Shown here piece by piece: positions 1 through 64,000 of a stretch of DNA of 64,000 bases. The position numbers and the translations under genes were made by a program. Positions within the stretch are counted from its first letter, which is position 1. Every line of letters starts with the position of its first letter. The notes under the pieces are model-generated. The model was not told the origin of the DNA. It ran no database searches and saw only the letters and a list, made by a program, of their open reading frames with translations. Source of the stretch: Hydrogenivirga caldilitoris (lineage in GTDB: Bacteria > Aquificota > Aquificia > Aquificales > Aquificaceae). Where the stretch lies: NCBI RefSeq assembly GCF_003664005.1, contig NZ_RCCJ01000001.1, positions 1,612,001 to 1,676,000 of the forward strand, in the 5' to 3' direction.

Positions 1-36
1 AAGTAGAGGAAAAGCTAAAACCATAAGACCTTCCAT
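1..36 (-). CDS. nuoL: NuoL2, complex I antiporter-like subunit (5' end only)
   Basis: Only the first 12 codons lie in the window. The start ATG is at 36-34 on the minus strand and the peptide reads MEGLMVLAFPLL, close to the start of the complete NuoL at 7695-9623 (MEGIFILLMPLF). It follows nuoK2 by 3 nt, exactly as nuoL1 follows nuoK1. This shows that the second nuo set continues to the left of the window. The call rests on the short N-terminal match plus gene order. Confidence 0.75.
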   Translation of the reverse strand, partial: MEGLMVLAFPLL

Positions 37-39
37 AAC

Positions 40-348
40 TTACCCCCTCATGTCCGTAATCTCATCGGTAGATTCCACATACCTGTATCTGAATATGGCG
101 ATGATTATACCCAAACCAACAGCCGCTTCAGCCGCGGCAAGAGCTATCACGAACAGGGCAAATATCTGCCCCTCAACCAAACCCATATGGGCATCTGCAC
201 CCACAAAGGCTACGTTGACAGCGTTCAGAGCAAGCTCCAAACTCATAAGGACGGTCACCAGGTTTCTGCGGGCGATGAGCCCTATCACCCCAAGACCAAA
301 GAGCACCATACTGACCACGAAGTAAGCTTCAACGGGTATCGTTTTCAT
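40..348 (-). CDS. nuoK: NADH-quinone oxidoreductase subunit K, second copy
   Basis: A 102-residue protein with three predicted membrane helices and the NuoK pattern: an early GxxGLIARRNLV segment, a buried glutamate in MSLELALNAVN and a second in AAAEAAVGLGI. Both glutamates are known to matter for proton translocation in NuoK. The gene overlaps the end of nuoJ2 by 20 nt and is followed 3 nt later by nuoL2. It is paralogous to the nuoK1 at 9627-9929, which is about the same length. Confidence 0.95.
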   Translation of the reverse strand: MKTIPVEAYFVVSMVLFGLGVIGLIARRNLVTVLMSLELALNAVNVAFVGADAHMGLVEGQIFALFVIALAAAEAAVGLGIIIAIFRYRYVESTDEITDMRG

Positions 349-862
349 AGGTCTGACTCTCCTTTCTTCCTATCAGTACCGCTCCTATCATGCCGATAAG
401 CAGAACAAGCGAAACCACCTCAAAGGCAAAAAAGTATTTGGTAAAAAGGATTGAACCCACAACCTCTGTGTTCCCAAACTTCTCTATAAAAGCCCTGAAC
501 TTCCCTTCTGGGGAAGCGGTTATTCCCAGCAGAAAAACTATAGCCATCTCAACGTAAAGAAGTATCACAAGGGGCAAAGACACAACACCCTCCATCCTGT
601 AATGGGTGCCTTTCTTTATAGCTTTTTCCCACGGAACGGCCGTTAGAACAAAAACATAAAAGACTGCTATGGCAACAGCGTATATGAGGAGCTGAAGAGC
701 ACCTACAAGCTCAGCCCCTGCAGTAAAGAATATACCTGCAACGGCTATAAGGGCTGAGAGAAGCCAGAGTATAACATATATTGGGTTTGTGAAGGTTATA
801 ACACCTATACCTGAGATTACAGCCCAAGCTGAGAATATTAAGAATATTATCAACCTTACCAT
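329..862 (-). CDS. nuoJ: NADH-quinone oxidoreductase subunit J, second copy
   Basis: A 177-residue polytopic membrane protein with about five hydrophobic segments. The third contains the conserved NuoJ signature (GAELVGALQLLIYAVAIAVFYVFVL, quoted only in part here: LQLLIYAVAIAVF) that carries the pi-bulge helix linked to complex I state changes. It overlaps nuoI2 upstream by 7 nt and nuoK2 downstream by 20 nt, so translation is probably coupled. The C-terminal IGRKE matches the end of NuoJ1 (LGRKEE). Confidence 0.93.
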   Translation of the reverse strand: MVRLIIFLIFSAWAVISGIGVITFTNPIYVILWLLSALIAVAGIFFTAGAELVGALQLLIYAVAIAVFYVFVLTAVPWEKAIKKGTHYRMEGVVSLPLVILLYVEMAIVFLLGITASPEGKFRAFIEKFGNTEVVGSILFTKYFFAFEVVSLVLLIGMIGAVLIGRKESQTYENDTR

Positions 863-1497
863 TCATGCCTCCCCCTGAACTCCAGTTTTGGCAACTTCAC
901 CTTGTTCTCATGCCAGAGTCTCTCCCTTTGGGAGTCATCTATCCATATCCTGTCCGGTTCACCTTCCCTTCTTGCCTGCCAGTCCCTGCCTATCTTCTCA
1001 AGAAGTTCAAGGTCAAGGATAGAGTCCTTCCTGGTATAACTTGCCGTTTCATGTATGTCTGTCTGATACAGGCAGTCAACGGGACATGCATCAACGCAGA
1101 AGCCACAGAAGGTGCATAACATAAGGTTCATATTGAATACGCTTACAACCCTCTTTCCGTTCTCAAGTTTTTTGCCCTCTATCTCAAACAACTGAGGCAC
1201 AGGACATGCACGCTTACAAAGCAAGCACACCACACATCTGCTCCTTCCTGGGATAACCTCTATACTGAACCTCTCTACCCACTCGTCATAGGCAGGCTGG
1301 GGTTCATTACCATCAACAACCTTATGGGCAAAGAAGCCCCTGAACCTCTTTGGAGGAGTAAGCTTCTCGTAAGGGTAATGGGTTGTTATGGTTTTGCTGA
1401 AGGCGTGCCTTATAGTAACGGACAAACCCTTTATAAAATCTATGAACAGCACTCTCTCCAGCCAAGTAAGAGGCTTTGCAGCCATACGCTTAATCAT
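856..1497 (-). CDS. nuoI: NADH-quinone oxidoreductase subunit I (two [4Fe-4S]), second copy
   Basis: A 213-residue ferredoxin-like subunit that carries clusters N6a and N6b toward NuoB. Two CxxCxxCxxxCP motifs are visible (RCVVCLLCKRACP and LCTFCGFCVDACP). The N-terminal stretch with FIDFIKGLSVTIRHAF is the amphipathic membrane-surface helix typical of NuoI. The start ATG at 1497 has GGAGG upstream. It lies between nuoH2 (4 nt away) and nuoJ2 (overlapping). The paralogue NuoI1 at 10402-11007 shares the same core with different linkers. Confidence 0.95.
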   Translation of the reverse strand: MIKRMAAKPLTWLERVLFIDFIKGLSVTIRHAFSKTITTHYPYEKLTPPKRFRGFFAHKVVDGNEPQPAYDEWVERFSIEVIPGRSRCVVCLLCKRACPVPQLFEIEGKKLENGKRVVSVFNMNLMLCTFCGFCVDACPVDCLYQTDIHETASYTRKDSILDLELLEKIGRDWQARREGEPDRIWIDDSQRERLWHENKVKLPKLEFRGRHEW

Positions 1498-1501
1498 TCC
1501 A

Positions 1502-2551
1502 TTACCTCCAAACTATCGGAGCAATTATAGCGGTTAGAACTATGTTTATCAAGGCTAAAGGCAGCATCACCTTCCAGGCTATCTCCGTAATCTGATCTAT
1601 CCTGTAACGGGGCAGTGTCCAGTGGAGCCAGAGTATAAAAAGGAATAGAAGCGTAACCTTAAGGAGAAACCAGACATACGGGGAGAAAGCTCCAAGAAAG
1701 AAAAGGGGGTCAACAAAACCAACGAAGGGTATGTTTATGGGAGACCAACCACCAAAGAAAAGCACCACAGCAATCGCAGATAGGGATAGGACTTCCACGT
1801 ACCACTCAACGAGGGGAAACAGTCCAAACTTCATACCTCCGTACTCAACGGTAAAACCAGTGACAAGTTCAGCTTCCGCCTCCTGTATGTCAAAGGGTAC
1901 CCTTCCTGTTTCGGCGAGCAGGGAAAATAAGAAAACCACAAAACCTATCGGCTCAACCCACACATACCAGAGGTTCTGCTCAATCTGACGCTCCACAATC
2001 TCATAGGTGGAAAGGGTCCCGGCTAATATAAGGGGACCCATCACCGCAAAGGTTATGGCAACTTCGTAAGATATTATTATTCCAGCCTTCCTCATAGAAC
2101 CTATCAGTGGATACTTGGAGTTTGAAGCCCACCCTGCTATGGCTATGGCGTAAACGGCAAGAGAGCCAAGACCAAAAACCAGAAGAAGCCCAACGTTAAC
2201 ATCGGTAAGGATAGGTTTTATCTGGTAACCGAAAAGCTCAAACTCAGGACCAAAGGGGACAACGGCAAATACCAGGGTTGCAGGCACAAGGGCAAGAACT
2301 ATCGCAAGGTTGTATAAAAACTTGTTCCCGTATCTGGGGAAAAGGTCTTCCTTGGTTATGAGCTTCAGTCCGTCTGCAAGGGGTTGGAGTAGCCCATGCC
2401 AACCGACAACCATCGGTCCTGGTCTCCTCTGTATGTGGGCGGCAACCTTCCTCTCAACCCACGTAAGGTAAGCGCCAACCCCAAGGACTATACCCAGAAT
2501 CACAAGTATCTTTATGAGAGCTATGATAATTCCTGCCACCACACTTTCCAT
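1502..2551 (-). CDS. nuoH: NADH-quinone oxidoreductase subunit H, second copy
   Basis: A subunit of about 349 residues and eight membrane helices that forms the quinone chamber with NuoD and NuoB. Recognisable segments are the N-terminal ERKVAAHIQRRPGP, the SNSKYPLIGSMRKA loop and the acidic TGRVPFDIQEAEAELV loop, all hallmarks of NuoH/ND1. The reading frame extends 11 codons further upstream into nuoCD2, but the ATG at 2551 has a strong AGGAGG just upstream, so I use that start. The paralogue NuoH1 is at 11004-12026. Confidence 0.95.
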   Translation of the reverse strand: MESVVAGIIIALIKILVILGIVLGVGAYLTWVERKVAAHIQRRPGPMVVGWHGLLQPLADGLKLITKEDLFPRYGNKFLYNLAIVLALVPATLVFAVVPFGPEFELFGYQIKPILTDVNVGLLLVFGLGSLAVYAIAIAGWASNSKYPLIGSMRKAGIIISYEVAITFAVMGPLILAGTLSTYEIVERQIEQNLWYVWVEPIGFVVFLFSLLAETGRVPFDIQEAEAELVTGFTVEYGGMKFGLFPLVEWYVEVLSLSAIAVVLFFGGWSPINIPFVGFVDPLFFLGAFSPYVWFLLKVTLLFLFILWLHWTLPRYRIDQITEIAWKVMLPLALINIVLTAIIAPIVWR

Positions 2552-2561
2552 AGAGCTCCTC

Positions 2562-4340
2562 CTATCTGTCTGTCTCTCCCACAACCGGGTCTATGCTTGC
2601 AAGTATGGTAACGGCGTCTGCTATAACTCTATCTTTCATTAAATATGGATATATGCTCAGGTTGTAGTAAGAAGGGGGTCTTACCTTAACCCTGTAGGGC
2701 TTGACACCCCCCATAGAGAAAACATAAAAACCGAGCTCACCCCTTGGATTCTCACCGGAGGAGTAAATTTCCCCAGTTGGAACCTTAAGTCCTATACCGT
2801 CTATAGTCAGCTTTATCTTTCTATCCTCAGGTGCCTCGGCAAAGAACGGGGCGTTTTCTGGGAGTTTCTCCAGTCTCGCAACGCATTGCTCTATAATCCT
2901 AACGCTCTGCCTCATCTCCTCCATACGTACCAGGTATCGGTCGTAGCAGTCCCCCACTTCTCCCACCGGGATGTCAAACTCAACCTCAGGATAGGCATCG
3001 TAAGGTTCAAACTTTCTCATATCATAGGGTATACCGGAACCCCTGATAACAGGACCGGTAACTCCATAGAAATAGGCATCCTCCGGAGATATGACTCCAA
3101 CCTCCTTGTTTCTCCTGAGCCATATCCTGTTCCTTGTGAGAATCCTCTCCCAGTCCTCCAGTTCCCTTGGGAACCTTCTTATAAAAGCCTTTATAACCTC
3201 AAGAGCACCCTCAGGAAGGTCCATACGTACACCGCCTACCCTAGGATAGGATATGGTAAGTCTGGCACCTGTGATGCCCTCAAGGATATCCATTATCTTC
3301 TCCCTCTCCTTGAAGGCGTAAAGGAATATGGTAAGAGCTCCTAGGTCAAGGGCATATGTCCCGAGCCACAGGAGGTGAGAATTTATCCTCTGGAGTTCGG
3401 ACATCATAGTCCTTATATACTTGGCTTTCTCCGGAACCTCCTCCTCTATACCAAGAAGCCTTTCTATAGCAACAACCCAAGCCTGATTGGAGCACAGAGC
3501 TGAGAGGTAATCCATCCTGTCGGTGTAAACCAGAAACTGGTTATACATTTCGTTCTCTGCAAGCTTTTCAACACCTCTGTGGAGCTGACCAAGTATCACG
3601 TCAGTCTGAACTATACGCTCCCCCTCAAGGTCAAAGAGGAACCACATAGTTCCATGAGTTCCGGGGTGCAGGGGTCCCCAGTTGAGAACTATCTGAGCTT
3701 TCTTCTTCAGCCTCTTTCTTTCTGTTATCTCCAAATCCTCAAGGGTAGGGACTATAGTGTGTCTACGCTCATAGTTCATAGTCCCCTCAAGCTTATCTCC
3801 CCATAGCACCTCATTTAAAGAGGGGAGATCCTGCTCTGGAAAACCCTCAAGGGGAAAGTCTTTCCTTAGAGGAAAGTAGGGGTAGGTGTCCCACATGAAG
3901 GCTCTCACTAAATTCTCGTGACCCTCATACTCTATCCCGAACATGTCATAGCATTCCCTTTCAGCCCACTTTCCGGCAAACCAGAGTTTTTCTATAGAGG
4001 GAAGAGTTCCTTCTGTCCTTGTTTTAACTATCACTCTCTCCCTTTTATCCACGTTGTAAAGTATGTAGAAGGCTTGAAACCTAGAAACCCTATCCTCAGG
4101 AAAAGCTATAAGGTTCTCCGAAACCGCATTCCTGAAGTCCTTTTCCTTTTCAAGGATGTCCTTTAAATCAACCACAGAGTGGTCTATGAACAGCTTGAAA
4201 CCCCTACTTTTAAGCTCCTTAAGGAGCTCTATAAGGTTGTCCTTCTTTATGTGAAGAGATGTCACGTTCCCAGACTCCACTCTAAGCTCTGGAAACTTTT
4301 GTTGGAGCTCCATAAAATGTTCAGTTCTTGCCCACGGCAT
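2562..4340 (-). CDS. nuoCD: Fused NADH-quinone oxidoreductase subunit C/D, second copy
   Basis: A protein of about 592 residues. Residues 1 to about 200 are NuoC (signature WAERECYDMFGIEYEGHENL near 130-150), and from about 215 onward it is NuoD, with the quinone-site loop GPLHPGTHGT and later IRTMMSELQRINSHLLWLG. The fusion is known from E. coli and other bacteria. The ATG at 4340 overlaps the nuoA2 stop (TGATG); a TTG one codon earlier is less likely. Compared with NuoCD1 it lacks an insertion of roughly 20 residues near the C-terminus. No nuoB lies between nuoA2 and this gene, unlike in the first set. Confidence 0.95.
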   Translation of the reverse strand: MPWARTEHFMELQQKFPELRVESGNVTSLHIKKDNLIELLKELKSRGFKLFIDHSVVDLKDILEKEKDFRNAVSENLIAFPEDRVSRFQAFYILYNVDKRERVIVKTRTEGTLPSIEKLWFAGKWAERECYDMFGIEYEGHENLVRAFMWDTYPYFPLRKDFPLEGFPEQDLPSLNEVLWGDKLEGTMNYERRHTIVPTLEDLEITERKRLKKKAQIVLNWGPLHPGTHGTMWFLFDLEGERIVQTDVILGQLHRGVEKLAENEMYNQFLVYTDRMDYLSALCSNQAWVVAIERLLGIEEEVPEKAKYIRTMMSELQRINSHLLWLGTYALDLGALTIFLYAFKEREKIMDILEGITGARLTISYPRVGGVRMDLPEGALEVIKAFIRRFPRELEDWERILTRNRIWLRRNKEVGVISPEDAYFYGVTGPVIRGSGIPYDMRKFEPYDAYPEVEFDIPVGEVGDCYDRYLVRMEEMRQSVRIIEQCVARLEKLPENAPFFAEAPEDRKIKLTIDGIGLKVPTGEIYSSGENPRGELGFYVFSMGGVKPYRVKVRPPSYYNLSIYPYLMKDRVIADAVTILASIDPVVGETDR

Positions 4341-4711
4341 CAAACTTCCTCCATTTCAAACTGCCAGTTCAGGGCTCCCTTCTTCCAGGCGTAAAGCAGT
4401 CCGTAGGTGAGTATGAGTATAAAAAGGAACATCTCTATGAAACCGAAGACACCAAGCCACCTGTAGACCACAGTCCACGGGAACAGGAAAGCAGCTTCTA
4501 TGTCAAATAAAAGAAGTAGCAATCCTAATAGATAGTACCCCTGATGGAAGGTAGTCTGGGCACTTTCATCGTAAAGGGGCACTCCGCACTCATAGGGATA
4601 GTCCTCGTACTCCTGAGGAGTCTTGGGACCAAATAGCCAGTTGAGGGATATCATAACCAGGGCTATGCCCAAAGTTATAACAAAGAAGAGCAAGAACCCT
4701 ATGTACTCCAT
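4340..4711 (-). CDS. nuoA: NADH-quinone oxidoreductase subunit A, second copy
   Basis: A 123-residue protein with three membrane helices and the conserved NuoA loop, seen as [23 protein letters not shown], whose first part (YECGVP) is diagnostic. It begins the second nuo set, 4 nt after the stop of nuoN. No promoter is evident in that gap, so the second set is probably read through from the first. It is paralogous to NuoA1 at 14385-14744. Confidence 0.95.
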   Translation of the reverse strand: MEYIGFLLFFVITLGIALVMISLNWLFGPKTPQEYEDYPYECGVPLYDESAQTTFHQGYYLLGLLLLLFDIEAAFLFPWTVVYRWLGVFGFIEMFLFILILTYGLLYAWKKGALNWQFEMEEV

Positions 4712-4715
4712 ACCT

Positions 4716-6182
4716 CTACCTCACAAAAAGCATACTCGCTGCAGGACTTAACAGCTGCCATATAACACCTGGCACCACTGCCAGCGCAACCGTCAAAAGG
4801 GTCAAAAACACCAAGGATACGAGTTCAGCGTAACTCTTACCCATAATGGTAACATTCTTTTCTCTATCCTTCATATACATGAGGACAATCAGTCTGACAT
4901 AATACCCTGTGGATATCGCCGTTGAGAGTATCATTATAAAGGCAAGCCACCAGAGCCCATCAAAGGATAGAGCCATGAAGACAAGGGCTTTTCCCACGAA
5001 ACCCACTGTCGGAGGCACTCCCAGTAGAGCAAACATATACACAAGGAAGGAGAAAGCCAGGTAAGGTAGGCTGAACCTGAGCCCCGAAAACTCTCTAATC
5101 TCATTGTTCCACCCTTCCGCCCGTTCAAGCATGGCAACCACAAAAAAGGAGCCTGCCGCCATAACCGTATATACCAGCAGAAAGTAAATAACAGCTTTGA
5201 GTCCTATCTCTTTTGTGACGGCAACCGCCGCTAAGATGTAACCTGAGTGAGCTATAGAAGAGTAGGCAAGGAGTCTTTTTATATCTCTCTGCACGAGAGC
5301 AACGAGGTTTCCATAGAGCATAGTTGCTGCAGCTATAACGCCAACCGTCAACATCCAGGCAACGGAGAACTTATCCTGAATCAGAGGCATTATCCTAACA
5401 ACAGGTATAAAGAAGACCAACTTTCCAACAGAAGCCATAAGTGCCGTCACGGGTGTAGGTGCTCCCTGATAGGCATCAGGAAGCCAAAAGTGGAAAGGAA
5501 CGGCACCTATCTTTATGGCAAACCCTATAAGGAAGAGAACAAGACCGAGTATGAGATAATGGTAATCTTGGCCAGAGTAGCTTAGGATACCTCTAAGGTC
5601 TATTGAGCCAGAGTATATGTACATGAACACAGCCCCATAGGATGCAAGAGCTATACTGAGTCCTCCTAGTATCAGGTATTTAAAAGCACCCTCCTTGGAT
5701 ATGAAGGAGCCTCTAAGGAGAGCTGTCAGTATGTAAAAACCTATAGAAACAAGCTCTAAAGAGACATAAATGATTATCAGGTTATAGGAAGAGGCAAGGA
5801 TCATAGCCCCTAAAAGGGTAAAGGCAAGCATATAGTAGAACTCCCCGTAAAAGGAGTTCTTCGCCTCATAGTACTTGTAAGAGAAGGCAAGAACGGTCAG
5901 GGTTATTATCAGAACAAAGACCTTCACAAGTATACCTAAGTAATCGTTGGTGAAGGTTCCGTAAAAGGTGTTGCCCTGAAACTGAATGGTTATACCCACC
6001 GACATGAGAGCTAAAACGTAACCGATAGCGCTCAGGGAGGGTAAGACCACTCTTTTGAGGCGGGTAGACAGCACAAGGTCTAAAGTAAAGAGCATAAAGG
6101 CTGTGATAAGAACTATAAGCTCAGGGAGGAAGAGCTCCAGTCTAGGTATACGTATGTCGCCCACAAGCTGTCCTATATCCAT
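4716..6182 (-). CDS. nuoN: NADH-quinone oxidoreductase subunit N
   Basis: A 488-residue antiporter-like membrane subunit with about 14 helices. The proton-path segments are visible: an early helix with YVSLELVSIGFYIL, KIGAVPFHFWLPDAYQGAPTP and the lysine/histidine-bearing RDIKRLLAYSSIAHSGY. It follows nuoM by 4 nt and is the last gene of the first nuo set. Start ATG at 6182. Confidence 0.95.
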   Translation of the reverse strand: MDIGQLVGDIRIPRLELFLPELIVLITAFMLFTLDLVLSTRLKRVVLPSLSAIGYVLALMSVGITIQFQGNTFYGTFTNDYLGILVKVFVLIITLTVLAFSYKYYEAKNSFYGEFYYMLAFTLLGAMILASSYNLIIIYVSLELVSIGFYILTALLRGSFISKEGAFKYLILGGLSIALASYGAVFMYIYSGSIDLRGILSYSGQDYHYLILGLVLFLIGFAIKIGAVPFHFWLPDAYQGAPTPVTALMASVGKLVFFIPVVRIMPLIQDKFSVAWMLTVGVIAAATMLYGNLVALVQRDIKRLLAYSSIAHSGYILAAVAVTKEIGLKAVIYFLLVYTVMAAGSFFVVAMLERAEGWNNEIREFSGLRFSLPYLAFSFLVYMFALLGVPPTVGFVGKALVFMALSFDGLWWLAFIMILSTAISTGYYVRLIVLMYMKDREKNVTIMGKSYAELVSLVFLTLLTVALAVVPGVIWQLLSPAASMLFVR

Positions 6183-6186
6183 ATCC

Positions 6187-7689
6187 TTACTCCAGACCTA
6201 ACAGGTTTTTAAGCACAAAGTTTATTGAGCCCTCAAACATATTAAAGAAGAGATGGGGAAAGAAACCCACCAGTAACATGGGCAAAACCAACATAACAAA
6301 AGATGCCAGCTTAAAACCCCTTATGTCAGTAAAATGTATGAGGATACTCTCTTCCCTAACATCCAGAAACAGAGTTTTTAGCATAAACAGGACGTAAGCC
6401 GCACTGAAAAAGCCACCCACAAGAACCAGCAATGCCAGGGAGTAAGAATATTCCCTAGCAGCAAGCATCGTAAGGAACTTGCCCCAAAAGGAAGAGCCTC
6501 CAGGCAGACCCATAGCGGCGAAAGAGGTTGTAGCCACGATTAGAGCAAACACCGGCATGAACTTGACCGAACCCCTGAGGTTCTCCATGTTGAAGGTGTG
6601 GAGCCTCCCATAGATAAACCCCGCTACCATAAAGAGAGAGGCACTGGTCATACCGTGGGCAAACATCTCTATAACCGAAGCCCTGAGCCCTTCATAGTTG
6701 AGCAAAAACATGGCGGTGACTACAAATCCCATATGGGATACAGAGGAGTATGCCACAAACCTCTTTATGTTGTTTTGAACTATAGTCATCCAGGAAGCGT
6801 AAATAATCGTGACTATACCAATCGCCACCATTAAGGGCATGAGTTTTATGGAAGCCTCTGGAAAGAGCCCTATGTTAAATCTCAAGAGAGCATAGGTGCC
6901 CATTTTAAGGAGTACCGCAGCGAGGACAACAGAACCTGCCGTAGGGGCTTCACCGTGAGCGTCTGGTAGCCATGTATGAAAGGGGACAAGAGGAGTTTTA
7001 ACTGCAAAGGCTATAAAGAACAACAGGAATAAAAATATCTCAAATCCCATAGGATAGGAGTTTTTCAGTAAGTCAAAATAGCTGAAGGAGAAGCTCCCCT
7101 TGTCCGTATAGTGGACCACAGCAACGGAGACGATACCTAAAAGCAGAAAGAGTGAAGAAACAAATATGTATATAAAGAACTTGTAAGCGGAATAAAGCCT
7201 GAGCTTGTAACCCCATACACCGATGGCAAAGAGCATAGGTATAAGGGTGAGCTCATAGAAAACGTAGAAGACGATAAGGTCAAAGCTTGCAAACACACCT
7301 ATAAGAAAACTTTCCGTCATTAAAAAGGCAAAGAAGTACTCCCTAAGCCTGAAATTTATCTGTTTGTCCCTTACAGACCAGACTATAGCCACCAGAGACA
7401 CTAAAGTTGTGAGCAGATACATGAGAAGGGAAAGCCCATCCAGCCCAAGGGACAACTTTATATTAAGCTCTTGAAGTATGACATATTCCTCGTAAAATTG
7501 AACAGCAGCACCCCTTGAGTAATCAAAGAGGTATATAACACACAAAGACAGAAGAAAGGTTATCCCAGAACCTATAAGGGAAAGAGGTTTGATAAACCTT
7601 TCATTAACAAAAACAAGTAAAAGAGAAAATAGAGCAGGGATGGCTATAGATAGACTCACAAAAGGAAAATCAGTTCTAACTATCTCCAT
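6187..7689 (-). CDS. nuoM: NADH-quinone oxidoreductase subunit M
   Basis: A 500-residue antiporter-like subunit with about 14 helices. Typical NuoM segments are FYVFYELTLIPMLFAIGVWG, VKTPLVPFHTWLPDAHGEAPT and QNNIKRFVAYSSVSHMGFV, which hold the conserved glutamate, lysine and histidine of the proton channel. It lies 5 nt after nuoL1 and 4 nt before nuoN. Length is normal for the family. Confidence 0.95.
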   Translation of the reverse strand: MEIVRTDFPFVSLSIAIPALFSLLLVFVNERFIKPLSLIGSGITFLLSLCVIYLFDYSRGAAVQFYEEYVILQELNIKLSLGLDGLSLLMYLLTTLVSLVAIVWSVRDKQINFRLREYFFAFLMTESFLIGVFASFDLIVFYVFYELTLIPMLFAIGVWGYKLRLYSAYKFFIYIFVSSLFLLLGIVSVAVVHYTDKGSFSFSYFDLLKNSYPMGFEIFLFLLFFIAFAVKTPLVPFHTWLPDAHGEAPTAGSVVLAAVLLKMGTYALLRFNIGLFPEASIKLMPLMVAIGIVTIIYASWMTIVQNNIKRFVAYSSVSHMGFVVTAMFLLNYEGLRASVIEMFAHGMTSASLFMVAGFIYGRLHTFNMENLRGSVKFMPVFALIVATTSFAAMGLPGGSSFWGKFLTMLAAREYSYSLALLVLVGGFFSAAYVLFMLKTLFLDVREESILIHFTDIRGFKLASFVMLVLPMLLVGFFPHLFFNMFEGSINFVLKNLLGLE

Positions 7690-7694
7690 TGCAG

Positions 7695-9623
7695 TTACCC
7701 CTTTAGCCTGTCAAGAGCATAAAGCATTATACCGAGCACAACTATAATTCCCACAAGCAGAAAGAGAACATAGTTGTTCAACAACCCTGTCTGGATATTC
7801 CTCAAAGCCCTTCCGGAGCGGAACATACTCAAAGCGAGCCAGTGAATGAATATATCTATTGACTTTATGTCAAAGGTCTTCCATACGTCCTTTGCAAATT
7901 TAAAAAACAGCCTATAGGTTGTATTTATAAAACCGTCTATTATCAACCTGTCCCCTACGGAGTAGGTAGCTTTAGAGAAAGCCATGTAACCTTTAGCGAT
8001 ACCCTTGTGGTAGAGCTTTTCCGTGAAAAACTGCTCCCTGAAGGTGACCCTAAAGGGTGAGAGGACCAAAGCCATACCCTCAGGTGATACAACTCGTCTA
8101 ACAAAGACTAAATAGGCTATGAGTATTCCCACAATACCGACAGCCACTGAGGTAACCGCCACATTAAGGTGAATATCTTTATGTTCACCTCCAACAGCGT
8201 GCATATACCAGCCCTCAAAAAATCCAGCCACAACCGCCATAACCCCTAACACAACCATAGGCACCGTCATAACAGCACCCACTTCCCTCGGCTCATGAGG
8301 GTCTATCCCCCTAAACCTCTCCTCCCCGTGAAATACCACAAACCCTTCCCTAAATATGTAGTACGCTGTCAAAAACGCTACCACTGTCCCAACTAAACCC
8401 CACACAAAGCTCGCCTCATAGTAACTGCCTATCAGCCTGTCCTTACTCCAAAACCCTGATAGGGGAAATATACCCGCAAGTGCCATCGCCCCTATCACAA
8501 AACTCGCATATGTCACCGGCATGTACTTCTTCAAACCCCCAAAGTTGTATATGTCATATAGCTTGTGGTGAAAGGCTGTTATCACTGACCCCGCAGCTAA
8601 AAACAAAAGTGCCTTGAAAAAGGCGTGGGTCGTCAGATGAAACATTGCACCACCTCTGTCACCTACCCCAAGAGCAAGAAACATGTACCCAAGCTGTGAC
8701 ATGGTGGAAAAGGCTATTATCTTCTTCATGTCCGTGTGAGAGGTGGCGGCAAGTGCCGCAAAGAGTGCTGTTAAACCCCCTATCACCGCCACTACCTTGA
8801 GAGTCTGTGGCGCTGCCTCAAACACCGGATACAGCCTCGCTACCATGTACACCCCAGCCGCTACCATGGTGGCTGCATGCAAAAGAGCTGAAACCGGTGT
8901 CGGACCAGCCATGGCGTTGGGTAGCCATGTGTGTAAGGGTAGTTGCCCCGATTTCCCAACCGCTCCACCAAAAAGTAGCAGGGTGGCTATACCTATCAAT
9001 GCCTTATCGGCTGTGTCAACCTTCCCAAATATCTCCACTATGTCCAAACTCTTGAACACCAAAAAGGTGGCTATTATCCCAAATATGAAAAGCCAGTCCC
9101 CTATCCTGTTCATTACAAAGGCTTCTAATGCCGCATTGGTTGCCTTCCTCTGCTGGTGGTAGTACCCTATGAGAAGATAAGAAGCTAATCCTACCCCTTC
9201 CCAGCCAAAAAATATACCAAGTAGATTGTCCGATAAAACTATAAGAAGCATGGCAAAGAGAAAAAGAGACAGATAGGCGTAAAACTTGTACACCCACTTG
9301 CCAAACTCGTCCTCCATGTAGCCTATTGAATACACAAATATAAGGGTGGCTACCAGTGTAACCACAGCAGCGGTTATTGATGAAAGAGCGTCAAAGTAAA
9401 AACCCACCGAGAGGGTGTAACCCTCAAGGGGTAAAAACTCGTAAAGTTTAACCTGTACCGGTGAGTGCAAGGCTCTATAAACCATATACAGGGAAAACAC
9501 AAAGGAAAAGGCTCCGCCAAGAACTGTTATTACCCCGCTCGCCCTGTCCCCTAACTGCCTCCCTAATAACCCGGTAACCAAAAAGGCAAAAAGCGGCATC
9601 AAAAGAATAAAAATCCCTTCCAT
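7695..9623 (-). CDS. nuoL: NADH-quinone oxidoreductase subunit L
   Basis: A 642-residue antiporter-like subunit. The conserved core is clear (FFGWEGVGLASYLLIGYY, GKSGQLPLHTWLPNAMAGPTP, DMKKIIAFSTMSQLGYM). A C-terminal stretch with a long amphipathic part and a final membrane helix corresponds to the lateral helix HL plus anchor. It follows nuoK1 by 3 nt. By eye, the part at roughly 8230-9600 uses more C-rich (on the plus strand) codons than the surrounding nuo genes; see findings. Confidence 0.95.
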   Translation of the reverse strand: MEGIFILLMPLFAFLVTGLLGRQLGDRASGVITVLGGAFSFVFSLYMVYRALHSPVQVKLYEFLPLEGYTLSVGFYFDALSSITAAVVTLVATLIFVYSIGYMEDEFGKWVYKFYAYLSLFLFAMLLIVLSDNLLGIFFGWEGVGLASYLLIGYYHQQRKATNAALEAFVMNRIGDWLFIFGIIATFLVFKSLDIVEIFGKVDTADKALIGIATLLLFGGAVGKSGQLPLHTWLPNAMAGPTPVSALLHAATMVAAGVYMVARLYPVFEAAPQTLKVVAVIGGLTALFAALAATSHTDMKKIIAFSTMSQLGYMFLALGVGDRGGAMFHLTTHAFFKALLFLAAGSVITAFHHKLYDIYNFGGLKKYMPVTYASFVIGAMALAGIFPLSGFWSKDRLIGSYYEASFVWGLVGTVVAFLTAYYIFREGFVVFHGEERFRGIDPHEPREVGAVMTVPMVVLGVMAVVAGFFEGWYMHAVGGEHKDIHLNVAVTSVAVGIVGILIAYLVFVRRVVSPEGMALVLSPFRVTFREQFFTEKLYHKGIAKGYMAFSKATYSVGDRLIIDGFINTTYRLFFKFAKDVWKTFDIKSIDIFIHWLALSMFRSGRALRNIQTGLLNNYVLFLLVGIIVVLGIMLYALDRLKG

Positions 9624-9626
9624 ACC

Positions 9627-9929
9627 TCAATCCCTCAGGTGAACTATTTCCGAAGAGCCTTCGTATCCCTTAAGCCTAAATATTGAAACTATCAAGCCAA
9701 GCCCCACCGCAACCTCGGCTGCAGCTACGGTAAGCACAAAAAGGGCAAACACCTGACCATCAACCTTTCCCAAATACTTATCCACGGTAACGAGCGTGAG
9801 ATTTACTCCGTTGAGCATAATCTCTGTGCTGACGAGAATCGTTATAAGATTCTTACGGGCTATAACACCCAGTAGTCCGATAAGGAAAACCAAAATACTT
9901 AACAGTATGTACGCTTTCTCTATACTCAC
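9627..9929 (-). CDS. nuoK: NADH-quinone oxidoreductase subunit K, first copy
   Basis: A 100-residue protein with three membrane helices. The two conserved glutamates appear in STEIMLNGVN and AAAEVAVGLGL. The start ATG at 9929 overlaps the nuoJ1 stop by 4 nt, so translation is coupled. It is the paralogue of nuoK2 at 40-348. Confidence 0.95.
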   Translation of the reverse strand: MSIEKAYILLSILVFLIGLLGVIARKNLITILVSTEIMLNGVNLTLVTVDKYLGKVDGQVFALFVLTVAAAEVAVGLGLIVSIFRLKGYEGSSEIVHLRD

Positions 9930-10414
9930 TCTTCTTTCCTCCCTAAGAGTATCGCCCCTATCATGGCGACTAAAAGTATAACTGAAGCGACCTCAAAGGG
10001 AAAGAGATAGGAGGTAAAGAGGGTCTTACCTAAATCTCTTACGTTGTCAGTAGAAGCACCGACAGGCATCGCAAGAGAACCTTTTAAAACAAGGTAACTT
10101 ATGAGCAGAAAGACCAACACCACAACGGGGAAGCCTAAGAGCATCTCCTTCCTGTAAACACCCTCAAACCTCTTCACCTTTTCCCAGGGGATAGTGGTTA
10201 TAACTAGTACATAGAACACCACTATAGCAACCGCATATATTATGAGCTGTAGTCCGGCAAGAAGCTCAGCCCCAAGGCTCAAAAACAGAGCCGCCATTGC
10301 AAGTACACCTGATAGGAAGAAGAGGATAGAATGAACCGGACTCCTGACAAGGATAGCCCCCAAGGCAGAGACAAGAAGCCAAAAAGCCAGTATTCCAAAT
10401 ATCAGCCACTCCAC
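9926..10414 (-). CDS. nuoJ: NADH-quinone oxidoreductase subunit J, first copy
   Basis: A membrane protein of about 162 residues with five hydrophobic helices, including the NuoJ signature GAELLAGLQLIIYAVAIVVF. The frame is open from a TTG at 10429, but a GTG at 10414 is preceded by GGGGGAAGA at good spacing and gives an N-terminus (MEWLIFGILAFW) that aligns with NuoJ2. I prefer that start. It overlaps the end of nuoI1. Confidence 0.93.
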   Translation of the reverse strand: MEWLIFGILAFWLLVSALGAILVRSPVHSILFFLSGVLAMAALFLSLGAELLAGLQLIIYAVAIVVFYVLVITTIPWEKVKRFEGVYRKEMLLGFPVVVLVFLLISYLVLKGSLAMPVGASTDNVRDLGKTLFTSYLFPFEVASVILLVAMIGAILLGRKEE

Positions 10415-11007
10415 TCTATCTTCCCCCAAAGTTTCTCACGTTCTTTGTCGTTAGGCCATATCCTGTCCGGTTCTGCGCCTCTGCGCTGAGAGAAATCAAC
10501 ACCGAACTTTTCAAGTCTATCAATCCTGAGGACCTCATCCCTCCTTGAATAACCAGCAAGCTCGTAGAGGTCCGTCATTGTAAGACACCCAACAGGACAG
10601 GCATCAACACAGAGTCCGCAGAAGAGACAGTTCAGAAGATTCATGTCAAACCTCGTAACCTTCTTACTCCCGTCGGGCATCTGAACAGCTTCTATCCTGA
10701 AGAGAGTTGGCATAGGACAGGCTGTTTGACACATATAGCAGGCAACACACCTACTTTTTCCTCTCTCATAACTCATGAACTTCTCTATAGCTCTGAGAGA
10801 GTCCGGCTCAGTCCCATCCCAGACAAAGTGGCCGTGGGCACCTCTGAACCTTTTAGGAGGTGTAAGCTTTTCCGAGGGATACTCGGTGGTTATGGGTTTC
10901 CTGAATAAGTTCCTCAAAGTTACGGATAAGCCTTTGAGGAAGTCTATAAAAAATATAGCTTCCGCTATGCTGAGGTAATCCTTCCTACCAAGCCTTTTTA
11001 TCTTCAT
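10402..11007 (-). CDS. nuoI: NADH-quinone oxidoreductase subunit I (two [4Fe-4S]), first copy
   Basis: A 201-residue subunit that carries clusters N6a/N6b. The two motifs are RCVACYMCQTACP and NCLFCGLCVDACP. The amphipathic N-terminal helix (FIDFLKGLSVTLRNLF) is nearly identical to that of NuoI2. The start ATG overlaps the nuoH1 stop by 4 nt. It hands electrons to NuoB, encoded at 13831-14370. Confidence 0.95.
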   Translation of the reverse strand: MKIKRLGRKDYLSIAEAIFFIDFLKGLSVTLRNLFRKPITTEYPSEKLTPPKRFRGAHGHFVWDGTEPDSLRAIEKFMSYERGKSRCVACYMCQTACPMPTLFRIEAVQMPDGSKKVTRFDMNLLNCLFCGLCVDACPVGCLTMTDLYELAGYSRRDEVLRIDRLEKFGVDFSQRRGAEPDRIWPNDKEREKLWGKIEWSG

Positions 11008-12026
11008 GAGCCACCTCCAAGGAAATAAACGACCACAGCGGTTGCCAGCACATTAACAAGTGCAAGGGGCAACATTATTTTCCAGGCTATCTCCGTGATG
11101 TCCTTTGCCTGAAACCTGGGGAGGGTCCAGTGGAGCCAAAGAACAAAGAAAACCAGACCAAAGGTCTTCGCAAGAAACCAGAAGTATGGGGATAAAGGTC
11201 CAAGTATATTGGGACCAGACCATCCTCCGAAGAAAAGAACAACAGCTATCGCCGATAGAGCCATAGTGTTGAGATACCACTCAGCCAGAGGGAGCGCACC
11301 AAACCTCATGCCACCATACTCAACGTTATATCCGGTAACAAGTTCAGCTTCCGCCTCCTGTATGTCAAAGGGCACTCTCCCCGATTCGGCGAGCATACAG
11401 AATAGAAAGAGTATAAAGGCTACAGGTTGGTAGAAGATAAACCAGACGCCCTTTTCTGCTTGAGCTTCAACTATACCAACCGTGCTCATAGTTCCGGCAA
11501 GGAGCACAACACCGAGAACCGAAAAGCCTAAAACAACCTCATAGGCGATTATGACTGCAGCCTTTCTCAGGGAGCCTATAAAGGCATACTTTGAGTTGGA
11601 AGCCCACCCTGAGAATATAGTTCCGTAAACTGCAAGGGAACCCATCGCGAAGACCACAAGGAGAGCTATATTTACGTCAGAAATCACGGGCTTGATAGTG
11701 TATCCAAAGACGGTAAACTCCGGACCGAAAGGTATAACGGAGAACAAGAGTATAGCAGGAGCCACAGCCATCATTATGGCGAGGTAATAAACAGGAACGT
11801 CTGCACCCTTTGGGATTATTGATTCCTTGGTCATGAGTTTCAAGCCATCTGCAAGGGGCTGTAAAAGCCCAAAAGGTCCAACAACGGTAGGTCCAAGTCT
11901 TGCCTGTATATGACCAGCGAGTTTTCTCTCAAACCAGGTAAGGTACGCTCCTACACCCAGAGCCACACCTAAAAGAACCCCTATCTTGATAAGGGTAATT
12001 ACGAGAGATATCACAAACTCACTCAT
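11004..12026 (-). CDS. nuoH: NADH-quinone oxidoreductase subunit H, first copy
   Basis: A 340-residue membrane subunit of the quinone chamber. Family segments are WFERKLAGHIQARLGPTVVG, SNSKYAFIGSLRKA and SGRVPFDIQEAEAELV. The ATG at 12026 has GGAGGA upstream, 33 nt after the nuoCD1 stop. The paralogue NuoH2 is at 1502-2551. Confidence 0.95.
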   Translation of the reverse strand: MSEFVISLVITLIKIGVLLGVALGVGAYLTWFERKLAGHIQARLGPTVVGPFGLLQPLADGLKLMTKESIIPKGADVPVYYLAIMMAVAPAILLFSVIPFGPEFTVFGYTIKPVISDVNIALLVVFAMGSLAVYGTIFSGWASNSKYAFIGSLRKAAVIIAYEVVLGFSVLGVVLLAGTMSTVGIVEAQAEKGVWFIFYQPVAFILFLFCMLAESGRVPFDIQEAEAELVTGYNVEYGGMRFGALPLAEWYLNTMALSAIAVVLFFGGWSGPNILGPLSPYFWFLAKTFGLVFFVLWLHWTLPRFQAKDITEIAWKIMLPLALVNVLATAVVVYFLGGGS

Positions 12027-12059
12027 GCTCTCCTCCGTTAGTTTCAGGTCCCTTTAAGC

Positions 12060-13820
12060 TCATCTGTCCGTCTCCCCAACAACAGGGTCTAAGCTCCCCA
12101 AAAGGGCTATCGCATCAGCTATAGTTCTCCCTTTTATCAGCTTTGGGAAGATGCTCAGGTTATACAGGGCTCCAGACCTTATTCTGAGCCTGTAGGGTTT
12201 ACTTCCACCCCTTGAGTATATATAAAAACCCAGCTCCCCTCTGGGATTCTCCGCCGAGGAGTAGACCTCTCCCGGTGGAGCATTTTCCCCATGAACAACA
12301 ACCCTGAAAGACTGAACCATATCCTCAAGGGTCATGAAAACATCCTCTTTTGGGGGAATGACAGCCGGATGTTCCTTGTTAAGGTAAGGAGCATCTTTAG
12401 GGAGCTTTTCTAACTTTGCAACACACTGCTCTATGATCCTTACACTCTGTGCCATCTCCTCCATTCTCACAAGATACCTGTCGTAAACGTCACCGACCTC
12501 ACCAACGGGAATATCAAAATCAACTTCATCATATGCTGCGTAGGGTTCAAGCTTCCTGAGGTCATAGGGAACCCCGGAGCCTCTTGCAACAGGACCTGAA
12601 AGCCCATACGCGTATATATCCTCCCTGGCTATGACACCTACGTCCTTAGTCCTTCTAAGCCATATCCTGTTTCTTGTAAGGAGCATATGGTACTCCTTGA
12701 GTTTCTGGGGAAAGTCTTTTATAAAAGCCTTAACAACATCCAGGGTACCGGGGGCAAGGTCGTAATGAACTCCGCCTATCCTTAGGAAGGCTGTTGTTAG
12801 CCTGTAGCCCGCATTCCCCTCTATGATATCCATTATCTTCTCTCTTTCCCTGAAGGCGTACAGGAATACGGTCAGAGCCCCAAGGTCAAGAGCCCCTGTA
12901 CCGAGCCACAGGAGATGGGAGTTTATCCTCTGAAGTTCGGCAAACATCGTTCTTATATACCTTGCCTTCTCCGGAACTTCAACACCCAGAAGTTTCTCAA
13001 CGGCGGTAACGTAGGAAAGTTCATTGCATATGGCAGAGATGTAGTCCATTCTATCGGTATAGGGTAGGAACTGGAAGTAGTAAACGTTCTCCGCTATCTT
13101 TTCCATACCCCTGTGGAGTTGTCCCAGTATCACATCGCTCTGTTCAACAAATTCACCCTCAAGGTCAAAGAGGAACCATATGGTCCCGTGAGTTCCGGGG
13201 TGCAGGGGTCCCCAATTAAGGACGAGCTGCGCTTTCTTCTTTAGCCTGGACCTCTCTGTCCTTTCTAAGTCTTCAAGGGTAGGTACCTTCGTATGCAGAA
13301 CATCGTAGTCATGGGAGGGCGGGTCAGACCTTCCCTGTAGAACCTCCGTAAGGGAAGGAAGCTCTTGCTCTGGAATACCTTCTATAGGAAAGTCCTTTCT
13401 CAGAGGAAAGTATTCGTATCCCTCCCACATGAACATCCTTCTGAGGTTCTCATGCCCATCAAATTCAACACCAAACATGTCGTAGGCTTCCCTTTCAGCC
13501 CATTTAGCTCCTGGCCAGAGGTCAGAAACTGTAGGAAGTTTGCCTTTGTCAGCCCACGACTTCACTATAACCCTCTCGTTCTCATCGGGGTTGTATAGTA
13601 TGTAAACGCCCTGAAACCTCCGTGGGTCTTCTGGGAAATCCATACAGGTCATATCAATGAAATGAAGAAACCTCTCCTTATCCTTGAGGTGCGTAAGGAA
13701 GCTCTTTAGCTTTAAGTGGGGGACTTCAAGGCTCACAGCATGGTCAAAGGTGAAAACCTTGAGGTCATCCTTGAACTCCTGCTTTAACCTGTCAATTGCA
13801 GCTCTGTTTATCCAGGGCAT
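12060..13820 (-). CDS. nuoCD: Fused NADH-quinone oxidoreductase subunit C/D, first copy
   Basis: A 586-residue fusion. The NuoC part ends around residue 200 and contains WAEREAYDMFGVEFDGHENL. The NuoD part contains GPLHPGTHGTIWF and FAELQRINSHLLWLG. Compared with NuoCD2 it has an extra segment of roughly 20 residues near the C-terminus around NKEHPAVIPPKEDVF. It is preceded by nuoB, 10 nt away. Both copies keep the HGTH-type quinone loop, so both look functional. Confidence 0.95.
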   Translation of the reverse strand: MPWINRAAIDRLKQEFKDDLKVFTFDHAVSLEVPHLKLKSFLTHLKDKERFLHFIDMTCMDFPEDPRRFQGVYILYNPDENERVIVKSWADKGKLPTVSDLWPGAKWAEREAYDMFGVEFDGHENLRRMFMWEGYEYFPLRKDFPIEGIPEQELPSLTEVLQGRSDPPSHDYDVLHTKVPTLEDLERTERSRLKKKAQLVLNWGPLHPGTHGTIWFLFDLEGEFVEQSDVILGQLHRGMEKIAENVYYFQFLPYTDRMDYISAICNELSYVTAVEKLLGVEVPEKARYIRTMFAELQRINSHLLWLGTGALDLGALTVFLYAFREREKIMDIIEGNAGYRLTTAFLRIGGVHYDLAPGTLDVVKAFIKDFPQKLKEYHMLLTRNRIWLRRTKDVGVIAREDIYAYGLSGPVARGSGVPYDLRKLEPYAAYDEVDFDIPVGEVGDVYDRYLVRMEEMAQSVRIIEQCVAKLEKLPKDAPYLNKEHPAVIPPKEDVFMTLEDMVQSFRVVVHGENAPPGEVYSSAENPRGELGFYIYSRGGSKPYRLRIRSGALYNLSIFPKLIKGRTIADAIALLGSLDPVVGETDR

Positions 13821-13830
13821 CAGAATCTCC

Positions 13831-14370
13831 TTATACGGTCATCTCCTGAGGAACAAACAAGCCCTCTTTTTCTACGTCTTTTCTGAACTGGTCAAAAGCC
13901 TTATCGTATTTAGTAACTCCCTGCTCCTTTATCTTTCTCTGAAGCTGAAGTATCCCGTAGATGAGCCCTTGCGGCGTTGGAGGACATCCGGGAACATAAA
14001 CATCAACTGGAATAATCCTGTCAATCCCCTGCAGTGTTGAATAGGTTGGGAAAGGTCCCCCAGCCGAAGCACAGCCACCCATAGATATACACCACTTGGG
14101 GTCTGGCATCTGATCCCATATAAGCTTGAGCATTGGTGCAACCTTGTTCACAACCGTCCCAGCAACTATGAGCACGTCGGACTGTCTGGGTGAAGCCCTG
14201 AAGATCACTCCAAGCCTGTCCAAGTCAAATCTTGATGCAGCGGTATGCATCATCTCTATAGCACAGCAAGCAAGTCCTATGGTGACTGGCCAGAGGGCAT
14301 TCCTCCTGCCCCACCTGAGAAGCTCATCCACCGTTGTAGTTACAAAACCGTTTGAATTTATAGCAGCCAT
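13831..14370 (-). CDS. nuoB: NADH-quinone oxidoreductase subunit B (cluster N2), the only copy here
   Basis: A protein of about 179 residues that holds the terminal cluster N2. The ligand cysteines are visible in [20 protein letters not shown] and VPGCPPTPQ. The frame is open to 14397, but the ATG at 14370 has a near-perfect AAGGAGGT 6 nt upstream and leaves a 14-nt gap after nuoA1, so I use it. No second nuoB accompanies the second nuo set in this window, so this protein may serve both NuoCD/NuoH pairs. Confidence 0.96.
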
Positions 14371-14384
14371 AGCTATTACCTCCT

Positions 14385-14744
14385 TCAGGTTTGCCACCTG
14401 AGAGCACCCTTAGCCCAGGCATAGACAAAACCAAGGGCAAGGATAAATATAAATAGGGCAGCCTCTATCAAGCCGTAAAGTCCGATTTCCTTGAAGACCA
14501 CCGCCCAAGGAAAAAGATAAGCAGCCTCTATATCAAAAAGTATGAGCAAGAGCCCCAAAAGGTAGTATCCCTGCTTGAAAGTTCCCCTTGCCTCGGAGTC
14601 GTATAGGGGCACTCCACACTCGTAAGGATAGTCCTCAAGGGGGTCCTTCTTTTTAGGTCCAAGTATGTCGTTAAGAAAGGCAAATACAAGCCCTATCGTT
14701 ACCGCTACAAGCGCGAAGACAAAAAGAGCCCCGTACTCTCCCAT
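14385..14744 (-). CDS. nuoA: NADH-quinone oxidoreductase subunit A, first copy
   Basis: A protein of about 119 residues with three membrane helices and the diagnostic [16 protein letters not shown] loop. The frame continues up to 14768, but the ATG at 14744 has GGAGGA a few nt upstream and its N-terminus ([10 protein letters not shown]) aligns with NuoA2 (MEYIGFLLFF). It is the first gene of the nuo operon and sits directly behind the promoter at 14771-14799. Confidence 0.94.
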
Positions 14745-14770
14745 TCCATCCTCCGAAAAGGTAGTCAAAA

Positions 14771-14799
14771 ATATAACAGCGTTATGACCTTACTGTCAA
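14771..14799 (-). promoter_or_regulatory. sigma-70-type promoter of the nuo operon
   Basis: On the minus strand a perfect TTGACA (14799-14794) is followed by 17 nt and TTATAT (14776-14771). The predicted transcription start is about 14764, some 20 nt before the nuoA1 ATG, with the ribosome site in the leader. It lies between nuoA1 and the end of metK, in the right place to drive all 17 nuo genes in the window. Confidence 0.7.
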
Positions 14800-14815
14800 G
14801 GAAATATTAAGCTTC

Positions 14816-16018
14816 TCAAGCCACAGAAAACTCTTTGTTAAGAAACTTTTTCCATGTAGAGGGCATCTCATCAAGTTCCTGCTGAGCTATCTTCATAACC
14901 TCATCACGTAGTCCAGATATGTCTCTGGAAGTCCTGACCTTTACATCGCAGACCTGTGGCTCGTTTATCGGCTTTCCTATCTGGGAAACTATATAGCAGT
15001 AAGCTTCTTCTACATCCTCTATCTCCTTTACCACCCTGTCCGCTATTAGGTTCGCCACCACGTTGTATATTTTGCCTATGTGGGAGACAGGATTCTTACC
15101 GGCGGCAGCCTCAAGACTCATGGGTCTGTATGGTGTTATTAAACCGTTTACCCTGTTTCCTCTTCCGACCTGTCCATCATCTCCCTGCTCAGCAGAAGTC
15201 CCTGTTACAGTTATATAAACAGAACCGCTCTCGGGTTCATCCGCTGTGTTTATGAACACCTCAACCTCCCGATCAGTAAGACCTGAGACCAGCTCCTTAA
15301 CCTTTGTATGTACGGCTTCCTTCTTGTGCAAATAGTCCTCAACACTGCTTACATACTTGCTTACAAAGGCACAAGCTATAGTGATCCTTATTCTGTCTCT
15401 TATCCTAACACCCATGACTTTAATGTCTTCCCCTACTTCCGGGTGTTCATTTTTAATAGCCGCTGAGTTAAGAAACTGTTCAGTCTCAAAGACTATTCTC
15501 TCAAGGTCATCAAAAGGGGCAAAACCTACACCAAAGGAGGTATCGTTGGCAAGGGGAACTTCACCCCTTCTCTGAAACCTAAGGAAGAGGTCTACGAGGT
15601 CTTTACTCCCCGGTTTTATCCTGGGTTTTATAATCGTATGTCTGTCGGGATCAAGGTTTCTTATATTCTCCTTAATCCATCTACGGGTTGCTTCAATAGC
15701 TATCTCCTCAACAGGAAGAAGCCTACCATCCTTCTCGTTTACTGCCCTTCCAACGACATATATCTCTATAGGTGAGACAACCTCACCACCGCCGAACTCA
15801 GGATTTGCTACACCCCCCACAAGAAGAGCCTTATCCACGTTGTGGTGCATTACAGCCCCGAACTCCTCAAGGTAAAGTCTTGAGAGCTCAACGGAAAGCT
15901 CTTCAGCGATGGAGTCGCAAATTGTATCAGGATGACCTACGCCTTTCCTCTCTACTATCTCTGCATCCTGAAAATAAACGGGCTCAAAGGTCATGGGTGA
16001 AACAACGATGTTTGCCAA
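14816..16018 (-). CDS. metK: S-adenosylmethionine synthetase, archaeal type
   Basis: Makes S-adenosylmethionine from methionine and ATP. At about 400 residues, the sequence belongs to the archaeal MAT family rather than the usual bacterial Met[21 protein letters not shown] near the N-terminus, then [12 protein letters not shown] and [21 protein letters not shown] (the latter quoted in part: [14 protein letters not shown]). I know this type from Archaea and from Aquifex. The frame opens at a TTG at 16033, but a GGAGGT sits inside those codons at the right distance from a second TTG at 16018, which gives MANIVVS, the expected family N-terminus. Confidence 0.92.
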
Positions 16019-16051
16019 CTTGCTTACCTCCAAAGGATTTAAACCTTAAAA

Positions 16052-17431
16052 TTATACACTTATCAGGGAGATACCAGACCTAACCAGCTCTTCAAGCTCT
16101 CCTTCGGAAGGGGCTTCAGCGTAAACACGGATAAGGGGTTCGGTTCCAGAGGCTCTGAAGAGGAGCCAGCTCTCGTCTCCAAAAACCAGTTTGAGCCCAT
16201 CTATAGTTATCGTCCTCACCACCTGTTTCCCACCAACAACCGAGGGCGGTTTTTCTATCAGCTCCGTGAGTTTCTTCTTCACGGTTTCGTCCGCAGCAAA
16301 GTCAACCCTTCTGTAATAAGCTGTGCCATATGTGTCAAAAACTTCCCTGATTATCTCCGAAAAGGGCTTATCTTTCAAGAGTAAGAGCTCCAGTATAAAG
16401 AGAGCAGACATCAGACCGTCTCTCTCAGGTAGAAATGAGGGTATACCGTAGCCCCCGCTCTCCTCCCCACCAAATATCACCTTTTCCTTCAGTATCAGCT
16501 CATTTATGTTTTTAAAACCAACGGGAACCTCTCTAAGTTCTATACCCTCAGACCTGCAAATCCTGTCAGCCAGGTAGGTTGTGGAGACAGTCTTTACAAC
16601 TAATCCGTCTCTAATATTTTTGTGTTTAATAAGGTGAAGAAGCAGGAGGGCATATACGAGCTGCGCGTTGACAAAGTTTCCCTTTTCGTCCACAAGGGCG
16701 ATCCTGTCTCCGTCTCCATCGTTGGCGACACCGATAGCTGCTCCCACAGCTCTGACCTTCTCCATGAGAGCTCTTAAATTCTTCTCAACAGGCTCTGGCG
16801 CACGTCCTCCAAAGAGAGGGTCTCTGTAACCCCTGAGGTTAACCACCTCAGCCATGGTTCCCTCAAGAGCCTTTGCCAAAAGTCCAGAGGATGTACCATA
16901 CATCGCGTCATGGACTATTCTGAAGGGTCTTTCCTTAAAAAGTTCAAAATTTACCTGTTCCCTAACCTTTAGAAGGTAATCTTTTTCTACGTTAACTTCC
17001 TCAAGAGCCACCTCTGGAACCGGTTCTCCATCTACTTCTTTTGCTTTTTCCTCAACTTCTCTCACAAAGCTGGGAGTGGCTGAACCCCCAAAGCTCTCCT
17101 TTATCTTGTATCCGTTGTACTGAGGAGGGTTGTGGGATGCTGTTATCATAACCCCGTTATCAAAACCCATATACTTGACCGCAAAGGATACCATTGGTGT
17201 GGTGCAGGCTTTGTCTACAAGCTTGACCTCAAAACCTTCTGCTTTGAAAATCTTATACGTTTCCCTTGCAAAGAACTCGGAGGAAAACCTCCAGTCGTAA
17301 CCTATGACCACTTTTCTGAGACCTTTCCTCTTGAGGACCTCAGCGTGAGCCTTAGCCACCCTCCTTACGTTTTCATAGGTAAAGGTGTCCCCTATTACAG
17401 CCCTCCAACCATCGGTGCCGAATTTTATCAT
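16052..17431 (-). CDS. Phosphoglucomutase/phosphomannomutase family phosphohexomutase
   Basis: A 459-residue alpha-D-phosphohexomutase. The catalytic serine loop is TASHNPPQYNGYK (about residue 100), the metal loop is DGDGDRIA, the sugar loop is GGEESGGYG, and the C-terminal phosphate loop is RASGTEPLIRVY. Such enzymes interconvert hexose 1- and 6-phosphates for glycan precursors; substrate (glucose, mannose or glucosamine) cannot be told here. It is followed by metK 33 nt later. A TAAAAT box lies 6 nt before the ATG, and the divergent neighbour starts only 15 nt away. Confidence 0.9.
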   Translation of the reverse strand: MIKFGTDGWRAVIGDTFTYENVRRVAKAHAEVLKRKGLRKVVIGYDWRFSSEFFARETYKIFKAEGFEVKLVDKACTTPMVSFAVKYMGFDNGVMITASHNPPQYNGYKIKESFGGSATPSFVREVEEKAKEVDGEPVPEVALEEVNVEKDYLLKVREQVNFELFKERPFRIVHDAMYGTSSGLLAKALEGTMAEVVNLRGYRDPLFGGRAPEPVEKNLRALMEKVRAVGAAIGVANDGDGDRIALVDEKGNFVNAQLVYALLLLHLIKHKNIRDGLVVKTVSTTYLADRICRSEGIELREVPVGFKNINELILKEKVIFGGEESGGYGIPSFLPERDGLMSALFILELLLLKDKPFSEIIREVFDTYGTAYYRRVDFAADETVKKKLTELIEKPPSVVGGKQVVRTITIDGLKLVFGDESWLLFRASGTEPLIRVYAEAPSEGELEELVRSGISLISV

Positions 17432-17446
17432 GTAATAATTTTACCC

Positions 17447-18604
17447 ATGAGTAACTATTTAACTCTGCTCCTTGTAGCAGCTTTTGTTTCTATAAGCGTA
17501 TATGAAGGACTTGTAATAGTTGGCATAATATATTCTTTCTTTAAAAGACGTTTTCACTTCTGGGGAGATCTTAGATTCCCTTTGATTGGATTCATATCTT
17601 CAACTATCGTTCCCACCGCTGTCTTTTTCCCGAATATGCTTCTAAAAAGTTTAAATGAAGGGTTATTCCAGGTGGTCTATTTTATTAGACCAAACAGTCC
17701 ACGAAAAATTATAATCAAACTTCCCTTTTTGCTCGTTTTTTTAGGTATTATAGGGCTTCCTGTAGTCCTATATAATGTGCTTTTCAAAGAAAGTGTAAAA
17801 CTTTTTTGGGGAGGCTCTTTTGAAGTGGCTTCCTTCTACACAACATTTGGTTTTTGCTCCTTTATAATAGGGTTTTATAACCTTAATAAAGAGAAAAAGC
17901 TCTCTACCAGTTCCATATTTTTCTTTGTTTTGGGATTACTATTTTTTAGTATCGTTATCTATTCTGCCAGAAGGTCCTATTTAATAGGTATACCTGTAGT
18001 ATTTTTACTCTTAAACTTTACACTCGCCAAATACAGACTTCTTAATAAGAAAGTTTTTTTAGCTGGTCTCTCTGTACTGTTCCTTGGAAGTGCCATCGCT
18101 TACACTTATCTGTCAACCAAAGACTACCGATTTCAAACGTTCAATGAAATCCTTTTAGGCAAGAGGAGCCTTGATTATGAAACCCTTAACAGGATAAGTA
18201 GCTCAAGGTACGGCATAATGCTTGATGGCATTGAAATTATAAAGACAGATATCAAAGAGAGAAGGGTTTTAAATCTCCTGCTTGGTCATGGGATAAGGTC
18301 CGGTGCTTATCTTCCCCATAAGAGAAGCCCACAGAATTGGCAACGATATGAATCGGTTATATTTGTATCAGAGTTCATAGAGAGAGGTGTGGTCGGGTTA
18401 CTTTCCATTCTGGCAATTTACTTTATAGCATTCAAAAGGTTTTTAGAAACAAAATTAGAAAATTCTGAAGATATTTTAGTCCTGGCTGGATTTATACCGC
18501 TTTTAATTCACTTGATAGGGTCCATTTTTACCTTCTTCTGGGATGCTTTGCTACCCCTATTCTTATTACTATTTAAATTCAGTGAAGCAGCAACAGAAAG
18601 GTAA
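17447..18604 (+). CDS. O-antigen ligase / polymerase-like polytopic membrane protein
   Basis: A 385-residue, very hydrophobic protein with about ten membrane helices. The region with SSRYGIMLDGIEII followed by LLGHGIRSG recalls the large periplasmic loop of WaaL/Wzy-type ligases (an Arg plus a GHG-like turn). The reading frame is open far upstream, but that part is antisense to the phosphohexomutase; the ATG at 17447 is the credible start. Base composition is AT-rich compared with metK and nuo, like the other glycan genes here. Substrate is unknown; the family call is by pattern only. Confidence 0.7.
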   Translation: MSNYLTLLLVAAFVSISVYEGLVIVGIIYSFFKRRFHFWGDLRFPLIGFISSTIVPTAVFFPNMLLKSLNEGLFQVVYFIRPNSPRKIIIKLPFLLVFLGIIGLPVVLYNVLFKESVKLFWGGSFEVASFYTTFGFCSFIIGFYNLNKEKKLSTSSIFFFVLGLLFFSIVIYSARRSYLIGIPVVFLLLNFTLAKYRLLNKKVFLAGLSVLFLGSAIAYTYLSTKDYRFQTFNEILLGKRSLDYETLNRISSSRYGIMLDGIEIIKTDIKERRVLNLLLGHGIRSGAYLPHKRSPQNWQRYESVIFVSEFIERGVVGLLSILAIYFIAFKRFLETKLENSEDILVLAGFIPLLIHLIGSIFTFFWDALLPLFLLLFKFSEAATER

Positions 18605-18640
18605 GTACTATAAAAATGTTAGGTTTGTTAGACATCCTGG

Positions 18641-19510
18641 TTAGTGGTTTGACATATAATATGCAAACCTATCAAGACGGATACCCCACTTTAATACGTT
18701 AATTAGGTTGCGCGAGTTCAACACAATGGTGGGTTTTTTAAATAGAGCCCTTAAAACGAGTTTCCAGCCAGTAGGCAAGTTTCCAAACCGTAGACATATA
18801 GAAGCAATATGAAAAGTGAACTCTGGAAGATACTCTTTGGGAATTTTATCTCTATAGTCGTGAAAAAGTCTCAGAGTTGAAAGCATAAACCTTATGTTCT
18901 TGCTGGTTCTCCCTCCATGCTCTCTTACCATAACTTTCCTGTTGTCTAGAACCCTGATTTTTTTCCCGTTTAAATAAGATCTAATATAAAATTCCCAATC
19001 CTCTCTCGGTATGTACTCATCTCTGTATTTTAAGAAGCTTGCTTTCTTTACAGATGTTGCTGAAGGGTATCCTATTAAAGAGTTAAAAATGATAGCCTCA
19101 ATAGTTTTAGGAATAGGTTTCTTAGACACTCTAACTAACGCACTTTCCGAATTTATAAAGTCTCTCGGTATGGAATAGACTATATCAAAGCCTTTCTCCA
19201 ATTCTTCCAACGATTCCTCTATGTAGGTGTCCCTCCATTCGTCATCATAGTCAAGAAAGAAAATGTACTCTCCCTTTGATAATTCAACACCTTTGTTCCG
19301 TGAATAAGCTCGTTCCATATTCTCAGGATTTCGCACATATACAACTTCTCCTGAAAAATTCTTCACTATTTCAGGAGTTTTGTCTTCGGAGGCATCATCT
19401 ACAACTATGACTTCCAATGGTTTAATGCTTTGCTTAAGAGCAGACTCTATAGCTTTTTCTATATATTTCTCACCGTTGTATACGGGAATTACTACACTCA
19501 CCTTCCCCAT
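18641..19510 (-). CDS. Glycosyltransferase family 2
   Basis: A 289-residue cytoplasmic transferase of GT-A fold. It has the nucleotide-sugar pocket VSVVIPVYNGEKYIEKAIESAL and VVDDASEDKT, and the metal-binding acidic motif in FFLDYDDEW. It probably adds a sugar during LPS or capsule assembly. It overlaps the upstream glycosyltransferase by 13 nt. Its 3' end converges with the ligase-like gene, 36 nt away, with no clear terminator. Substrate cannot be inferred. Confidence 0.85.
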   Translation of the reverse strand: MGKVSVVIPVYNGEKYIEKAIESALKQSIKPLEVIVVDDASEDKTPEIVKNFSGEVVYVRNPENMERAYSRNKGVELSKGEYIFFLDYDDEWRDTYIEESLEELEKGFDIVYSIPRDFINSESALVRVSKKPIPKTIEAIIFNSLIGYPSATSVKKASFLKYRDEYIPREDWEFYIRSYLNGKKIRVLDNRKVMVREHGGRTSKNIRFMLSTLRLFHDYRDKIPKEYLPEFTFHIASICLRFGNLPTGWKLVLRALFKKPTIVLNSRNLINVLKWGIRLDRFAYYMSNH

Positions 19511-20280
19511 AAGTTTTTTCCTTCTTTTTCTTTCATTTCAAGTTCAAACAAAAACGCATACTTTAAGAAAGTGTAAAAGGAAGCCATGAATGAAATAATA
19601 ATCCCTCTATATCCTTCTAAAAATGCCCTTTTAAAGAATAACTCTCTGAAAAATGCCCAAAATGGCCTAAATACAATATCAACAGCAGAGACCTTTTTCC
19701 CTTTACTATACTTCACTACAGCTGCATCTATAGCAAAGCTTATACCCTTTTCTGCTTGATGTCTAAGGCTCCTATAGGAGTAATGATATATGTCTCCTTC
19801 CAGTTTAGCGATATTTTCGCTTTTAATTTTCAAAAACTCATGAGGTTCGCTTTCCCATATAGGATCAACTTCTTTCCTAACAAGTCTTAGCCTCCACTCA
19901 GGTTGCCAGGCATATTTCAAAAATTTCCCAAGATAGTACGTCCGCCTGTTTATCAGATAGCCCTCTGCTTTAGGGTTTTTCAGTTCCTCAATAATAGACC
20001 TCCTTAGCTCTTCAGAAACCACCTCATCGGCATCCAAGAAAAGCACCCACTCCTGAGTACATTTCTCTAGAGCCGAATTCTTTTGAGCTGCGTATCCCTT
20101 CCACTCCTCTATATAGACCTTAGCTCCATAAGACTCCGCTATTTCTCGGGTTCTGTCTGTAGAGCCCGAGTCCACAACTACTATCTCCGAAGCTATATCT
20201 TTAACGGACTCAAGAGTCTTTCCTATTATGTCTTCTTCGTTGTAAGTGATAATAGCCACAGATAACGTAAACCTATTCAT
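19498..20280 (-). CDS. Glycosyltransferase family 2, LPS-core (WaaE/KdtX-like) type
   Basis: About 260 residues. The N-terminal half is GT2: SVAIITYNEEDIIGKTLESV, VVDSGSTDRT and VLFLDADE (the DxD-like motif). A hydrophobic segment near the C-terminus may attach it to the membrane. The WaaE/KdtX group of LPS-core transferases has this look. A TTG two codons upstream also opens the frame, but the ATG at 20280 is preferred. It overlaps the aminotransferase stop by 8 nt. Confidence 0.85.
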   Translation of the reverse strand: MNRFTLSVAIITYNEEDIIGKTLESVKDIASEIVVVDSGSTDRTREIAESYGAKVYIEEWKGYAAQKNSALEKCTQEWVLFLDADEVVSEELRRSIIEELKNPKAEGYLINRRTYYLGKFLKYAWQPEWRLRLVRKEVDPIWESEPHEFLKIKSENIAKLEGDIYHYSYRSLRHQAEKGISFAIDAAVVKYSKGKKVSAVDIVFRPFWAFFRELFFKRAFLEGYRGIIISFMASFYTFLKYAFLFELEMKEKEGKNLWGR

Positions 20281-21415
20281 ATCCAAGCCCGGCTGAGATA
20301 GCCTCTAAATAGGCTCCCACACTACTACCAAACTCTACCCTATACCCAAGTCTTTTCAAGGCAATTTCCAGAACGGATAGCACCACAGGCATATCTGTTA
20401 TATCCATACCCATATGGGAGATTCGGAAAATCCTCCCCTTCAACTTTCCCTGTCCTCCTGCAACCCTGACCCCGAGCTTTAACATTTCCTTCCTAAGAGC
20501 TTCAGAGCTTATATCCTCAGGTTTAACGGTCGTTAAAGAAATTGATGGATTTTTCGGAAAGATGCTCAGCCCGAGAGTTTCCATTGCTCTCTCCATTCCC
20601 TTGGATATAAGCCTGTATCTGCTTTCTACTTTATCCATACCTTCTTCAAGAAGTATAAGTAATGCTTCCCTAAGCCCAAGTATGAGACTTATAGCCGGAG
20701 TAAATGCCGTCTGGCCTTCGGTCTGTTTTTTTAATTCCTCCCGAACATTAAAATAATAAGCTCTGTCAGTAAGCTGACTTTTTGCTCTTTCTGAAAACCA
20801 GAGCATGGACAATCCCGGAGGAAGCATGAAAGCTTTTTGAGAACCACTCACAAGAACATCAACCCCCCACTCATGGGGCTTTATGCTGTAAACACCAAGG
20901 GCCGTAATTGCGTCAACTACAAGCAGAGCATCAGAGTCTCTTGTTATATCTGCAAGGGCTTTAATATCGTGATATACGCCCGTAGAGGTTTCAGAAGCCT
21001 GAACGAGAACTCCTTTAGTGTCTGGATTCTCTTTAAGGAGTCTCTCAACTGCCTCAGGGTCTACACTTTTACCCCACTCAACCTCTAATTCTACAACTTT
21101 CAGCTTCCATCTCTTCCCCAGCTCCACCCACCTTTCACCGAATTTCCCTCCGACCACCGCTATTACCTTGTCCCCTTCTTCAAAGAAGTTAAGAACAGAA
21201 GCCTCCATCGCTCCTGTCCCAGAAGAGGCAAAGAAAACGAAGTTGTCCTCTTTACAATCAACAAGCTGTTTAAATAACTCCCTCGTTTCCAAGAAAGCTT
21301 CCGTGAATTCAGGAGTCCTGTGATGTATTATCTGCCTTCCGAGAACTTCCCTTATGCGGTCGGGAATCTCAACTGGACCAGGAGTAAATATCCTTTCTCC
21401 TTTAAAAGGTTTCAT
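20273..21415 (-). CDS. Class V pyridoxal-phosphate aminotransferase (alanine-glyoxylate/serine type)
   Basis: A 380-residue fold-type I PLP enzyme. It starts with the family motif FTPGPVEIPDRI. ASSGTGAMEAS binds the cofactor phosphate, VVDAITALGV carries the PLP-contacting Asp, and GSQKAFMLPPG carries the Schiff-base lysine (about residue 193). Close relatives are called serine-pyruvate or alanine-glyoxylate aminotransferase; some Aquificales use this family for serine/glycine metabolism. The exact substrate is not decided by the sequence. It is divergent from the GT4 gene across 27 nt, with a TATAGA box 8 nt before its ATG. Confidence 0.88.
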   Translation of the reverse strand: MKPFKGERIFTPGPVEIPDRIREVLGRQIIHHRTPEFTEAFLETRELFKQLVDCKEDNFVFFASSGTGAMEASVLNFFEEGDKVIAVVGGKFGERWVELGKRWKLKVVELEVEWGKSVDPEAVERLLKENPDTKGVLVQASETSTGVYHDIKALADITRDSDALLVVDAITALGVYSIKPHEWGVDVLVSGSQKAFMLPPGLSMLWFSERAKSQLTDRAYYFNVREELKKQTEGQTAFTPAISLILGLREALLILLEEGMDKVESRYRLISKGMERAMETLGLSIFPKNPSISLTTVKPEDISSEALRKEMLKLGVRVAGGQGKLKGRIFRISHMGMDITDMPVVLSVLEIALKRLGYRVEFGSSVGAYLEAISAGLGYE

Positions 21416-21442
21416 AACAGAGTTCTATAATATATCACACTA

Positions 21443-22543
21443 ATGGGGGCGGAAGATAAGATAATCATTTATTTACCAACTCCCTTACCTGGTGGTGCCT
21501 TCAACTCAGCGATGCTCCTCGCAGAAGGTTTGAGCAGAGAAGGATTCAAAGTGAAATTTGTAGCTAACAGGAAGGGAAAAATGGAACTCCCATCGGATAC
21601 TGTATATTTAAACGCCGGTGATTTTATACGACCTTTTAAGCTTAAGACTATAATAGAGCAGGAAAAACCCTTAGCTGTTTTTTCAAACATGTTGCCACAA
21701 AATGTCACTCTCTCTATATCCAAATTGCTTCTACCTAAAAACCTCTCATCAACCATAAAATTTATAGGCTTTTCAAGGAATTCTTCTTCTAGAATAAGGA
21801 GAGGGCAATGGTACAAACTTCCCTATAGACTGTTTATAAAAAAACTATACGAAAATCTTGATTATATAATAGCTGTCTCTGACTCTGTAAAAATTGATTT
21901 AATGAAAGCCTTTTTTATAAAGGAGGAAAAAATCAAGGTCATACATAACCCGCTCAAGCATACAGAAATTTTCAAGAAGAAAAGGGAACCTTTAGAGAAG
22001 GTATATGAAGATTTTTTTTCAAAAGGTAAGATTATCATAAACACTTCACGATTCGCTAAGCAGAAAAGACTGGATTTGTTGATCAAAGCTTTTAAAAAAA
22101 TTTCTAAAGTAAGGGAGGATGTAAGGCTCGTTTTAGTGGGTTCTGGGGAGGAGGAAAATAACTTAAGAAAACTTGTAGAAAACCTAGGATTAAAAGACAA
22201 GGTTTTATTTATACCTTTTTCACCGAATCCTTTTAAATACATACATAGGGCAGATGTTTTTGTACTAACCTCTCAAGATGAAGGTTTTGGTCGCGTGGTA
22301 ATGGAAAGTCTCGCTTGTGGCACTCCAGTTGTGGCTTACAAGAATGAATTTTGCGATCATTCCAGTATAATTACTGATGGATATAACGGTTTTCAGGTAC
22401 CTTTTGGAGATGAAGATGCTTTGGTAGATAAAGTTCTTATATACTTGTCCAAGGATAAAAAGAAAGTCGCTTGCAATTGTGTTTTATCTACGAAAAAGTT
22501 TTCGCTTAGAAGAATAACTTGTAAGATCTTGGAGTTGATATGA
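21443..22543 (+). CDS. Glycosyltransferase family 4
   Basis: A 366-residue GT-B fold transferase. The N-terminal acceptor domain begins LPTPLPGGAFNSAMLLAEGL. The C-terminal donor domain shows INTSRFAKQKRLDLLIKAF, LVLVGSGEEE and the GT4 E-x7-E region (SQDEGFGRVVMESLACGTPVV). Composition is AT-rich. TATAAT lies 11 nt before the ATG and there is no ribosome site. Its stop overlaps the next gene (ATGA), so the two are coupled. Confidence 0.88.
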   Translation: MGAEDKIIIYLPTPLPGGAFNSAMLLAEGLSREGFKVKFVANRKGKMELPSDTVYLNAGDFIRPFKLKTIIEQEKPLAVFSNMLPQNVTLSISKLLLPKNLSSTIKFIGFSRNSSSRIRRGQWYKLPYRLFIKKLYENLDYIIAVSDSVKIDLMKAFFIKEEKIKVIHNPLKHTEIFKKKREPLEKVYEDFFSKGKIIINTSRFAKQKRLDLLIKAFKKISKVREDVRLVLVGSGEEENNLRKLVENLGLKDKVLFIPFSPNPFKYIHRADVFVLTSQDEGFGRVVMESLACGTPVVAYKNEFCDHSSIITDGYNGFQVPFGDEDALVDKVLIYLSKDKKKVACNCVLSTKKFSLRRITCKILELI

Positions 22544-23904
22544 AACTGTTAGCCGTTTTTCTTACGGTGCTTTGTTTTATATCCCTCATACCGAACATAG
22601 GTAATTACCAGTTCAGGGGTGAAGAAGCTCTTAGAACGATGGTTGCCTATGAGATGGACAAAAGCGGGAACTTAATGCAACCTACTTTGCTTGGAGAACC
22701 GTATTATAACAAACCACCGCTGTTCAACTGGCTTATATTATTAAGCTCAAAGTTTATACCTTGGTCTGAGCTCACAGCACGGGCCGTAACGCTTACATCA
22801 CTGTTACTGACGCTCATTATTATTTATACGTCTAGCCGAGTGCTTGTGAAAAATGAGCCTGGTGTGGCGTATTTAGCACCTCTCGTATTTATAAGTTTCT
22901 CTGATGTCTTATTCTGGTACGGATACCTGGCAGAGATAGATATTACCCTAACTATGTTTAACAGCTTAGCCTTATTTTTGCTTTATGTAGGCTTTGAAAG
23001 TAATAGAACAATATTCATTGTGGCTGTAGGAATTGTTATCGGACTTTCCTTTTTACTCAAAGGACTTCCTTCATACGGTCTGTGGCTAATCAGTTGCACT
23101 GCGTTGCTTATCATATATAGAAATAAACTTAATAATAAAGTTCTTATAAGTATACTAGTTGCAAGCTTAATAGCTTTAATAATCCCTGCCCTTTGGCTTT
23201 TAAATACTAATGACCCGATTTTTTACATTAAAAAGCTATTTAGCGAAACTGTATCAAAAGTAAAAGGTCAGTCTGGAGTCATAGATTATTTAAAACATCT
23301 GTTTATGTATCCCGTTATCAATTTTAAACAACTTTTGCCTACGAGCATATTCGTGATATATATGGTCTTTAGAGGGAATCGTAGATTACCAAGAGAGCTG
23401 AGAATATTGCTGTTTATATGTTTACTGAACTATTTACCCTACTTGTTATCTGCTGAAGGTAAAGGAAGATATGTACTTCCTTTGTTCCCGTTGTTGGCTG
23501 TAGTATTTTCCTACTTGGTATTACAGAATAAGAAGTATTTAAAGCCATTAATTTTGACTATATTTGTGCTTGCTGTATTCAGGATACTGTTCGGTTTTTG
23601 GGCTTTACCTTTATTGGAAAAACAGAGGGGACCTATCAAGGAGAGCGCTTATAAGATACACTCTATCGTAGGATACGAAGATAGAATTGCCTGTGAGTGT
23701 AAAACAGATGAAAGGAAGGCTGTATGCCTCTACTTGGATTTTCTCAGGAAAGATTTTCTTAAAACTGCTCGGCTAACTCCAGATTGGAAATATTTAGTAT
23801 CGTGCGAACCTAAACATAAGCTCAAAGAAGTCCTGAATTTCCATATAAGGAAAGATGATTACGTATTTCTGTATCTTAGACAACCTCTAACCCCGAAAAG
23901 ATAA
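22540..23904 (+). CDS. ArnT/PMT-like membrane glycosyltransferase (GT-C, GT39/GT83-like)
   Basis: A 454-residue membrane protein. After the first helix comes the family's catalytic acidic loop (FRGEEALRTMVAYEMDKSGN) followed by PYYNKPPLFNWL, both typical of polyprenyl-phosphate-sugar transferases such as ArnT. It probably moves a sugar from an undecaprenyl carrier onto lipid A, a glycan or a protein outside the inner membrane. It is somewhat shorter than ArnT (about 550). Its end overlaps ndk on the opposite strand by 29 bp. Confidence 0.82.
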   Translation: MKLLAVFLTVLCFISLIPNIGNYQFRGEEALRTMVAYEMDKSGNLMQPTLLGEPYYNKPPLFNWLILLSSKFIPWSELTARAVTLTSLLLTLIIIYTSSRVLVKNEPGVAYLAPLVFISFSDVLFWYGYLAEIDITLTMFNSLALFLLYVGFESNRTIFIVAVGIVIGLSFLLKGLPSYGLWLISCTALLIIYRNKLNNKVLISILVASLIALIIPALWLLNTNDPIFYIKKLFSETVSKVKGQSGVIDYLKHLFMYPVINFKQLLPTSIFVIYMVFRGNRRLPRELRILLFICLLNYLPYLLSAEGKGRYVLPLFPLLAVVFSYLVLQNKKYLKPLILTIFVLAVFRILFGFWALPLLEKQRGPIKESAYKIHSIVGYEDRIACECKTDERKAVCLYLDFLRKDFLKTARLTPDWKYLVSCEPKHKLKEVLNFHIRKDDYVFLYLRQPLTPKR

Positions 23905-24298
23905 AGGGTATTTCGTAGCTTGCGGACTCTTCAGAGTCGGAGGCGTGGATGGCGTTCTTACCTTTGTCTGTTCCGAAGAGAGCTCTCACGGAGTTGGGAG
24001 CAACCTTCCTTGCCTCTTCGCTGTCGGTGGGACCTATTATCTCCCGAACTCTCTGAATAGCGTTCTCTCCCTCCAATATCGCCGCCACCACTGGACCCGA
24101 AGTCATAAACTCAACGAGCTCGCCGTAAAAGGGTCTGTCCTTATGGACTATGTAAAACTGCTTTGCTTGCTCTTCGGTAAATCTTAACATCTTGAGGGCT
24201 TTAATCTCAAAACCTTCCTCTATGAACCTGTCAAGTATCTTTCCTGTAGCCTTCTTTTGGACGGCATCGGGCTTGATTATTATCAGCGTTCTTTGCAT
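23876..24298 (-). CDS. ndk: Nucleoside diphosphate kinase
   Basis: A 140-residue enzyme that transfers the gamma-phosphate between NTPs and NDPs through a phosphohistidine. The N-terminus MQRTLIIIKPDAVQK and the active-site NAIHASDSEESA (His about 117) are diagnostic. The ATG at 24298 has GGAGG upstream. It follows atpH by 5 nt, so it is probably co-transcribed with the ATP synthase stalk genes. It converges with, and overlaps, the ArnT-like gene. Confidence 0.97.
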   Translation of the reverse strand: MQRTLIIIKPDAVQKKATGKILDRFIEEGFEIKALKMLRFTEEQAKQFYIVHKDRPFYGELVEFMTSGPVVAAILEGENAIQRVREIIGPTDSEEARKVAPNSVRALFGTDKGKNAIHASDSEESASYEIPFIFSGLEVV

Positions 24299-24303
24299 AG
24301 GAT

Positions 24304-24846
24304 TTAACCTCCGTGAATTAAGAGTTTTTCAAGTTGTCTTTTTACAGAAGTATCAACTACAAAACCGGAGGTCTTAAACACAAAACCTCCTATTAGAGAG
24401 CTATCGTAACCTACTTCTATATCAAGTTCCCTTCCGAAGGTTTTTTGAATGGCGTTAACTATATTGTCTATCTCCTTCTGCTCTATCTCCCTTGCCAAGA
24501 AAAGGAAGCCCTTAGACATCCTCATAAGCTTTTCAATTTCGTGGTCGTATAACCTTTTCATCTCAGGAAGAAGGGATAGAGCGTTTATATCCAGAAGATA
24601 ATCAAAGACCTCAAGCGCTTCAGAAGGAACTTCGTACCTGTTCATTATCTCTTTCAGAAGGGTAAGCTTCTTCTCCTTGGGTACAAAAGGACTGATGAAG
24701 TAGTTTCTTGCGTCTTTGCTCTTCCTGTAAAGCTGCGCGAGGAAACTTATAAACTCTCCAGTAGCCATAAGGGTTTTCTTTTCCTTGGGGAGTCTTCTTA
24801 CCAGCAAGCGTACAGCCTTTCTGGCTATATCCTTACTCTTATGCAT
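24304..24846 (-). CDS. atpH: ATP synthase subunit delta
   Basis: A 180-residue subunit that joins the F1 head to the peripheral stalk. The N-terminal helical domain (KDIARKAVRLLVRRL) and the C-terminal GYDSSLIGGFVFKTSG signature identify OSCP/delta. It overlaps the upstream b subunit gene by 8 nt. The other F1 genes are not in the window. Confidence 0.93.
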   Translation of the reverse strand: MHKSKDIARKAVRLLVRRLPKEKKTLMATGEFISFLAQLYRKSKDARNYFISPFVPKEKKLTLLKEIMNRYEVPSEALEVFDYLLDINALSLLPEMKRLYDHEIEKLMRMSKGFLFLAREIEQKEIDNIVNAIQKTFGRELDIEVGYDSSLIGGFVFKTSGFVVDTSVKRQLEKLLIHGG

Positions 24847-25402
24847 TCCTCTTTTCCTCCAGGGCTTTAAGTTGCGCTTCTATGTACCTTTTCTGTACAC
24901 TTGGGTCTTTAAAAGCCTCTTCAAGCATTTCCTTTGCTAGCTCTTCAGCCTTAAGCATTCCGTAGAGGGCAAGCTCTTCCTTTGCCTTCTTAAGTTCTAT
25001 CTCAACAGTTTCCCTGGCCTTATCCTTCACCCTCTGAGCAACCTCTTGAGCATGCTTTTTTGTGTTTTCTATCTCCACCTGGGCAGATTCCTTCGCGAGA
25101 GCTATGGACTCATCGGCTCTAACCTTTGCCCTTTCCAGCTCCTCCTTTGCCCTTTTAAGCTCTTCCTTTGCAGCCTGAAGCTCCGCCTCCGAATCATCAA
25201 CCCCTTTCGTAAGGGACTTCCAGAAGTTGTTAAAGGCTTCGGATACGGGTTTTCTTCCAAACCAGTAAACTATACCAAGGAACAGAAGTATGTTGAAACC
25301 CTTCCAAAAGAGCTCAAGAGGGCTGTGGTGGGCACCTCCTTCTCCACCAGCCGCGAACACAATACCTGAAATCAAAGCTATTCCAATGAGAATTTTCTTC
25401 AT
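24839..25402 (-). CDS. atpF: ATP synthase subunit b, with N-terminal signal-like segment
   Basis: A 187-residue peripheral-stalk subunit. A membrane helix around residues 30-48 (LFWKGFNILLFLGIVYWFGRKP) is followed by a long charged coiled coil. Unusually, a second hydrophobic segment with a signal-peptide pattern (MKKILIGIALISGIVFA then AGGEGG) precedes it. The start overlaps the b' stop by 4 nt. It would pair with the 25399-25833 product as a b/b' heterodimer. Confidence 0.92.
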   Translation of the reverse strand: MKKILIGIALISGIVFAAGGEGGAHHSPLELFWKGFNILLFLGIVYWFGRKPVSEAFNNFWKSLTKGVDDSEAELQAAKEELKRAKEELERAKVRADESIALAKESAQVEIENTKKHAQEVAQRVKDKARETVEIELKKAKEELALYGMLKAEELAKEMLEEAFKDPSVQKRYIEAQLKALEEKRNA

Positions 25403-25833
25403 GCCGCTTCTCCAAGTATCCTCTTGACTATACTGTTTGCTATATCCCTAACGGCTTCTTCCAGCTTCTTCTTCTCTTCCTCAAGAGACTTCCTTATCTC
25501 GGCAACCTTAGCAGATATCTCCTCCTGAGCCTCTTTCTCAGCCTTGTCAAGGATATCAGCCTTTATCCTGTTAGCCTCTCTCCTTGCCTCCTCAAGTATA
25601 GAGCTTGCCTCAGAGCGGGCTTTCTCCAGGATTTCTCTGGCTTCGTTCAGATAACCCTTCGCCTCTTCACGGACTCTTGAGGCTGCTTCTAAGTTCTTCC
25701 TTATAAGTCCTTCCCTTTCCTCAATCACCTTTGAGTAGGGCTTCACATAAATAAAGTTAACAATTAAGACAAAAGCCAAGAATAATACCGCCTGTATCAA
25801 GAGGGTTACGTTCGGGATAACTCCTATATCCAT
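25399..25833 (-). CDS. atpF: ATP synthase subunit b'
   Basis: A 144-residue stalk subunit. A single membrane helix (VTLLIQAVLFLAFVLIVNFIYVKP) is followed by a coiled coil rich in Glu, Lys, Arg and Ala that contains EEREGLIRKNLEAA. The ATG at 25833 has GGAGG, and that site lies in a 13-nt inverted repeat (AACCTCCGAGGTT, 25837-25849) that could pair and limit access. A separate shorter b' gene in front of b is known from Aquifex, cyanobacteria and alphaproteobacteria. Confidence 0.92.
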   Translation of the reverse strand: MDIGVIPNVTLLIQAVLFLAFVLIVNFIYVKPYSKVIEEREGLIRKNLEAASRVREEAKGYLNEAREILEKARSEASSILEEARREANRIKADILDKAEKEAQEEISAKVAEIRKSLEEEKKKLEEAVRDIANSIVKRILGEAA

Positions 25834-25886
25834 TTCAACCTCCGAGGTTTAACAATTATCCTATAAAGGCGGTGTTATTTCAAGCC

Positions 25887-26015
25887 TTAGCTTGCTTTAG
25901 CAAGCTTATTGTAGAGAACTCTGTCTCTCTCTACAATTTTCTTTGTCTTCTCTTTCAGCTTCTTCCTGCTTTTTCTACCCATTGCCCTGAGAAGACCCGT
26001 GAGAAGACCAGCCAT
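25887..26015 (-). CDS. Possible 42-residue basic protein ahead of the atp genes
   Basis: Not a recognised family. The minus-strand ATG at 26015 opens a 42-codon frame ending at 25887. It encodes a lysine/arginine-rich peptide that starts MAGLLTGLLRAMGRKSRKKL, a short hydrophobic head then a basic helix. Codon choice (AGG, AGA, AAG) matches the neighbours. A promoter (26023-26050) ends 7 nt before the ATG, so the message would be leaderless. A 7-bp stem (AGCTTGC/GCAAGCT) spans its last codons, and a second stem (GTAGAGA/TCTCTAC) lies just inside it. It may instead be a structured leader RNA of the atp operon. Confidence 0.45.
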   Translation of the reverse strand: MAGLLTGLLRAMGRKSRKKLKEKTKKIVERDRVLYNKLAKAS

Positions 26016-26022
26016 GTATTTA

Positions 26023-26050
26023 ACTATAGGAGTACACCTTCCGTATACAA
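26023..26050 (-). promoter_or_regulatory. Predicted promoter for the small ORF and atp genes
   Basis: On the minus strand TTGTAT (26050-26045) is followed by 16 nt and TATAGT (26028-26023). The predicted start of transcription lies at or within a few bases of the ATG at 26015. Nothing better was seen between here and atpF', so it is also the likely promoter for the atp-ndk operon. Confidence 0.5.
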
Positions 26051-26178
26051 AGACGAGTTTCACCCGTATTTCAGAAATTTAGGGATAGGGATTTATGTTT
26101 TTGAAACCCTTAACTTTTTTGTGGAGCTTTATTAGGACTTTGAATTATAATGCTTTAAGCCTTAAAGGGAGGTGTGAG

Positions 26179-26586
26179 ATGTATAAGTCTATGCTTTTCC
26201 TACATATATTCTTTGCAATGGTATGGATAGGCGGGATGGTTTTCAATCTACTTTTCCTTCAACCAGCCTCAAAAGAAATTAAGCCCGAGGAAACCCGACT
26301 GAGTTTTGCACATAGAGTCCTGGGACGTTTCTTCTCCGCTGTATGGCTTTCCATAGCCATTCTTTTCCTGACCGGTATGTGGATGTGGCACTCGGTAAGA
26401 CCTGATTTTAACACTAACGCCCTCTTCCACACAAAGCTTTTCCTGTTCGGGATAATGGTGCTTAACTTCATTTACATATACTTCTACCTCTTCAGAAAGA
26501 GGTTGTTTAAACACATACCGAACTTCGTCTGGATAAATCTGATACTTGGGATACTTGTAACCCTGATAATCACCTATATAAGGTAG
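26179..26586 (+). CDS. CopD-like small membrane protein
   Basis: A 135-residue protein with four predicted helices. The first (LHIFFAMVWIGGMVFNLLFLQP) resembles the CopD/DUF2269-like pattern with a histidine in a WIGG context, and other histidines sit at helix ends (HRVLGRF, MWHSV, FHTKLF), as in haem- or copper-linked membrane proteins. The ATG at 26179 has GGGAGGTG upstream; the longer open frame before it is not credible. TATAAT at 26146-26151 may be its -10. Function unknown. Confidence 0.65.
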   Translation: MYKSMLFLHIFFAMVWIGGMVFNLLFLQPASKEIKPEETRLSFAHRVLGRFFSAVWLSIAILFLTGMWMWHSVRPDFNTNALFHTKLFLFGIMVLNFIYIYFYLFRKRLFKHIPNFVWINLILGILVTLIITYIR

Positions 26587-26588
26587 TT

Positions 26589-26915
26589 ATGGATAACCCC
26601 GTAGTGTACGGAGCTACCAAGCTCTTCCTGAATTTTGAGTTTCTGGCTTTTTTCACGGTACTGTTCTGTGGTGAGTTCACCTTACAAACCCTGGGCAGAA
26701 AGATTCGTGAGCATAAGGACACCTACACACTGGCAAGGCTCCTGTTCCTTCTTTTACTCCTTACAAGCTTTGGGCTATGGATAGAAGGTCCCGTGCGAGA
26801 TTTTTTATTGATAAGCCTTGCAGAACCCGAACATATCGTGCTGTATACGAGGGCATCCATAGTCCTGTGGACTGTACTAATATCACTCCTGGAAGGTTAT
26901 GAGCTCAAAAAATAG
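26589..26915 (+). CDS. Hypothetical membrane protein, 108 residues
   Basis: Not recognised. Three hydrophobic segments (about residues 10-28, 48-62 and 84-100) are separated by charged loops. A glutamate inside the first segment (LNFEFLAFF) and another in FCGEFTL stand out. It starts 2 nt after the CopD-like gene, so the two are surely co-transcribed and may form a small membrane complex. Converges with the next gene 8 nt away. Confidence 0.6.
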   Translation: MDNPVVYGATKLFLNFEFLAFFTVLFCGEFTLQTLGRKIREHKDTYTLARLLFLLLLLTSFGLWIEGPVRDFLLISLAEPEHIVLYTRASIVLWTVLISLLEGYELKK

Positions 26916-26923
26916 GTGTATCC

Positions 26924-28075
26924 TTAAACTTCTCTTACCCTCTTCAGAAAGTGCAGGAAGGTAACCTTAAAAAAGCTAAACAGTATAAATAGGTAAACCA
27001 GAGAGGACAGCTTGTTTAAAGGATAAAAGAGAGAATCCACAACCAGGAAAAGCATAAAGGTTGCCACCGACCTCTCCAGAAATACCGGAAACCCCTGTTC
27101 ATCTATAAGCTCATTTATAGTAGGTACGTTACCTTCCTTCCTTGAGGCAAACTTCCAGTTCCACATTATGCGAGGGAAAAGGTGGGACATACCTCCGAAT
27201 ATGGTAAAGGTAGTAAAACCGTAAACAAGGAAATCCATATGCAGCCTGAACACTTCCGGAAGGACTCCAGGGTGTGAAGCTGAGAAAACCCCCAGGAGGA
27301 GACCAACAGGCAAAAATACAAGCGCTACAAAGAAAGCTCTCACAACGTAAGGGAGGGGAGAAGGCATACGCCGCTGGGATAAAAGCTTGTAGAGCAGGTA
27401 TATAAAGTAAAGAGAGATTCCAAACTCAAGGATTGAAGCGAGCGCTATCAACCTGTAGTCAAGAAGAAAGAAGGAGACTAACAAAAGCAAGGTGGATATC
27501 TGTTTTCCGTAAAAGAGCTTCTGGGCTCTCCTAACGTTCAGAGTCTCCATCAAGAGCATAGGTATCCACGCCAGTTCAACCCCGTAAACTGCGTTCAACA
27601 TAGAGCCAACGGTCAGTGTATGAACAGCAAGTTGTAGAGAAACGATACCCGTATGCAAATGGAGTGCCAAGAACAAGGAAGACAACGCCAGGTAAAGGGC
27701 TGACACCCCAAGAAACTTGACGGTTACAGGCATCCAGTTTTTGACATTAAAAAGGGAGTGAAAGAAGAAAAGAGAATAGGAAGAAGCCAAAAGCAGAGAA
27801 GCCACATCGTACCTTCCAGTGTAGAAGAGCAAAAACGAAAGCAGGAGCAATCCGAACACAATGTAAGACAGCTGAGGGAAGGACAGTTTCCTGTTCTGGG
27901 AATTGGGAATTATCTGGTACATAGCGCCCAGGAGCGTATTACCAATAAACCCGAAAACCAGAACCACAAGGAAGAACTTCAAGTCTTTATCAAACGCCTT
28001 TACAACGAGAGATAGAAGAAGGTTCACAAGGGCAAAAACGAAAATGAACGGAGATACCTTTGAAATGTAAAACAT
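26924..28075 (-). CDS. Polytopic membrane protein, distantly haem-copper-oxidase/NnrS-like
   Basis: A protein of 383 residues and about eleven to twelve helices. Histidines placed in helices (LHLHTGIVSLQLAVHTLTVGS, RLHMDFLVYGF, GGMSHLFPRIMW) recall subunit I of cbb3-type oxidases and the NnrS family, but the match is loose and I cannot name it. The frame opens at a TTG at 28087; the ATG at 28075 follows GGAGGAGG and is the start. It has its own promoter (28105-28133). Confidence 0.6.
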   Translation of the reverse strand: MFYISKVSPFIFVFALVNLLLSLVVKAFDKDLKFFLVVLVFGFIGNTLLGAMYQIIPNSQNRKLSFPQLSYIVFGLLLLSFLLFYTGRYDVASLLLASSYSLFFFHSLFNVKNWMPVTVKFLGVSALYLALSSLFLALHLHTGIVSLQLAVHTLTVGSMLNAVYGVELAWIPMLLMETLNVRRAQKLFYGKQISTLLLLVSFFLLDYRLIALASILEFGISLYFIYLLYKLLSQRRMPSPLPYVVRAFFVALVFLPVGLLLGVFSASHPGVLPEVFRLHMDFLVYGFTTFTIFGGMSHLFPRIMWNWKFASRKEGNVPTINELIDEQGFPVFLERSVATFMLFLVVDSLFYPLNKLSSLVYLFILFSFFKVTFLHFLKRVREV

Positions 28076-28104
28076 CTCCTCCTCCAATAAGTAATCAGTT
28101 ATTT

Positions 28105-28133
28105 ACTATAATGCTACCACGGAGGGATAGCAA
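28105..28133 (-). promoter_or_regulatory. Predicted promoter of the polytopic membrane protein gene
   Basis: On the minus strand TTGCTA (28133-28128) is followed by 17 nt and TATAGT (28110-28105). The leader to the ATG at 28075 is about 23 nt and contains a strong ribosome site. Confidence 0.6.
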
Positions 28134-28189
28134 TAAGTCTAACTAATAGGTTTATAAGAGCTCAATGTAAATATTTGTTTATTCTGGTA

Positions 28190-28195
28190 TATATT
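28190..28195 (+). promoter_or_regulatory. Predicted -10 element of the lipoyl-protein gene
   Basis: TATATT ends 8 nt before the ATG at 28204. No ribosome site is visible, so the transcript is probably leaderless. No convincing -35 was found. Confidence 0.4.
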
Positions 28196-28203
28196 TATTA
28201 TCT

Positions 28204-28683
28204 ATGGAGAAGAAAACCACCCAAGACTTTGGTAACGCATGGGAGTATCAGGGTTGTATGATTCCCAAGGACTTATACTATGACATAGAGAACCAGGTTT
28301 GGCTCAGGGTCAACGAAGACGGTACCGTAACAATGGGTCTTACCGATGTGGGTCAGACGAGAGCAGGAAGGCTTCTTCATGCAAGGATAAAACCCATAGG
28401 TACTAAAGTCAAGAAGGGAAAACCCATAGCTACTCTTGAAAGCGGTAAGTGGGCAGGTCCCGTGCCTGCCCTGGTTGAGGGTGAGGTAATAGACATAAAC
28501 CAGAGGGTTGCGGAAGACCCAAACTTCATAAATATTGACCCCTATGGTGAGGCTTGGATAGTTAAAGTCAAACCCTTTGACCTAGAGAGAGACCTCAAGG
28601 AACTCGTTTCAGGGGAGGAGGCTCTTGAAAAGATGAGGGAACATATAGATGAGTGGGATATAGTATGTATGAGGTGTATGTGA
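28204..28683 (+). CDS. GcvH-like lipoyl carrier protein (possibly LbpA)
   Basis: A 159-residue protein with the H-protein fold order: a WLRVNEDGTVTMGLTDVGQ strand region, then the lipoylation hairpin with lysine in ATLESGKWAGPVPALVEGEV (about residue 81). Canonical GcvH has ESVKA at this place; ESGKW is different and suggests the lipoate-binding proteins (LbpA) that work with sulfur-oxidising heterodisulfide-reductase-like (sHdr) complexes known in Aquificales. That link is inference; no hdr genes are in the window. The C-terminus ends with a CxxC (DIVCMRCM). The next gene, a thioredoxin-like protein, begins 1 nt after the stop. Confidence 0.8.
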   Translation: MEKKTTQDFGNAWEYQGCMIPKDLYYDIENQVWLRVNEDGTVTMGLTDVGQTRAGRLLHARIKPIGTKVKKGKPIATLESGKWAGPVPALVEGEVIDINQRVAEDPNFINIDPYGEAWIVKVKPFDLERDLKELVSGEEALEKMREHIDEWDIVCMRCM

Positions 28684-28684
28684 G

Positions 28685-28957
28685 ATGAGTGCTAAAGAGA
28701 GACATGTGATACTGCTTGTCTCCCAGTGGTGTCCAACCTGCCCACACGCAGACGCCCTTTGGAGGAAGCTCCAGGAAGAATACGGCTTCAAATACGAGGT
28801 TTTGGACATAGCGACACCGGAAGGACGCTACTGGGTTAATAAGCTACTTGTAAGAAGTGTCCCCTCCTCGGTCGTAGATGGTAGGCTCGCCTTTGTCGGT
28901 GTTCCCGATGAGAGAGAAGCACGTCAGGTTATAGAACAGGGCGTCCAGACGGGCTGA
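28685..28957 (+). CDS. Thioredoxin-like small redox protein (CPTC)
   Basis: A 90-residue thioredoxin fold without signal peptide. It has the beta strand HVILLVSQW followed by CPTC at about residues 16-19, and a cis-proline region in VRSVPSSVVDGR. CPxC with a proline at position two is typical of small thioredoxin/glutaredoxin relatives. It probably reduces or receives electrons from a protein partner; the preceding lipoyl protein with its own C-terminal CxxC is the obvious candidate. No clear ribosome site lies upstream. Confidence 0.78.
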   Translation: MSAKERHVILLVSQWCPTCPHADALWRKLQEEYGFKYEVLDIATPEGRYWVNKLLVRSVPSSVVDGRLAFVGVPDEREARQVIEQGVQTG

Positions 28958-29008
28958 GCATATCCCAAATCATACAAGCTGTTTATTACCCAAGTAAAAT
29001 TTATCGCT

Positions 29009-29299
29009 ATGAAGGTGAAGATAAACGGGAAGGTTTTTGACATCCCTAAAGGAGTCAGGTTCGGCGAGCTCAGCCACGAGATAGAGAAGGCTGGCATAGA
29101 GTTTGGTTGTACAGATGGGCAGTGTGGCGTCTGTATAGCACGGGTTCTGAAAGGGCTTGAGTGTTTAAAGGAACCCTCAGAAGATGAAGAAGAGACACTC
29201 TGGAGGATAGGAGCCGTAGATGAGGAAGAAAGACTCACCTGTCAGCTGATAATAGAGGATGAAAGCTGTGGTGAGATTGAGTTAGAGTCTGAAGATTGA
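29009..29299 (+). CDS. [2Fe-2S] ferredoxin, plant type
   Basis: A 96-residue ferredoxin. The ligand motif is GCTDGQCGVC (C-x4-C-x2-C), with the fourth cysteine in LTCQLII. The C-terminal part is very acidic. A small electron carrier of this type is known in Aquifex. A TAAAAT box ends 8 nt before the ATG. Its stop overlaps the holA start (TGATG). Confidence 0.88.
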   Translation: MKVKINGKVFDIPKGVRFGELSHEIEKAGIEFGCTDGQCGVCIARVLKGLECLKEPSEDEEETLWRIGAVDEEERLTCQLIIEDESCGEIELESED

Positions 29300-30315
29300 T
29301 GGGTTACAAAGTTCTCCAATATCAAAAGGAAGTTATTGAAAAGGGAAAAGTCAAACCCCTTAACCTTATCCATGGAGAGGAGCACTTTTTGGTCAGAACG
29401 CTTATAGAAAAGCTTAAAGATAAATTTGGGGAGAACTTTAACTTATCCTGGGGAGACGAGATAGACCTTGAAGACTTATACGAGCTATCTTCCGAGGGGA
29501 GCTTATTCTCAGCCGCCTCTGAAAAGGCCATACTGCTTATGAACTTTGATGAGTTTCTTAAGAAGTTGGGGAGGAAAAGGAAAAGCGTTGAAGCTCTGAC
29601 GGATTTACTAAAGAGCTTGAAAACCACAAAACTATTCGCCGTTGTCAATTACAAACTCACAAACCAAGAGCTTTCAAAAGAACCCTATAAAACGTTTTCG
29701 GAGCTTGGAGACATAATACTTGCAGATAAGCTACCAACTAACAGGATAAAGGAAATCGTCAGGAAGAAGTTTGAGCGTGAGGGGGGCGGAATTGAGGAAG
29801 AGGCGCTTGACCTCCTCGTGGATACTTGTCAGGGTAATCTAATGGTTTTGAAGAATGAGAGCGAAAAGCTTTTAGCTTACGCTGACGGTAGGAAGATAAC
29901 TTTAGAGGATGTCAGGAGGGTGTGTTTGCCCTGGGAGGAGTACACCCTCTTTGAGTTTGTGGACAGCTTCTTTCAAAAGGATATAGGAAAGTCTCTTCGT
30001 ATACTCAGAGACATCTATACTAAAGACACCCATGCCTTGCAGGTGATGGGAATGTTGATAGGATATATAACAAAGCTCTTTGTTGTTCATGAGCTTCTTT
30101 CTGAAGGGGAAAAACTTGAGAGTGCCTTAGATAAGGTTGGTGTGAAACATCAGTTCGCAAAGGTAAAGTTCAAAGGATACCTTGATAAGGTTCCAAGGGA
30201 GGCAGCCAGAACCCTTATTGAAGATATATACAGGCTTGACTATAGTGTGAAGGTTCTTTTCGTAAACCCTGAAGACGCTCTTGAGAAATTTACAACCGAG
30301 TACGTACTCAGTTGA
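29299..30315 (+). CDS. holA: DNA polymerase III delta subunit
   Basis: A 338-residue clamp-loader subunit that opens the sliding clamp. The start segment with LNLIHGEEHFLVRTLIEKL, the middle NFDEFLKKLG and the C-terminal LVDTCQGNLMVLKNESEKLLAYA are the family landmarks. The ATG at 29299 overlaps the ferredoxin stop; a TTG one codon earlier is less likely. Length is normal. Confidence 0.88.
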   Translation: MGYKVLQYQKEVIEKGKVKPLNLIHGEEHFLVRTLIEKLKDKFGENFNLSWGDEIDLEDLYELSSEGSLFSAASEKAILLMNFDEFLKKLGRKRKSVEALTDLLKSLKTTKLFAVVNYKLTNQELSKEPYKTFSELGDIILADKLPTNRIKEIVRKKFEREGGGIEEEALDLLVDTCQGNLMVLKNESEKLLAYADGRKITLEDVRRVCLPWEEYTLFEFVDSFFQKDIGKSLRILRDIYTKDTHALQVMGMLIGYITKLFVVHELLSEGEKLESALDKVGVKHQFAKVKFKGYLDKVPREAARTLIEDIYRLDYSVKVLFVNPEDALEKFTTEYVLS

Positions 30316-30329
30316 CTATCTTTTATTTT

Positions 30330-31031
30330 ATGAGGGTAAAGCTGAGGAAATATTCAGAGGGAAAGTTCAATATACAGGAGTACGAGCTTGACATTACAGG
30401 AAAGCCGACCGTTCTTGAAATACTTATGCGTATAAAGGAAGAGCTTGACCCCAGTCTTGCCTTCCGTGCTATGTGTAGGGCAAGTATATGTGGTACGTGT
30501 GCTGTAAAGGTAAACGGTCAACACAAACTGGCTTGCAACACACGGGTGGAGGGGGAAGAAGTCCTAATAGAGCCTGTTGACGGATTTAAGCCCATAAGGG
30601 ACCTGGTGGTTTCCCACGAGGAAATATACGAAAGGCTGAAACCCTCCAGGGTTTGGTTTGTTCCAAAGGACGGAAACATGAAACTTCTGCCGGAAGTTCA
30701 GAGGAGAACGGCAAAAGCGTGGGACTGCATCCTATGTGGAATATGCAACAACGTGTGCCCTCCTCTCTTAGAAAAGGTGGACTTTGGAGGACCTCTACTT
30801 TTTACCAGGGTGTATAAAACCTTGGATGACCCAAGAGACAGCCTGGGAGAGAATAGACTGGAGAACCTCGCTGCTTTTAACGTCCAGAAATGTGTTCATT
30901 GCAGCAACTGCAATCTATTTTGCCCAAAGGGGTGCATGCCAGAGAAGTGGATAAATGTTATTGAAGGAAAGCTTGTTCAGAAGGGCTATATTCAGAAGAA
31001 GAAAGAAGACTTTGATTTTTTAGGGTTTTAA
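30330..31031 (+). CDS. Succinate dehydrogenase/fumarate reductase iron-sulfur subunit
   Basis: A 233-residue SdhB/FrdB-type protein. The [2Fe-2S] ligands are in CRASICGTCAVKVNGQHKLAC. The C-terminal domain has CILCGICNNVCP and CVHCSNCNLFCPKGC for the [4Fe-4S] and [3Fe-4S]/[4Fe-4S] clusters. The flavoprotein partner is not in the window. The frame opens at a TTG at 30312, but the ATG at 30330 is better and has a TATCTT box 7 nt upstream. In Aquificales such genes serve the reductive TCA cycle (fumarate reduction); direction cannot be read from sequence. Confidence 0.87.
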   Translation: MRVKLRKYSEGKFNIQEYELDITGKPTVLEILMRIKEELDPSLAFRAMCRASICGTCAVKVNGQHKLACNTRVEGEEVLIEPVDGFKPIRDLVVSHEEIYERLKPSRVWFVPKDGNMKLLPEVQRRTAKAWDCILCGICNNVCPPLLEKVDFGGPLLFTRVYKTLDDPRDSLGENRLENLAAFNVQKCVHCSNCNLFCPKGCMPEKWINVIEGKLVQKGYIQKKKEDFDFLGF

Positions 31032-31040
31032 AATAAAGTT

Positions 31041-32048
31041 ATGGCAGAGGCTACAGGAAGAGAGCTTTCAAAGGTGGAAAAGGCAGCTATACTCCTGATG
31101 TCCCTGCCGCCAGATGTAGCAGCCAACATTCTCAAAGAATTCACCGAGGAGGAGATACAAAAAGTTTTTCTCACCGCTGCCAGGATAAAAGAGATAAAGC
31201 CCTCTGACATAGAGACCTCAGTCCAGGAGTTCCTTGAGAACTACAGCTTCGTGGCTACCCAGTACTCAAACCTTGAGACCCTTCTTGAGCAGCTTCAAGG
31301 CATACTCCCCCCGGAGATTTATGAGCGGATTAAAAGCCTCCTGGGTTCAGCGGGTGTTGCGGAGGGACTTGAGCAGCTTGAAAGGATAGACACAAGGGTT
31401 CTCGTAGGACTTATAAAGAATGAGCATCCCCAAACAATTGCAGTTTTGCTTTCTCAACTTTCTCCTCGCAAGGCTTCTGAGATACTTCAATGGCTCCCTG
31501 AAACTTTAAAGTTTGAAGTAGTCAAGCGGATAGCCACCCTTGAAAATATCTCACCCCAATTCCTGAGAGAGCTTATAGAGACGGTAACCGAGGAGATAAA
31601 GGCTCTTGGTATATCCGGTGGGATAAAGAAGCAAGAAGGTGTAGCGATAGCTGCTGAACTCATGAACATGCTTGACAAGGAGACAACCGAAACTCTCTTG
31701 AGGAAGATAGGTGAAGAAGACCCGACACTGGAGGAGAAGATAAGGGAGAAGATGTTTACCTTTGAAGACATCCGCAAGCTTGATAACAGGGCTATAATTG
31801 AAGTCCTGAAATCTGTGGATAAGAACACCCTCATAATCGCCCTGAAAGCTGCCCCTGATGACATAAAGGAAAAGTTTTTCTCCAACATGTCCAAGAGGGC
31901 TGCCAAGATAATGCAGGAGGATATGGAAGCTTTGGGACCGGTCAAGAAATCAGAAGCTGAAAGAGCTCAAAAACAAGTTGTGGCGATAATAAGGAAACTA
32001 ATAGATGAGGGTAAGATAGAGCTGGGTGGAGAGGAAGCTTATGTCTAA
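31041..32048 (+). CDS. fliG: Flagellar motor switch protein FliG
   Basis: A 335-residue cytoplasmic rotor protein. The three helical domains are present: an N-terminal part beginning LSKVEKAAILLMSLPPDVA, the EHPQT-containing middle motif (KNEHPQTIAVLLSQL) and the C-terminal torque domain with FEDIRKLDNRAIIEVLKSV. It heads the flagellar cluster. A TAAAAT box lies 6 nt before the ATG and no ribosome site is seen, so a leaderless start is likely. It overlaps fliH by 8 nt. Confidence 0.97.
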   Translation: MAEATGRELSKVEKAAILLMSLPPDVAANILKEFTEEEIQKVFLTAARIKEIKPSDIETSVQEFLENYSFVATQYSNLETLLEQLQGILPPEIYERIKSLLGSAGVAEGLEQLERIDTRVLVGLIKNEHPQTIAVLLSQLSPRKASEILQWLPETLKFEVVKRIATLENISPQFLRELIETVTEEIKALGISGGIKKQEGVAIAAELMNMLDKETTETLLRKIGEEDPTLEEKIREKMFTFEDIRKLDNRAIIEVLKSVDKNTLIIALKAAPDDIKEKFFSNMSKRAAKIMQEDMEALGPVKKSEAERAQKQVVAIIRKLIDEGKIELGGEEAYV

Positions 32049-32724
32049 GAACTTCCGTCCTCTGTTTAGTGTGGAGTCAACCAAAAGCTCAAGAGAGTTC
32101 AGGGACGAAACCCATAAGCTCCTTGAGGAGAAAAAGCTTCTGGAGGAAAGAGTGAAGGAGCTTGAAGAGAGGCTCAGGAGCTTAGAAGCGGAGAACGGAG
32201 CGCTTACCCAAGAGCTGAGTCACTTAAAGGAAGAGCTTGCAGAAAAGAACTCACGTTTAGAGAAGCTCCTGTCTGAACTTACCAGTGCAAAGCTGGAGAA
32301 GAAGATTACAGAAGAGCTGATTAACAAGGTTAAAGAATCTGTAGACAGTATGAAGGAGAATCTTAAGAGCGACTTTGTAAGGCTCTCTAAAGAGGTTATA
32401 AAGGAGTTTTTGCTCACAGATGTTATACCGAAAGAGGAACTCGTAACAAAGATACTCAATGAAGTTTTTGAGGGAAGTCTTGAGTTGAGAGGGAGTGTAA
32501 AGGTGTACCTAAACCCAGCGGACATGGACAAAGTCTTTGAGTTCATAGCAGGCGTTAAGGAAAAGCTCGGTGGAAAGGTAGATATAGAAGTATTGCCAGA
32601 CCAGGGGCTTGCCCCAGGGGAACTGCGCATGGAAACCCCAAAGTTTGTTATAGAGAGAAAGCATGAAGAGATAACCGAGGAAACGATCGGAGAGGTTGTA
32701 AAGCGTGTCCTTGAAGGGAGTTAA
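32041..32724 (+). CDS. fliH: Flagellar export ATPase regulator FliH
   Basis: About 227 residues. The N-terminal half is a long coiled coil (EERVKELEERLRSLEAENG) that contacts FliI, and the C-terminal domain resembles the V-type ATPase E/FliH fold (VKVYLNPADMDKVFEF, DQGLAPGELRME). The frame opens at a GTG at 32026, but the ATG at 32041 is preferred. It overlaps fliG upstream and fliI downstream. Confidence 0.9.
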   Translation: MSKNFRPLFSVESTKSSREFRDETHKLLEEKKLLEERVKELEERLRSLEAENGALTQELSHLKEELAEKNSRLEKLLSELTSAKLEKKITEELINKVKESVDSMKENLKSDFVRLSKEVIKEFLLTDVIPKEELVTKILNEVFEGSLELRGSVKVYLNPADMDKVFEFIAGVKEKLGGKVDIEVLPDQGLAPGELRMETPKFVIERKHEEITEETIGEVVKRVLEGS

Positions 32725-33997
32725 AGTTTACGGGAAAGTAGTAAGGGTCAGCGGGATATACCTTGAAGCCTACAACCCGGGGAGTGCAACGGGAGACCTT
32801 GTTGAGATATATCCTTCCTCAGGTAAAAACATATACGGAGAAGTTATAGGCTTTAACGAGGACAGATGTATAGTTATGCCTTACGGTAAGCTTTCCGGTA
32901 TAAAGCCTGGCGACAGAGTTCTTATAAAGAGTGAACATGTTTCAACCCGAACAGGTAAGGCTCTGCTGGGAAAAGTTGTAAATCCCTTTGGAGAGCCCCT
33001 TGATGGAGAGCCCCTCTTTACCACAGAGAAACTACCCATTGAGCTCACAAACATAAACCCTCTGGAGAGGGAGAGGATAACAGAGGTGTTTGATACAGGC
33101 GTACGTTCTATAAACGGCATGTTCACCCTGGGTAAAGGGCAAAAGGTGGGTATATTCGCCGGTGCAGGTGTGGGTAAAAGCACGCTCCTTGGAATGATTA
33201 CCAATTACAGCGATGCAGATGTAGTCGTTATGGCTCTGATAGGGGAAAGAGGAAGGGAGGTCAGAGAGTTCGTTGAAGATGTCTTGGGAGAAGGCTTGAA
33301 GAGGAGCATAGTGGTCGTTTCAACGGCGGATGAGCCTCCTGTTGTGAAGGTTAAAGGGGCTCTCAGTGCCATAGTACACGCAAGATACTTTGCCTCTCAG
33401 GGTATGAACATTCTACTGGTTATGGATTCAATAACCAGGTTCGCTATGGCTCAAAGGGAAATAGGTCTCGCCGCTGGGGAGCCTCCGACCTTAAAAGGGT
33501 ATACACCTTCGGTATTTCACATGATGACAAATATAGTGGAGAGCTGTGGTAACTTTCGCAGTGGCGGAAGTATAACAGGGATCTTCAGCGTCCTGGTTGA
33601 GGGTGACGATATAACCCTTGACCCTGTTGCGGATGCTCTTGTGGGTGTCTTTGATGGTCATATAGTCCTCTCGCGGAAGAGGGCAAACGCAGGGCTTTTC
33701 CCGGCTGTTGACCCTGTTAAGAGTCTCTCCAGGTTAATGCCCAAACTCGTGAGTGAGGAACACATGAAGATGGTTATGTACGTTAAGGAACTCCTCAGCT
33801 CCTACGAATCCATGGAAGACCTCGTAAATCTTGGGCTTTACAAAAAAGGCTCAAACCCTGCCGTTGACAAGGTCTTGGAGAACAAAGAGCTGATAGACAA
33901 CTTTTTCAGGCAGGACTACAGGAAGGGAGTTTCCTTTGAAGAGAGCCTCAAGGAACTGACAGAGCTATACAACCACCTTAGGGGGAAATCAGCTTAA
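32705..33997 (+). CDS. fliI: Flagellar type III export ATPase FliI
   Basis: A 430-residue ATPase. The Walker A is GAGVGKST (about residue 153), followed by ALIGERGREVREF, Walker B-type LLVMDSITRFAMAQREIGLA and PPTLKGYTPSVF. It powers and orders flagellar protein export. The start is a GTG at 32705 (a TTG two codons later is possible), overlapping fliH by 20 nt. Its 3' end overlaps the opposing PIN gene by 20 nt. Confidence 0.96.
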   Translation: MSLKGVKVYGKVVRVSGIYLEAYNPGSATGDLVEIYPSSGKNIYGEVIGFNEDRCIVMPYGKLSGIKPGDRVLIKSEHVSTRTGKALLGKVVNPFGEPLDGEPLFTTEKLPIELTNINPLERERITEVFDTGVRSINGMFTLGKGQKVGIFAGAGVGKSTLLGMITNYSDADVVVMALIGERGREVREFVEDVLGEGLKRSIVVVSTADEPPVVKVKGALSAIVHARYFASQGMNILLVMDSITRFAMAQREIGLAAGEPPTLKGYTPSVFHMMTNIVESCGNFRSGGSITGIFSVLVEGDDITLDPVADALVGVFDGHIVLSRKRANAGLFPAVDPVKSLSRLMPKLVSEEHMKMVMYVKELLSSYESMEDLVNLGLYKKGSNPAVDKVLENKELIDNFFRQDYRKGVSFEESLKELTELYNHLRGKSA

Positions 33998-34373
33998 ATC
34001 CAGCTTTTTCAAACCTTCTATTAAAGGACAGGACCTCTTTAACTTTCCGTTTCTTTGCTTTGGCAGATTTTAAGGAGTCCAAGAAGCTAAGTTTTGAGGA
34101 GGAATAAAGCTTCACAGCCCTCTGGACTACATCCCTGTTCTCCACAGAAAAAAGGCTATCAAGCAAGACGGTGTTCACAACATCCGCCACAACCTCCCTC
34201 TCCCATCCGTAAACCTGTTCAAGGTAATAAACAAGCTCAAGCACCACCTCTTCTGTTACGAGGAGCTTTTCCTTTTGTTTCTCCATCTCCCTGAAGAGGG
34301 CGTCAATTTTGTCAACCTCCTCCTCTGAGCCGGAGAAGAATTCAAGGAGCACGCCTGTATCTAAAAGTTTCAT
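33978..34373 (-). CDS. PIN-domain protein, probable VapC-type RNase toxin
   Basis: 131 residues. It begins with the PIN signature MKLLDTGVLLEFFSG (first active-site Asp at residue 5). A conserved Glu appears in VLELVYYLE and later acids in FLDSLKSAKA. PIN proteins paired with AbrB-like partners are usually ribonuclease toxins. The frame opens at a TTG at 34391; I use the ATG at 34373, which has TAAAAT 8 nt upstream. It faces fliI and overlaps its end. The partner is on the opposite strand (34470-34721), an unusual arrangement, since such pairs are normally co-directional. Confidence 0.8.
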   Translation of the reverse strand: MKLLDTGVLLEFFSGSEEEVDKIDALFREMEKQKEKLLVTEEVVLELVYYLEQVYGWEREVVADVVNTVLLDSLFSVENRDVVQRAVKLYSSSKLSFLDSLKSAKAKKRKVKEVLSFNRRFEKAGFKLISP

Positions 34374-34381
34374 AATAATGA

Positions 34382-34408
34382 ATTTTATCAAATCCTAAAA
34401 AATGTCAA
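34382..34408 (-). promoter_or_regulatory. Predicted promoter of the PIN gene
   Basis: On the minus strand TTGACA (34408-34403) is followed by 15 nt and TAAAAT (34387-34382), ending 8 nt before the ATG at 34373. The -35 lies inside an inverted repeat (34398-34417). Confidence 0.5.
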
Positions 34409-34417
34409 TACATTTTT
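34398..34417. promoter_or_regulatory. Inverted repeat, possible operator of the PIN/AbrB pair
   Basis: AAAAATG, a 6-nt spacer, then CATTTTT. It sits between the two divergent genes and covers the -35 of the PIN promoter. AbrB-type antitoxins often bind such sites and repress their own locus; binding here is inferred. Confidence 0.4.
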
Positions 34418-34430
34418 AAGAAAATGATAC

Positions 34431-34460
34431 TTGAAAAAATTTGACAAGTGCCGATATTAA
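34431..34460 (+). promoter_or_regulatory. Predicted promoter of the AbrB-flgD transcript
   Basis: TTGAAA (34431-34436), an 18-nt spacer and TATTAA (34455-34460), ending 9 nt before the ATG at 34470. It would drive the AbrB-like gene and, by overlap, flgD and the rest of the flagellar genes. Confidence 0.45.
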
Positions 34461-34469
34461 TACACAGCC

Positions 34470-34721
34470 ATGGATGAGATAGTCAAGGTAATGGCAAGGG
34501 GCTTGATAGCGCTCCCCAGCGATATCAGGAAGAAGCTGGGTGTAAAGGAAGGGGACATACTTAAAGTTGAGGTAAAGGATAGCGAAGTTGTTCTCAAAAA
34601 GGAGAGAAGGATATACGACCTAAAAGGTGCCTTAGCCCAGAAGGGTTCAAAGACGCAGTCCAAGAGTTTCGGTGAGATACTCGCCGAAGAGCTTAAAAGA
34701 AAACAGGGGGAAAAGGGATGA
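34470..34721 (+). CDS. AbrB/SpoVT-family DNA-binding protein, probable antitoxin
   Basis: 83 residues. The N-terminal swapped-hairpin domain is clear (ARGLIALPSDIRKKLGVKEGD, then LKVEVKDSEVVLKKE). The tail (YDLKGALAQKG, EILAEELKRKQ) is of the kind that wraps around a PIN toxin. The PIN gene at 33978-34373 is divergent across 96 nt. Its last codon overlaps the flgD start (ATGA, 34718-34721), so flgD translation is coupled to it. Confidence 0.82.
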   Translation: MDEIVKVMARGLIALPSDIRKKLGVKEGDILKVEVKDSEVVLKKERRIYDLKGALAQKGSKTQSKSFGEILAEELKRKQGEKG

Positions 34722-35350
34722 TTGATAACAGACTGGACGTGAAACCACCTGAACCGAAGATAGTGGGACCGGACTACGTCCAGTCCTTTGATACCATGTC
34801 TTCGGAAGACTTTATGAAGATATACCTTGAAACCCTGAAGTTCCAGGACCCCTTCAACCAACAGGACCTCTCCAAGTCCTTAGAAGACGTGGTAAAGCTC
34901 AACCAGATAAAGTTCTACACTGATATGAAGGGGTTCATGGAGGGCTTTAAAGCCTGGATGAATCAGATAACCTTTATGCAGACTATAAGCCTGATAGGTA
35001 AAAACTTCGTGTTTGCAGCGGACACTTTGGATACGGTAAAGGGAGGGGAATACCATATTCTCTCGGGAGAGAGGGTGAGGGGGGTCACCGTAAAGGTATA
35101 TGACGGGGATGAGGTTATAAAAGAGTTTGAGATGGACCTGGAGAGGGGACTTAATACCTTGGACACAAGTGACCTTCCCCAAGGACAGTTCACGGTAAAG
35201 CTCTTCAAGGGGGACTATGAGCTTCCAGGCTGGCAACTCGGTTTTAAGGATACAGTCAAATCAGCCGGTATAGTAAACGGAGAGCTTATGCTTGACCTAC
35301 TCTCCGGCAGGCAGGTTTCTTCATCTCAAATCATTTACGCGGAGGGTTAA
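34718..35350 (+). CDS. flgD: Flagellar hook capping protein FlgD
   Basis: 210 residues. The N-terminal half has the FlgD signature (EDFMKIYLETLKFQDPFNQQ, quoted at its limit) and AAL/SLIGKNF-type motif (QTISLIGKNFVF). The C-terminal half is a tudor/FNIII-like domain (GEYHILSGERVRGVTVKVYD). It acts as scaffold while FlgE polymerises into the hook. It starts inside the AbrB-like gene's stop and is followed 3 nt later by flgE. Confidence 0.93.
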   Translation: MIDNRLDVKPPEPKIVGPDYVQSFDTMSSEDFMKIYLETLKFQDPFNQQDLSKSLEDVVKLNQIKFYTDMKGFMEGFKAWMNQITFMQTISLIGKNFVFAADTLDTVKGGEYHILSGERVRGVTVKVYDGDEVIKEFEMDLERGLNTLDTSDLPQGQFTVKLFKGDYELPGWQLGFKDTVKSAGIVNGELMLDLLSGRQVSSSQIIYAEG

Positions 35351-35353
35351 GAG

Positions 35354-36832
35354 ATGTTAAGGAGTTTCTTCAATGCCGTAACAGGGATGGATGCTTCCCG
35401 ATTTTGGATTGACGTAACCTCCGACAACCTGTCAAACGTTAATACAGTAGCCTTTAAAGCCCAGAGACCCCTGTTTCAAGATGTTATATCCTCGGTTACC
35501 ATAGGTCTCAACGTCGTAACCGGAACCATAAAATCAACCACATACGGAGCAGGAGTTATAGTTGACAGCACTCAAAAGTTCTGGACGATAGGGAACTTCA
35601 AACAGACAGGCGTGAATACAGACCTTGCAATCCAGGGAAGGGGTCTCTTCATACTTAAAGACCCCATAACCGGTGCAAATCTGTACACGAGAGACGGACA
35701 GTTCCGACTCAGTAGAGAAGGGTATATGGTAAACTCAGGGGGTTTTTACCTCCAGGGCTTCAGGCTCAACGAGAAAGGAGAGGTTGTGGGGACAGGGCTG
35801 GAGAATATCCACGTTGAACAACAACTTCAGCCAAGACCTACAGGGCAGATTTCCTTCCTTCAGCCCACAAACCTAAATGCAGAAGCTATCCCACCGACTG
35901 CAGCTTTTGACCCTACAAACACAACTTCATACAACTACAAGTACACTATGACAATATACGACTCCCTTGGGAATGAGTACCAGGCGGATATCTATTTCAA
36001 AAAGGACACAGCGACCAACACGTGGAGAATATTTGCCCTAAGCGATTACGACGGAGATGGTAACTTGGAGAATTTGATATCTGACTCCTACAGATCGGGT
36101 TTTGAGACATCTGGAGGAAATACGTACAACTACCAGACCATAGTGTTTGACGCTGCAACGGGTAAGATAGACGAAGACGATACACAAACCGCAAATGCTG
36201 CAGCATTCAACGTTGTCCCTGTGGGAAATAAAAACTACTTCTTCCTCCAGTTCTTTGACACGGCAAACCCACCCTCTGACGTGACCGGAGCGGCCCAGAC
36301 CCTGGATACTTCCTCAGGTGGAACTCTTGGCAGCACTGTGGAGGGTCTCACGACCACACCTGGAATGATATTCACCATCGGCGATGAGCTTACCTCTGAC
36401 ACAGACACGAACTTGATTCAGAACTCCTACGCAAATCAGTTTGCCTCTGACTTCGTTGTTACCATGGAGCAGAATGGATATGCGAAGGGAGACCTTATAG
36501 ATGTTTACGTTCTTTCAGAAGACGGCTCCGTAGTCGCCGTTTACTCAAATGGTAAGTCCCTGCCCCTATACAGGGTTGCCGTAGCCGTGTTTGCAGACCC
36601 GGAGGAACTTACCAAGAAGGGTGCCAATCTTTACACTTCCATAACTACACCGACCATATTACTGGCTGGAGGTGCAGAGAAGGTCAGGTCTGGAATGCTT
36701 GAGATGTCAAACGTGGACATAGCGAAAGAGTTTATAAACCTGATAACTGCCCAGAGGGCTTATCAAGCTAATGCCAGGGTGATAACCACAGCCAACACGA
36801 TACTTGATGAAACTGTTAATATTGTTAGATAA
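35354..36832 (+). CDS. flgE: Flagellar hook protein FlgE
   Basis: 492 residues. The N-terminal rod/hook motif (VTSDNLSNVNTVAFKAQRP) and the C-terminal coiled segment (SNVDIAKEFINLITAQRAYQ, ANARVITTANTILDETVNIV) are standard for axial proteins. A long central region with Thr, Asn and Asp-rich repeats forms the variable outer hook domains. It lies between flgD and fliL. The ATG at 35354 follows GGAGGG, although the spacing overlaps the flgD stop. Confidence 0.95.
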   Translation: MLRSFFNAVTGMDASRFWIDVTSDNLSNVNTVAFKAQRPLFQDVISSVTIGLNVVTGTIKSTTYGAGVIVDSTQKFWTIGNFKQTGVNTDLAIQGRGLFILKDPITGANLYTRDGQFRLSREGYMVNSGGFYLQGFRLNEKGEVVGTGLENIHVEQQLQPRPTGQISFLQPTNLNAEAIPPTAAFDPTNTTSYNYKYTMTIYDSLGNEYQADIYFKKDTATNTWRIFALSDYDGDGNLENLISDSYRSGFETSGGNTYNYQTIVFDAATGKIDEDDTQTANAAAFNVVPVGNKNYFFLQFFDTANPPSDVTGAAQTLDTSSGGTLGSTVEGLTTTPGMIFTIGDELTSDTDTNLIQNSYANQFASDFVVTMEQNGYAKGDLIDVYVLSEDGSVVAVYSNGKSLPLYRVAVAVFADPEELTKKGANLYTSITTPTILLAGGAEKVRSGMLEMSNVDIAKEFINLITAQRAYQANARVITTANTILDETVNIVR

Positions 36833-36840
36833 TAAGAGCC

Positions 36841-37347
36841 ATGGCTGACGAGGAGAGGGAGGCACAGCAGGCAGAGGAGGCGACCGGCGGAGGCAAGGGC
36901 AAGCTCCTCCTTGTCGTCCTCCTTCTCCTCTCCCTTTTAATAGGTGGAGGCGCGGGAGCTTACTTCTTCCTGTTCGCTAAAAAGGACGAAGATAAAAAAG
37001 AGGAAACCCCTAAACCGAGAGTTTCTCCGGAAGCAGTTGGAGTTATGTATAAACTGGAGCCAGCCTTCATAGTGAACCTCGCAGACCCAGAGCTGACTAT
37101 GTATGCCAGGGTTTCCATAACTCTTGAGGTTTCTTCTCCAGAGGTAGTCATGGAGGTTCAAAAGAGGGAACCTATAATAAGAGATGCGGTCATTGAGATA
37201 CTTTCAAATAAAACTTCAAGAGAGCTAAGGTCTCCTGAGGGAAGAGAACAGCTGAAGCTTGAACTCATAAAGAGGATAAACACAATACTGGTGCAGGGGG
37301 GAGTGAGGAACATATACTTCACCGAATTCGTAGTCCAGGCAGAGTGA
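36841..37347 (+). CDS. fliL: Flagellar basal-body protein FliL
   Basis: 168 residues. A charged N-terminus is followed by one membrane helix (about residues 20-42, LLLVVLLLLSLLIGGGAGAYFF) and a periplasmic domain that begins YKLEPAFIVNLADPE, the FliL core. It supports stator function near the motor. Its stop overlaps the fliO start (TGATG). Confidence 0.93.
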   Translation: MADEEREAQQAEEATGGGKGKLLLVVLLLLSLLIGGGAGAYFFLFAKKDEDKKEETPKPRVSPEAVGVMYKLEPAFIVNLADPELTMYARVSITLEVSSPEVVMEVQKREPIIRDAVIEILSNKTSRELRSPEGREQLKLELIKRINTILVQGGVRNIYFTEFVVQAE

Positions 37348-37673
37348 TGGAGTTTTCCCAGTACCTGATAAAGGTTTTGATTTCCTTGCTGATAGTGTTG
37401 GGGGCAGCAGTCTTGCTCCTTCCCTTCATTTTAAGGAAGTTCATTGGAGTTAAGGGCTTCGGTGGCAAGGGAAACTTTGAAATAAAGAAGATTGCACCTA
37501 TAACAAAGAGTGTTTTCATAGTTGAGCTTGAGGTAAAGGGTAATACAGTAGTCCTATGTGTTAGTGAAAGAGGGGCTGATGTAATATATAGGGAGTATGG
37601 TAACAACCTTCCTTCTTCTAACCTTTCTGAGCCAGGTAGCGTTAGCCCAGAATCAGATAATCCCCCCCATTGA
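37347..37673 (+). CDS. fliO: Flagellar export protein FliO
   Basis: About 108 residues. One N-terminal membrane helix (VLISLLIVLGAAVLLLPFIL) precedes a small cytoplasmic domain with IKKIAPITKSVFIVELEVKG, typical of FliO (a helper for FliP assembly). The ATG at 37347 is preferred over a GTG one codon earlier. Its last 77 nt overlap fliP in another frame. The call rests on position and the weak family pattern. Confidence 0.85.
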   Translation: MEFSQYLIKVLISLLIVLGAAVLLLPFILRKFIGVKGFGGKGNFEIKKIAPITKSVFIVELEVKGNTVVLCVSERGADVIYREYGNNLPSSNLSEPGSVSPESDNPPH

Positions 37674-38334
37674 ATTCAAGATTGGGGATGGAAGCTTAGA
37701 CACCTCTTTAAGGCTTCTGCTCCTTCTTACAATACTTGCCCTTGCCCCTTCCATACTCATAATGACCACATCCTTTATAAGGATAGTTGTGGTTCTGTCT
37801 GTTCTTAGACAGGCATTGGGCATACCACAGGTGCCACCAAACCAGGTGATAATCTCCCTGGCTTTGTTTCTAACCTTTTTCATCATGAAACCTGTATTTG
37901 AGGACATAAATATCAATGCCCTTCAACCTTATATGAAAGAACAGATAAACGACCAAGAGTTTTTCAACAGGGTAACCCTTTTCGCAAAAGACTTCATGCT
38001 CAAGCAAACGAGGAAGGATACCGTGGAGGTCTTCTTAGAAGTTGCCAAACTAAAGAAAGAAGAGAGGGAAAGAATAAAGGAGCCAAAGGACATACCTCTG
38101 AGCATCCTTATACCCGCCTTTATGGTCAGTGAGCTTACAACCGCCTTTGAGATAGTCTTTTTGCTCTATATACCCTTCCTTATAGTTGATATAGTCGTAG
38201 CCTCAATACTGATATCCATGGGAATAATAATGATACCTCCCCAGATAATTTCCCTTCCATTTAAGATAATGCTCTTCGTGCTGGCAAACGGATGGGAACT
38301 TGTTGTCCTATCCCTGGTAAGAAGCTATCAGTAA
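37597..38334 (+). CDS. fliP: Flagellar export gate protein FliP
   Basis: 245 residues. It has a cleavable signal peptide (MVTTFLLLTFLSQVALA) followed by the conserved core: MTTSFIRIVVVLSVLRQALG, IPQVPPNQVIISLALFLTFF and later SILIPAFMVSELTTAFEI and ISLPFKIMLFVLANGWELVV. It overlaps fliO by 77 nt and is followed by fliQ, as usual. Confidence 0.97.
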   Translation: MVTTFLLLTFLSQVALAQNQIIPPIEFKIGDGSLDTSLRLLLLLTILALAPSILIMTTSFIRIVVVLSVLRQALGIPQVPPNQVIISLALFLTFFIMKPVFEDININALQPYMKEQINDQEFFNRVTLFAKDFMLKQTRKDTVEVFLEVAKLKKEERERIKEPKDIPLSILIPAFMVSELTTAFEIVFLLYIPFLIVDIVVASILISMGIIMIPPQIISLPFKIMLFVLANGWELVVLSLVRSYQ

Positions 38335-38345
38335 GGAGGTGGGAG

Positions 38346-38615
38346 ATGTCTCCAGACCTTATAGTGTCCTTAGGGCAGAGAGCCTTGGAGATGGCTGTTC
38401 TACTAGCTCTTCCGGTTCTCCTGGCAACTTTCATAGTGGGACTGGTCGTGAGCATATTCCAGGCGGCAACCCAGATTCAAGAAATGACCCTTGCTTACAT
38501 ACCCAAGATAATTGCAGCAATGGTTACCATATTCCTCCTGGGTGGTTGGATGATGGAAAAGCTCGTTGACTTCACAAGGGAAGTATTCGTAAACATCCCC
38601 GTATGGATAAGATGA
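38346..38615 (+). CDS. fliQ: Flagellar export gate protein FliQ
   Basis: 89 residues and two membrane helices, the exact usual size. Motifs are ALPVLLATFIVGLVVSIFQA, ATQIQEMTLAYIPKI and GGWMM. The frame is open from an earlier ATG (38292) inside fliP, but the ATG at 38346 follows AAGGAGG and gives the family N-terminus (MSPDLIVSLGQRALEM). Confidence 0.96.
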   Translation: MSPDLIVSLGQRALEMAVLLALPVLLATFIVGLVVSIFQAATQIQEMTLAYIPKIIAAMVTIFLLGGWMMEKLVDFTREVFVNIPVWIR

Positions 38616-39376
38616 TAACGCTGGATACTAACAGCTTACTAACCATATCCCTACTATTCTTTCGCGTATTCGCCTTTGTTGTTATGGTTCCCTTCTTTGG
38701 AACTTTCTTCCTGCCAAACTTCGTCAGAGCCTATCTCTCCTTTGCAATTGCGGTTTCCATCTTTATGCTCTCAGATTTAAAACCTATAGAAATAAATTCA
38801 GTTGCAGAGTTCCTGAAGCTTTCTCTGCAGGAAGCTCTTTTTGGTTTTCTTGCAGGTTTTTTTCTGAGGTTGCTGTTTGACAGCATATTTGTAGCTGGGG
38901 AGGTTATAGCGGTAAACACGGGGTTAGGTTTCCTGATGATGTTCTTGCCCCAGCAACCTCAAACCACTGTCCTGGCAGGTTTTTCTACCCTGCTGGCATC
39001 CACTCTCTTCCTAACTCTCGGTGGAGCTGAAGCGGTTTACGTGGGTCTTGTGAAAAGCCTTCAGGGTTTCCCGCTGGGCAGTTTTGACCTTTATTTACTG
39101 AACGGAAAGGCTCTGCTAAACCTCTTTTACAGCAGCTTTTCCACCGGCGTTAAACTTGCACTACCAGTTCTCATAGCATCCCTGTTAACAAACGTAATAC
39201 TTGCAGTTGTAAACCGTTTTATACCTCAGATAAACGTTTTTATGGTGGGGCTGCCCCTTCAGATAACCGTGGGGTTAGTGATACTTCTCCTCTCATTGCC
39301 AATCATTGGGCTTGTTCTAATAAGCCATATGAGGGAGTACATGTTTAACTTTTTGAGGTTTATGGGTTCGGGTTGA
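38603..39376 (+). CDS. fliR: Flagellar export gate protein FliR
   Basis: 257 residues with five to six membrane helices. Family features are the early FFRVFAFVVMVPFFG, the GFFLRLLFDSIFVAGEVIAV stretch and the C-terminal INVFMVGLPLQITVGLVIL. It overlaps fliQ by 13 nt; an internal ATG at 38612 is an alternative start. It forms the export gate with FliP and FliQ. Confidence 0.95.
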   Translation: MDKMITLDTNSLLTISLLFFRVFAFVVMVPFFGTFFLPNFVRAYLSFAIAVSIFMLSDLKPIEINSVAEFLKLSLQEALFGFLAGFFLRLLFDSIFVAGEVIAVNTGLGFLMMFLPQQPQTTVLAGFSTLLASTLFLTLGGAEAVYVGLVKSLQGFPLGSFDLYLLNGKALLNLFYSSFSTGVKLALPVLIASLLTNVILAVVNRFIPQINVFMVGLPLQITVGLVILLLSLPIIGLVLISHMREYMFNFLRFMGSG

Positions 39377-39404
39377 GGACTATATTTAAAGGTTCGGGGG
39401 AAAG

Positions 39405-40460
39405 ATGGCACAGGAGAATAAAACCGAAAAAGCCACACCCTACAGACGGAGGAAGCTAAAGCAGGAAGGTAATGTAGCAAAGAGTATAGAGCTTGCCTCC
39501 TCTCTTACAGTCTTGGTCTCTTCTTTAATTATCTTCTTTACAGGAGCTCTGATATTCAGAGAGGTTGTCGCCTTCCTGATGGCTATTTCCGGGCTCAGAC
39601 CCACCGAGTTCTCCTTGCTTGCTGGTAGTACTATAAAGGAGTCCTTCCTTAATATAGTTAAACTCTTAATACCCTTCTTCGTTGTAACCTTCCTCGTGGT
39701 TATAGGTGCTCACGTAGCCCAGTTCGGTTTCATTTTCACCCTAAAACCCCTACAATTCAAATGGGAAAGGCTGAACCCCTTTGAAGGTATTAAAAAGATG
39801 TTCTCCCTGACCACCCTCTTTGAGCTATCAAAGAACACCCTTAAGGCAGCTCTTCTCTTCGGTATAGCTCTGTTTGTACTGAAGGGGAGCGTTCTGCTTA
39901 TACTGAACTCCGCTCAGATGCCCATTATGGAGGGGGTTAACTTCCTCCTAGACCTTATGATAAAGGTCGTTATTATACTTGGCGTAGTGGCTTTCTTCAT
40001 AGCTCTCCTTGATTACGCCTACAAGAAGTGGGACTATGAACGCAGGATAAGAATGTCAAGGCAAGAGGTGAGGGAAGAGTTCAAACAGCTTGAGGGACAT
40101 CCAGAGGTAAGGGCAAAGGTAAGGGCACGGATGAGAGAGATGGCTCGTGGAAGGATGATGGCAGAAGTCCCCAAGGCAAGTGTCGTTATAACAAACCCGA
40201 CCCATTACGCAGTGGCTCTAAAGTATGATGCCCAAAAGGACAGAGCACCGGTTGTGGTAGCCAAGGGTAAAGGAACTCTCGCTGAAAGGATAATAAGGGT
40301 AGCCCAGGACAACGAAGTCCCCATAATGAGAAAGCCTGAACTTGCAAGGGCTATATACTCTGCAGTTGATGTGGGAGATGAGATACCCCCTGAATTCTAC
40401 AGGGCTGTAGCAGAGATAATAGCCTTTATAACTTTCAGAAAGAAGAGAACCTATGTGTAA
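39405..40460 (+). CDS. flhB: Flagellar export specificity switch protein FlhB
   Basis: 351 residues. It opens with EKTEKATPYRRRKLKQEGN-like sequence, has four membrane helices and a cytoplasmic domain with the autocleavage site NPTH (about residue 264, in VVITNPTHYAVALKYD). Cleavage between N and P switches export from hook to filament proteins. It is the last flagellar gene here; fliM, fliN, flhA and fliF are not in the window. It converges with marC, 4 nt apart. Confidence 0.96.
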   Translation: MAQENKTEKATPYRRRKLKQEGNVAKSIELASSLTVLVSSLIIFFTGALIFREVVAFLMAISGLRPTEFSLLAGSTIKESFLNIVKLLIPFFVVTFLVVIGAHVAQFGFIFTLKPLQFKWERLNPFEGIKKMFSLTTLFELSKNTLKAALLFGIALFVLKGSVLLILNSAQMPIMEGVNFLLDLMIKVVIILGVVAFFIALLDYAYKKWDYERRIRMSRQEVREEFKQLEGHPEVRAKVRARMREMARGRMMAEVPKASVVITNPTHYAVALKYDAQKDRAPVVVAKGKGTLAERIIRVAQDNEVPIMRKPELARAIYSAVDVGDEIPPEFYRAVAEIIAFITFRKKRTYV

Positions 40461-40464
40461 ATAG

Positions 40465-41091
40465 TCACCTGAACAGGAGAAATTTCAAGCCTTCCGTTAT
40501 GAACTGTACCGACACTGCGAGCAGGAGGATTCCTGTAATCCTTGACGCTAAACTTATTCCCACCTTGCCCATAAAGTTATACAGAAAGGTGCTTGAAGAG
40601 AGGACTAAAAAGGCTACAAAGGCAGCACATAAAATTGAACATATCAGAGCCATCAGCTCATAGAAGCTGCCTATAGAAGCCCTGAGGACAAGAACGGTGG
40701 TTATAGTTCCCGGTCCGGAGAGGAGCGGCATAGCTAAGGGTATCAGAGCTATGTTCTCCCTACTTAAGGCGGCCTCTATCTCATGCTTTTTTGCCCTTTC
40801 CTTTAGGAATTCCCCCTGAACAAGATTCAAGGCTATAAGAAACAGGAGTATTCCCCCTCCGACCTTGAAGGCAGGTAGGGTTATACCCATAAGCCTGAAC
40901 ACGAGGTCACCGGTAAACAGAAAGAATAAAAGTATAAGGAAGGCATACTGAGCTGAGCGGCGAACTATTTCCTTCATTTCAGTATCAGAGTATTCCTGAG
41001 AAAGGGATATGACCAAAGGGATACCAGAGAAAGGGTTCATTATGGCGACTATAGAAATAAAAGCTTTAAAGAAGAATATCAGGTACTCCAC
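40465..41091 (-). CDS. MarC family integral membrane protein
   Basis: 208 residues and six membrane helices. The pattern MNPFSGIPLVISLSQEY near the N-terminus and PLAMPLLSGPGTITTVLVL in the middle define the MarC/UPF0056 family. Physiological role is not established for this family. A TATAAT-like box lies upstream of the start on the minus strand, within the region that also holds the nrd promoter on the plus strand. Confidence 0.88.
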   Translation of the reverse strand: MEYLIFFFKAFISIVAIMNPFSGIPLVISLSQEYSDTEMKEIVRRSAQYAFLILLFFLFTGDLVFRLMGITLPAFKVGGGILLFLIALNLVQGEFLKERAKKHEIEAALSRENIALIPLAMPLLSGPGTITTVLVLRASIGSFYELMALICSILCAAFVAFLVLSSSTFLYNFMGKVGISLASRITGILLLAVSVQFITEGLKFLLFR

Positions 41092-41096
41092 AGAGC

Positions 41097-41125
41097 TTGT
41101 ATTATATCAAGGGCTTATATATAAT
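41097..41125 (+). promoter_or_regulatory. Predicted promoter of the nrdAB operon
   Basis: TTGTAT (41097-41102), 17 nt, then TATAAT (41120-41125). The predicted start is about 41132, giving a leader of about 150 nt to nrdA that contains a possible small ORF. I looked for an NrdR box (ACACAATATATTGTGT-like) and did not find a convincing one. Confidence 0.55.
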
Positions 41126-41154
41126 ACATTCCCCTTTTTGCAGGAGGCACATGG

Positions 41155-41295
41155 ATGTTGAAAGATTTTTATAAGTTCTATCAATTACTTTTTGCTCCGG
41201 GTAAATTGTGCCGCCAACACAACGATATAGGGTTATACCGGGTTTTTGACAAGACCTCTAAAATAGCCTCATGGAGGGGACAACCATGGAAGTAG
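41155..41295 (+). CDS. Possible 46-residue leader ORF upstream of nrdA
   Basis: Unrecognised. The ATG at 41155 has AGGAGG seven nt upstream, a better ribosome site than nrdA's own. The peptide starts [19 protein letters not shown] and ends SWRGQPWK. Its stop lies 10 nt inside nrdA in another frame, so translation could be coupled. It may be a small protein, a regulatory leader or a chance frame. A TAAAAT box 6 nt before the ATG at 41271 offers a rival leaderless start for nrdA. Confidence 0.35.
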
Positions 41296-43589
41296 TAAAG
41301 AGAAGTGGAAAGCGCGAAAAGCTTGACATAAACAAGATCAGGATAGCTCTGGAGTTTGCCTTTAAGGGTCTCAACGTAGACCCTCTGGAACTGGAAACGG
41401 ACGCCCAGATCCAGTTCAGGGACGGTATAACTACCGAGGAGATACAGGCTGTCCTCATAAGAACAGCGGCGGAAAAGGTCTCCCCAGAAACTCCAGATTG
41501 GCAGTATGCAGCAGCCAGGTTATTACTGTACGACCTTTATAAGAAGGTTGCTCATATAAGAGGGTATGAGGTCAGAGATGAGCTTTCAAAGGACTACAGA
41601 CCTTATAACGTTGAAGGTTTTTATAACTTCGTCAAGAAGTATGTCCAGGAAGGTATATACGGAGACTATCTTCTCAAGCACTATTCTGAGGAGGATTTTA
41701 AAGAGTTATCAAAACACATTAAACCCGAAAGAGACCTCTACTTCAACTATACAGGGATAAAAATTCTGGCAGACAGGTATCTTGCAAGGAACGAAGATGG
41801 AATGGTAATAGAGCTTCCCCAGGAGATGTATATGCTCATATCCATGACCCTTGCAATCCCAGAAAGGCAAGAGGAAAGAGTGAAGTGGGCAAAGGAGTTC
41901 TATGACCTGCTATCAGAGCACCTCATTACTGTTGCAACGCCAACCCTCATGAACGCAAGGAGACCCTTCACCCAGCTCTCTTCCTGTTTTATCCTCACAG
42001 TAGACGACGACCTGTATGACATCTTTGACAACGTCCAGAAGGCCGCTCAGATATCAAAACATGCAGGAGGGCTGGGAATATACCTTGGAAAGCTGAGAGC
42101 CACAGGAGCACCTATAAGGAAGTTTAAGGGAGCGAGCTCCGGAGTTATACCAGTTGTGAAAGTCATAAACGACGTTATGACTTATGTGGATCAGCTGGGC
42201 ATGAGGAAAGGTTCTGCCTCTATAACTCTGGACATATGGCACAAGGACATCCTTGACTTTTTAGAGGTAAAAACTAACGCGGGAGATGAAAGGAAGAAGG
42301 CTCACGACATACATCCGGCGATCTCTATCCCGGACATATTTATGAGGAGGGTTGCAAACAGGGAGAAGTGGACACTCCTTGACCCGTACTACACCAAAAA
42401 CGTACGGGATGGCAAAAACCTGGAAGACCTGTGGGGTGAAGCTTTTGAAGAGGAATACCTGAGACTTGAAAGAGAGCTCCCAAAGGAAGCTAAGAAAGAA
42501 GTTGATGCCTTTGACCTCTGGAAGAGGCTTCTTACAGTCGCCTTTGAAACGGGAGAGCCTTACATATTCTTCAGAGACCACGCTAACAAGAAGAACCCTA
42601 ACAAGCATGCGGGAGTAGTTTACTCAAGTAACCTCTGCCATGAGATAGTGCAGAACATGAGCGTTACCAGACATCTGAGCAGGGAACTTAATCAGGAGAC
42701 AGGAGAGATAACCTACAGGAAGCAGTCCGGTGACGTGGTCGTGTGTAACCTTGGCTCAATAAACCTCGGAAAGGTTCACACGAAAGAAACCATGGAAAAG
42801 GTTGTCCCCAAGCTCGTGAGGCTCTTGGACAACGTAATAGAGATGAACTACTACGCTATTCCGGAAGCCCAGTACACCAACAAGAGATACCGTGCCATAG
42901 GCATAGGGGTCTCCAATTACCATTACTGTCTCGTTAAGAACGGAATTCAGTGGGAGTCTGAGGAGCACCTGAGGTTCACAGACAGGCTCTTTGAGCTTAT
43001 AGCTTTCTATGCGGTTAAAGGCTCTATGGAGCTGGCAAAGGAGAGGGGCAAGTACAGACTCTTTGAGGGCTCGGACTGGAGTAGGGGTATATTCTTTGGA
43101 AGAAAGATAGAGGAAATTGAAGAAAACTCCAGGGAAAACGGAAACAACCTGCCCTGGAAAGAGCTTTCGGAGGAAGTGAGGGAGCACGGAATGAGGAACG
43201 CCTATCTGATAGCTCTTATGCCAACAGGAAGCACTTCGCTCATACTTGGGGCAACTCCCTCTATTGACCCGATATTTGCCAAATACTACAAAGAGGAGAA
43301 CATGAGTGGCATACTTCCCCAGGTTCCTCCTGAGATAGACAGGTTCTTCTGGCATTACAAGAGCGCATACCACATTGACCAGGAGTGGGTAATAAGGGCG
43401 GCAGCGGTCCGGCAGAAATGGATAGATCAGGCTCAATCCCTGAACCTCTTTATAGACCCTGAGAAGATTGACGGACCAAAACTTTCCAAGATATACCAGC
43501 TCGCCTGGGAGCTCGGACTCAAGACTATCTACTATTTAAGGAGCAAGTCTATAACCGACATAGAGGAGTGTGAGAGCTGTGCAGTTTAG
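41286..43589 (+). CDS. nrdA: Ribonucleotide reductase class I, large subunit
   Basis: 767 residues from this start. An N-terminal ATP-cone ([16 protein letters not shown]) gives allosteric activity control. The active-site cysteines are in LSSCFIL (about 234), SNLCHEI and [12 protein letters not shown], and the C-terminal redox pair is ECESCAV. It makes deoxynucleotides with NrdB. The ATG at 41286 follows GGAGGGG; an in-frame ATG at 41271 is the alternative. The gene is continuous, with no intein. Confidence 0.96.
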
Positions 43590-43641
43590 ACTTTAAAAAC
43601 TGTAAAAAAGAACGAAATTAAAAAGCCGGAGGAGGTAGGCG

Positions 43642-44694
43642 ATGTTAGATAGTTCTGAGAAGGTGCTTCAGAGGAAGCTTATATTCAACCCGGAGGGCGC
43701 AAGGGAAGCTTCAGAGAGGAGAGTCATAAACGGAAACCCAACCAACATCATAGAGCTTAACAATATCAAGTATGCCTGGGCTTTTGACCTTTACAAGACC
43801 ATGGGATTTTCCAACTTCTGGATACCCGAAGAGATACCCCTGATGGAGGATAAGAAGCAGTATGAGAGGGTACTCTCAGATTACGAGAGGAGAGCTTACG
43901 AGCTCGTCCTGAGTTTCCTTATAGCTCTTGACTCCTTCCAAGTAGATATGCTCAAGGACTTTGCGAGGATGATAACCGCTCCGGAGATAGAGATGGCTCT
44001 CACCGCCCAGGAATTTCAGGAGTCAGTACACGCCTACTCTTACCAGTTCATACTTGAATCGGTGGTAGACCCCATAAAAGCCGACGAGATATATAACTTC
44101 TGGAGGGAAGATGAAAGACTTAGGGAGAGGAACGAAGTCGTTGCTGAGGTCTACAACGAGTTTATAAGAAAACCCTCCCAAGAGAACTTTATTAAGGCTG
44201 TGATAGGAAATTATATACTGGAGTCCCTTTACTTCTATTCGGGTTTTGCCTTCTTTTACACCCTTGGAAGGCAGGGTAAAATGACCAACACCGTCCAGCA
44301 GATAAAGTATATAAACAGAGACGAGCTAACCCACGTGACCCTCTTCAGGAATATGATCCTATCCCTTCAAAAAGAACAACCTGAGCTCTTCACGCCCGAA
44401 ATAAAGAAGTGGATATCTGAATACTTCAAATACGCTATAGACCAGGAGATAAAGTGGGGGCAGTACGTAACACAGGACCAGATACTCGGTATAAATAATA
44501 CCCTGATAGACAGGTACATAAAGTATCTCGGAAACCTCAGGGTAACCCAGATAGGTTTTCAGCCCCTGTATCCAGAAATAACTGAGAATCCCATGAAGTG
44601 GATAGATGACTTCAGAAAGATAAACAACACAAAGACCGACTTCTTCCAGAGAAAACCCCAGACCTACGCTAAGGCTAACGAACTTAAGTGGTAA
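43642..44694 (+). CDS. nrdB: Ribonucleotide reductase class I, small (radical) subunit
   Basis: 350 residues. Metal ligands can be placed by comparison with E. coli: Asp 97 (IALDSFQ), Glu 127 and His 130 (QESVHAYSY), and later RDELTHVTLF. The radical-site tyrosine is kept as Tyr 134, four residues after His 130. So this looks like an ordinary tyrosyl-radical R2. The ATG has GGAGGAGG upstream, 52 nt after nrdA. No intein. Confidence 0.96.
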   Translation: MLDSSEKVLQRKLIFNPEGAREASERRVINGNPTNIIELNNIKYAWAFDLYKTMGFSNFWIPEEIPLMEDKKQYERVLSDYERRAYELVLSFLIALDSFQVDMLKDFARMITAPEIEMALTAQEFQESVHAYSYQFILESVVDPIKADEIYNFWREDERLRERNEVVAEVYNEFIRKPSQENFIKAVIGNYILESLYFYSGFAFFYTLGRQGKMTNTVQQIKYINRDELTHVTLFRNMILSLQKEQPELFTPEIKKWISEYFKYAIDQEIKWGQYVTQDQILGINNTLIDRYIKYLGNLRVTQIGFQPLYPEITENPMKWIDDFRKINNTKTDFFQRKPQTYAKANELKW

Positions 44695-44706
44695 AATTCT
44701 CTCCTT

Positions 44707-46002
44707 ATGGAGAGATACGACCTGCTTATAAAGAAGGCTCTCCTTCCCAACGGGAAGGTAAAGGATATAGCGGTCAAAAGTGGTAGGTTTGTAAAGATAG
44801 GAAGTGATATAGAAGCTGAAGCGGGTTACGTAATAAACGCCAGTGGTAAGATAGCTCTTCCCTCCTTTGCCAACATGCACACCCACGTTCCCATGTCCCT
44901 CCTGAGAGGTATAGGGGCAGACCTACCCCTCATGGACTGGCTCCAGAAGGTTATATGGCCTCTTGAAGGTGAGTTCGTATCGCCTGAGTTTGTCAAAGCT
45001 GGAACAGAGCTGGGGCTCTTGGAGATGATAAAGTCCGGAACCACCCTCTTTATGGATATGTACTTCTATGAGGAGGAGGTGGGAAAGGTTGCCAAGGAGG
45101 CTGGTATAAGAGCTGGCTTGGGTTTTGGAATTCTGGACTTCCCCACAAAGGTAGCAAAGACACCAGAGGAGTATCTGAAGAGGGCAAGGGAGTTTGCTGA
45201 GAGCTTCAAGGGTGAGGAACTCGTTTTCCCTGTGATATGCCCCCACGCACCCTACACCTGCTCACCTCAAACTCTCAAGAAAGCTAAAGAACTCGCCGAT
45301 GAACTCGGTCTCTACCTTCACATACATGTAGCTGAGACAAAGGACGAGGTGGAGAGGATAAGGGAGGAGTATGGAAACACCCCCATAAGATATCTCAGCA
45401 GCATAGACTTCTTGTCCGATAGGGTTCTGTGTGCCCACATGGTCTGGCTGGACGAGGAAGAGATGGAGATAGTAAAAGAAAGAGACGTCAAGGTAGCCCA
45501 CTGCCCTGAAAGTAACCTAAAGCTAGCTTCAGGGATCGCACCGGTTCCTGAGTACATAAGGAAAGGGATTCATGTGTGTCTTGGAACGGACGGCTCTGCC
45601 TCCAACGACAACCTTGACATGCTTGAGGAACTCTCCACCATGGCGAAGCTCCATAAGGGTGTAAGCCTTGATGCAAAAGCTATTGATGCTGTAACTGCTC
45701 TGAAAGTGGCAACCCAGAACGGATTCTCAGCTGTAGGAATAAGGGCAGGAAGGATAGAGGAGGGGTATGAAGCGGATATGATACTTATAGACCCAGAAAA
45801 CCCCCATCTTCAACCCCTTTACGACCCTGTGGCACAGGTGGTTTACTCAGCCCAGTCCTCGGATATAGATACGGTGATATGCAGGGGCAAGGTCCTCATG
45901 GAGAAAAGGGAGCTAAAGACCCTGGACGAGGAGAGGATTCTTTACGAAGCAAAGATATGGGGGGAGAAGATAAGAAACTTTCTTGACAGATACAAAGGAT
46001 AA
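44707..46002 (+). CDS. mtaD: 5-methylthioadenosine/S-adenosylhomocysteine deaminase
   Basis: 431 residues of the amidohydrolase fold. The metal ligands are visible in NMHTHVPMSLLRG, LHIHVAETKDE, CAHMVW and LGTDGSASND. It deaminates the by-products of SAM-dependent reactions, which fits the presence of metK elsewhere in the window. Related cytosine/guanine-type deaminases are less likely given MDWLQKVIWPLE. TAAAAT lies 9 nt before the ATG, and there is no ribosome site. Confidence 0.85.
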   Translation: MERYDLLIKKALLPNGKVKDIAVKSGRFVKIGSDIEAEAGYVINASGKIALPSFANMHTHVPMSLLRGIGADLPLMDWLQKVIWPLEGEFVSPEFVKAGTELGLLEMIKSGTTLFMDMYFYEEEVGKVAKEAGIRAGLGFGILDFPTKVAKTPEEYLKRAREFAESFKGEELVFPVICPHAPYTCSPQTLKKAKELADELGLYLHIHVAETKDEVERIREEYGNTPIRYLSSIDFLSDRVLCAHMVWLDEEEMEIVKERDVKVAHCPESNLKLASGIAPVPEYIRKGIHVCLGTDGSASNDNLDMLEELSTMAKLHKGVSLDAKAIDAVTALKVATQNGFSAVGIRAGRIEEGYEADMILIDPENPHLQPLYDPVAQVVYSAQSSDIDTVICRGKVLMEKRELKTLDEERILYEAKIWGEKIRNFLDRYKG

Positions 46003-46023
46003 GGTACATTATAGAACCTGCCA

Positions 46024-46488
46024 ATGAAGAAGGACCTGAGTAACCTCCTTAAGAAGGAGACCCTGCCCCCAGGGTTTGAAAGCCTGGACAACGCCAAAGA
46101 ATACTTAGCAAGGTATCTAATAAACTACATAAATATAGAGCTTCAAGGGTTGCCAAAGGAGGAGTGGACAAAAACCTTAGAAACCTGGGGTAAGATATGC
46201 GCCTTTGCAAAGGGGCTTATACAGAAGAGTGAAAAGGAAAGAAATAAGCTCTATGATAAGCTTGGTTTTGATATGATGATGCAAGGAATAGCGGAGGATG
46301 TTAGACAGACCTTCATAGGAATGCTCAGCCTAGGTATATTAAAGGAGAGCGAACCACCCCAAAACCTCATCCTGAGGGCTGTTGAACTTATAAAAGACAA
46401 CGATGACCTCCTTAAGAGATGGGAGTTGAGCCCTGAAATAGTCAACTTTATCTACAACTTCTTCTCAAAAAACCCAGGAAAAACTTAA
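46024..46488 (+). CDS. Hypothetical soluble protein, 154 residues
   Basis: Not recognised. It is all-helical by composition, charged and without membrane segments or cysteine motifs (one Cys). Landmarks are KEYLARYLINYINIEL and VRQTFIGMLSLGIL. A TATAGA box ends 8 nt before the ATG. It lies between mtaD and mnmA on the same strand and has codon use like its neighbours. Confidence 0.6.
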   Translation: MKKDLSNLLKKETLPPGFESLDNAKEYLARYLINYINIELQGLPKEEWTKTLETWGKICAFAKGLIQKSEKERNKLYDKLGFDMMMQGIAEDVRQTFIGMLSLGILKESEPPQNLILRAVELIKDNDDLLKRWELSPEIVNFIYNFFSKNPGKT

Positions 46489-46500
46489 ATTTAATAGGTT

Positions 46501-47571
46501 ATGAGAGTTGCCGTTGGAATGAGCGGTGGTGTTGATAGCAGTGTGGCCGCCCTCTTACTAAAAGAAAATGGTCATGAAGTAATAGGTGTCACTCTGCGTT
46601 TTCATACAACCGAAGCATGCGAGGTCAATGGAACCCACAACGTTTGCTGTTCTCCAAAGGACGTACAGGATGCGGCAAGGGTTTCCCAAAAGCTGGGAAT
46701 ACCACACCTAACATTTGATTGGGAAAAAATCTTTAAAGAAAGAGTAATAGATTACTTCGTGAGGGAGTATTCTCTCGGAAGAACCCCAAATCCATGCGCT
46801 TTATGTAACAGAGAGGTAAAGACAGGATACTTCGCAAGGTATCTGAAAGCCGTCGCCGATATAGATAGGCTCGCAACAGGACACTACGCGAGGATAGAGG
46901 AACATCCAGCGTTTGGAAGGATTATAAGAAGAGGAGTGGACAGCAGAAGGGATCAGTCTTACTTCTTAGCCCTTGTGAGAAAGGAAGACCTTGAGCTTCT
47001 GGATTTTCCCCTCGGCAGTATGACAAAAGACGAGGTTCGGGAAATAGCGAGAAAGCATAACCTTGACGTCGCGGAGAAGAGGGATTCCCAGGAGGTTTGT
47101 TTTCTGATGGGAAGGTCTCCGGGGGAGTATATTGAAACCGCGATCGGGAAGAGGGAGGGACCCATAAAACACATCTCCGGTAAGGTCCTGGGAAAACACA
47201 CAGGTATATACAACTTTACGATAGGTCAGAGAAGAGGTCTTGGGATTTCTTACGGAAAACCACTTTACGTTGTGGACATAGACCCAAGAACAAATACGGT
47301 CCTTGTCGGGGAGGAAGAGTACCTGTACAACGATACCCTATATGTGAAGGGCGTGAACTTCCACGTTCCTCCCGAGCAGTGGCATAAGGTCAGTGCCCAG
47401 ATAAGGTACAGGCACACACCTGTTGAAGTTGAAAGCTTTAAAAGGTTATCCGATGTATATGAAGTGAGGTTCAAGGAGGACGTAAGGGGGATAACACCCG
47501 GGCAAGTGATAGCCTTTTACAACGAAGATATTCTGCTCGGTGGGGGAATAATTGAGGGAACGGGTACATGA
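46501..47571 (+). CDS. mnmA: tRNA-specific 2-thiouridylase MnmA
   Basis: 356 residues. The ATP-pyrophosphatase P-loop is AVGMSGGVDSSVAA; the catalytic cysteines are in NPCALCNREVK and SQEVCFL; the C-terminal domain includes YNFTIGQRRGLGIS. It puts the 2-thio group on the wobble U of Lys, Glu and Gln tRNAs, a modification that helps heat stability. Its stop overlaps the next gene's ATG by 4 nt. Confidence 0.95.
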   Translation: MRVAVGMSGGVDSSVAALLLKENGHEVIGVTLRFHTTEACEVNGTHNVCCSPKDVQDAARVSQKLGIPHLTFDWEKIFKERVIDYFVREYSLGRTPNPCALCNREVKTGYFARYLKAVADIDRLATGHYARIEEHPAFGRIIRRGVDSRRDQSYFLALVRKEDLELLDFPLGSMTKDEVREIARKHNLDVAEKRDSQEVCFLMGRSPGEYIETAIGKREGPIKHISGKVLGKHTGIYNFTIGQRRGLGISYGKPLYVVDIDPRTNTVLVGEEEYLYNDTLYVKGVNFHVPPEQWHKVSAQIRYRHTPVEVESFKRLSDVYEVRFKEDVRGITPGQVIAFYNEDILLGGGIIEGTGT

Positions 47572-50447
47572 AACTGAAACCGAAGCTTGTAGCCCTCTTA
47601 CCGTTCACACTGACAGCCCTAATCCTGAACCTATTCAGTGTCTCCCTATTCCTTGATAGTATTGCCTTCATCTTTGGGGGCGCGCTTGTATTCTTCTTCC
47701 TTGAAACATACGGGTTCAGGTTTGCCTTCGGACTATCACTAATTTTAGGGGCTCAGATATACATCATCTATGCCGACCCTGTCTCTTCAGTGTTTTTACC
47801 TATCTCCCTTATCTCCATTTACCTTATTAAAAGAAACTTCAGGCTAAGTCTCATACTGGCGGGGTGGAGCTTCTGGGTTCTACTCGGCTGGTGGGTCTAT
47901 CTGATATTCCTGCTCAACCTGTTTAACGTTGAAGAGCTAATAGCTATTACCTTAGCCTTGAAGGAGTCCGTAAACGGGCTTGTGAATGTAACCATAGCCA
48001 GCCTGCTGGTTCTCCTATACAAGTATTACTTTGACAGGGAGAGCAGAATCTCCTATGCCGAGCTGGTCTTCGTATTCATAGTGGCCGTTTCCGTTACCCA
48101 ACTTTTCCTCATATCAGCTTTAAAAGCCAGAGAGGAAGAGAAACACATGGTCAAGAGCATAAAAGGTGATATTGAGGCCATTTCAAAGAACATCAGGGAA
48201 AACGTGGTTTACTGGCTGGACATTCACCTTAATGCAGTCAGGGAGCTTGCTAACAGGCTGGTCATATGGGGACACTCCAACAGAGAACAACTCCAGAAGG
48301 AAACTGAAGCCATAAGGAGGTCTTTCACAGAGTTTCATGCTTGCTACATAGCCGATAAGAACGCAACTGCGATAACCTTCTATCCTGAGGTGAACCCAAG
48401 GGGTAAGTACATGATAGGGACGAACTTCAGTTTTAGACCATACTATAAAGACGTCAAGAGCACACTTCGGCACACCTTCACCGAAGTCTTTGTAGCCAAG
48501 TTCGCCTTGATACCTGTAGTAGGAATTGCCGTTCCCGCGGTTAAAGAAGGGGAGTTTCTCGGATACGCTTACTGCGGTCTAAGGCTTGACAGGATAAGAG
48601 ACATTGTAAAGGAGTTTTCCCTTAAAGAGGGGGTTTTCATCACTTTAATTGACAAAAATGGAAAGGTAATAACCTCAAACAGAGAGGACCAAAAGCCAAT
48701 GCATGACTTTGAACGTGGAGAGCTGCAAGTTACGAAATTTGGACTCATACTTGAGGGAAGAAACAACGACCATGGGAGAAAAAGCTCTTTAAGGATAGAC
48801 ACCCTTTACCACTCTTTCTTCTACAATGAGCTAAAGCTCAGAGAGGACATAGGATGGAGTGTTGTAATGGAGGTGTCACTGATTCCCTACCTGAACGTTC
48901 TATTCTCAAAGTTAAACGTTAGCTTTTTACTTTTACACCTCTTTACATTCGTATCCTTCCTGATTTCCCGCTTTTTAACTTTTGTTGCCACAAGACCTGT
49001 GAGCAAGCTCGCAGACTCCATAGACGTGATAACCAGGAACATAGAAAAGAGACCTGATATCCTGCTTCCGAACACCAACATAAAGGAGATAGGGAAACTA
49101 AATAGGTCCTTTGAAGCTATGGCTAAGAAAGCCCTTGAATACATGGATGAGTTGAGGAGGTTAGCCTACTACGACCCACTGACAGAATTACCGAACAGAA
49201 CCCTTTTGAGGGATAGGATAGAGAACGCAATCCGTTTTGCAAAACGTAACAGCACAAGAGTTGCCGTCCTCTTCATAGACCTTGACTACTTCAAAACTGT
49301 GAACGACACGTTAGGTCATGAAGTAGGAGATAGGATACTTGCTCAGGTAGCAAAGAGGCTCAACTCAGTCTTCAGAAGCACTGATACAGTGGCAAGATTC
49401 GGTGGAGATGAGTTCGTGGCGGTAATCCCAGACCTAAAGGATATAAATGATGTCGTTAAGGTGACAGAGAAAGTCTTAAAGGTTTTTGAAACTCCCTTTG
49501 AGGTGGAAGGAGAAGATATATACCTGTCTGCATCCGTAGGTATAGCTCTGTATCCTGATAACGGTGCAGACCCTACAGAGCTGATAAAAAACGCAGACAT
49601 GGCCATGTACAGGGCAAAGGAGGAGGGGAAAAATAACTTCGCTTTCTTTACAGAGGATATGAATAAGAAAGCTATAGAGATTCTTAACACGAAAAACAGA
49701 CTCCATAAAGCTTTGGAGAGGGGAGAGTTCTTGCTCCGATATCAACCTATATACAACATTGAATCAAACTTAATAGTGGGGTTTGAAGCTCTCCTGAGGT
49801 GGGAAGACCCTGAAAAAGGACTGATATCTCCAGCAAGCTTTATGCCTATACTGGAGGAGTTGGGATTAATAAGGGAAGTGGGCGCATGGGTTATGGAAAA
49901 CGCCTTTCGGAAGGCAAAGGAATGGGGAGATAAGTACGGGATATACGTCAGCGTGAACATATCCCCAAGACAGTTCGCCGAAAGGAATTTCGTCAATAAG
50001 GTTCTTGATATAGCTGAAAAGACAGAAACCGAAAGCTCAAAGTTGGTCCTTGAGATAACGGAAACCTCCCTCATGAAAAACCCGGAGGAATCGGTCAAAA
50101 CCCTTAAAAGGTTGAAAGCTAAAGGGTTCAGGGTTGCCGTTGACGACTTCGGAACCGGCTACTCTTCCCTTGCATACCTTAAGAAGCTCCCTATAGACAT
50201 AATAAAGGTTGATATGACCTTCACTCAGAGCATGGTAAATTCTGAAGTTGACAGGTCTATAGTTAAGACTGTTATAGACTTAGCAAGGTCTCTTGGACTT
50301 GATAGTCTTGCGGAAGGTATTGAAACAAAAGAACAGCTTGAAATGCTTAAGGTTATGGGCTGCAAGCTTGCCCAGGGGTACCTATTTGGAAAACCCGTAA
50401 AGGATGAGGAAGCGGAAGCTCTTATAAGAAAAGAAAAGGGATTATAA
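47568..50447 (+). CDS. Membrane-bound GGDEF-EAL c-di-GMP enzyme
   Basis: 959 residues. Residues 1 to about 185 hold six to eight membrane helices, then an extracytoplasmic Cache-like sensor (about 200-440, with LIDKNGKVITSNRED), another helix, and cytoplasmic GGDEF (ARFGGDEF, about 612) and EAL (FEALLRW, about 739) domains. The GGDEF has an inhibitory RxxD five residues upstream (RSTD). The EAL keeps the catalytic set (EALLRW, SVNISPRQF, LEITETS, DDFGTGYSSL, LAEGIE). Both activities look intact. It may control motility, given the flagellar genes nearby. Confidence 0.92.
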   Translation: MKLKPKLVALLPFTLTALILNLFSVSLFLDSIAFIFGGALVFFFLETYGFRFAFGLSLILGAQIYIIYADPVSSVFLPISLISIYLIKRNFRLSLILAGWSFWVLLGWWVYLIFLLNLFNVEELIAITLALKESVNGLVNVTIASLLVLLYKYYFDRESRISYAELVFVFIVAVSVTQLFLISALKAREEEKHMVKSIKGDIEAISKNIRENVVYWLDIHLNAVRELANRLVIWGHSNREQLQKETEAIRRSFTEFHACYIADKNATAITFYPEVNPRGKYMIGTNFSFRPYYKDVKSTLRHTFTEVFVAKFALIPVVGIAVPAVKEGEFLGYAYCGLRLDRIRDIVKEFSLKEGVFITLIDKNGKVITSNREDQKPMHDFERGELQVTKFGLILEGRNNDHGRKSSLRIDTLYHSFFYNELKLREDIGWSVVMEVSLIPYLNVLFSKLNVSFLLLHLFTFVSFLISRFLTFVATRPVSKLADSIDVITRNIEKRPDILLPNTNIKEIGKLNRSFEAMAKKALEYMDELRRLAYYDPLTELPNRTLLRDRIENAIRFAKRNSTRVAVLFIDLDYFKTVNDTLGHEVGDRILAQVAKRLNSVFRSTDTVARFGGDEFVAVIPDLKDINDVVKVTEKVLKVFETPFEVEGEDIYLSASVGIALYPDNGADPTELIKNADMAMYRAKEEGKNNFAFFTEDMNKKAIEILNTKNRLHKALERGEFLLRYQPIYNIESNLIVGFEALLRWEDPEKGLISPASFMPILEELGLIREVGAWVMENAFRKAKEWGDKYGIYVSVNISPRQFAERNFVNKVLDIAEKTETESSKLVLEITETSLMKNPEESVKTLKRLKAKGFRVAVDDFGTGYSSLAYLKKLPIDIIKVDMTFTQSMVNSEVDRSIVKTVIDLARSLGLDSLAEGIETKEQLEMLKVMGCKLAQGYLFGKPVKDEEAEALIRKEKGL

Positions 50448-50448
50448 T
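50443..50448 (+). promoter_or_regulatory. -10 box of the tRNA-Leu gene
   Basis: A perfect TATAAT overlaps the TAA stop of the GGDEF-EAL gene (50445-50447) and lies 10 nt before the tRNA 5' end. A clear -35 was not found. Confidence 0.5.
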
Positions 50449-50458
50449 ATTCCTTTTA

Positions 50459-50542
50459 GCGGGTGTGGCGGAACTGGCAGACGCGCCGGACTTAGGATCC
50501 GGTGCCCGTTAGGGCGTGAGGGTTCAACTCCCTCCACCCGCA
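50459..50542 (+). tRNA. tRNA-Leu (anticodon TAG)
   Basis: 84 nt with a full cloverleaf: acceptor GCGGGTG/CACCCGC with discriminator A; anticodon stem CCGGA/TCCGG around loop CTTAGGA (anticodon TAG at 50493-50495); a long variable arm with stem GCCC/GGGC, as expected for leucine; and T arm GAGGG-TTCAACT-CCCTC. CCA is not encoded. It lies between the GGDEF-EAL gene and tig. Confidence 0.97.
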
Positions 50543-50562
50543 CGAGTTTAAGGAGGACTTGG

Positions 50563-51924
50563 ATGAAGGTAAAGGCCGAAGAAAGGGAAGGGCTCTTTAA
50601 GGCTCTAACCGTTGAAGTTGAGGGTGAAAAGGTAAAGAGCCTTCTTGACGAGGTGTACTCTAACCTAAAACAGAATGTTGAGATTCAAGGTTTCAGGAGG
50701 GGAACAGCTCCTCTGTGGCTTATAAAGGCTAAGTATAAGGAGTACATTGAGGAAGAAGTTGGGAAGAAGGTAGCCAACCAGACCCTTGAAGAGGCTATAA
50801 AGGAAAGTTCCTTGACCCCTGTTGCAGATATATACCTGGAGAGGGTTGAGCTTGAAGAAAAAACTCCAAGGGTAACCTATACTGTAACCTTTGAAACAGC
50901 TCCAGAGTTTGAATTAAAGGATGTAGAGGGTCTTGAAGTTGAAGTACCAAAACTTGAATTCAAACCGGAGATAGTTGATAAAAAGATAGAGCAGCTCAGA
51001 GAAGAGCACGCCGTATGGGAACCCGTTGAAGACAGACCCATAAAGGAGGGAGACCTCGTCACCATAGAGTATGAGGTTGAGGAGATAAAGGAGGGGGAAG
51101 AAGGAGAAAAGGTTACAGGCGAAACCTCCGGTATAATCGGTCAGAAGATGTTCAGGGAAGAGCTTGAGCAGGCTCTTACTGGCAAGAAGGTAGGGGAAGA
51201 GGTAACCCTTAAAGAGCTACCCATATACGACCAGGAAGGTAAAGAAATAGGAAAAGCCAACATAAAGGCAAAGATAAAGGATGTAAAGGAAAAGGTTCTT
51301 CCTGAGCTTGACGATGACTTTGCGAAGGAACTTGGTTACGAAAACTGGGAGGAAGCAAAGAAGAAGATAGAGGAGCAGGTAAAGGAAGAGTTTGAAAAGA
51401 CAAAACAGGCTGTGATTGAAGATGCCGTTGCTGACAAGCTCATAAGCATACACGAGATGGAGATTCCAAAGACCTTACTAAACAGGGAGCTCTCCTTCCT
51501 GGTTGAACGGAGAGTAAACGAACTGAAGCAGTTTGGAATAGATACAAGGTATCTGGACTTCAGGAGTATGGCACAGGAACTGCTCCCTCAGGCACAGGCG
51601 AACATTAAGCTGAGATACATTCTTGACAAGTACGCCCAAACCAAAGGCATAGAAGTTACAGAGGAAGATATAGAGGAGCAGTTTGAGGAGCTCGCAAGAC
51701 AGATGGGAACTACTAAGGATGAAGTGAAGGAGTACTTTGAAAGGGAAAACCTCATGGATGTTGTAAAATCTGACGCAACCAGAAAGAAAGCCCTAAAGGA
51801 GCTTATAAGCAAGGTGAAGATTAAAGAGGTTGAACCTCAAAAGGAGGAGGTTGTGGAAGAGGAGAAAGAGGAGGAAAAGCCCAAGAAGAGGTCAAGTAAG
51901 AAGAAAAAAGGAGGAAGCGAGTGA
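50563..51924 (+). CDS. tig: Trigger factor
   Basis: 453 residues. The ribosome-binding N-terminal domain contains the [16 protein letters not shown] segment (a variant of the family's GFRxGKxP loop), followed by a central FKBP-like peptidyl-prolyl isomerase domain ([18 protein letters not shown]) and a helical chaperone domain. The tail is a Lys/Glu-rich extension. AAGGAGG precedes the ATG. Its stop overlaps clpP, giving the common tig-clpP-clpX order. Confidence 0.94.
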
Positions 51925-52529
51925 TGGATATGAAGGACATAATTAACCAGCTTGTTCCCATAGTTATAGAGCAAACACCCAGAGGCGAGAGAGCCTACGA
52001 CATATACTCAAGGCTTTTACAGGACAGGATAGTCCTGCTCGGCTTTCCAATAGACGACCACGTTGCTAACCTCACAGTTGCCCAGCTACTTTTCCTTGAG
52101 TCCCAGGACCCAGAAAAGGACATATACCTATACATAAATTCTCCTGGCGGCTCCGTAACAGCCGGAATGGCTATATACGATACCATGCAGTATGTAAAGC
52201 CAGACATAGTTACCATATGCATAGGTCAGGCTGCATCTATGGGTGCCGTCCTCCTTGCAGCCGGTACGAAGGGAAAGAGGTATGCCTTACCCCACTCAAG
52301 GATAATGATTCACCAGCCTCTGGGTGGAATTCAGGGGCAAGCGACCGATATCATTATTCACGCGGAGGAGATAAAGAGGATAAAGAGGATGCTTAATGAG
52401 ATACTTTCACACCATACGGGACAACCTTTAGAGAAGATAGAGAAGGACGTGGAAAGGGATTACTTCATGTCAGCTGAGGAAGCCAAGGAATACGGGGTTA
52501 TAGACAAGGTCATTGAAAAGAGACAGTAA
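51924..52529 (+). CDS. clpP: ATP-dependent Clp protease, proteolytic subunit
   Basis: About 201 residues. The serine protease triad is present: Ser in [11 protein letters not shown], His in [10 protein letters not shown] and the later Asp. It also has [19 protein letters not shown]. It degrades substrates unfolded by ClpX, encoded next. The ATG at 51924 overlaps the tig stop (TGATG); another ATG lies two codons later. Confidence 0.97.
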
Positions 52530-52556
52530 GAATATTAATTTTGAGGGATGAAGAAT

Positions 52557-53789
52557 ATGAAACAGCAAAAGCAAAGGTGCTCTTTCTGCGGAAAGCCCCA
52601 GGAGGAAGCTTTAATACTTATAGCAGGTCCATCCAATACATTCATCTGTGATGAGTGTGTTGAGAAGTGTCACAGGATAGTCAGGGAACAGAAGGTAGAG
52701 TCCTACGAACTTAACCTTGAAGACCTTCCTACCCCAGAAAGGATAAAGAAGATACTGGATGACTACGTCATAGGTCAGGAGAGGGCTAAGAAGATTCTAT
52801 CCGTTGCTGTATACAATCACTACAAGAGGATAAGGGCTAAGGAAGCAGGTGTTGACCTTGATGGAGTTGAAGTTGAAAAGAGTAACATACTCCTGATAGG
52901 TCCAACAGGCTCTGGAAAAACCCTCCTCGCAAAGACTCTTGCAAAGATACTCAACGTCCCGTTCGCCATAGCAGATGCAACCTCATTAACAGAAGCCGGT
53001 TATGTGGGTGAAGACGTTGAAAACGTACTCACAAGGCTTCTACAGAACTGCGGATACGATACCGATGCAGCCCAAAAGGGTATAGTTTACATAGACGAGA
53101 TAGATAAGATAGCAAAGAAGTCAGGTATAAACCCTTCCATAACAAGGGATGTATCCGGGGAAGGTGTACAGCAGGCTCTGTTGAAGATAATTGAAGGGAC
53201 TATTGCGAACGTCCCTCCGCAGGGTGGAAGGAAACACCCCCATCAGGAGTTCATCCAGATGGACACAACGGACATACTATTCATATGTGGAGGAGCTTTT
53301 GTAGGACTTGAGGACATAATAAAGCATAGACTGGGAAAATCAACTGTTGGCTTTGAGTCAGCTATAAAAATGGTAAGAGACGATGAGAGTGTGTTAGCCC
53401 TTGTTGAACCAGACGACCTGATAAAATTTGGGCTTATACCTGAGTTTGTAGGTAGACTTCCGGTGGTAGCAACGCTGGATGAACTTACCCAGGAGGACCT
53501 GGTTAGAATTCTTGTAGAGCCAAAGAACTCCCTTGTAAAACAGTACAAAAAGCTCTTTGAAATAGACGGTGTTGAGCTTGAATTTACTGAAGGAGCCCTT
53601 AATGAAATAGCCAGGGAAGCTATAAGGAGGAAGACAGGAGCGAGAGGTTTGAGAGCTATCCTTGAGAACGTGATGACCGATATAATGTTTGAAATACCTT
53701 CGCTTGTTGATGTAAAGAAGGTGATAATAGACAGAGATACAGTTCTGAACAAACAGAAACCGAAGCTCATCTATGAAAAAGCCGTCTGA
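52557..53789 (+). CDS. clpX: ATP-dependent Clp protease, ATP-binding subunit ClpX
   Basis: About 410 residues. The N-terminal zinc domain has CSFCGKPQ and CDECVEKC. The AAA+ core has GPTGSGKT (about 115), [10 protein letters not shown], and a hydrophobic loop [12 protein letters not shown] for ClpP docking. The ATG at 52548 sits directly against GAGGG; the ATG at 52557 has proper spacing and is used. Its end overlaps the next gene by 17 nt. Confidence 0.97.
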
Positions 53790-54909
53790 TATGAATGGGT
53801 TAAGGGTAAGGCACCTTGACCTAAGCCCGCACGGGGATAAATACCTGTTGATAGACCCTCTCGGTATATCTGAACCCGTTCTTGTTGCCCCGGAGTTGCT
53901 TTTTCTTATGTCCCTTATGGACGGTACCAGAAATGAGGAAGCTATAAGAAAGGAGTTTGAGAGAAGAACCGGGTTGTCCTTACCAGAGGAGGTATTGAGG
54001 GAAGCTGTTGAAAATCTAAACAGAAATTACATGCTATTGAATGAAACATTTTACTCAAAGTTAAGAAGTTTAAAAGAAAGCATGCTGAAAAAAGGTATTA
54101 GAGAACCTTTCCACGCTGGAGAAGCTTACCCGAAAGAACCAGAAGCTCTTACAAAGCTACTGGAAAGCTCGTTGTCATCAGAGGATAAAGAGTCCCCAAT
54201 AGGGATACTGGTTCCCCATATGGATATGAGAGTTGCAATTGATACCTATGGAAAAGTGTATGGCAGACTGAACGTAAAACCTGAAACCGTTGTAATACTT
54301 GGAGTATCTCACTACCCCCATGAAACTCCCTTCTCCGCATGTCCCCTTGACCTTCAAACTCCCCTCGGTAAGCTTGAAGTTGACAGGGAAGTAATAGAGA
54401 GTCTGAGGGAAAAGTTTGATTATGATATATTCCACGACATACTCTCATACCAAAGGGAGCACTCAATAGAGTTTCAGAGTCTCTTCGTAAAACTCCTCTT
54501 CCCTGAAGCGAAGGTTGTCCCCCTGATAGTATCCTATGGAGATGAAGGGCTTTTAAAAGGGATAGCGGATAAAATAGCCAGTTCTTTAGGTTACAAAGAG
54601 GCACTCATCATATCAAGTGTTGATATGAGCCATGTTGGAAAAAAGTTTGGAGACCCTTCAAGTTACGACCCTTCATCCAGGGATAGAGAATACATCGGGT
54701 ACCTATCGGAGCTTGACAGTATTGGAGCTTTCAACCTCCTGAAAAAGGACAACAACATCACCAGAATAGACGGACAGTTTACTAACTTTGTCTTTACAGA
54801 ACTAATAAAAACACTCGGTGCAAAGGAAGGGAAAGAGATAGATTACCAGTTATACTATGAGGAGCCAACCGACTCAATAGTATCCTATGCAGGAATGAGC
54901 TTTTCCTAA
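53773..54909 (+). CDS. MEMO1-family protein with N-terminal PqqD-like extension
   Basis: 378 residues. From about residue 115 the sequence is the MEMO/AmmeMemoRadiSam-B fold: [22 protein letters not shown] (in place of the more common PHAGY), [29 protein letters not shown] and SSVDMSHVG, all aligned with the metal-site histidines of the family. Residues 1-110 form an extra domain ([42 protein letters not shown]) that looks like a PqqD-type winged helix. Biochemical role of the family in bacteria is unclear. The start overlaps clpX by 17 nt; an ATG at 53791 is an alternative. Confidence 0.75.
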
Positions 54910-54931
54910 TTGTCTTATAATAAAGTTCAAA

Positions 54932-55717
54932 ATGATAAGGTTTGTTTTAGCCACGTTACTGCTGATTACAGTATCTTTCCCTGCCAATCTGAAATACTGC
55001 ATACAGGTTGCCACCGATAGTAACCTGGAAGCCTTAAAAGTGTCCTTTCAGAGGGTCAAGGACTATCCTGAGGCAAGGATTGAAAACAGAGAAAACCTGT
55101 ATCTTCTCAGAGTTGGAGCTGAAGACAAAAAGGAAAACCTTACAGTGATGTTAAGAAATATAAGAAGATACTTCCCAGACGCCTTTATAAAGAAGTGCGA
55201 AATAAATGAAAGCTACGTTGTCTATCCCCAGAAGTCTGCCATCCAAGAAACTCCCGAACTGACAGGACAGAAGGGTAAGGAAGGGTTAAGAGAAGTCTCT
55301 CCGCAGAAGCAAGAGCCTATGAAAACAAAAGCCGAAACAACTGAACCAACACAAGGAAAAGAGACAAAAGAACTTCTAATAGCAATAAAGAATGAACTTT
55401 CCCTCCTGAGAAAAGAGGTCAGTGAGCTTAGCAAGAATCCGCAAAAGGCAACTGAGGAAAGCCCACCATACTTTGAAAAGTTCCTATACAGCGTAGGTAT
55501 ATTCACAGGAGGCTTGTTCTTCTTCACATGGGTACTTCTCATACTCATATACAGAAAGGTTGGTACCAGCAACGTTGAGAATACAAACCTTTTAAACGAT
55601 ATGTTTAACCTGATAAAAGTTCTGAACCTGCTCAACAAAGGTCAGATAATAAAGATGGAGAACGGAAAGCTGTTTGTGTACGACAGAAAAAGTGAAAAGT
55701 GGAGAGAGGTGGATTAA
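54932..55717 (+). CDS. Hypothetical membrane protein with SPOR-like N-terminal domain
   Basis: 261 residues. A signal peptide (MIRFVLATLLLITVSFPA) is followed by a 70-residue domain with CIQVATDSNLEAL and YLLRVGAEDKKENL, reminiscent of the SPOR fold that binds peptidoglycan. Then come a Gln/Thr/Lys-rich linker, a short coiled coil, one membrane helix (about residues 186-207) and a small C-terminal domain. TATAAT lies 10 nt before the ATG. Its stop overlaps the thyX ATG (TAATG). Function unknown. Confidence 0.6.
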   Translation: MIRFVLATLLLITVSFPANLKYCIQVATDSNLEALKVSFQRVKDYPEARIENRENLYLLRVGAEDKKENLTVMLRNIRRYFPDAFIKKCEINESYVVYPQKSAIQETPELTGQKGKEGLREVSPQKQEPMKTKAETTEPTQGKETKELLIAIKNELSLLRKEVSELSKNPQKATEESPPYFEKFLYSVGIFTGGLFFFTWVLLILIYRKVGTSNVENTNLLNDMFNLIKVLNLLNKGQIIKMENGKLFVYDRKSEKWREVD

Positions 55718-56670
55718 TGGAAGTTTTCCTAATGGGCTCAGACCAGCGTTCTGTAAGATGTGCACGTGTATCCTTCGGTAAGGATGAAAAAACTGACCCA
55801 GAAAGAGACAAGAAACTGATAAGATTCCTGTTCAAACACAGGCATGCCTCTCCCTTTGAGCACAATATAATAGCCTTTAAGGCGGAAAAGAGGGAATGGC
55901 TTGAACTTGTACAAAGCATAGATAATCCAACAATACAGATTTACTACTCAGGGGGATTCGTATGGACAAACCTCAGGAACGCGATAAACGCGATGGAGTT
56001 TCTTCCCAAGGACTTGTTTGAAAAACTCAAAGAGCACTTCCCTACAACGTGGACGGTGGTTGAGACGGGTGGAGATATAGATGACACAGAGTTAATCAAC
56101 ACACCTTACTCTACCGATAGAGTCTTCCTACAGGAGAAAAAGGAAACTTCTTCAGGATGGATAGGTCTGGTGGACAAGCTTGAGCTCGGAACAGAGATGG
56201 ATTACTATACCTTCATAGTTGAATGCCCTCTATTCGTTGCTAGGCAATGGCATAGGCACAGATTTGGTTCTTACAACGAGGTAAGTAGAAGGTACACAGC
56301 CTATGACATAAGGTTTTACATACCTGAAGTTCTAAGAAAGCAAGCAAAATCCAACAAGCAGGCTTCCATAGATGAACCTGTGGAAGAACCGTTTCAAAGT
56401 GAATTCCTAAAGGAAATAAAAAGACTGATAGATGAGAGCTATACTCTTTATGAAAAGATGACAGAGAAGGAAGTAGCTAAAGAGCTAGCCAGAGGCATAC
56501 TGCCACAGTTTATGAAGACCAGATACTACTGGACTGTGCCCAGAGTTTCTCTTGACAACTTTATAACTCTAAGGACCCATGAGGGAGCCCAGAAAGAGAT
56601 AAGAGAGTTCGCTCAGGCGATAAAGGAGCTCGTGGGTTACAAGGGAACGGATAGGAAGAATAGACTCTAA
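55717..56670 (+). CDS. thyX: Flavin-dependent thymidylate synthase ThyX
   Basis: About 317 residues, longer than many ThyX (about 220-250) because of extra sequence before and after the signature. The signature RHRFGSYNEVSRRY matches the RHRxxSxNxxSxRY motif, and HRHASPFEHNIIAFK is also standard. It makes dTMP using FADH2 and methylene-tetrahydrofolate. The frame opens 6 codons earlier, but the ATG at 55717 has GGAGAGAGGTGG upstream and overlaps the previous stop. Its end overlaps tkt by 4 bp, convergent. Confidence 0.94.
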   Translation: MEVFLMGSDQRSVRCARVSFGKDEKTDPERDKKLIRFLFKHRHASPFEHNIIAFKAEKREWLELVQSIDNPTIQIYYSGGFVWTNLRNAINAMEFLPKDLFEKLKEHFPTTWTVVETGGDIDDTELINTPYSTDRVFLQEKKETSSGWIGLVDKLELGTEMDYYTFIVECPLFVARQWHRHRFGSYNEVSRRYTAYDIRFYIPEVLRKQAKSNKQASIDEPVEEPFQSEFLKEIKRLIDESYTLYEKMTEKEVAKELARGILPQFMKTRYYWTVPRVSLDNFITLRTHEGAQKEIREFAQAIKELVGYKGTDRKNRL

Positions 56671-58670
56671 GAGAACCACCTTCCGATTATCTTCTCAGCT
56701 ACAGACTCAGGCGTAAAACCAAAATGCTCAAAGAGTACCTTTCCAGGGGCTGATTTTCCAAAGCTTTCCATTGATACAATCATACCTTCACTACCAACGT
56801 ATTTATACCAGCACATACCTCTGGCAGCCTCAATTACAACCCTTCTTCTGACACTACTGGGAAGGACGCTTTCTTTATAATCTCCACTTTGCAACTCAAA
56901 AATCTCCATGCTTGGGAAGTTAACAACCCTCGCCTTAATTCCCCTTTTGTCAAGGATATCTTTAACTCCAAGCGCTACATGGACTTCAGAACCGGTGCCT
57001 ATGAGTATAAGGTCTGGCTCCCCCTCGCAGTCAGAAAGCACATAAGCTCCCTTCTGAAGGTACTCTTCCGAAGGATAAACGCTTCTATCAAGGGTTGGAA
57101 GACTCTGCCTTGTCAAAACTATGGCTGTGGGACCATCTTTCCTTCCAATAGCTACCTTCCAGGCAACCCTTACCTCGTTAGCATCTGCAGGCCTTATTAC
57201 CCACAGGTTAGGTATAAGCCTCAGTGAAGGAAGCTGCTCCACAGGTTGATGGGTTGGTCCGTCCTCACCCAGTCCTATGGAGTCGTGGGTAAAGACGTAA
57301 ATTGTCTGTAGACCAGACATGGCGGCTATTCTTATAGGAGGTCTCATATAATCAGAGAAAATGAGGAAGGTTCCACAGTAGGGAAGTATACCTCCGTGGT
57401 AAGCCATCCCATTCACGATGGCTCCCATAGCGTGCTCCCGAACGCCATAGTGTATATTCCTACCTGTTGGAAAATCTGCTTCAAAGTCAGAATAGTTAAA
57501 AAGCAGTGTATTGTTGGACTCGGAAAGGTCCGCAGAGCCACCAAGCATGGTTGGTATATAATCAGCCACAAAGTTTAAAACCTTTCCAGAAGCCTGGCGG
57601 GTAGCCATAGACTCTGAAAACCTGCCAAGCTTTTCAAACCATTCAAGGCTCCATTCTTTATTGAAAGCTCTCAGAAGCTCCCTTGCCAGGTCCGGATACT
57701 CTTTTCTGTACCTGCTAAATAACTCCTCCCATTCCTCTTCAATCTCCTTACCGAGTTGTATATGTCTCCTGGTGTAATTAAGGGCTTCCTCTGGAACATA
57801 AAATTCCTGTTCAGGCCAGTTGAACCTCCTCTTAGTTTCAATAACCTTCTCCGGTCCAAGGGGAGCTCCATGAACCTTTGCCGTATCCTGTAGCGGGCTC
57901 CCGTATCCTATATTGGTCCTTACAGATATAAATGAGGGCTTATCACTCGCTTTAGCCCTATCTATAGCTTCTTCAATTAGGTCAAGGTTATAACCGTCTT
58001 CTATATGCTGCACATCCCACCCAAGAGCCTTAAACCTCTCAAGTACGTTCTCAGACCAGGCGAGCTTAGTGTCTCCATCTATTGATATGTGGTTGTTATC
58101 CCACACGACTATAAGCTTGTCCAATTTCCAGTGTCCAGCGAGGGCAGCAGCCTCGTAGGAAATCCCCTCCATAAGGTCACCATCAGAGCAAAGAACGTAT
58201 GTATAGTGGTCTATAACAGGGAATCCCTCCCTGTTAAAGTAAGAGGATAGATACTTCTCTGCGAGCGCCATACCAACAGCGTTCGCAAAACCCTGTCCGA
58301 GAGGTCCGGTCGTGGCTTCAACCCCGGGAGTCAACCAGCTCTCAGGATGTCCCGGTGTTTTACTTCCAAGCTGCCTGAAATTCTTCAAGTCTTCTATGGT
58401 TATGTCGTAACCAAACATGAAAAGGGTTGAGTAGAGCATGGCGGAAGCGTGCCCAGCCGAAAGAACAAATCTGTCTCTGTTTATCCACTTGGGATTCTTC
58501 GGATTAAACTTAAGAAACCTGTCATATATTAGGTATATGATATGAGAGGCTCCCAACGGCATACCAGGGTGCCCGGACTTGGCTTTTTCCACCTGGTCAA
58601 CACTTAAAAAACGAATGGTGTTTATAACAAGCTGGTCTATCCCTCTCTGAGAGCTAACCTCTGGTTCCAT
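56667..58670 (-). CDS. tkt: Transketolase
   Basis: 667 residues. The TPP site is seen in CSDGDLMEGISYEAAALAGH; other landmarks are KSGHPGMPLGASHI, HGAPLGPEK and THDSIGLGEDGPTHQPVEQL (quoted at limit). It serves the non-oxidative pentose phosphate pathway, which supplies ribose and erythrose phosphates. It is probably followed in transcription by nothing else here; the end converges with thyX. Start ATG at 58670, 18 nt after the PpiD-like gene. Confidence 0.96.
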   Translation of the reverse strand: MEPEVSSQRGIDQLVINTIRFLSVDQVEKAKSGHPGMPLGASHIIYLIYDRFLKFNPKNPKWINRDRFVLSAGHASAMLYSTLFMFGYDITIEDLKNFRQLGSKTPGHPESWLTPGVEATTGPLGQGFANAVGMALAEKYLSSYFNREGFPVIDHYTYVLCSDGDLMEGISYEAAALAGHWKLDKLIVVWDNNHISIDGDTKLAWSENVLERFKALGWDVQHIEDGYNLDLIEEAIDRAKASDKPSFISVRTNIGYGSPLQDTAKVHGAPLGPEKVIETKRRFNWPEQEFYVPEEALNYTRRHIQLGKEIEEEWEELFSRYRKEYPDLARELLRAFNKEWSLEWFEKLGRFSESMATRQASGKVLNFVADYIPTMLGGSADLSESNNTLLFNYSDFEADFPTGRNIHYGVREHAMGAIVNGMAYHGGILPYCGTFLIFSDYMRPPIRIAAMSGLQTIYVFTHDSIGLGEDGPTHQPVEQLPSLRLIPNLWVIRPADANEVRVAWKVAIGRKDGPTAIVLTRQSLPTLDRSVYPSEEYLQKGAYVLSDCEGEPDLILIGTGSEVHVALGVKDILDKRGIKARVVNFPSMEIFELQSGDYKESVLPSSVRRRVVIEAARGMCWYKYVGSEGMIVSMESFGKSAPGKVLFEHFGFTPESVAEKIIGRWFS

Positions 58671-58688
58671 AGCCTTAATATTCTAACT

Positions 58689-60002
58689 TCACTTGAGATG
58701 CTCTTCATTGATTTGAATACTCGCTTTCTCTGCAAGCCTCTGTAAGAACATGGAAGACAAGCTTTCAAACTTAGCTCTAAGCAAGGTGTCCTCCATATCT
58801 CTGGCATCTTTCAAATCGCCTGTGTGAAAATGTCTCCTTTCCAAATAGACTACAGCTAAGCCTCCGGCTGCATTGTAGGGACCAAATACCTTTTCCCCGG
58901 AAAACACTATCTTGAGAACCTCGTCGCCTCTCACCTTGAAAAGGGTTATAAACTCCTCAACACTTGAGTCTTCAAACTTAACGTATCTGTACTCAACATT
59001 TTCGCCTTTTAAGAGTTTTTGTTTTATCTCATTGGCTATCTTCCTTACAAGTTCTGCCTTCTTTTGCTCAATCAAAAGTTTCTCTATATCTTCCTTAGCC
59101 TCTTCAAAACTCCTAATACTCCTTGGACTGAGCTTCTCAAGGTATACAACTAAGTATTTACCGTTACTCTTTGACAGAGTCACAGGATCATTTATAGTTA
59201 GGGTTTTCGCTTGTTTATCAACGGATGGGGGCAACTCTCCCTCTGAAACGGTTCTGCCACCTTCTGGGATTTTTCCCCTCTTTATATCCCTGTATATTGA
59301 ATGGGCTTCCTCCTTGTTGTTAGTTTCCCAAATCCTGTATCTCTTTGTAGGAGGCGCTGTAAACCTGTCAGCGTTCTTTGAATAAAACTCTTTCATCTCT
59401 TCAAGACTAGGTTTATAACTGAGGCTAACAGAGGAGGGAGATACAAGATATACCCTCCCACTGAACCGTGCTGTTACTATCTTCTTCTGAAATTCAAGCT
59501 CCCTGTCTGAAAGGTAGATACCAGCTTCCATAAGCTTAAAGAGCTTTCTAACGGTCAGACTCTTTTTAATGGTTGTTTCATACTCTTCAGGAGTAATACC
59601 TACACGCTCTAAGGTTTCTCTGTAAAGGGAAAGGCTGAACCTACCATTCTCCTGAAAACTCTTATCCTGTTTTATGGTATCTATAACCTCCCTGTTTGAA
59701 GCAACGATTCCCATACTGACCGCTTTCTGATACAGAAGCTCCCGATTTACCAGGTTGTATAAAACCTGCCTCTTCACAAGAGACCTTAGCTCCTCTTTTT
59801 CAAGGAAGTTCTGATACCTTCTAAGCTCATGACTGAACTCTCTCAAAGTTATACAGTAACCGTTAACCGTAGCTGCACACCTTTGAAGTCCAAACATCTG
59901 CCTGATATCAGAAAAGCTGAACATCCAAAAGAGAAAAGATATAGAGGCAACAGCTATTATGATGGCAGCGAGTTGTTTGTGCTTTTGTATAAGACCGTAC
60001 AT
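58689..60002 (-). CDS. Membrane-anchored SurA/PpiD-like periplasmic chaperone
   Basis: 437 residues. A single N-terminal membrane anchor (about residues 11-29) is followed by a SurA_N-like helical chaperone domain (AATVNGYCITLREFSHELRR, VLYNLVNRELLYQKAVSMGI) and a later parvulin-like region that looks degenerate (no clear catalytic signature). This order matches PpiD. It probably helps outer-membrane or periplasmic protein folding. It is co-directional with tkt, 18 nt apart. Confidence 0.83.
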   Translation of the reverse strand: MYGLIQKHKQLAAIIIAVASISFLFWMFSFSDIRQMFGLQRCAATVNGYCITLREFSHELRRYQNFLEKEELRSLVKRQVLYNLVNRELLYQKAVSMGIVASNREVIDTIKQDKSFQENGRFSLSLYRETLERVGITPEEYETTIKKSLTVRKLFKLMEAGIYLSDRELEFQKKIVTARFSGRVYLVSPSSVSLSYKPSLEEMKEFYSKNADRFTAPPTKRYRIWETNNKEEAHSIYRDIKRGKIPEGGRTVSEGELPPSVDKQAKTLTINDPVTLSKSNGKYLVVYLEKLSPRSIRSFEEAKEDIEKLLIEQKKAELVRKIANEIKQKLLKGENVEYRYVKFEDSSVEEFITLFKVRGDEVLKIVFSGEKVFGPYNAAGGLAVVYLERRHFHTGDLKDARDMEDTLLRAKFESLSSMFLQRLAEKASIQINEEHLK

Positions 60003-60026
60003 GCAAGAACTATTTTACCTTTTATG

Positions 60027-60100
60027 TGGCGGCGGGAGGAGTTGAACCTCCGACCTGGGACTTATGAGATCCCCGCTCTAGCCACCTGAGCTACGCCGCC
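60027..60100 (-). tRNA. tRNA-Met (anticodon CAT), elongator or Ile2 type
   Basis: 74 nt on the minus strand: acceptor GGCGGCG/CGCCGCC with discriminator A, D arm GCTC/GAGC, anticodon stem GGGAT/GTCCC around CTCATAA (CAT at 60066-60064), T arm GGAGG-TTCAACT-CCTCC. The first pair is G-C, so it is not the initiator. It is either elongator Met or the Ile2 tRNA whose C34 becomes lysidine; the sequence alone does not settle this. TATAAT (60119-60114, minus strand) is a likely -10. CCA is not encoded. Confidence 0.95.
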
Positions 60101-60123
60101 TCAGTGTTATAAAATTATACAAA

Positions 60124-60510
60124 ATGAAGGGTATTAAAACCCATCTTAGGATAGATAACAGGTTAAGCGGTTTTCCTGAAGTTTTAGAAGAGGGATACGC
60201 CCTCGTTAGGTTAAAAACCTCAGAGGAGATGGCTGCGGACGATAAAGGGCTTGTCCATGGTGGGTTTATCTTCTCTGCAGCAGACTATGCGTCTATGCTG
60301 GCAGTAAATCACCCAAATGTAGTACTTGCCGGAGCAAACGTTAAATTTCTAAAACCTGCAAAGGTTGGCGATGAACTTATATTTCAGGCAAAGGTTGAAA
60401 ACAGGGAAGGAAAGAAAATAATTGTAAGTGTGGAAGGAAAGAAGGAAGGAGAGCTTATATTTAAAGGGGATTTCACGTGTGTTATACCGGATAAGCATGT
60501 ACTTGATTAG
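60124..60510 (+). CDS. Hotdog-fold thioesterase-like protein
   Basis: 128 residues. The hotdog helix motif HGGFIFSAADYASMLAVNHP and the strand GANVKFLKPAKVGDELIFQA fit PaaI/YbgC-type acyl-CoA thioesterases; FapR-like regulators share this domain but carry an extra HTH that is absent here. Substrate unknown. TAAAAT lies 8 nt before the ATG, divergent from the tRNA. Confidence 0.8.
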   Translation: MKGIKTHLRIDNRLSGFPEVLEEGYALVRLKTSEEMAADDKGLVHGGFIFSAADYASMLAVNHPNVVLAGANVKFLKPAKVGDELIFQAKVENREGKKIIVSVEGKKEGELIFKGDFTCVIPDKHVLD

Positions 60511-60512
60511 CT

Positions 60513-60869
60513 ATGAAGTGGAAAAGAGAGCTCAAGGAACTTCTTAACATACCCGAGGAGGCAGAAATAATAACAAGACCTTACTATAGAGATATCCCAA
60601 AGAGAAGTGGGAAAAAATACAAAGCCCTTACGGTCCAGTACGTACACAAAGGTAGAAAGAAGTATAAACACATAAGCAAGGAGAAGGAGGTACTTATAAA
60701 CCAGGTTTTAAACAATGAGGACGCTATCCTTGAGTATGTATCCTGCAAGATTAGGGAGTTAAAAAATTTCTTAGATAGCATACCTGACGAGAAAACTAAG
60801 AAGAACTTGATGCCCCTGTATAGGGAGATAGACCGACTGCTCACAAAAATATCTGTAGGTATCCTTTGA
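60513..60869 (+). CDS. Hypothetical basic protein, 118 residues
   Basis: Not recognised. It is lysine/tyrosine-rich in the first 55 residues (RPYYRDIPKRSGKKYKALTV, HKGRKKYKHISKEKE) and helical after that. The first part has a loose resemblance to small DUF6788-like proteins (an aromatic strand plus RKKY..ISKE), which is not enough for a call. The basic stretch could bind nucleic acid. It starts 2 nt after the hotdog gene and ends at the edge of the origin-like region. Confidence 0.55.
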   Translation: MKWKRELKELLNIPEEAEIITRPYYRDIPKRSGKKYKALTVQYVHKGRKKYKHISKEKEVLINQVLNNEDAILEYVSCKIRELKNFLDSIPDEKTKKNLMPLYREIDRLLTKISVGIL

Positions 60870-60963
60870 CATACACTTCCCTACTTATCCTTTCCCTTAA
60901 GTATGTATCTAAGTTAAGTTAAATATTAATAGGGAGACCAACTTGAATATGATTATTTAGATA

Positions 60964-61209
60964 TATCAATAACTTATGTAACAACTTTCCACATTATGGC
61001 TTGAATATGCTGGAATATAAACAACTTGAGTGTGATTAATATGCACAGCTTTATGAATAACTTACCATCTTTCCACATTCTGGCTAAATTTTCTACATAT
61101 ACCAATAACTTATTTACTTTATATATGCGTACAGTTATCAATAACTTATGAATTTATCCACATTTATCCACACACTGTATTGTTTATTCTGATTTATCAA
61201 TAACTTATG
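60964..61209 (+). repeat. Five direct repeats of TATCAATAACTTATG
   Basis: Exact at 60964-60978, 61136-61150 and 61195-61209; variants at 61052-61066 (TATGAATAACTTACC) and 61100-61114 (TACCAATAACTTATT). Two copies are followed by CTTTCCACATT and TGGCT, making a larger composite unit (60964-61001 and 61052-61085). Confidence 0.85.
61154..61172 (+). promoter_or_regulatory. Two tandem perfect DnaA boxes
   Basis: TTATCCACA at 61154-61162 and again at 61164-61172, starts 10 bp apart, so on the same helix face. Confidence 0.75.
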
Positions 61210-61292
61210 TGTGTAAAATATGTATAGAGTTTTCAAGTACTTACAATCTTTCCACATTTCGGGGGGGTATTTTTGAGGCTTTTCTTAAAAAA

Positions 61293-61356
61293 TGTGGATA
61301 TATTGTGGATAAAATGTGGAAACTTTGTGGATAAATTGTGGAAAACTTGTGGAAGA
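61293..61356 (-). promoter_or_regulatory. Array of six DnaA-box-like sites, 11-bp period
   Basis: On the plus strand: TGTGGATAT 61293, TGTGGATAA 61304, TGTGGAAAC 61315, TGTGGATAA 61326, TGTGGAAAA 61337, TGTGGAAGA 61348. Two are perfect complements of TTATCCACA. The spacing is exactly 11 each time, suited to a cooperative DnaA filament. The array ends 5 bp before a TAAAAT -10 of the next gene. Confidence 0.75.
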
Positions 61357-61372
61357 ATTTTAAAATTTAATT

Positions 61373-62725
61373 ATGTCTGTGAAGGTTCTTATAGTTGATG
61401 ACGAGGAGGGTATAAGGGACTCTCTATCGGAGATACTGAAGGAGGAAGGGTACAGGGTTAGTTCAGCCTCAACTTTATCTGAAGCTAAGCAAAGGATAAC
61501 TGAGGAGTTCTTTCATGTGGTGGTGCTTGATGTCTGGATGCCGGATGGGGATGGTATTGATTTTATAGAGGTTTTGAAAGAGCTGTCTCCTGATACGGTT
61601 GTTGTTGTTATAACTGGGCATGGCAACGTTGAAATGGCCGTGAGAGCTATAAGGAATGGAGCTTATGACTTTATAGAGAAACCTTTCTCTATGGACAGGT
61701 TCCTTATAACGGTTAAACACGCTTCCTCAGAAGCTTTAAGTAGACGGGTCAGAGAATCGGAGGAGCAAATAGAGTTAATAGGGAACTCAAAGAGGATCAG
61801 GGAAATTAAGGAGATGATTCCAAAGATAGCCAAAAGTAAGGCTCCTGTTCTAATACTTGGAGAAAGCGGCACGGGTAAAGAACTCGTGGCAAGACTTATC
61901 CACAGATACTCTGGAAGAGCTGGGCAGTTTGTTGACATAAACTGTGCATCTATTCCGAACGACCTCATAGAGTCTGAGCTTTTCGGTTATGAGAAAGGAG
62001 CCTTCACGGGGGCAGTTAGTAGAAAGAAGGGAAAGTTTGAACTTGCTGACGGTGGCACTCTATTCCTTGATGAGATAGGAGATATGGAACTCCGGGCACA
62101 GGCAAAGTTATTGAGGGTTATAGAGACAGGAAGTTTCACCAGGCTTGGAAGTACTCAGAAAATAGATATTGATGTGAGGATAGTATCCGCATCCAATAAA
62201 GACATACTTTCTGAAGTACATGAGGGGCAATTCAGGGAAGACCTTTATTACAGAATTGCCGTTTTTACTATAGAGCTGCCTCCATTAAGGGAAAGGGGTG
62301 AAGATATAATACTCCTCGCGGAATACTTCCTAAACAAATTTGCCTCAGAATATAAAAAGGAGTGTAAGGTTTTTTCCGACGAAGCTAAGGAAGTCTTGTT
62401 GAAACACAGGTGGAAGGGCAATGTAAGGGAGTTACGTAACCTGATTGAGAGGATAGTTATACTGTGCGATAAGGAGGTTATAAAACCTGAACATATAGGT
62501 GGTGTGTTTACAAAGAGCTCAAAGGATTACAGTTACATATTCAAACTTGATAGCTTTAGAGAAGCTCGGAAGGAGTTTGAGAAGACGTATATAGAGGAGA
62601 AATTGAAAGAATATAACTATGACATGAAAGAGGTAGCCTCTAATATAGGTATTGATTTATCAAACTTATACCGTAAAGTTAAAGCTTACGGCATAAAGCT
62701 CAAGAACCTGCAAGGTTCACTATAA
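61373..62725 (+). CDS. NtrC-family sigma-54 response regulator
   Basis: 450 residues. The receiver domain ([18 protein letters not shown], phospho-Asp in [12 protein letters not shown] about residue 53, KPF lysine) is followed by an AAA+ domain (Walker [15 protein letters not shown] loop as [10 protein letters not shown], Walker B LFLDEIGD) and a Fis-like HTH ([20 protein letters not shown]). It activates sigma-54 promoters. The style is that of NtrX and of the NtrC4 of Aquifex. No partner kinase gene is adjacent. TAAAAT lies 6 nt before the ATG, directly after the DnaA-box array. Confidence 0.93.
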
Positions 62726-63401
62726 TCCCAACGCTAACTATGGCTGCAGTTTCAGCTCTGAGCACATGCGGTTTAAGCCTTACAGATAAAAACCCCTTAT
62801 CTCTGAGTAAACTACCTTCCTGCCGGCTAAAGCCTCCTTCTGGACCAACCACTATACCTATATCCTTTACCGTTTTCAGTTCAAGTTCGCTTATATAAGC
62901 ACCTCTGTGGAAGTTATCCAGGAGTATATTTACCTGATGAACAGGCTCAATCTCATTTATATCAACCACATCTTCTATTTCAAGCTTGTAGGGGCGTCCA
63001 GACTGTTTCATGGCTTCAAGGGAAACCTTTTTCCACCTTTCTTTCTTCTTGTATAAAACTTCCTTGTTTCTAAAGCTTCTACCTGTTATAACAGGTATAA
63101 CTTTTCTTACACCTAACTCAGTGGATTTTTGAACTATTAACTCAAAAGTTTTTAATTCCAGAGGAACTGACTGGTAAAGAGTTATATGAACCTCTGGTGC
63201 CTCTACATGAACCTCCTCTATTATCTCACAAAGTGCTTCACTTTTTCTGTTATCAACCAGAACACAGGAGTAAAGCTTACCTTCCCATATTACGCCTATA
63301 GTTTCTCCTTTACTTATCCTTCTTACTTTAAGGTGTCTTAACTCCTCGTCAGTTATGTAAAAGGTGTTACCTTTTCTTTTTTCAGATATGAATATGTGCA
63401 T
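62700..63401 (-). CDS. rsmE: 16S rRNA m3U1498 methyltransferase RsmE
   Basis: About 233 residues of the SPOUT fold. Landmarks are EELRHLKVRRISKGE at the N-terminus, KSTELGVRKVIPVITGRS, and the knot with GIVVGPEGGFSRQE and LRAETAAI. It methylates U1498 in 16S rRNA. The frame opens at a TTG at 63425, but the ATG at 63401 gives the family N-terminus (MHIFISEKRKG). A GC-rich hairpin lies just upstream. It converges with the NtrC-family gene, overlapping by 26 bp. Confidence 0.9.
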   Translation of the reverse strand: MHIFISEKRKGNTFYITDEELRHLKVRRISKGETIGVIWEGKLYSCVLVDNRKSEALCEIIEEVHVEAPEVHITLYQSVPLELKTFELIVQKSTELGVRKVIPVITGRSFRNKEVLYKKKERWKKVSLEAMKQSGRPYKLEIEDVVDINEIEPVHQVNILLDNFHRGAYISELELKTVKDIGIVVGPEGGFSRQEGSLLRDKGFLSVRLKPHVLRAETAAIVSVGIIVNLAGS

Positions 63402-63407
63402 GGGGGC

Positions 63408-63423
63408 GGGGCGAGAACGCCCC
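63408..63423 (-). terminator. GC-rich hairpin between hup and rsmE
   Basis: GGGGCG, a 4-nt loop and CGCCCC form a perfect 6-bp stem 12 nt after the hup stop and 6 nt before the rsmE ATG. No run of T follows, so it is not a classical terminator. It may partly stop hup transcripts or fold over the rsmE start. Confidence 0.4.
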
Positions 63424-63435
63424 AAAGGTTGGATT

Positions 63436-63708
63436 TTACTTTATGCTGTCTCTGAGGTCTTTGGCAGGTTTAAAAGCTACAACCTTCCTGGCAGGTATCT
63501 GGATAACCTGACCAGTCCTGGGGTTCCTGCCCTTCCTGGCAGCCCTCTTCTTAACGGTGAATATACCCAGCCCAGGAATGGCGATCCTCTCGCCCTTCTT
63601 CAGGGCTTTGGATATAGCTCCGACGGCTGCCTTGAGAGCAGCATCCGCCTCTTTCTTGGTGATGCCCGCCTGCTTGGCGACCTCTGCAACAAGCTCTGCC
63701 TTTGTCAT
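63436..63708 (-). CDS. hup: DNA-binding protein HU
   Basis: 90 residues. The dimer helix region (MTKAELVAEVAKQAGITKKE), GERIAIPGLGIFTVKKRAAR and the DNA-clasping arm GRNPRTGQVIQIPARKVVAF are diagnostic; IHF is less likely. It is an abundant nucleoid protein. GGGAGGG precedes the ATG. Confidence 0.96.
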   Translation of the reverse strand: MTKAELVAEVAKQAGITKKEADAALKAAVGAISKALKKGERIAIPGLGIFTVKKRAARKGRNPRTGQVIQIPARKVVAFKPAKDLRDSIK

Positions 63709-63746
63709 AGCACGACCCTCCCAAATAGAATTTAGCGCTGATATAG

Positions 63747-63775
63747 ATAATACATAACTTCTTTTGATTTTGCAA
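63747..63775 (-). promoter_or_regulatory. Predicted promoter of hup
   Basis: On the minus strand TTGCAA (63775-63770), 17 nt, TATTAT (63752-63747). The leader to the ATG at 63708 is about 32 nt and holds the ribosome site. Confidence 0.6.
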
Positions 63776-63790
63776 GCTTTTTCTTTAGAC

Positions 63791-63796
63791 TATAAT
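63791..63796 (+). promoter_or_regulatory. -10 box of ileS
   Basis: TATAAT on the plus strand; the only -35 candidate, TTGCAA (63770-63775), is 15 nt upstream and is shared, being palindromic, with hup. The leader is about 36 nt, too short for a T-box. Confidence 0.45.
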
Positions 63797-63838
63797 TATC
63801 TTTCAGCCATTTTTTATGGGCTCATGGAGGTCTGGTGA

Positions 63839-64000
63839 ATGGACTATAAGAGTACTCTTAACCTTCCAAGAACAGAATTTCCGATGAAAGCCAACCTTGC
63901 AGACAAAGAGCCACAGATACTTAAGAGGTGGGGTAACTTATATGAAAAAATCAGAGAACTGAGGAAAGGTAGAGAAATTTTCCTATTACACGACGGTCCA
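63839..64000 (+). CDS. ileS: Isoleucyl-tRNA synthetase (5' part, cut by window end)
   Basis: The first 54 codons are present. The N-terminus [20 protein letters not shown], then [15 protein letters not shown] and FLLHDGP (the last just before the HIGH motif) match IleRS. The ATG at 63839 has GGAGGT upstream. It continues beyond the window. Confidence 0.93.

Follow-up and report, generated by a model that had tools for sequence, protein, structure and literature searches.

A probable chromosomal replication origin far from dnaA in Hydrogenivirga caldilitoris, with phased DnaA boxes and IHF-like sites that are conserved among relatives

Background

The chromosomal origin (oriC) of Escherichia coli lies away from dnaA and contains two opposed groups of DnaA boxes, a primary IHF site (in addition to a secondary one, IBS2) and an AT-rich unwinding region at one end. 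Bending by IHF brings the single-stranded duplex-unwinding element (DUE) to DnaA, and the consensus of the IHF site is given as TAAnnnnTTGATW / WATCAANNNNTTR (PMC10380432). The basal unwinding system (BUS) of the Bacillus type requires, by definition, at least three DnaA-trios no more than 16 bp away from a DnaA box (PMC8287927). For a thermophile, Thermotoga maritima, the accessible parts of the sources describe boxes clustered in both orientations together with an AT-rich unwinding element (PMC10316083); the five boxes conform to a different 12-bp sequence, AAACCTACCACC (PMC6669920), and no IHF-like array is described in those parts (PMC10316083, PMC6669920).

The locus presented here, from the thermophile Hydrogenivirga caldilitoris, shares with the E. 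coli origin the distance from dnaA, the opposed box groups, IHF-consensus sites and the AT-rich unwinding region at one end. It differs from that origin in having seven IHF-like sites in a fixed lattice of 36, 48, 52 and 59 bp and in having reversed boxes that form a perfect 11-bp array. It has in common with T. maritima the clustering of boxes in both orientations and the AT-rich element, but not the box sequence. An oriC far from dnaA is thus of a known kind, whereas the phased lattice and its conservation appear to be undescribed in the literature searched, which was mostly outside the subscription journals. The Aquificae are among the lineages whose composition does not betray the origin, and within the same literature (without the DoriC tables) no described oriC was found for them. 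As the DoriC tables were outside this scope, the origin may already be listed among automatic database predictions.

Results

The window that was analyzed, 64,000 nucleotides in length, comprises bases 1,612,001-1,676,000 of the single-contig genome of H. caldilitoris (1,753,429 bases). It contains a 503-bp gap with a GC content of 28%, situated between a conserved gene for a 118-aa protein of unassigned function (left) and the gene for an NtrC-type response regulator (right), in a neighborhood of housekeeping genes (transketolase, thyX, RsmE-like and HU; Table 1). The initial annotation had proposed this gap to be an origin on the basis of at least eight good DnaA boxes in AT-rich DNA, among them two perfect ones 10 bp apart and six in inverse orientation with an exact 11-bp period (two of them perfect), with a G7 tract in between. 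All of these elements were recovered, and the number of boxes proved higher: 13 when one mismatch to TTWTCCACA is allowed, against a mean of 0.53 and a maximum of 4 in 1000 dinucleotide-preserving shuffles. The assertion that six phased sites exceed chance was confirmed as well, as the longest run in 11-bp steps within these shuffles was 1. Exact TTWTCCACA occurs 52 times in the genome, and five of these occurrences fall here within 192 bp (the boxes lie at genome positions 1,672,985-1,673,356). An equally dense cluster at another place would have counted against the initial annotation; in a genome-wide search with TTWTCCACA no other cluster of such density was present in the 1.753-Mb genome.

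Table 1. Features of the proposed origin and its flanks (positions within the window)
Feature	Position	Strand	Remarks
118-aa protein, no family assigned	60513..60869	+	left flank of the proposed origin
Proposed oriC	60870..61372	.	intergenic; unique DnaA-box cluster and skew change point in the same kilobase; kept in congeners
Candidate DUE, AT-rich left flank	60898..60963	.	
IHF-like site 1, TATCAATAACTTA	60964..60976	+	
Forward DnaA box 1, CTTTCCACA	60985..60993	+	next box follows at 84 bp, a conserved spacing
IHF-like site 2, TATAAACAACTTG	61016..61028	+	2 mismatches to TATCAANNNCTTA, 1 to WATCAANNNNTTR
IHF-like site 3, TATGAATAACTTA	61052..61064	+	36 bp after site 2
Forward DnaA box 2, CTTTCCACA	61069..61077	+	
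IHF-like site 4, TACCAATAACTTA	61100..61112	+	
IHF-like site 5, TATCAATAACTTA	61136..61148	+	36 bp after site 4
Forward DnaA box 3a, TTATCCACA	61154..61162	+	perfect; 85 bp after box 2
Forward DnaA box 3b, TTATCCACA	61164..61172	+	perfect; 10 bp after box 3a
IHF-like site 6, TATCAATAACTTA	61195..61207	+	
IHF-like site 7, TTTCAAGTACTTA	61231..61243	+	36 bp after site 6
Forward DnaA box 4, CTTTCCACA	61248..61256	+	84 bp after box 3b
G7 tract	61261..61267	+	separates forward boxes from reversed array
Six reversed DnaA boxes, exact 11-bp period	61293..61356	-	starts 61293, 61304, 61315, 61326, 61337, 61348; 61304 and 61326 are perfect TTATCCACA, 61337 is TTTTCCACA
NtrC/NtrX-type sigma-54 response regulator gene	61373..62725	+	adjoins reversed array; synteny shared by congeners, not by G019
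HU gene	63436..63708	-	2 kb right of the proposed origin; candidate DNA-bending partner

As had been noted before, dnaA is not adjacent. It is found at 685.7 kb of 1753 kb, roughly 110 kb away from the site's antipode (796 kb), and the gene (L001 559-1782, genome ~685 kb) is closer to the terminus than to the proposed origin. The best PDB matches of the encoded protein are 1l8q/3r8f and 2hcb (1l8q being the closest), which we take to be the DnaA of Aquifex aeolicus; the part corresponding to domains I-II is short, the AAA+ match beginning near residue 85, and the boxes used are canonical. No credible parS-like or dif-like sites were found.

The strand asymmetry was evaluated on stretches that together make up 47% of the genome and that cover the section 1,592-1,753 kb completely. 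The model was fitted to fourfold-degenerate third positions and had separate rates for genes on the plus and minus strand and two change points in T/A. By maximum likelihood, these change points were placed at 1,673-1,674 kb (around 61-62 kb of the window) and at ~770 kb, the second one close to the antipode of the site. The gain in log-likelihood was 133, versus a maximum of 18.6 in 100 permutations of the gene positions; support within two units spans 1,672-1,677 kb on a 1-kb grid, and the 5-95% interval of gene bootstraps lies at the grid points 1,670-1,680 kb. The strand-corrected T/A skew therefore puts the gap at a switch between leading and lagging strand. An excess of T marks the strand leading away from the site, which fits the finding that leading strands are G+T-rich in most bacteria (PMC4070872), and both the 16S rRNA gene (1,720.6 kb, plus strand) and the L14 gene (49.3 kb, plus strand) are oriented away from the site. 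The original expectation of a skew minimum near 61.2 kb thus holds for the corrected T/A change and fails for raw GC skew, which does not mark the site (the cumulative minimum within the window lies near 27 kb) because it is dominated by gene direction. Raw gene-strand counts were too noisy for placing an origin, and fourfold G/C skew yielded no useful change point (gain 17.7, at other places). A separate stretch (L079 1-15000, genome 1,735-1,750 kb) stands out by the unusual strength of its skew on either gene strand (GC skew of +0.156) and is possibly an island or recently inserted DNA.

Local tests in relatives were weaker. On a 125-kb contig of the congener G010 the best single change point was found at 61.0 kb, versus boxes at 61.8 kb (gain 26.9; permutation maximum 26.3, 95% point 20.8), and in the Persephonella-like G039 at 1,613 kb, versus boxes at 1,611.7 kb (gain 25.8; permutation maximum 28.4, 95% point 17.7). 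The relative G019 gave no skew signal above permutation, which agrees with the listing of A. aeolicus as one of the chromosomes whose replication-dependent skew is smallest (PMC2099444); for the Aquificae no clear strand trend was reported (PMC4070872).

Two elements of the gap had gone unrecorded in the initial annotation, namely the additional forward boxes at intervals of ~84 bp and seven IHF-like sites of the form TATCAANNNCTTA at 60964-61243, spaced 52-36-48-36-59-36. This form satisfies the IHF consensus, and the 503-bp region contains three exact matches to WATCAANNNNTTR and four with one mismatch, on a background of 0.029 exact matches per kb. Position 10, a cytosine, is conserved more strictly than the consensus demands. 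The forward boxes are spaced 84-85-10-84 bp, where 84 bp corresponds to eight turns at 10.5 bp, and a forward box follows an IHF-like site at 17, 18 or 21 bp in 32 of the 35 cases counted. Within each 36-bp pair, the second site is preceded by a further conserved element, ~AATATGnnCAG (61039, 61123 and 61218 in the window), which is likewise seen in congeners; a known binding protein was not recognized for it. When the 36-bp pair alone was used as a query and the DnaA boxes were ignored, the 503-bp locus was the sole match in the genome and all matches with at most two mismatches in congeners were at the orthologous locus; the same search did not find the pair at the origins of other genera.

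The arrangement is conserved in related species, in position or in structure. All seven sites have the identical spacing in G012, G016 and G005, and in G010 and G002 the spacing is identical at those sites that can still be recognized. In G004 a single insertion of 10 bp, which brings in a further DnaA box, lengthens the 52 to 62, in G006 the lattice reads 51-36-47-36-58-36, each long interval being one base shorter, and G011 has a 46 where others have a 36; some of the larger length changes are whole helical turns. A rigid seven-site template scored 20-24 of 28 in six genomes (that of H. caldilitoris included), with a maximum of 4 in 200 shuffles. The sequence between the lattice sites diverges among the species, while the spacing is kept. 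Similarly, six congeners have the same forward-box spacing (some with extra boxes in between), and the reversed array and the AT-rich left flanks, which can be aligned, are retained in congeners; the segment equivalent to the G7 tract is G-rich in several of them, not in all. The relative G019 has a cluster of the same kind beside a rimP-like gene and a methyltransferase gene, with forward boxes at 84, 10, 83 and 10 bp despite the different neighbors. Two other members of the genus, G007 and G013 (L016 1-500, L017 1-620), have a different layout, in which one IHF-like site is flanked by two 11-bp arrays of opposed orientation; it may be another form of the origin or belong to another replicon.

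The left flank of the boxes is AT-rich and easily melted, considering that 60898-60997 is the least stable 100-bp stretch of the whole 64 kb, and on balance we favor it as the unwinding element. It includes AATATTAATAG-GGAG at 60922-60936, which on the minus strand reads CTA-TTA-ATA-TTT after a G+C-rich spacer and is, judged from its sequence, an eroded DnaA-trio-like element. In our strict test a DnaA box had to be followed within 16 bp by at least three CTA or TTA triplets in register, which is more stringent than the published 3'-NAN-5' (PMC8287927). No such module is present in the window: the trio stretch has no box within 16 bp, so that the locus falls outside the definition of a BUS, and a DnaA-trio proper was rejected. 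Modules that pass are found in G019, G039, G028 and G010, lying in G019 and G010 in the same left flank, whereas none of 580 background windows passed. An origin-like region of G028 (L094 6377-6656), a genome that lacks the TATCAANNNCTTA lattice and encodes just one HU, contains 15 DnaA boxes, most of them at 11-bp intervals, with CTA(TTA)5 trios after them. From the few cases at hand, genomes with one gene of the DNABII (HU/IHF) family seem to lack the lattice, G030 being an exception the other way.

The H. caldilitoris genome encodes three DNABII proteins: the HU near the proposed origin, one directly after a gene with an S1 domain and one at 152.7 kb. Near-complete genomes of the Aquificaceae have 2-5 such genes, mostly three. 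The two extra proteins score higher with IHF than with HU models, yet below the curated cut-offs, and in a DNABII tree they do not group with proteobacterial IHF-alpha or IHF-beta. We do not claim them as such, the model scores being a hint that the tree does not support. Given these scores and this placement, the TATCAANNNCTTA sites are likely bound by a protein of the HU/IHF family rather than by IHF proper.

The basic 118-aa protein encoded at the left has no match in Pfam or NCBIfam and is confined to the genus among the 41 genomes searched, being present in 8 of 17 genomes of the genus (that of H. caldilitoris included) and in none of 24 relatives outside it. In the loci examined its gene is located left of the origin, and it is possibly an origin-linked protein. 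Elsewhere in the window (17000-24000) a stretch of low GC content (37-42%), with genes for glycosyltransferase-like and membrane proteins beside the ATP synthase genes, is likely a cluster for a surface polysaccharide.

Discussion

The DnaA boxes of the 503-bp region form a dense cluster that greatly exceeds chance expectation and has no equal in the chromosome, the T/A strand switch falls in the same kilobase and the phased arrangement is conserved. Judged from these sequence data, the region is almost certainly the chromosomal oriC, at a large distance from dnaA, as the initial annotation had suggested. A locus for the titration or reactivation of DnaA would share some of these properties, as DnaA boxes and IHF-like sites are combined in datA and DARS2 of E. 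coli (PMC10380432). Such loci are separate from the origin, however, and the cluster lies within ~1 kb of the replication-strand change point. Moreover, as it is the only one in the genome, the true origin would then have none, and an AT-rich unstable flank is present, all of which makes a datA-like or DARS2-like identity highly improbable. Another reading would see in the cluster a DnaA-controlled promoter region of the NtrC-type gene, devoid of origin function; the reversed array ends 17 bp upstream of the ATG of this gene, their synteny is kept within the genus and DnaA regulates some genes elsewhere. The different neighbors in G019, however, imply that the cluster does not belong to the ntrC-type gene. 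Promoter-like matches are no more frequent than in shuffles, and the coincidence with the skew switch also argues against a mere promoter, which we therefore deem very unlikely; a secondary regulatory role for the NtrC-type gene is possible.

The repeats further call to mind plasmid iteron origins with IHF sites, which combine direct repeats, IHF-type bending and an AT-rich region. The direct repeats and the AT-rich region are found here as well, IHF-type bending is proposed below, and iteron-like repeats are typical of plasmid origins, which could suggest the origin of an integrated plasmid or phage. Nevertheless, the repeated site is the canonical DnaA box, a plasmid initiator gene is absent nearby, housekeeping genes flank the region, congeners have it at the same place and the chromosomal skew switches at the site, so this provenance is exceedingly improbable. 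Less remote, if still rather unlikely, is the case in which the region is oriC and the TATCAANNNCTTA sites have DnaA itself or some other protein as their ligand, in place of an HU/IHF-family bender. The conserved cytosine, the extra element within each pair and the uncertain IHF identity of the two additional paralogs point in that direction. Against it, the sites fit TAAnnnnTTGATW, the variable middle bases, the helical phasing and the 36-bp pairs are what adjacent benders would need, and the genome encodes several DNABII paralogs. With these alternatives weighed, an oriC with a phased arrangement of DnaA boxes and IHF-like sites, for which a bending mechanism is proposed, is the best overall explanation, and we hold it with high confidence.

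The mechanism itself is somewhat more conjectural, although we lean towards a phased array bent by HU/IHF-family proteins. The high-affinity doublet at 61154/61164 and the reversed array, with its six head-to-tail boxes in 11-bp steps, would serve as nucleation sites for DnaA, while HU/IHF-family dimers would occupy the TATCAANNNCTTA sites as pairs with a 36-bp spacing and so introduce bends. As the forward boxes are 84-85 bp apart, around eight helical turns, each bend may show a DnaA box on the same face. In this way some 300 bp could fold up compactly, and the resulting complex would carry the DnaA filaments to the AT-rich left flank; the flank would melt, be held single-stranded by DnaA in the manner of the ssDUE recruitment of E. 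coli, and then allow the helicase to be loaded. Such an E. coli-like route, in which bends fold the origin and DnaA reaches the unwinding region at the left, is in our opinion the most economical one.

Considering the trio modules in relatives, it is conceivable, albeit tentative, that within the genus the origin moved from a DnaA-trio (BUS) mode to a mode in which a lattice bent by HU/IHF-family proteins serves as scaffold. The trio mode would then still be visible in Aquifex- and Persephonella-like relatives, and the scaffold would enable distant boxes, together with the reversed array, to act on the unwinding element. If true, a bent-lattice origin would exist beyond Proteobacteria, Nitrospirae and Nitrospinae, the phyla to which a conserved IHF is attributed (PMC10316083). 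For a lineage in which composition is of little help, the result is a site-specific, testable origin whose species-conserved lattice makes it a natural substrate for structural work on the DnaA of A. aeolicus. It also offers a testable spacing rule (84/85/36 bp, with length changes in whole turns) and is relevant to how origins of such dissimilar layout arrive at the same unwinding step.

Follow-up and report, generated by a model that had tools for sequence, protein, structure and literature searches.

The window, i.e., the whole analysed stretch of 64,000 nucleotides (G000:C1:1612001-1676000, on a contig of 1,753,429 bases, with G000 denoting the genome to which it belongs), harbors an origin-like region at 60910-61356, in which seven IHF-like sites on the same strand alternate with five DnaA boxes. 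This stretch of sites and boxes sits between an AT-rich block and an array of six further DnaA boxes with a period of 11 bp, and the distances from one site to the next amount to 52, 36, 48, 36, 59, and 36 bp. In window positions, the features of the region and its borders are:

60513-60869, plus strand: small gene of 118 residues without a Pfam match, left border of the origin
60910-60932, plus strand: AT-rich block ending in TTAATAG, bordering the site array on its left, putative unwinding element or DnaA-trio-like stretch
60964-60978, plus strand: IHF-like site 1, TATCAATAACTTATG, exact
60985-60993, plus strand: DnaA box CTTTCCACA
61016-61030, plus strand: IHF-like site 2, TATAAACAACTTGAG, degenerate, profile score 11.6
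61052-61066, plus strand: IHF-like site 3, TATGAATAACTTACC, three mismatches
61069-61077, plus strand: DnaA box CTTTCCACA
61100-61114, plus strand: IHF-like site 4, TACCAATAACTTATT, two mismatches
61136-61150, plus strand: IHF-like site 5, TATCAATAACTTATG, exact
61154-61162, plus strand: DnaA box TTATCCACA
61164-61172, plus strand: DnaA box TTATCCACA
61195-61209, plus strand: IHF-like site 6, TATCAATAACTTATG, exact
61231-61245, plus strand: IHF-like site 7, TTTCAAGTACTTACA, degenerate, profile score 11.4
61248-61256, plus strand: DnaA box CTTTCCACA
61293-61356, minus strand: six DnaA boxes (TGTGGAW on the plus strand) repeating every 11 bp exactly, in the opposite orientation to the boxes among the IHF-like sites
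61373-62725, plus strand: NtrC-type sigma-54 activator gene, right border of the origin
63439-63708, minus strand: HU gene, Ala/Pro at two IhfB specificity positions

The coding end for the C-terminus of the 60513-60869 protein was recognisable by eye beside the origin in the relatives G012, G004, G016, G005, G010, and G002. Many of the interspersed DnaA boxes in relatives are followed by a TGYGYT-like word (CACATTGYGYT), the places concerned being 60995-61003 and 61079-61087 in the window, which is possibly a weak reversed DnaA box.

A preliminary description of this DNA had reported a 15-mer occurring five times in 250 bp. Exact copies were found at 60964, 61136, and 61195 and at no other place in the whole genome; the number of five is reached only if up to three mismatches are allowed, including then the near copies at 61100 (two mismatches) and 61052 (three mismatches). 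At this tolerance, the window displayed nine matches against a mean of 2.36 in shuffled sequences, none of 100 shuffles reaching nine. A profile built on relatives uncovered two further degenerate copies at 61016 and 61231, giving a total of seven, all on the plus strand. The 11-mer CTTTCCACATT, present in exact copies at 60985, 61069, and 61248, had been regarded as an element apart from the DnaA boxes, but it includes TTTCCACA, the opposite-strand reading of the TGTGGAAA boxes, and so holds a DnaA box itself. Its reported spacing of 6-7 nt from the 15-mer is correct for the copy at 60964 (6 nt), not for that at 61052 (2 nt), and the TGGCT said to follow it is present at 60985 and 61069 and is not kept in relatives.

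With regard to the identity of the repeat, TATCAATAACTTA (TATCAA-TAAC-TTA) matches the IHF consensus WATCAANNNNTTR, as given in the passages on IHF of PMC10380432 and PMC8421141, at every specified position. IHF introduces a sharp bend into DNA. Three sites in the window are exact for this consensus and the remaining four are degenerate. Judged by its sequence, the 15-mer looks like the core of a predicted IHF-type site, a motif known in kind and not an unfamiliar one as first thought, and the suggestion that a second protein has its site at this origin was borne out in the form of a predicted IHF-like site. An unknown motif had been considered as a candidate as well and was rejected in view of the match to the IHF consensus, the encoded IHF-like proteins, and the copies in CRISPR leaders.

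The profile comprises 61 sites from 11 origins of the window's genus, seven of them from this genome, and was derived with the DnaA boxes masked; the origin of G002, found later, lies outside these 61 sites. Its columns revealed A5, A6, T11, and T12 in all or nearly all cases (A5 100%, A6 97%, T11 and T12 100%), followed by R13 (89%) and C4 (79%). To the left of the core, positions -12 to -10 are 85-100% A/T in the same 61 sites, with a weaker AG at -5 and -4. An IHF site is described in the relevant part of PMC8421141 as 35 bp long, with the consensus on its right side and an A-tract on its left. Besides the IHF positions, C10 and A8-A9 are conserved in the profile, and with its C at position 10 and A at 8-9 the motif is stricter than that of E. 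coli. Genome-wide, the general consensus WATCAANNNNTTR is weakly enriched (55 matches versus 39 for the reversed pattern), so the extended form seems to be the selected one. In the remaining 63.5 kb of the window, the profile threshold was passed at 17 places. Shuffled copies of the origin (200) showed a mean of 0.33 sites and a maximum of 2, versus seven in the real origin, a comparison with some circularity, as these seven were among the sites from which the profile was made; the mismatch count (9 versus 2.36) is the independent test. When the profile, made without E. coli data, was applied to E. coli oriC, GATCAACAACCTGGA, located 19 bp right of DnaA box R1, ranked first of 1574 positions, its score being 1.1 compared with more than 8 for the sites counted in this family. 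According to the section of PMC10797057 dealing with oriC, R1 and R5M flank the IHF site of E. coli, and we read GATCAACAACCTGGA as this site.

The additional conserved positions, namely C10, A8-A9, and the left-arm AG at -5 and -4, are absent from the E. coli consensus and could indicate that an unknown initiator or regulator, specific to origins of this lineage, binds the 15-mer and that the resemblance to an IHF site is due to chance. We regard this as improbable, however, since by our own arithmetic a nine-position match at some offset and strand of a 15-mer has a chance of about 1 in 10,000, and since such a protein would leave unexplained the reuse of the motif in CRISPR leaders, the IHF-sized tiling, and the encoded IHF-like proteins, all of which are described below.

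The preliminary description expected the repeat at the origins of relatives and named its absence from the equivalent region as a finding that would speak against it; the repeat was found there. Its steps of 52, 36, 48, 36, 59, and 36 bp are identical in G000, G012, G016, and G005, although these spacings are not independent of each other because the four genomes belong to one genus and share ancestry. G004 displayed steps of 62, 36, 48, 36, 59, and 36 bp, where an extra DnaA box is inserted and the additional 10 bp correspond to about one helical turn, and G006 steps of 51, 36, 47, 36, 58, and 36 bp. G010 and G002 follow the same scheme if one site in each went unrecognised, and one or more 36-bp steps remain in G011 and G008, which are truncated by contig ends, as they do in 10 of 10 origins of this layout. 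Among six genomes that could be compared without gaps, pairwise identity was 95% in the DnaA boxes, 73% in the site cores, 59% in the left arms, and 42% in the remaining bases, with slid controls over all columns of these genomes averaging 30% and reaching 39% at most.

An occupancy of 33 bp per site, as implied by the E. coli initiation-stage consensus in the corresponding part of PMC10380432, was used to analyse how the sites are packed. The count covers 14 origins, with G011 and G008 (contig ends), G002, and G041 left out. Of the 115 gaps between neighbours in these origins, 1 is an overlap exceeding 2 bp, and gap sizes of -1, 0, 3, and 7 prevail; the larger gaps in G010 and G044 (35 or 42 bp) have the size of one unrecognised site plus the usual gaps. 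In genus g4, which was outside the training of the profile, the two sites of each pair lie 50 bp apart with one of them inverted, and still the footprints abut. The tiling fits, as indirect evidence, an occupancy of about 35 bp with the core on the right for the predicted IHF sites. Two members of the window's genus, G007 and G013, differ from this layout: their origins have no tandem site array and are not beside the NtrC-type gene, revealing instead two opposed 11-bp DnaA arrays around one central TATCAATAACTT site. A second, weaker TATCAATAACTT-type site is located on the other strand of G007, at the edge of a DnaA array.

Bacterial activators often have repeated sites upstream of the genes they control. 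With the repeats lying directly upstream of the NtrC-type activator gene, they might be operators through which the activator controls its own gene, unrelated to replication. This is highly improbable in our view: the motif is not an inverted repeat, it occurs also in CRISPR leaders, and it stays with the DnaA boxes where the activator gene is elsewhere, the array of G019 (C1:167277) being 68 kb away from the best match to the activator (C1:99021), and array and activator of G007 and G013 being on different contigs. As a candidate binding site, the NtrC-type activator site was accordingly rejected, the motif going with DnaA boxes rather than with the activator gene.

Concerning the function of the region, it contains the unique intergenic cluster of DnaA boxes that is expected of a bacterial oriC. 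The phased DnaA triple (TGTGGA with 11-bp spacing) occurs nowhere else in G000, and it occupies one locus per genome in all of the family genomes having it (16 of 64, from 3 of 11 genera); in the other 48 of 64 genomes, or 8 of 11 genera, no phased array was found. The whole genome carries 14 close TCCACA pairs, six of them in this region and the rest single. In 11 of 14 origins of this layout, the least stable 40-mer is left of the site array; in G000, G005, and G010 it is not, and in G000 it falls among the sites themselves rather than in the putative unwinding block. The left block of G019, G044, G046, and G079 reads AATAATAATAG, which, at the level of sequence, resembles DnaA-trios as described in the pertinent section of PMC10797057. 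GC skew, taken from 20 sampled stretches plus the window, showed too much noise to speak for or against an origin. Taken as a whole, the region probably represents the chromosomal replication origin.

The clustering of the repeat is not limited to the origin, for the 13-base core of the 15-mer is also found in CRISPR leaders, which argues for IHF and not against a function. Passages of PMC8421141 name roles of IHF at CRISPR-Cas loci and at oriC together. Out of 12 matches to WATCAANAACTTR in G000, three are in the origin and two in leaders, those of the following arrays with near-identical leaders:

G000:C1:874131-877145: CRISPR array L005
G000:C1:887146-890160: CRISPR array L006, with cas1 and cas2 beside it

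Both leaders contain TATCAATAACTTACG, identical over 15 bases, at a distance of 31 bases from the last repeat on its outer side; G000:386976 (L169), which may be the remnant of a leader, was left out of the counts. Among the 14 motif matches examined in G019, 11 are at the same place in CRISPR leaders, with a run of A's left of the core (the total is 15, one match on the second contig, C2:29831, being outside the 14). Two arrays of this genome, L158 and L161, have a different CRISPR repeat, yet share the leader and the IHF-like site with the other arrays there. Outside the origin and the CRISPR leaders, TATCAATAACTTA is also present at G000:C1:124589 (L167) and 179739 (L004), the latter copy having an SMC/Rad50-like reading frame on one side and a short reading frame on the other. 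Within the array L005, a block of repeats and spacers of 300 bases is duplicated exactly (L005:362-661 and 829-1128).

The genome encodes three proteins of the HU/IHF (DNABII) family with matches over the cut-off of Pfam PF00216. One is the HU protein, whose gene is about 2 kb right of the array; the others are:

G000:483598-483897: gene for an IhfA-like protein
G000:152665-152946: gene for an IhfB-like protein

Comparison with NCBIfam models ranked an alpha model first for the IhfA-like and a beta model first for the IhfB-like protein. The equivalog cut-offs were reached by none of the three (92.0 of 111 for the IhfA-like and 80.4 of 115 for the IhfB-like protein), and we therefore name the proteins IHF-like rather than ihfA and ihfB. 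HU scored best on a beta model too, with 88.4 on the IhfB model. In a small tree, the IhfB-like clade joins E. coli IhfB with a support of 81, and the IhfA-like clade stays apart from E. coli IhfA, the support at the node concerned being 43. Relatives of both the IhfA-like and the IhfB-like protein at about 46% identity or more are present in g1, g3, g4, and g8, including the three genera with phased arrays, and every genome of the family has some member of the wider HU/IHF family.

Residues Glu44 and Arg46 of IhfB read the TTR part of the site and have a role in specificity. At the columns of these E. coli residues, 9 of 9 aligned IhfB-like proteins carry Glu and Arg, HU proteins of this order carry Ala and Pro (8 of 8), and IhfA-like proteins carry Gln or Lys together with Ser, E. 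coli IhfA having Lys and Ser. The Ala and Pro at the IhfB specificity positions mark the protein at 63439-63708 as HU-like. This HU, encoded 2 kb away, or another bender of the same fold with acquired specificity, might bind the sites instead, which would leave architecture and mechanism unchanged. The HU gene (63439-63708) lies beside the origin, its product scores about the same on IHF models as the IHF-like proteins, and HU can replace IHF in the opening of the E. coli origin according to the part of PMC10797057 concerned with this protein. Nevertheless, we hold this to be unlikely, as HU lacks the Glu and Arg that all nine aligned IhfB-like proteins keep at the Glu44 and Arg46 positions, and HU is described as sequence-unspecific in the same part of PMC10797057, in contrast to the sharp conservation of these sites.

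An IhfA-like/IhfB-like pair remains our preferred candidate. We consider it likely that the locus is an Aquificaceae chromosomal origin in which the 15-mer core is bound, at seven sites, by a bending heterodimer of these two proteins. Computation provided the motif, its match to the IHF consensus, the conserved spacing, the tiling, the candidate proteins, and the reuse in CRISPR leaders; what we infer is activity as an origin, binding and bending by IHF, and the sequence of assembly steps. The IHF-type heterodimer would bind seven sites of one orientation, most of them paired at a distance of 36 bp, and its occupancies together with the DnaA boxes would tile about 300 bp end to end. Successive sharp bends could fold these ~300 bp in such a way that DnaA on the interspersed boxes meets DnaA on the phased array, and the folded DnaA might be laid against the AT-rich, DnaA-trio-like left block, the presumed unwinding element. 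Such an assembly would extend to several bends the loop-back arrangement that one IHF site supports at E. coli oriC. A more far-reaching form of this model, which we propose only tentatively and rate as somewhat short of probable, is that seven IHF dimers make up a continuous scaffold wrapping nearly all DNA between the unwinding element and the phased array into a compact particle with exposed DnaA boxes; other solutions of this folding problem would then be seen in the inverted pairs of g4 and in G007 and G013 with their one central site.

In the consulted parts of the open-licence literature on Aquificales origins and IHF, including PMC1242344 and PMC10797057, this architecture is not reported; it may still be published. 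If the model is true, the layout can be read as alternating IHF and DnaA units, and spacing rules for IHF-assisted opening become directly testable. Aquificaceae would then have an IHF-dependent origin together with IHF-marked CRISPR leaders, and the natural variants, i.e., direct pairs, inverted pairs, and one central site, allow testing which geometry matters. The DnaA of Aquifex aeolicus serves as a structural model, as noted in the section of PMC10797057 on DnaA.

Compared with known systems, the region is similar in its order to E. coli oriC (DUE, R1, IBS1, R5M, DnaA array), where IHF has its place between an AT-rich unwinding element and DnaA boxes, comparable to the predicted sites here between the candidate unwinding block and DnaA boxes, and where the relevant passages of PMC10380432 and PMC10797057 propose that bending by IHF carries DnaA to the DUE. 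For E. coli oriC, the respective passage of PMC10380432 describes a primary and a secondary IHF site, compared to which seven tiled IHF-type sites in one origin are unusual; unlike in E. coli, DnaA boxes are here interleaved with the sites, and the DnaA array of 11-bp period stands apart from them. DnaA boxes are combined with an IHF site in datA and DARS2 of E. coli as well, and for datA the spacing between the two is said to matter in the portion of PMC10380432 on this locus, but these are regulatory loci away from the origin, modulating the nucleotide state of DnaA, and they have no tiled array. The CRISPR leaders of this family share the motif, with the A-tract on its left in G019, but show one site per leader and no DnaA boxes. 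With respect to the basal unwinding system (DnaA-trio), the left edge in G046 consists of TAATAATAG-type triplets, a GC-rich spacer, and a TGTGGA box, whereas the block of the window is degenerate (TTAATAG) and a candidate by sequence.
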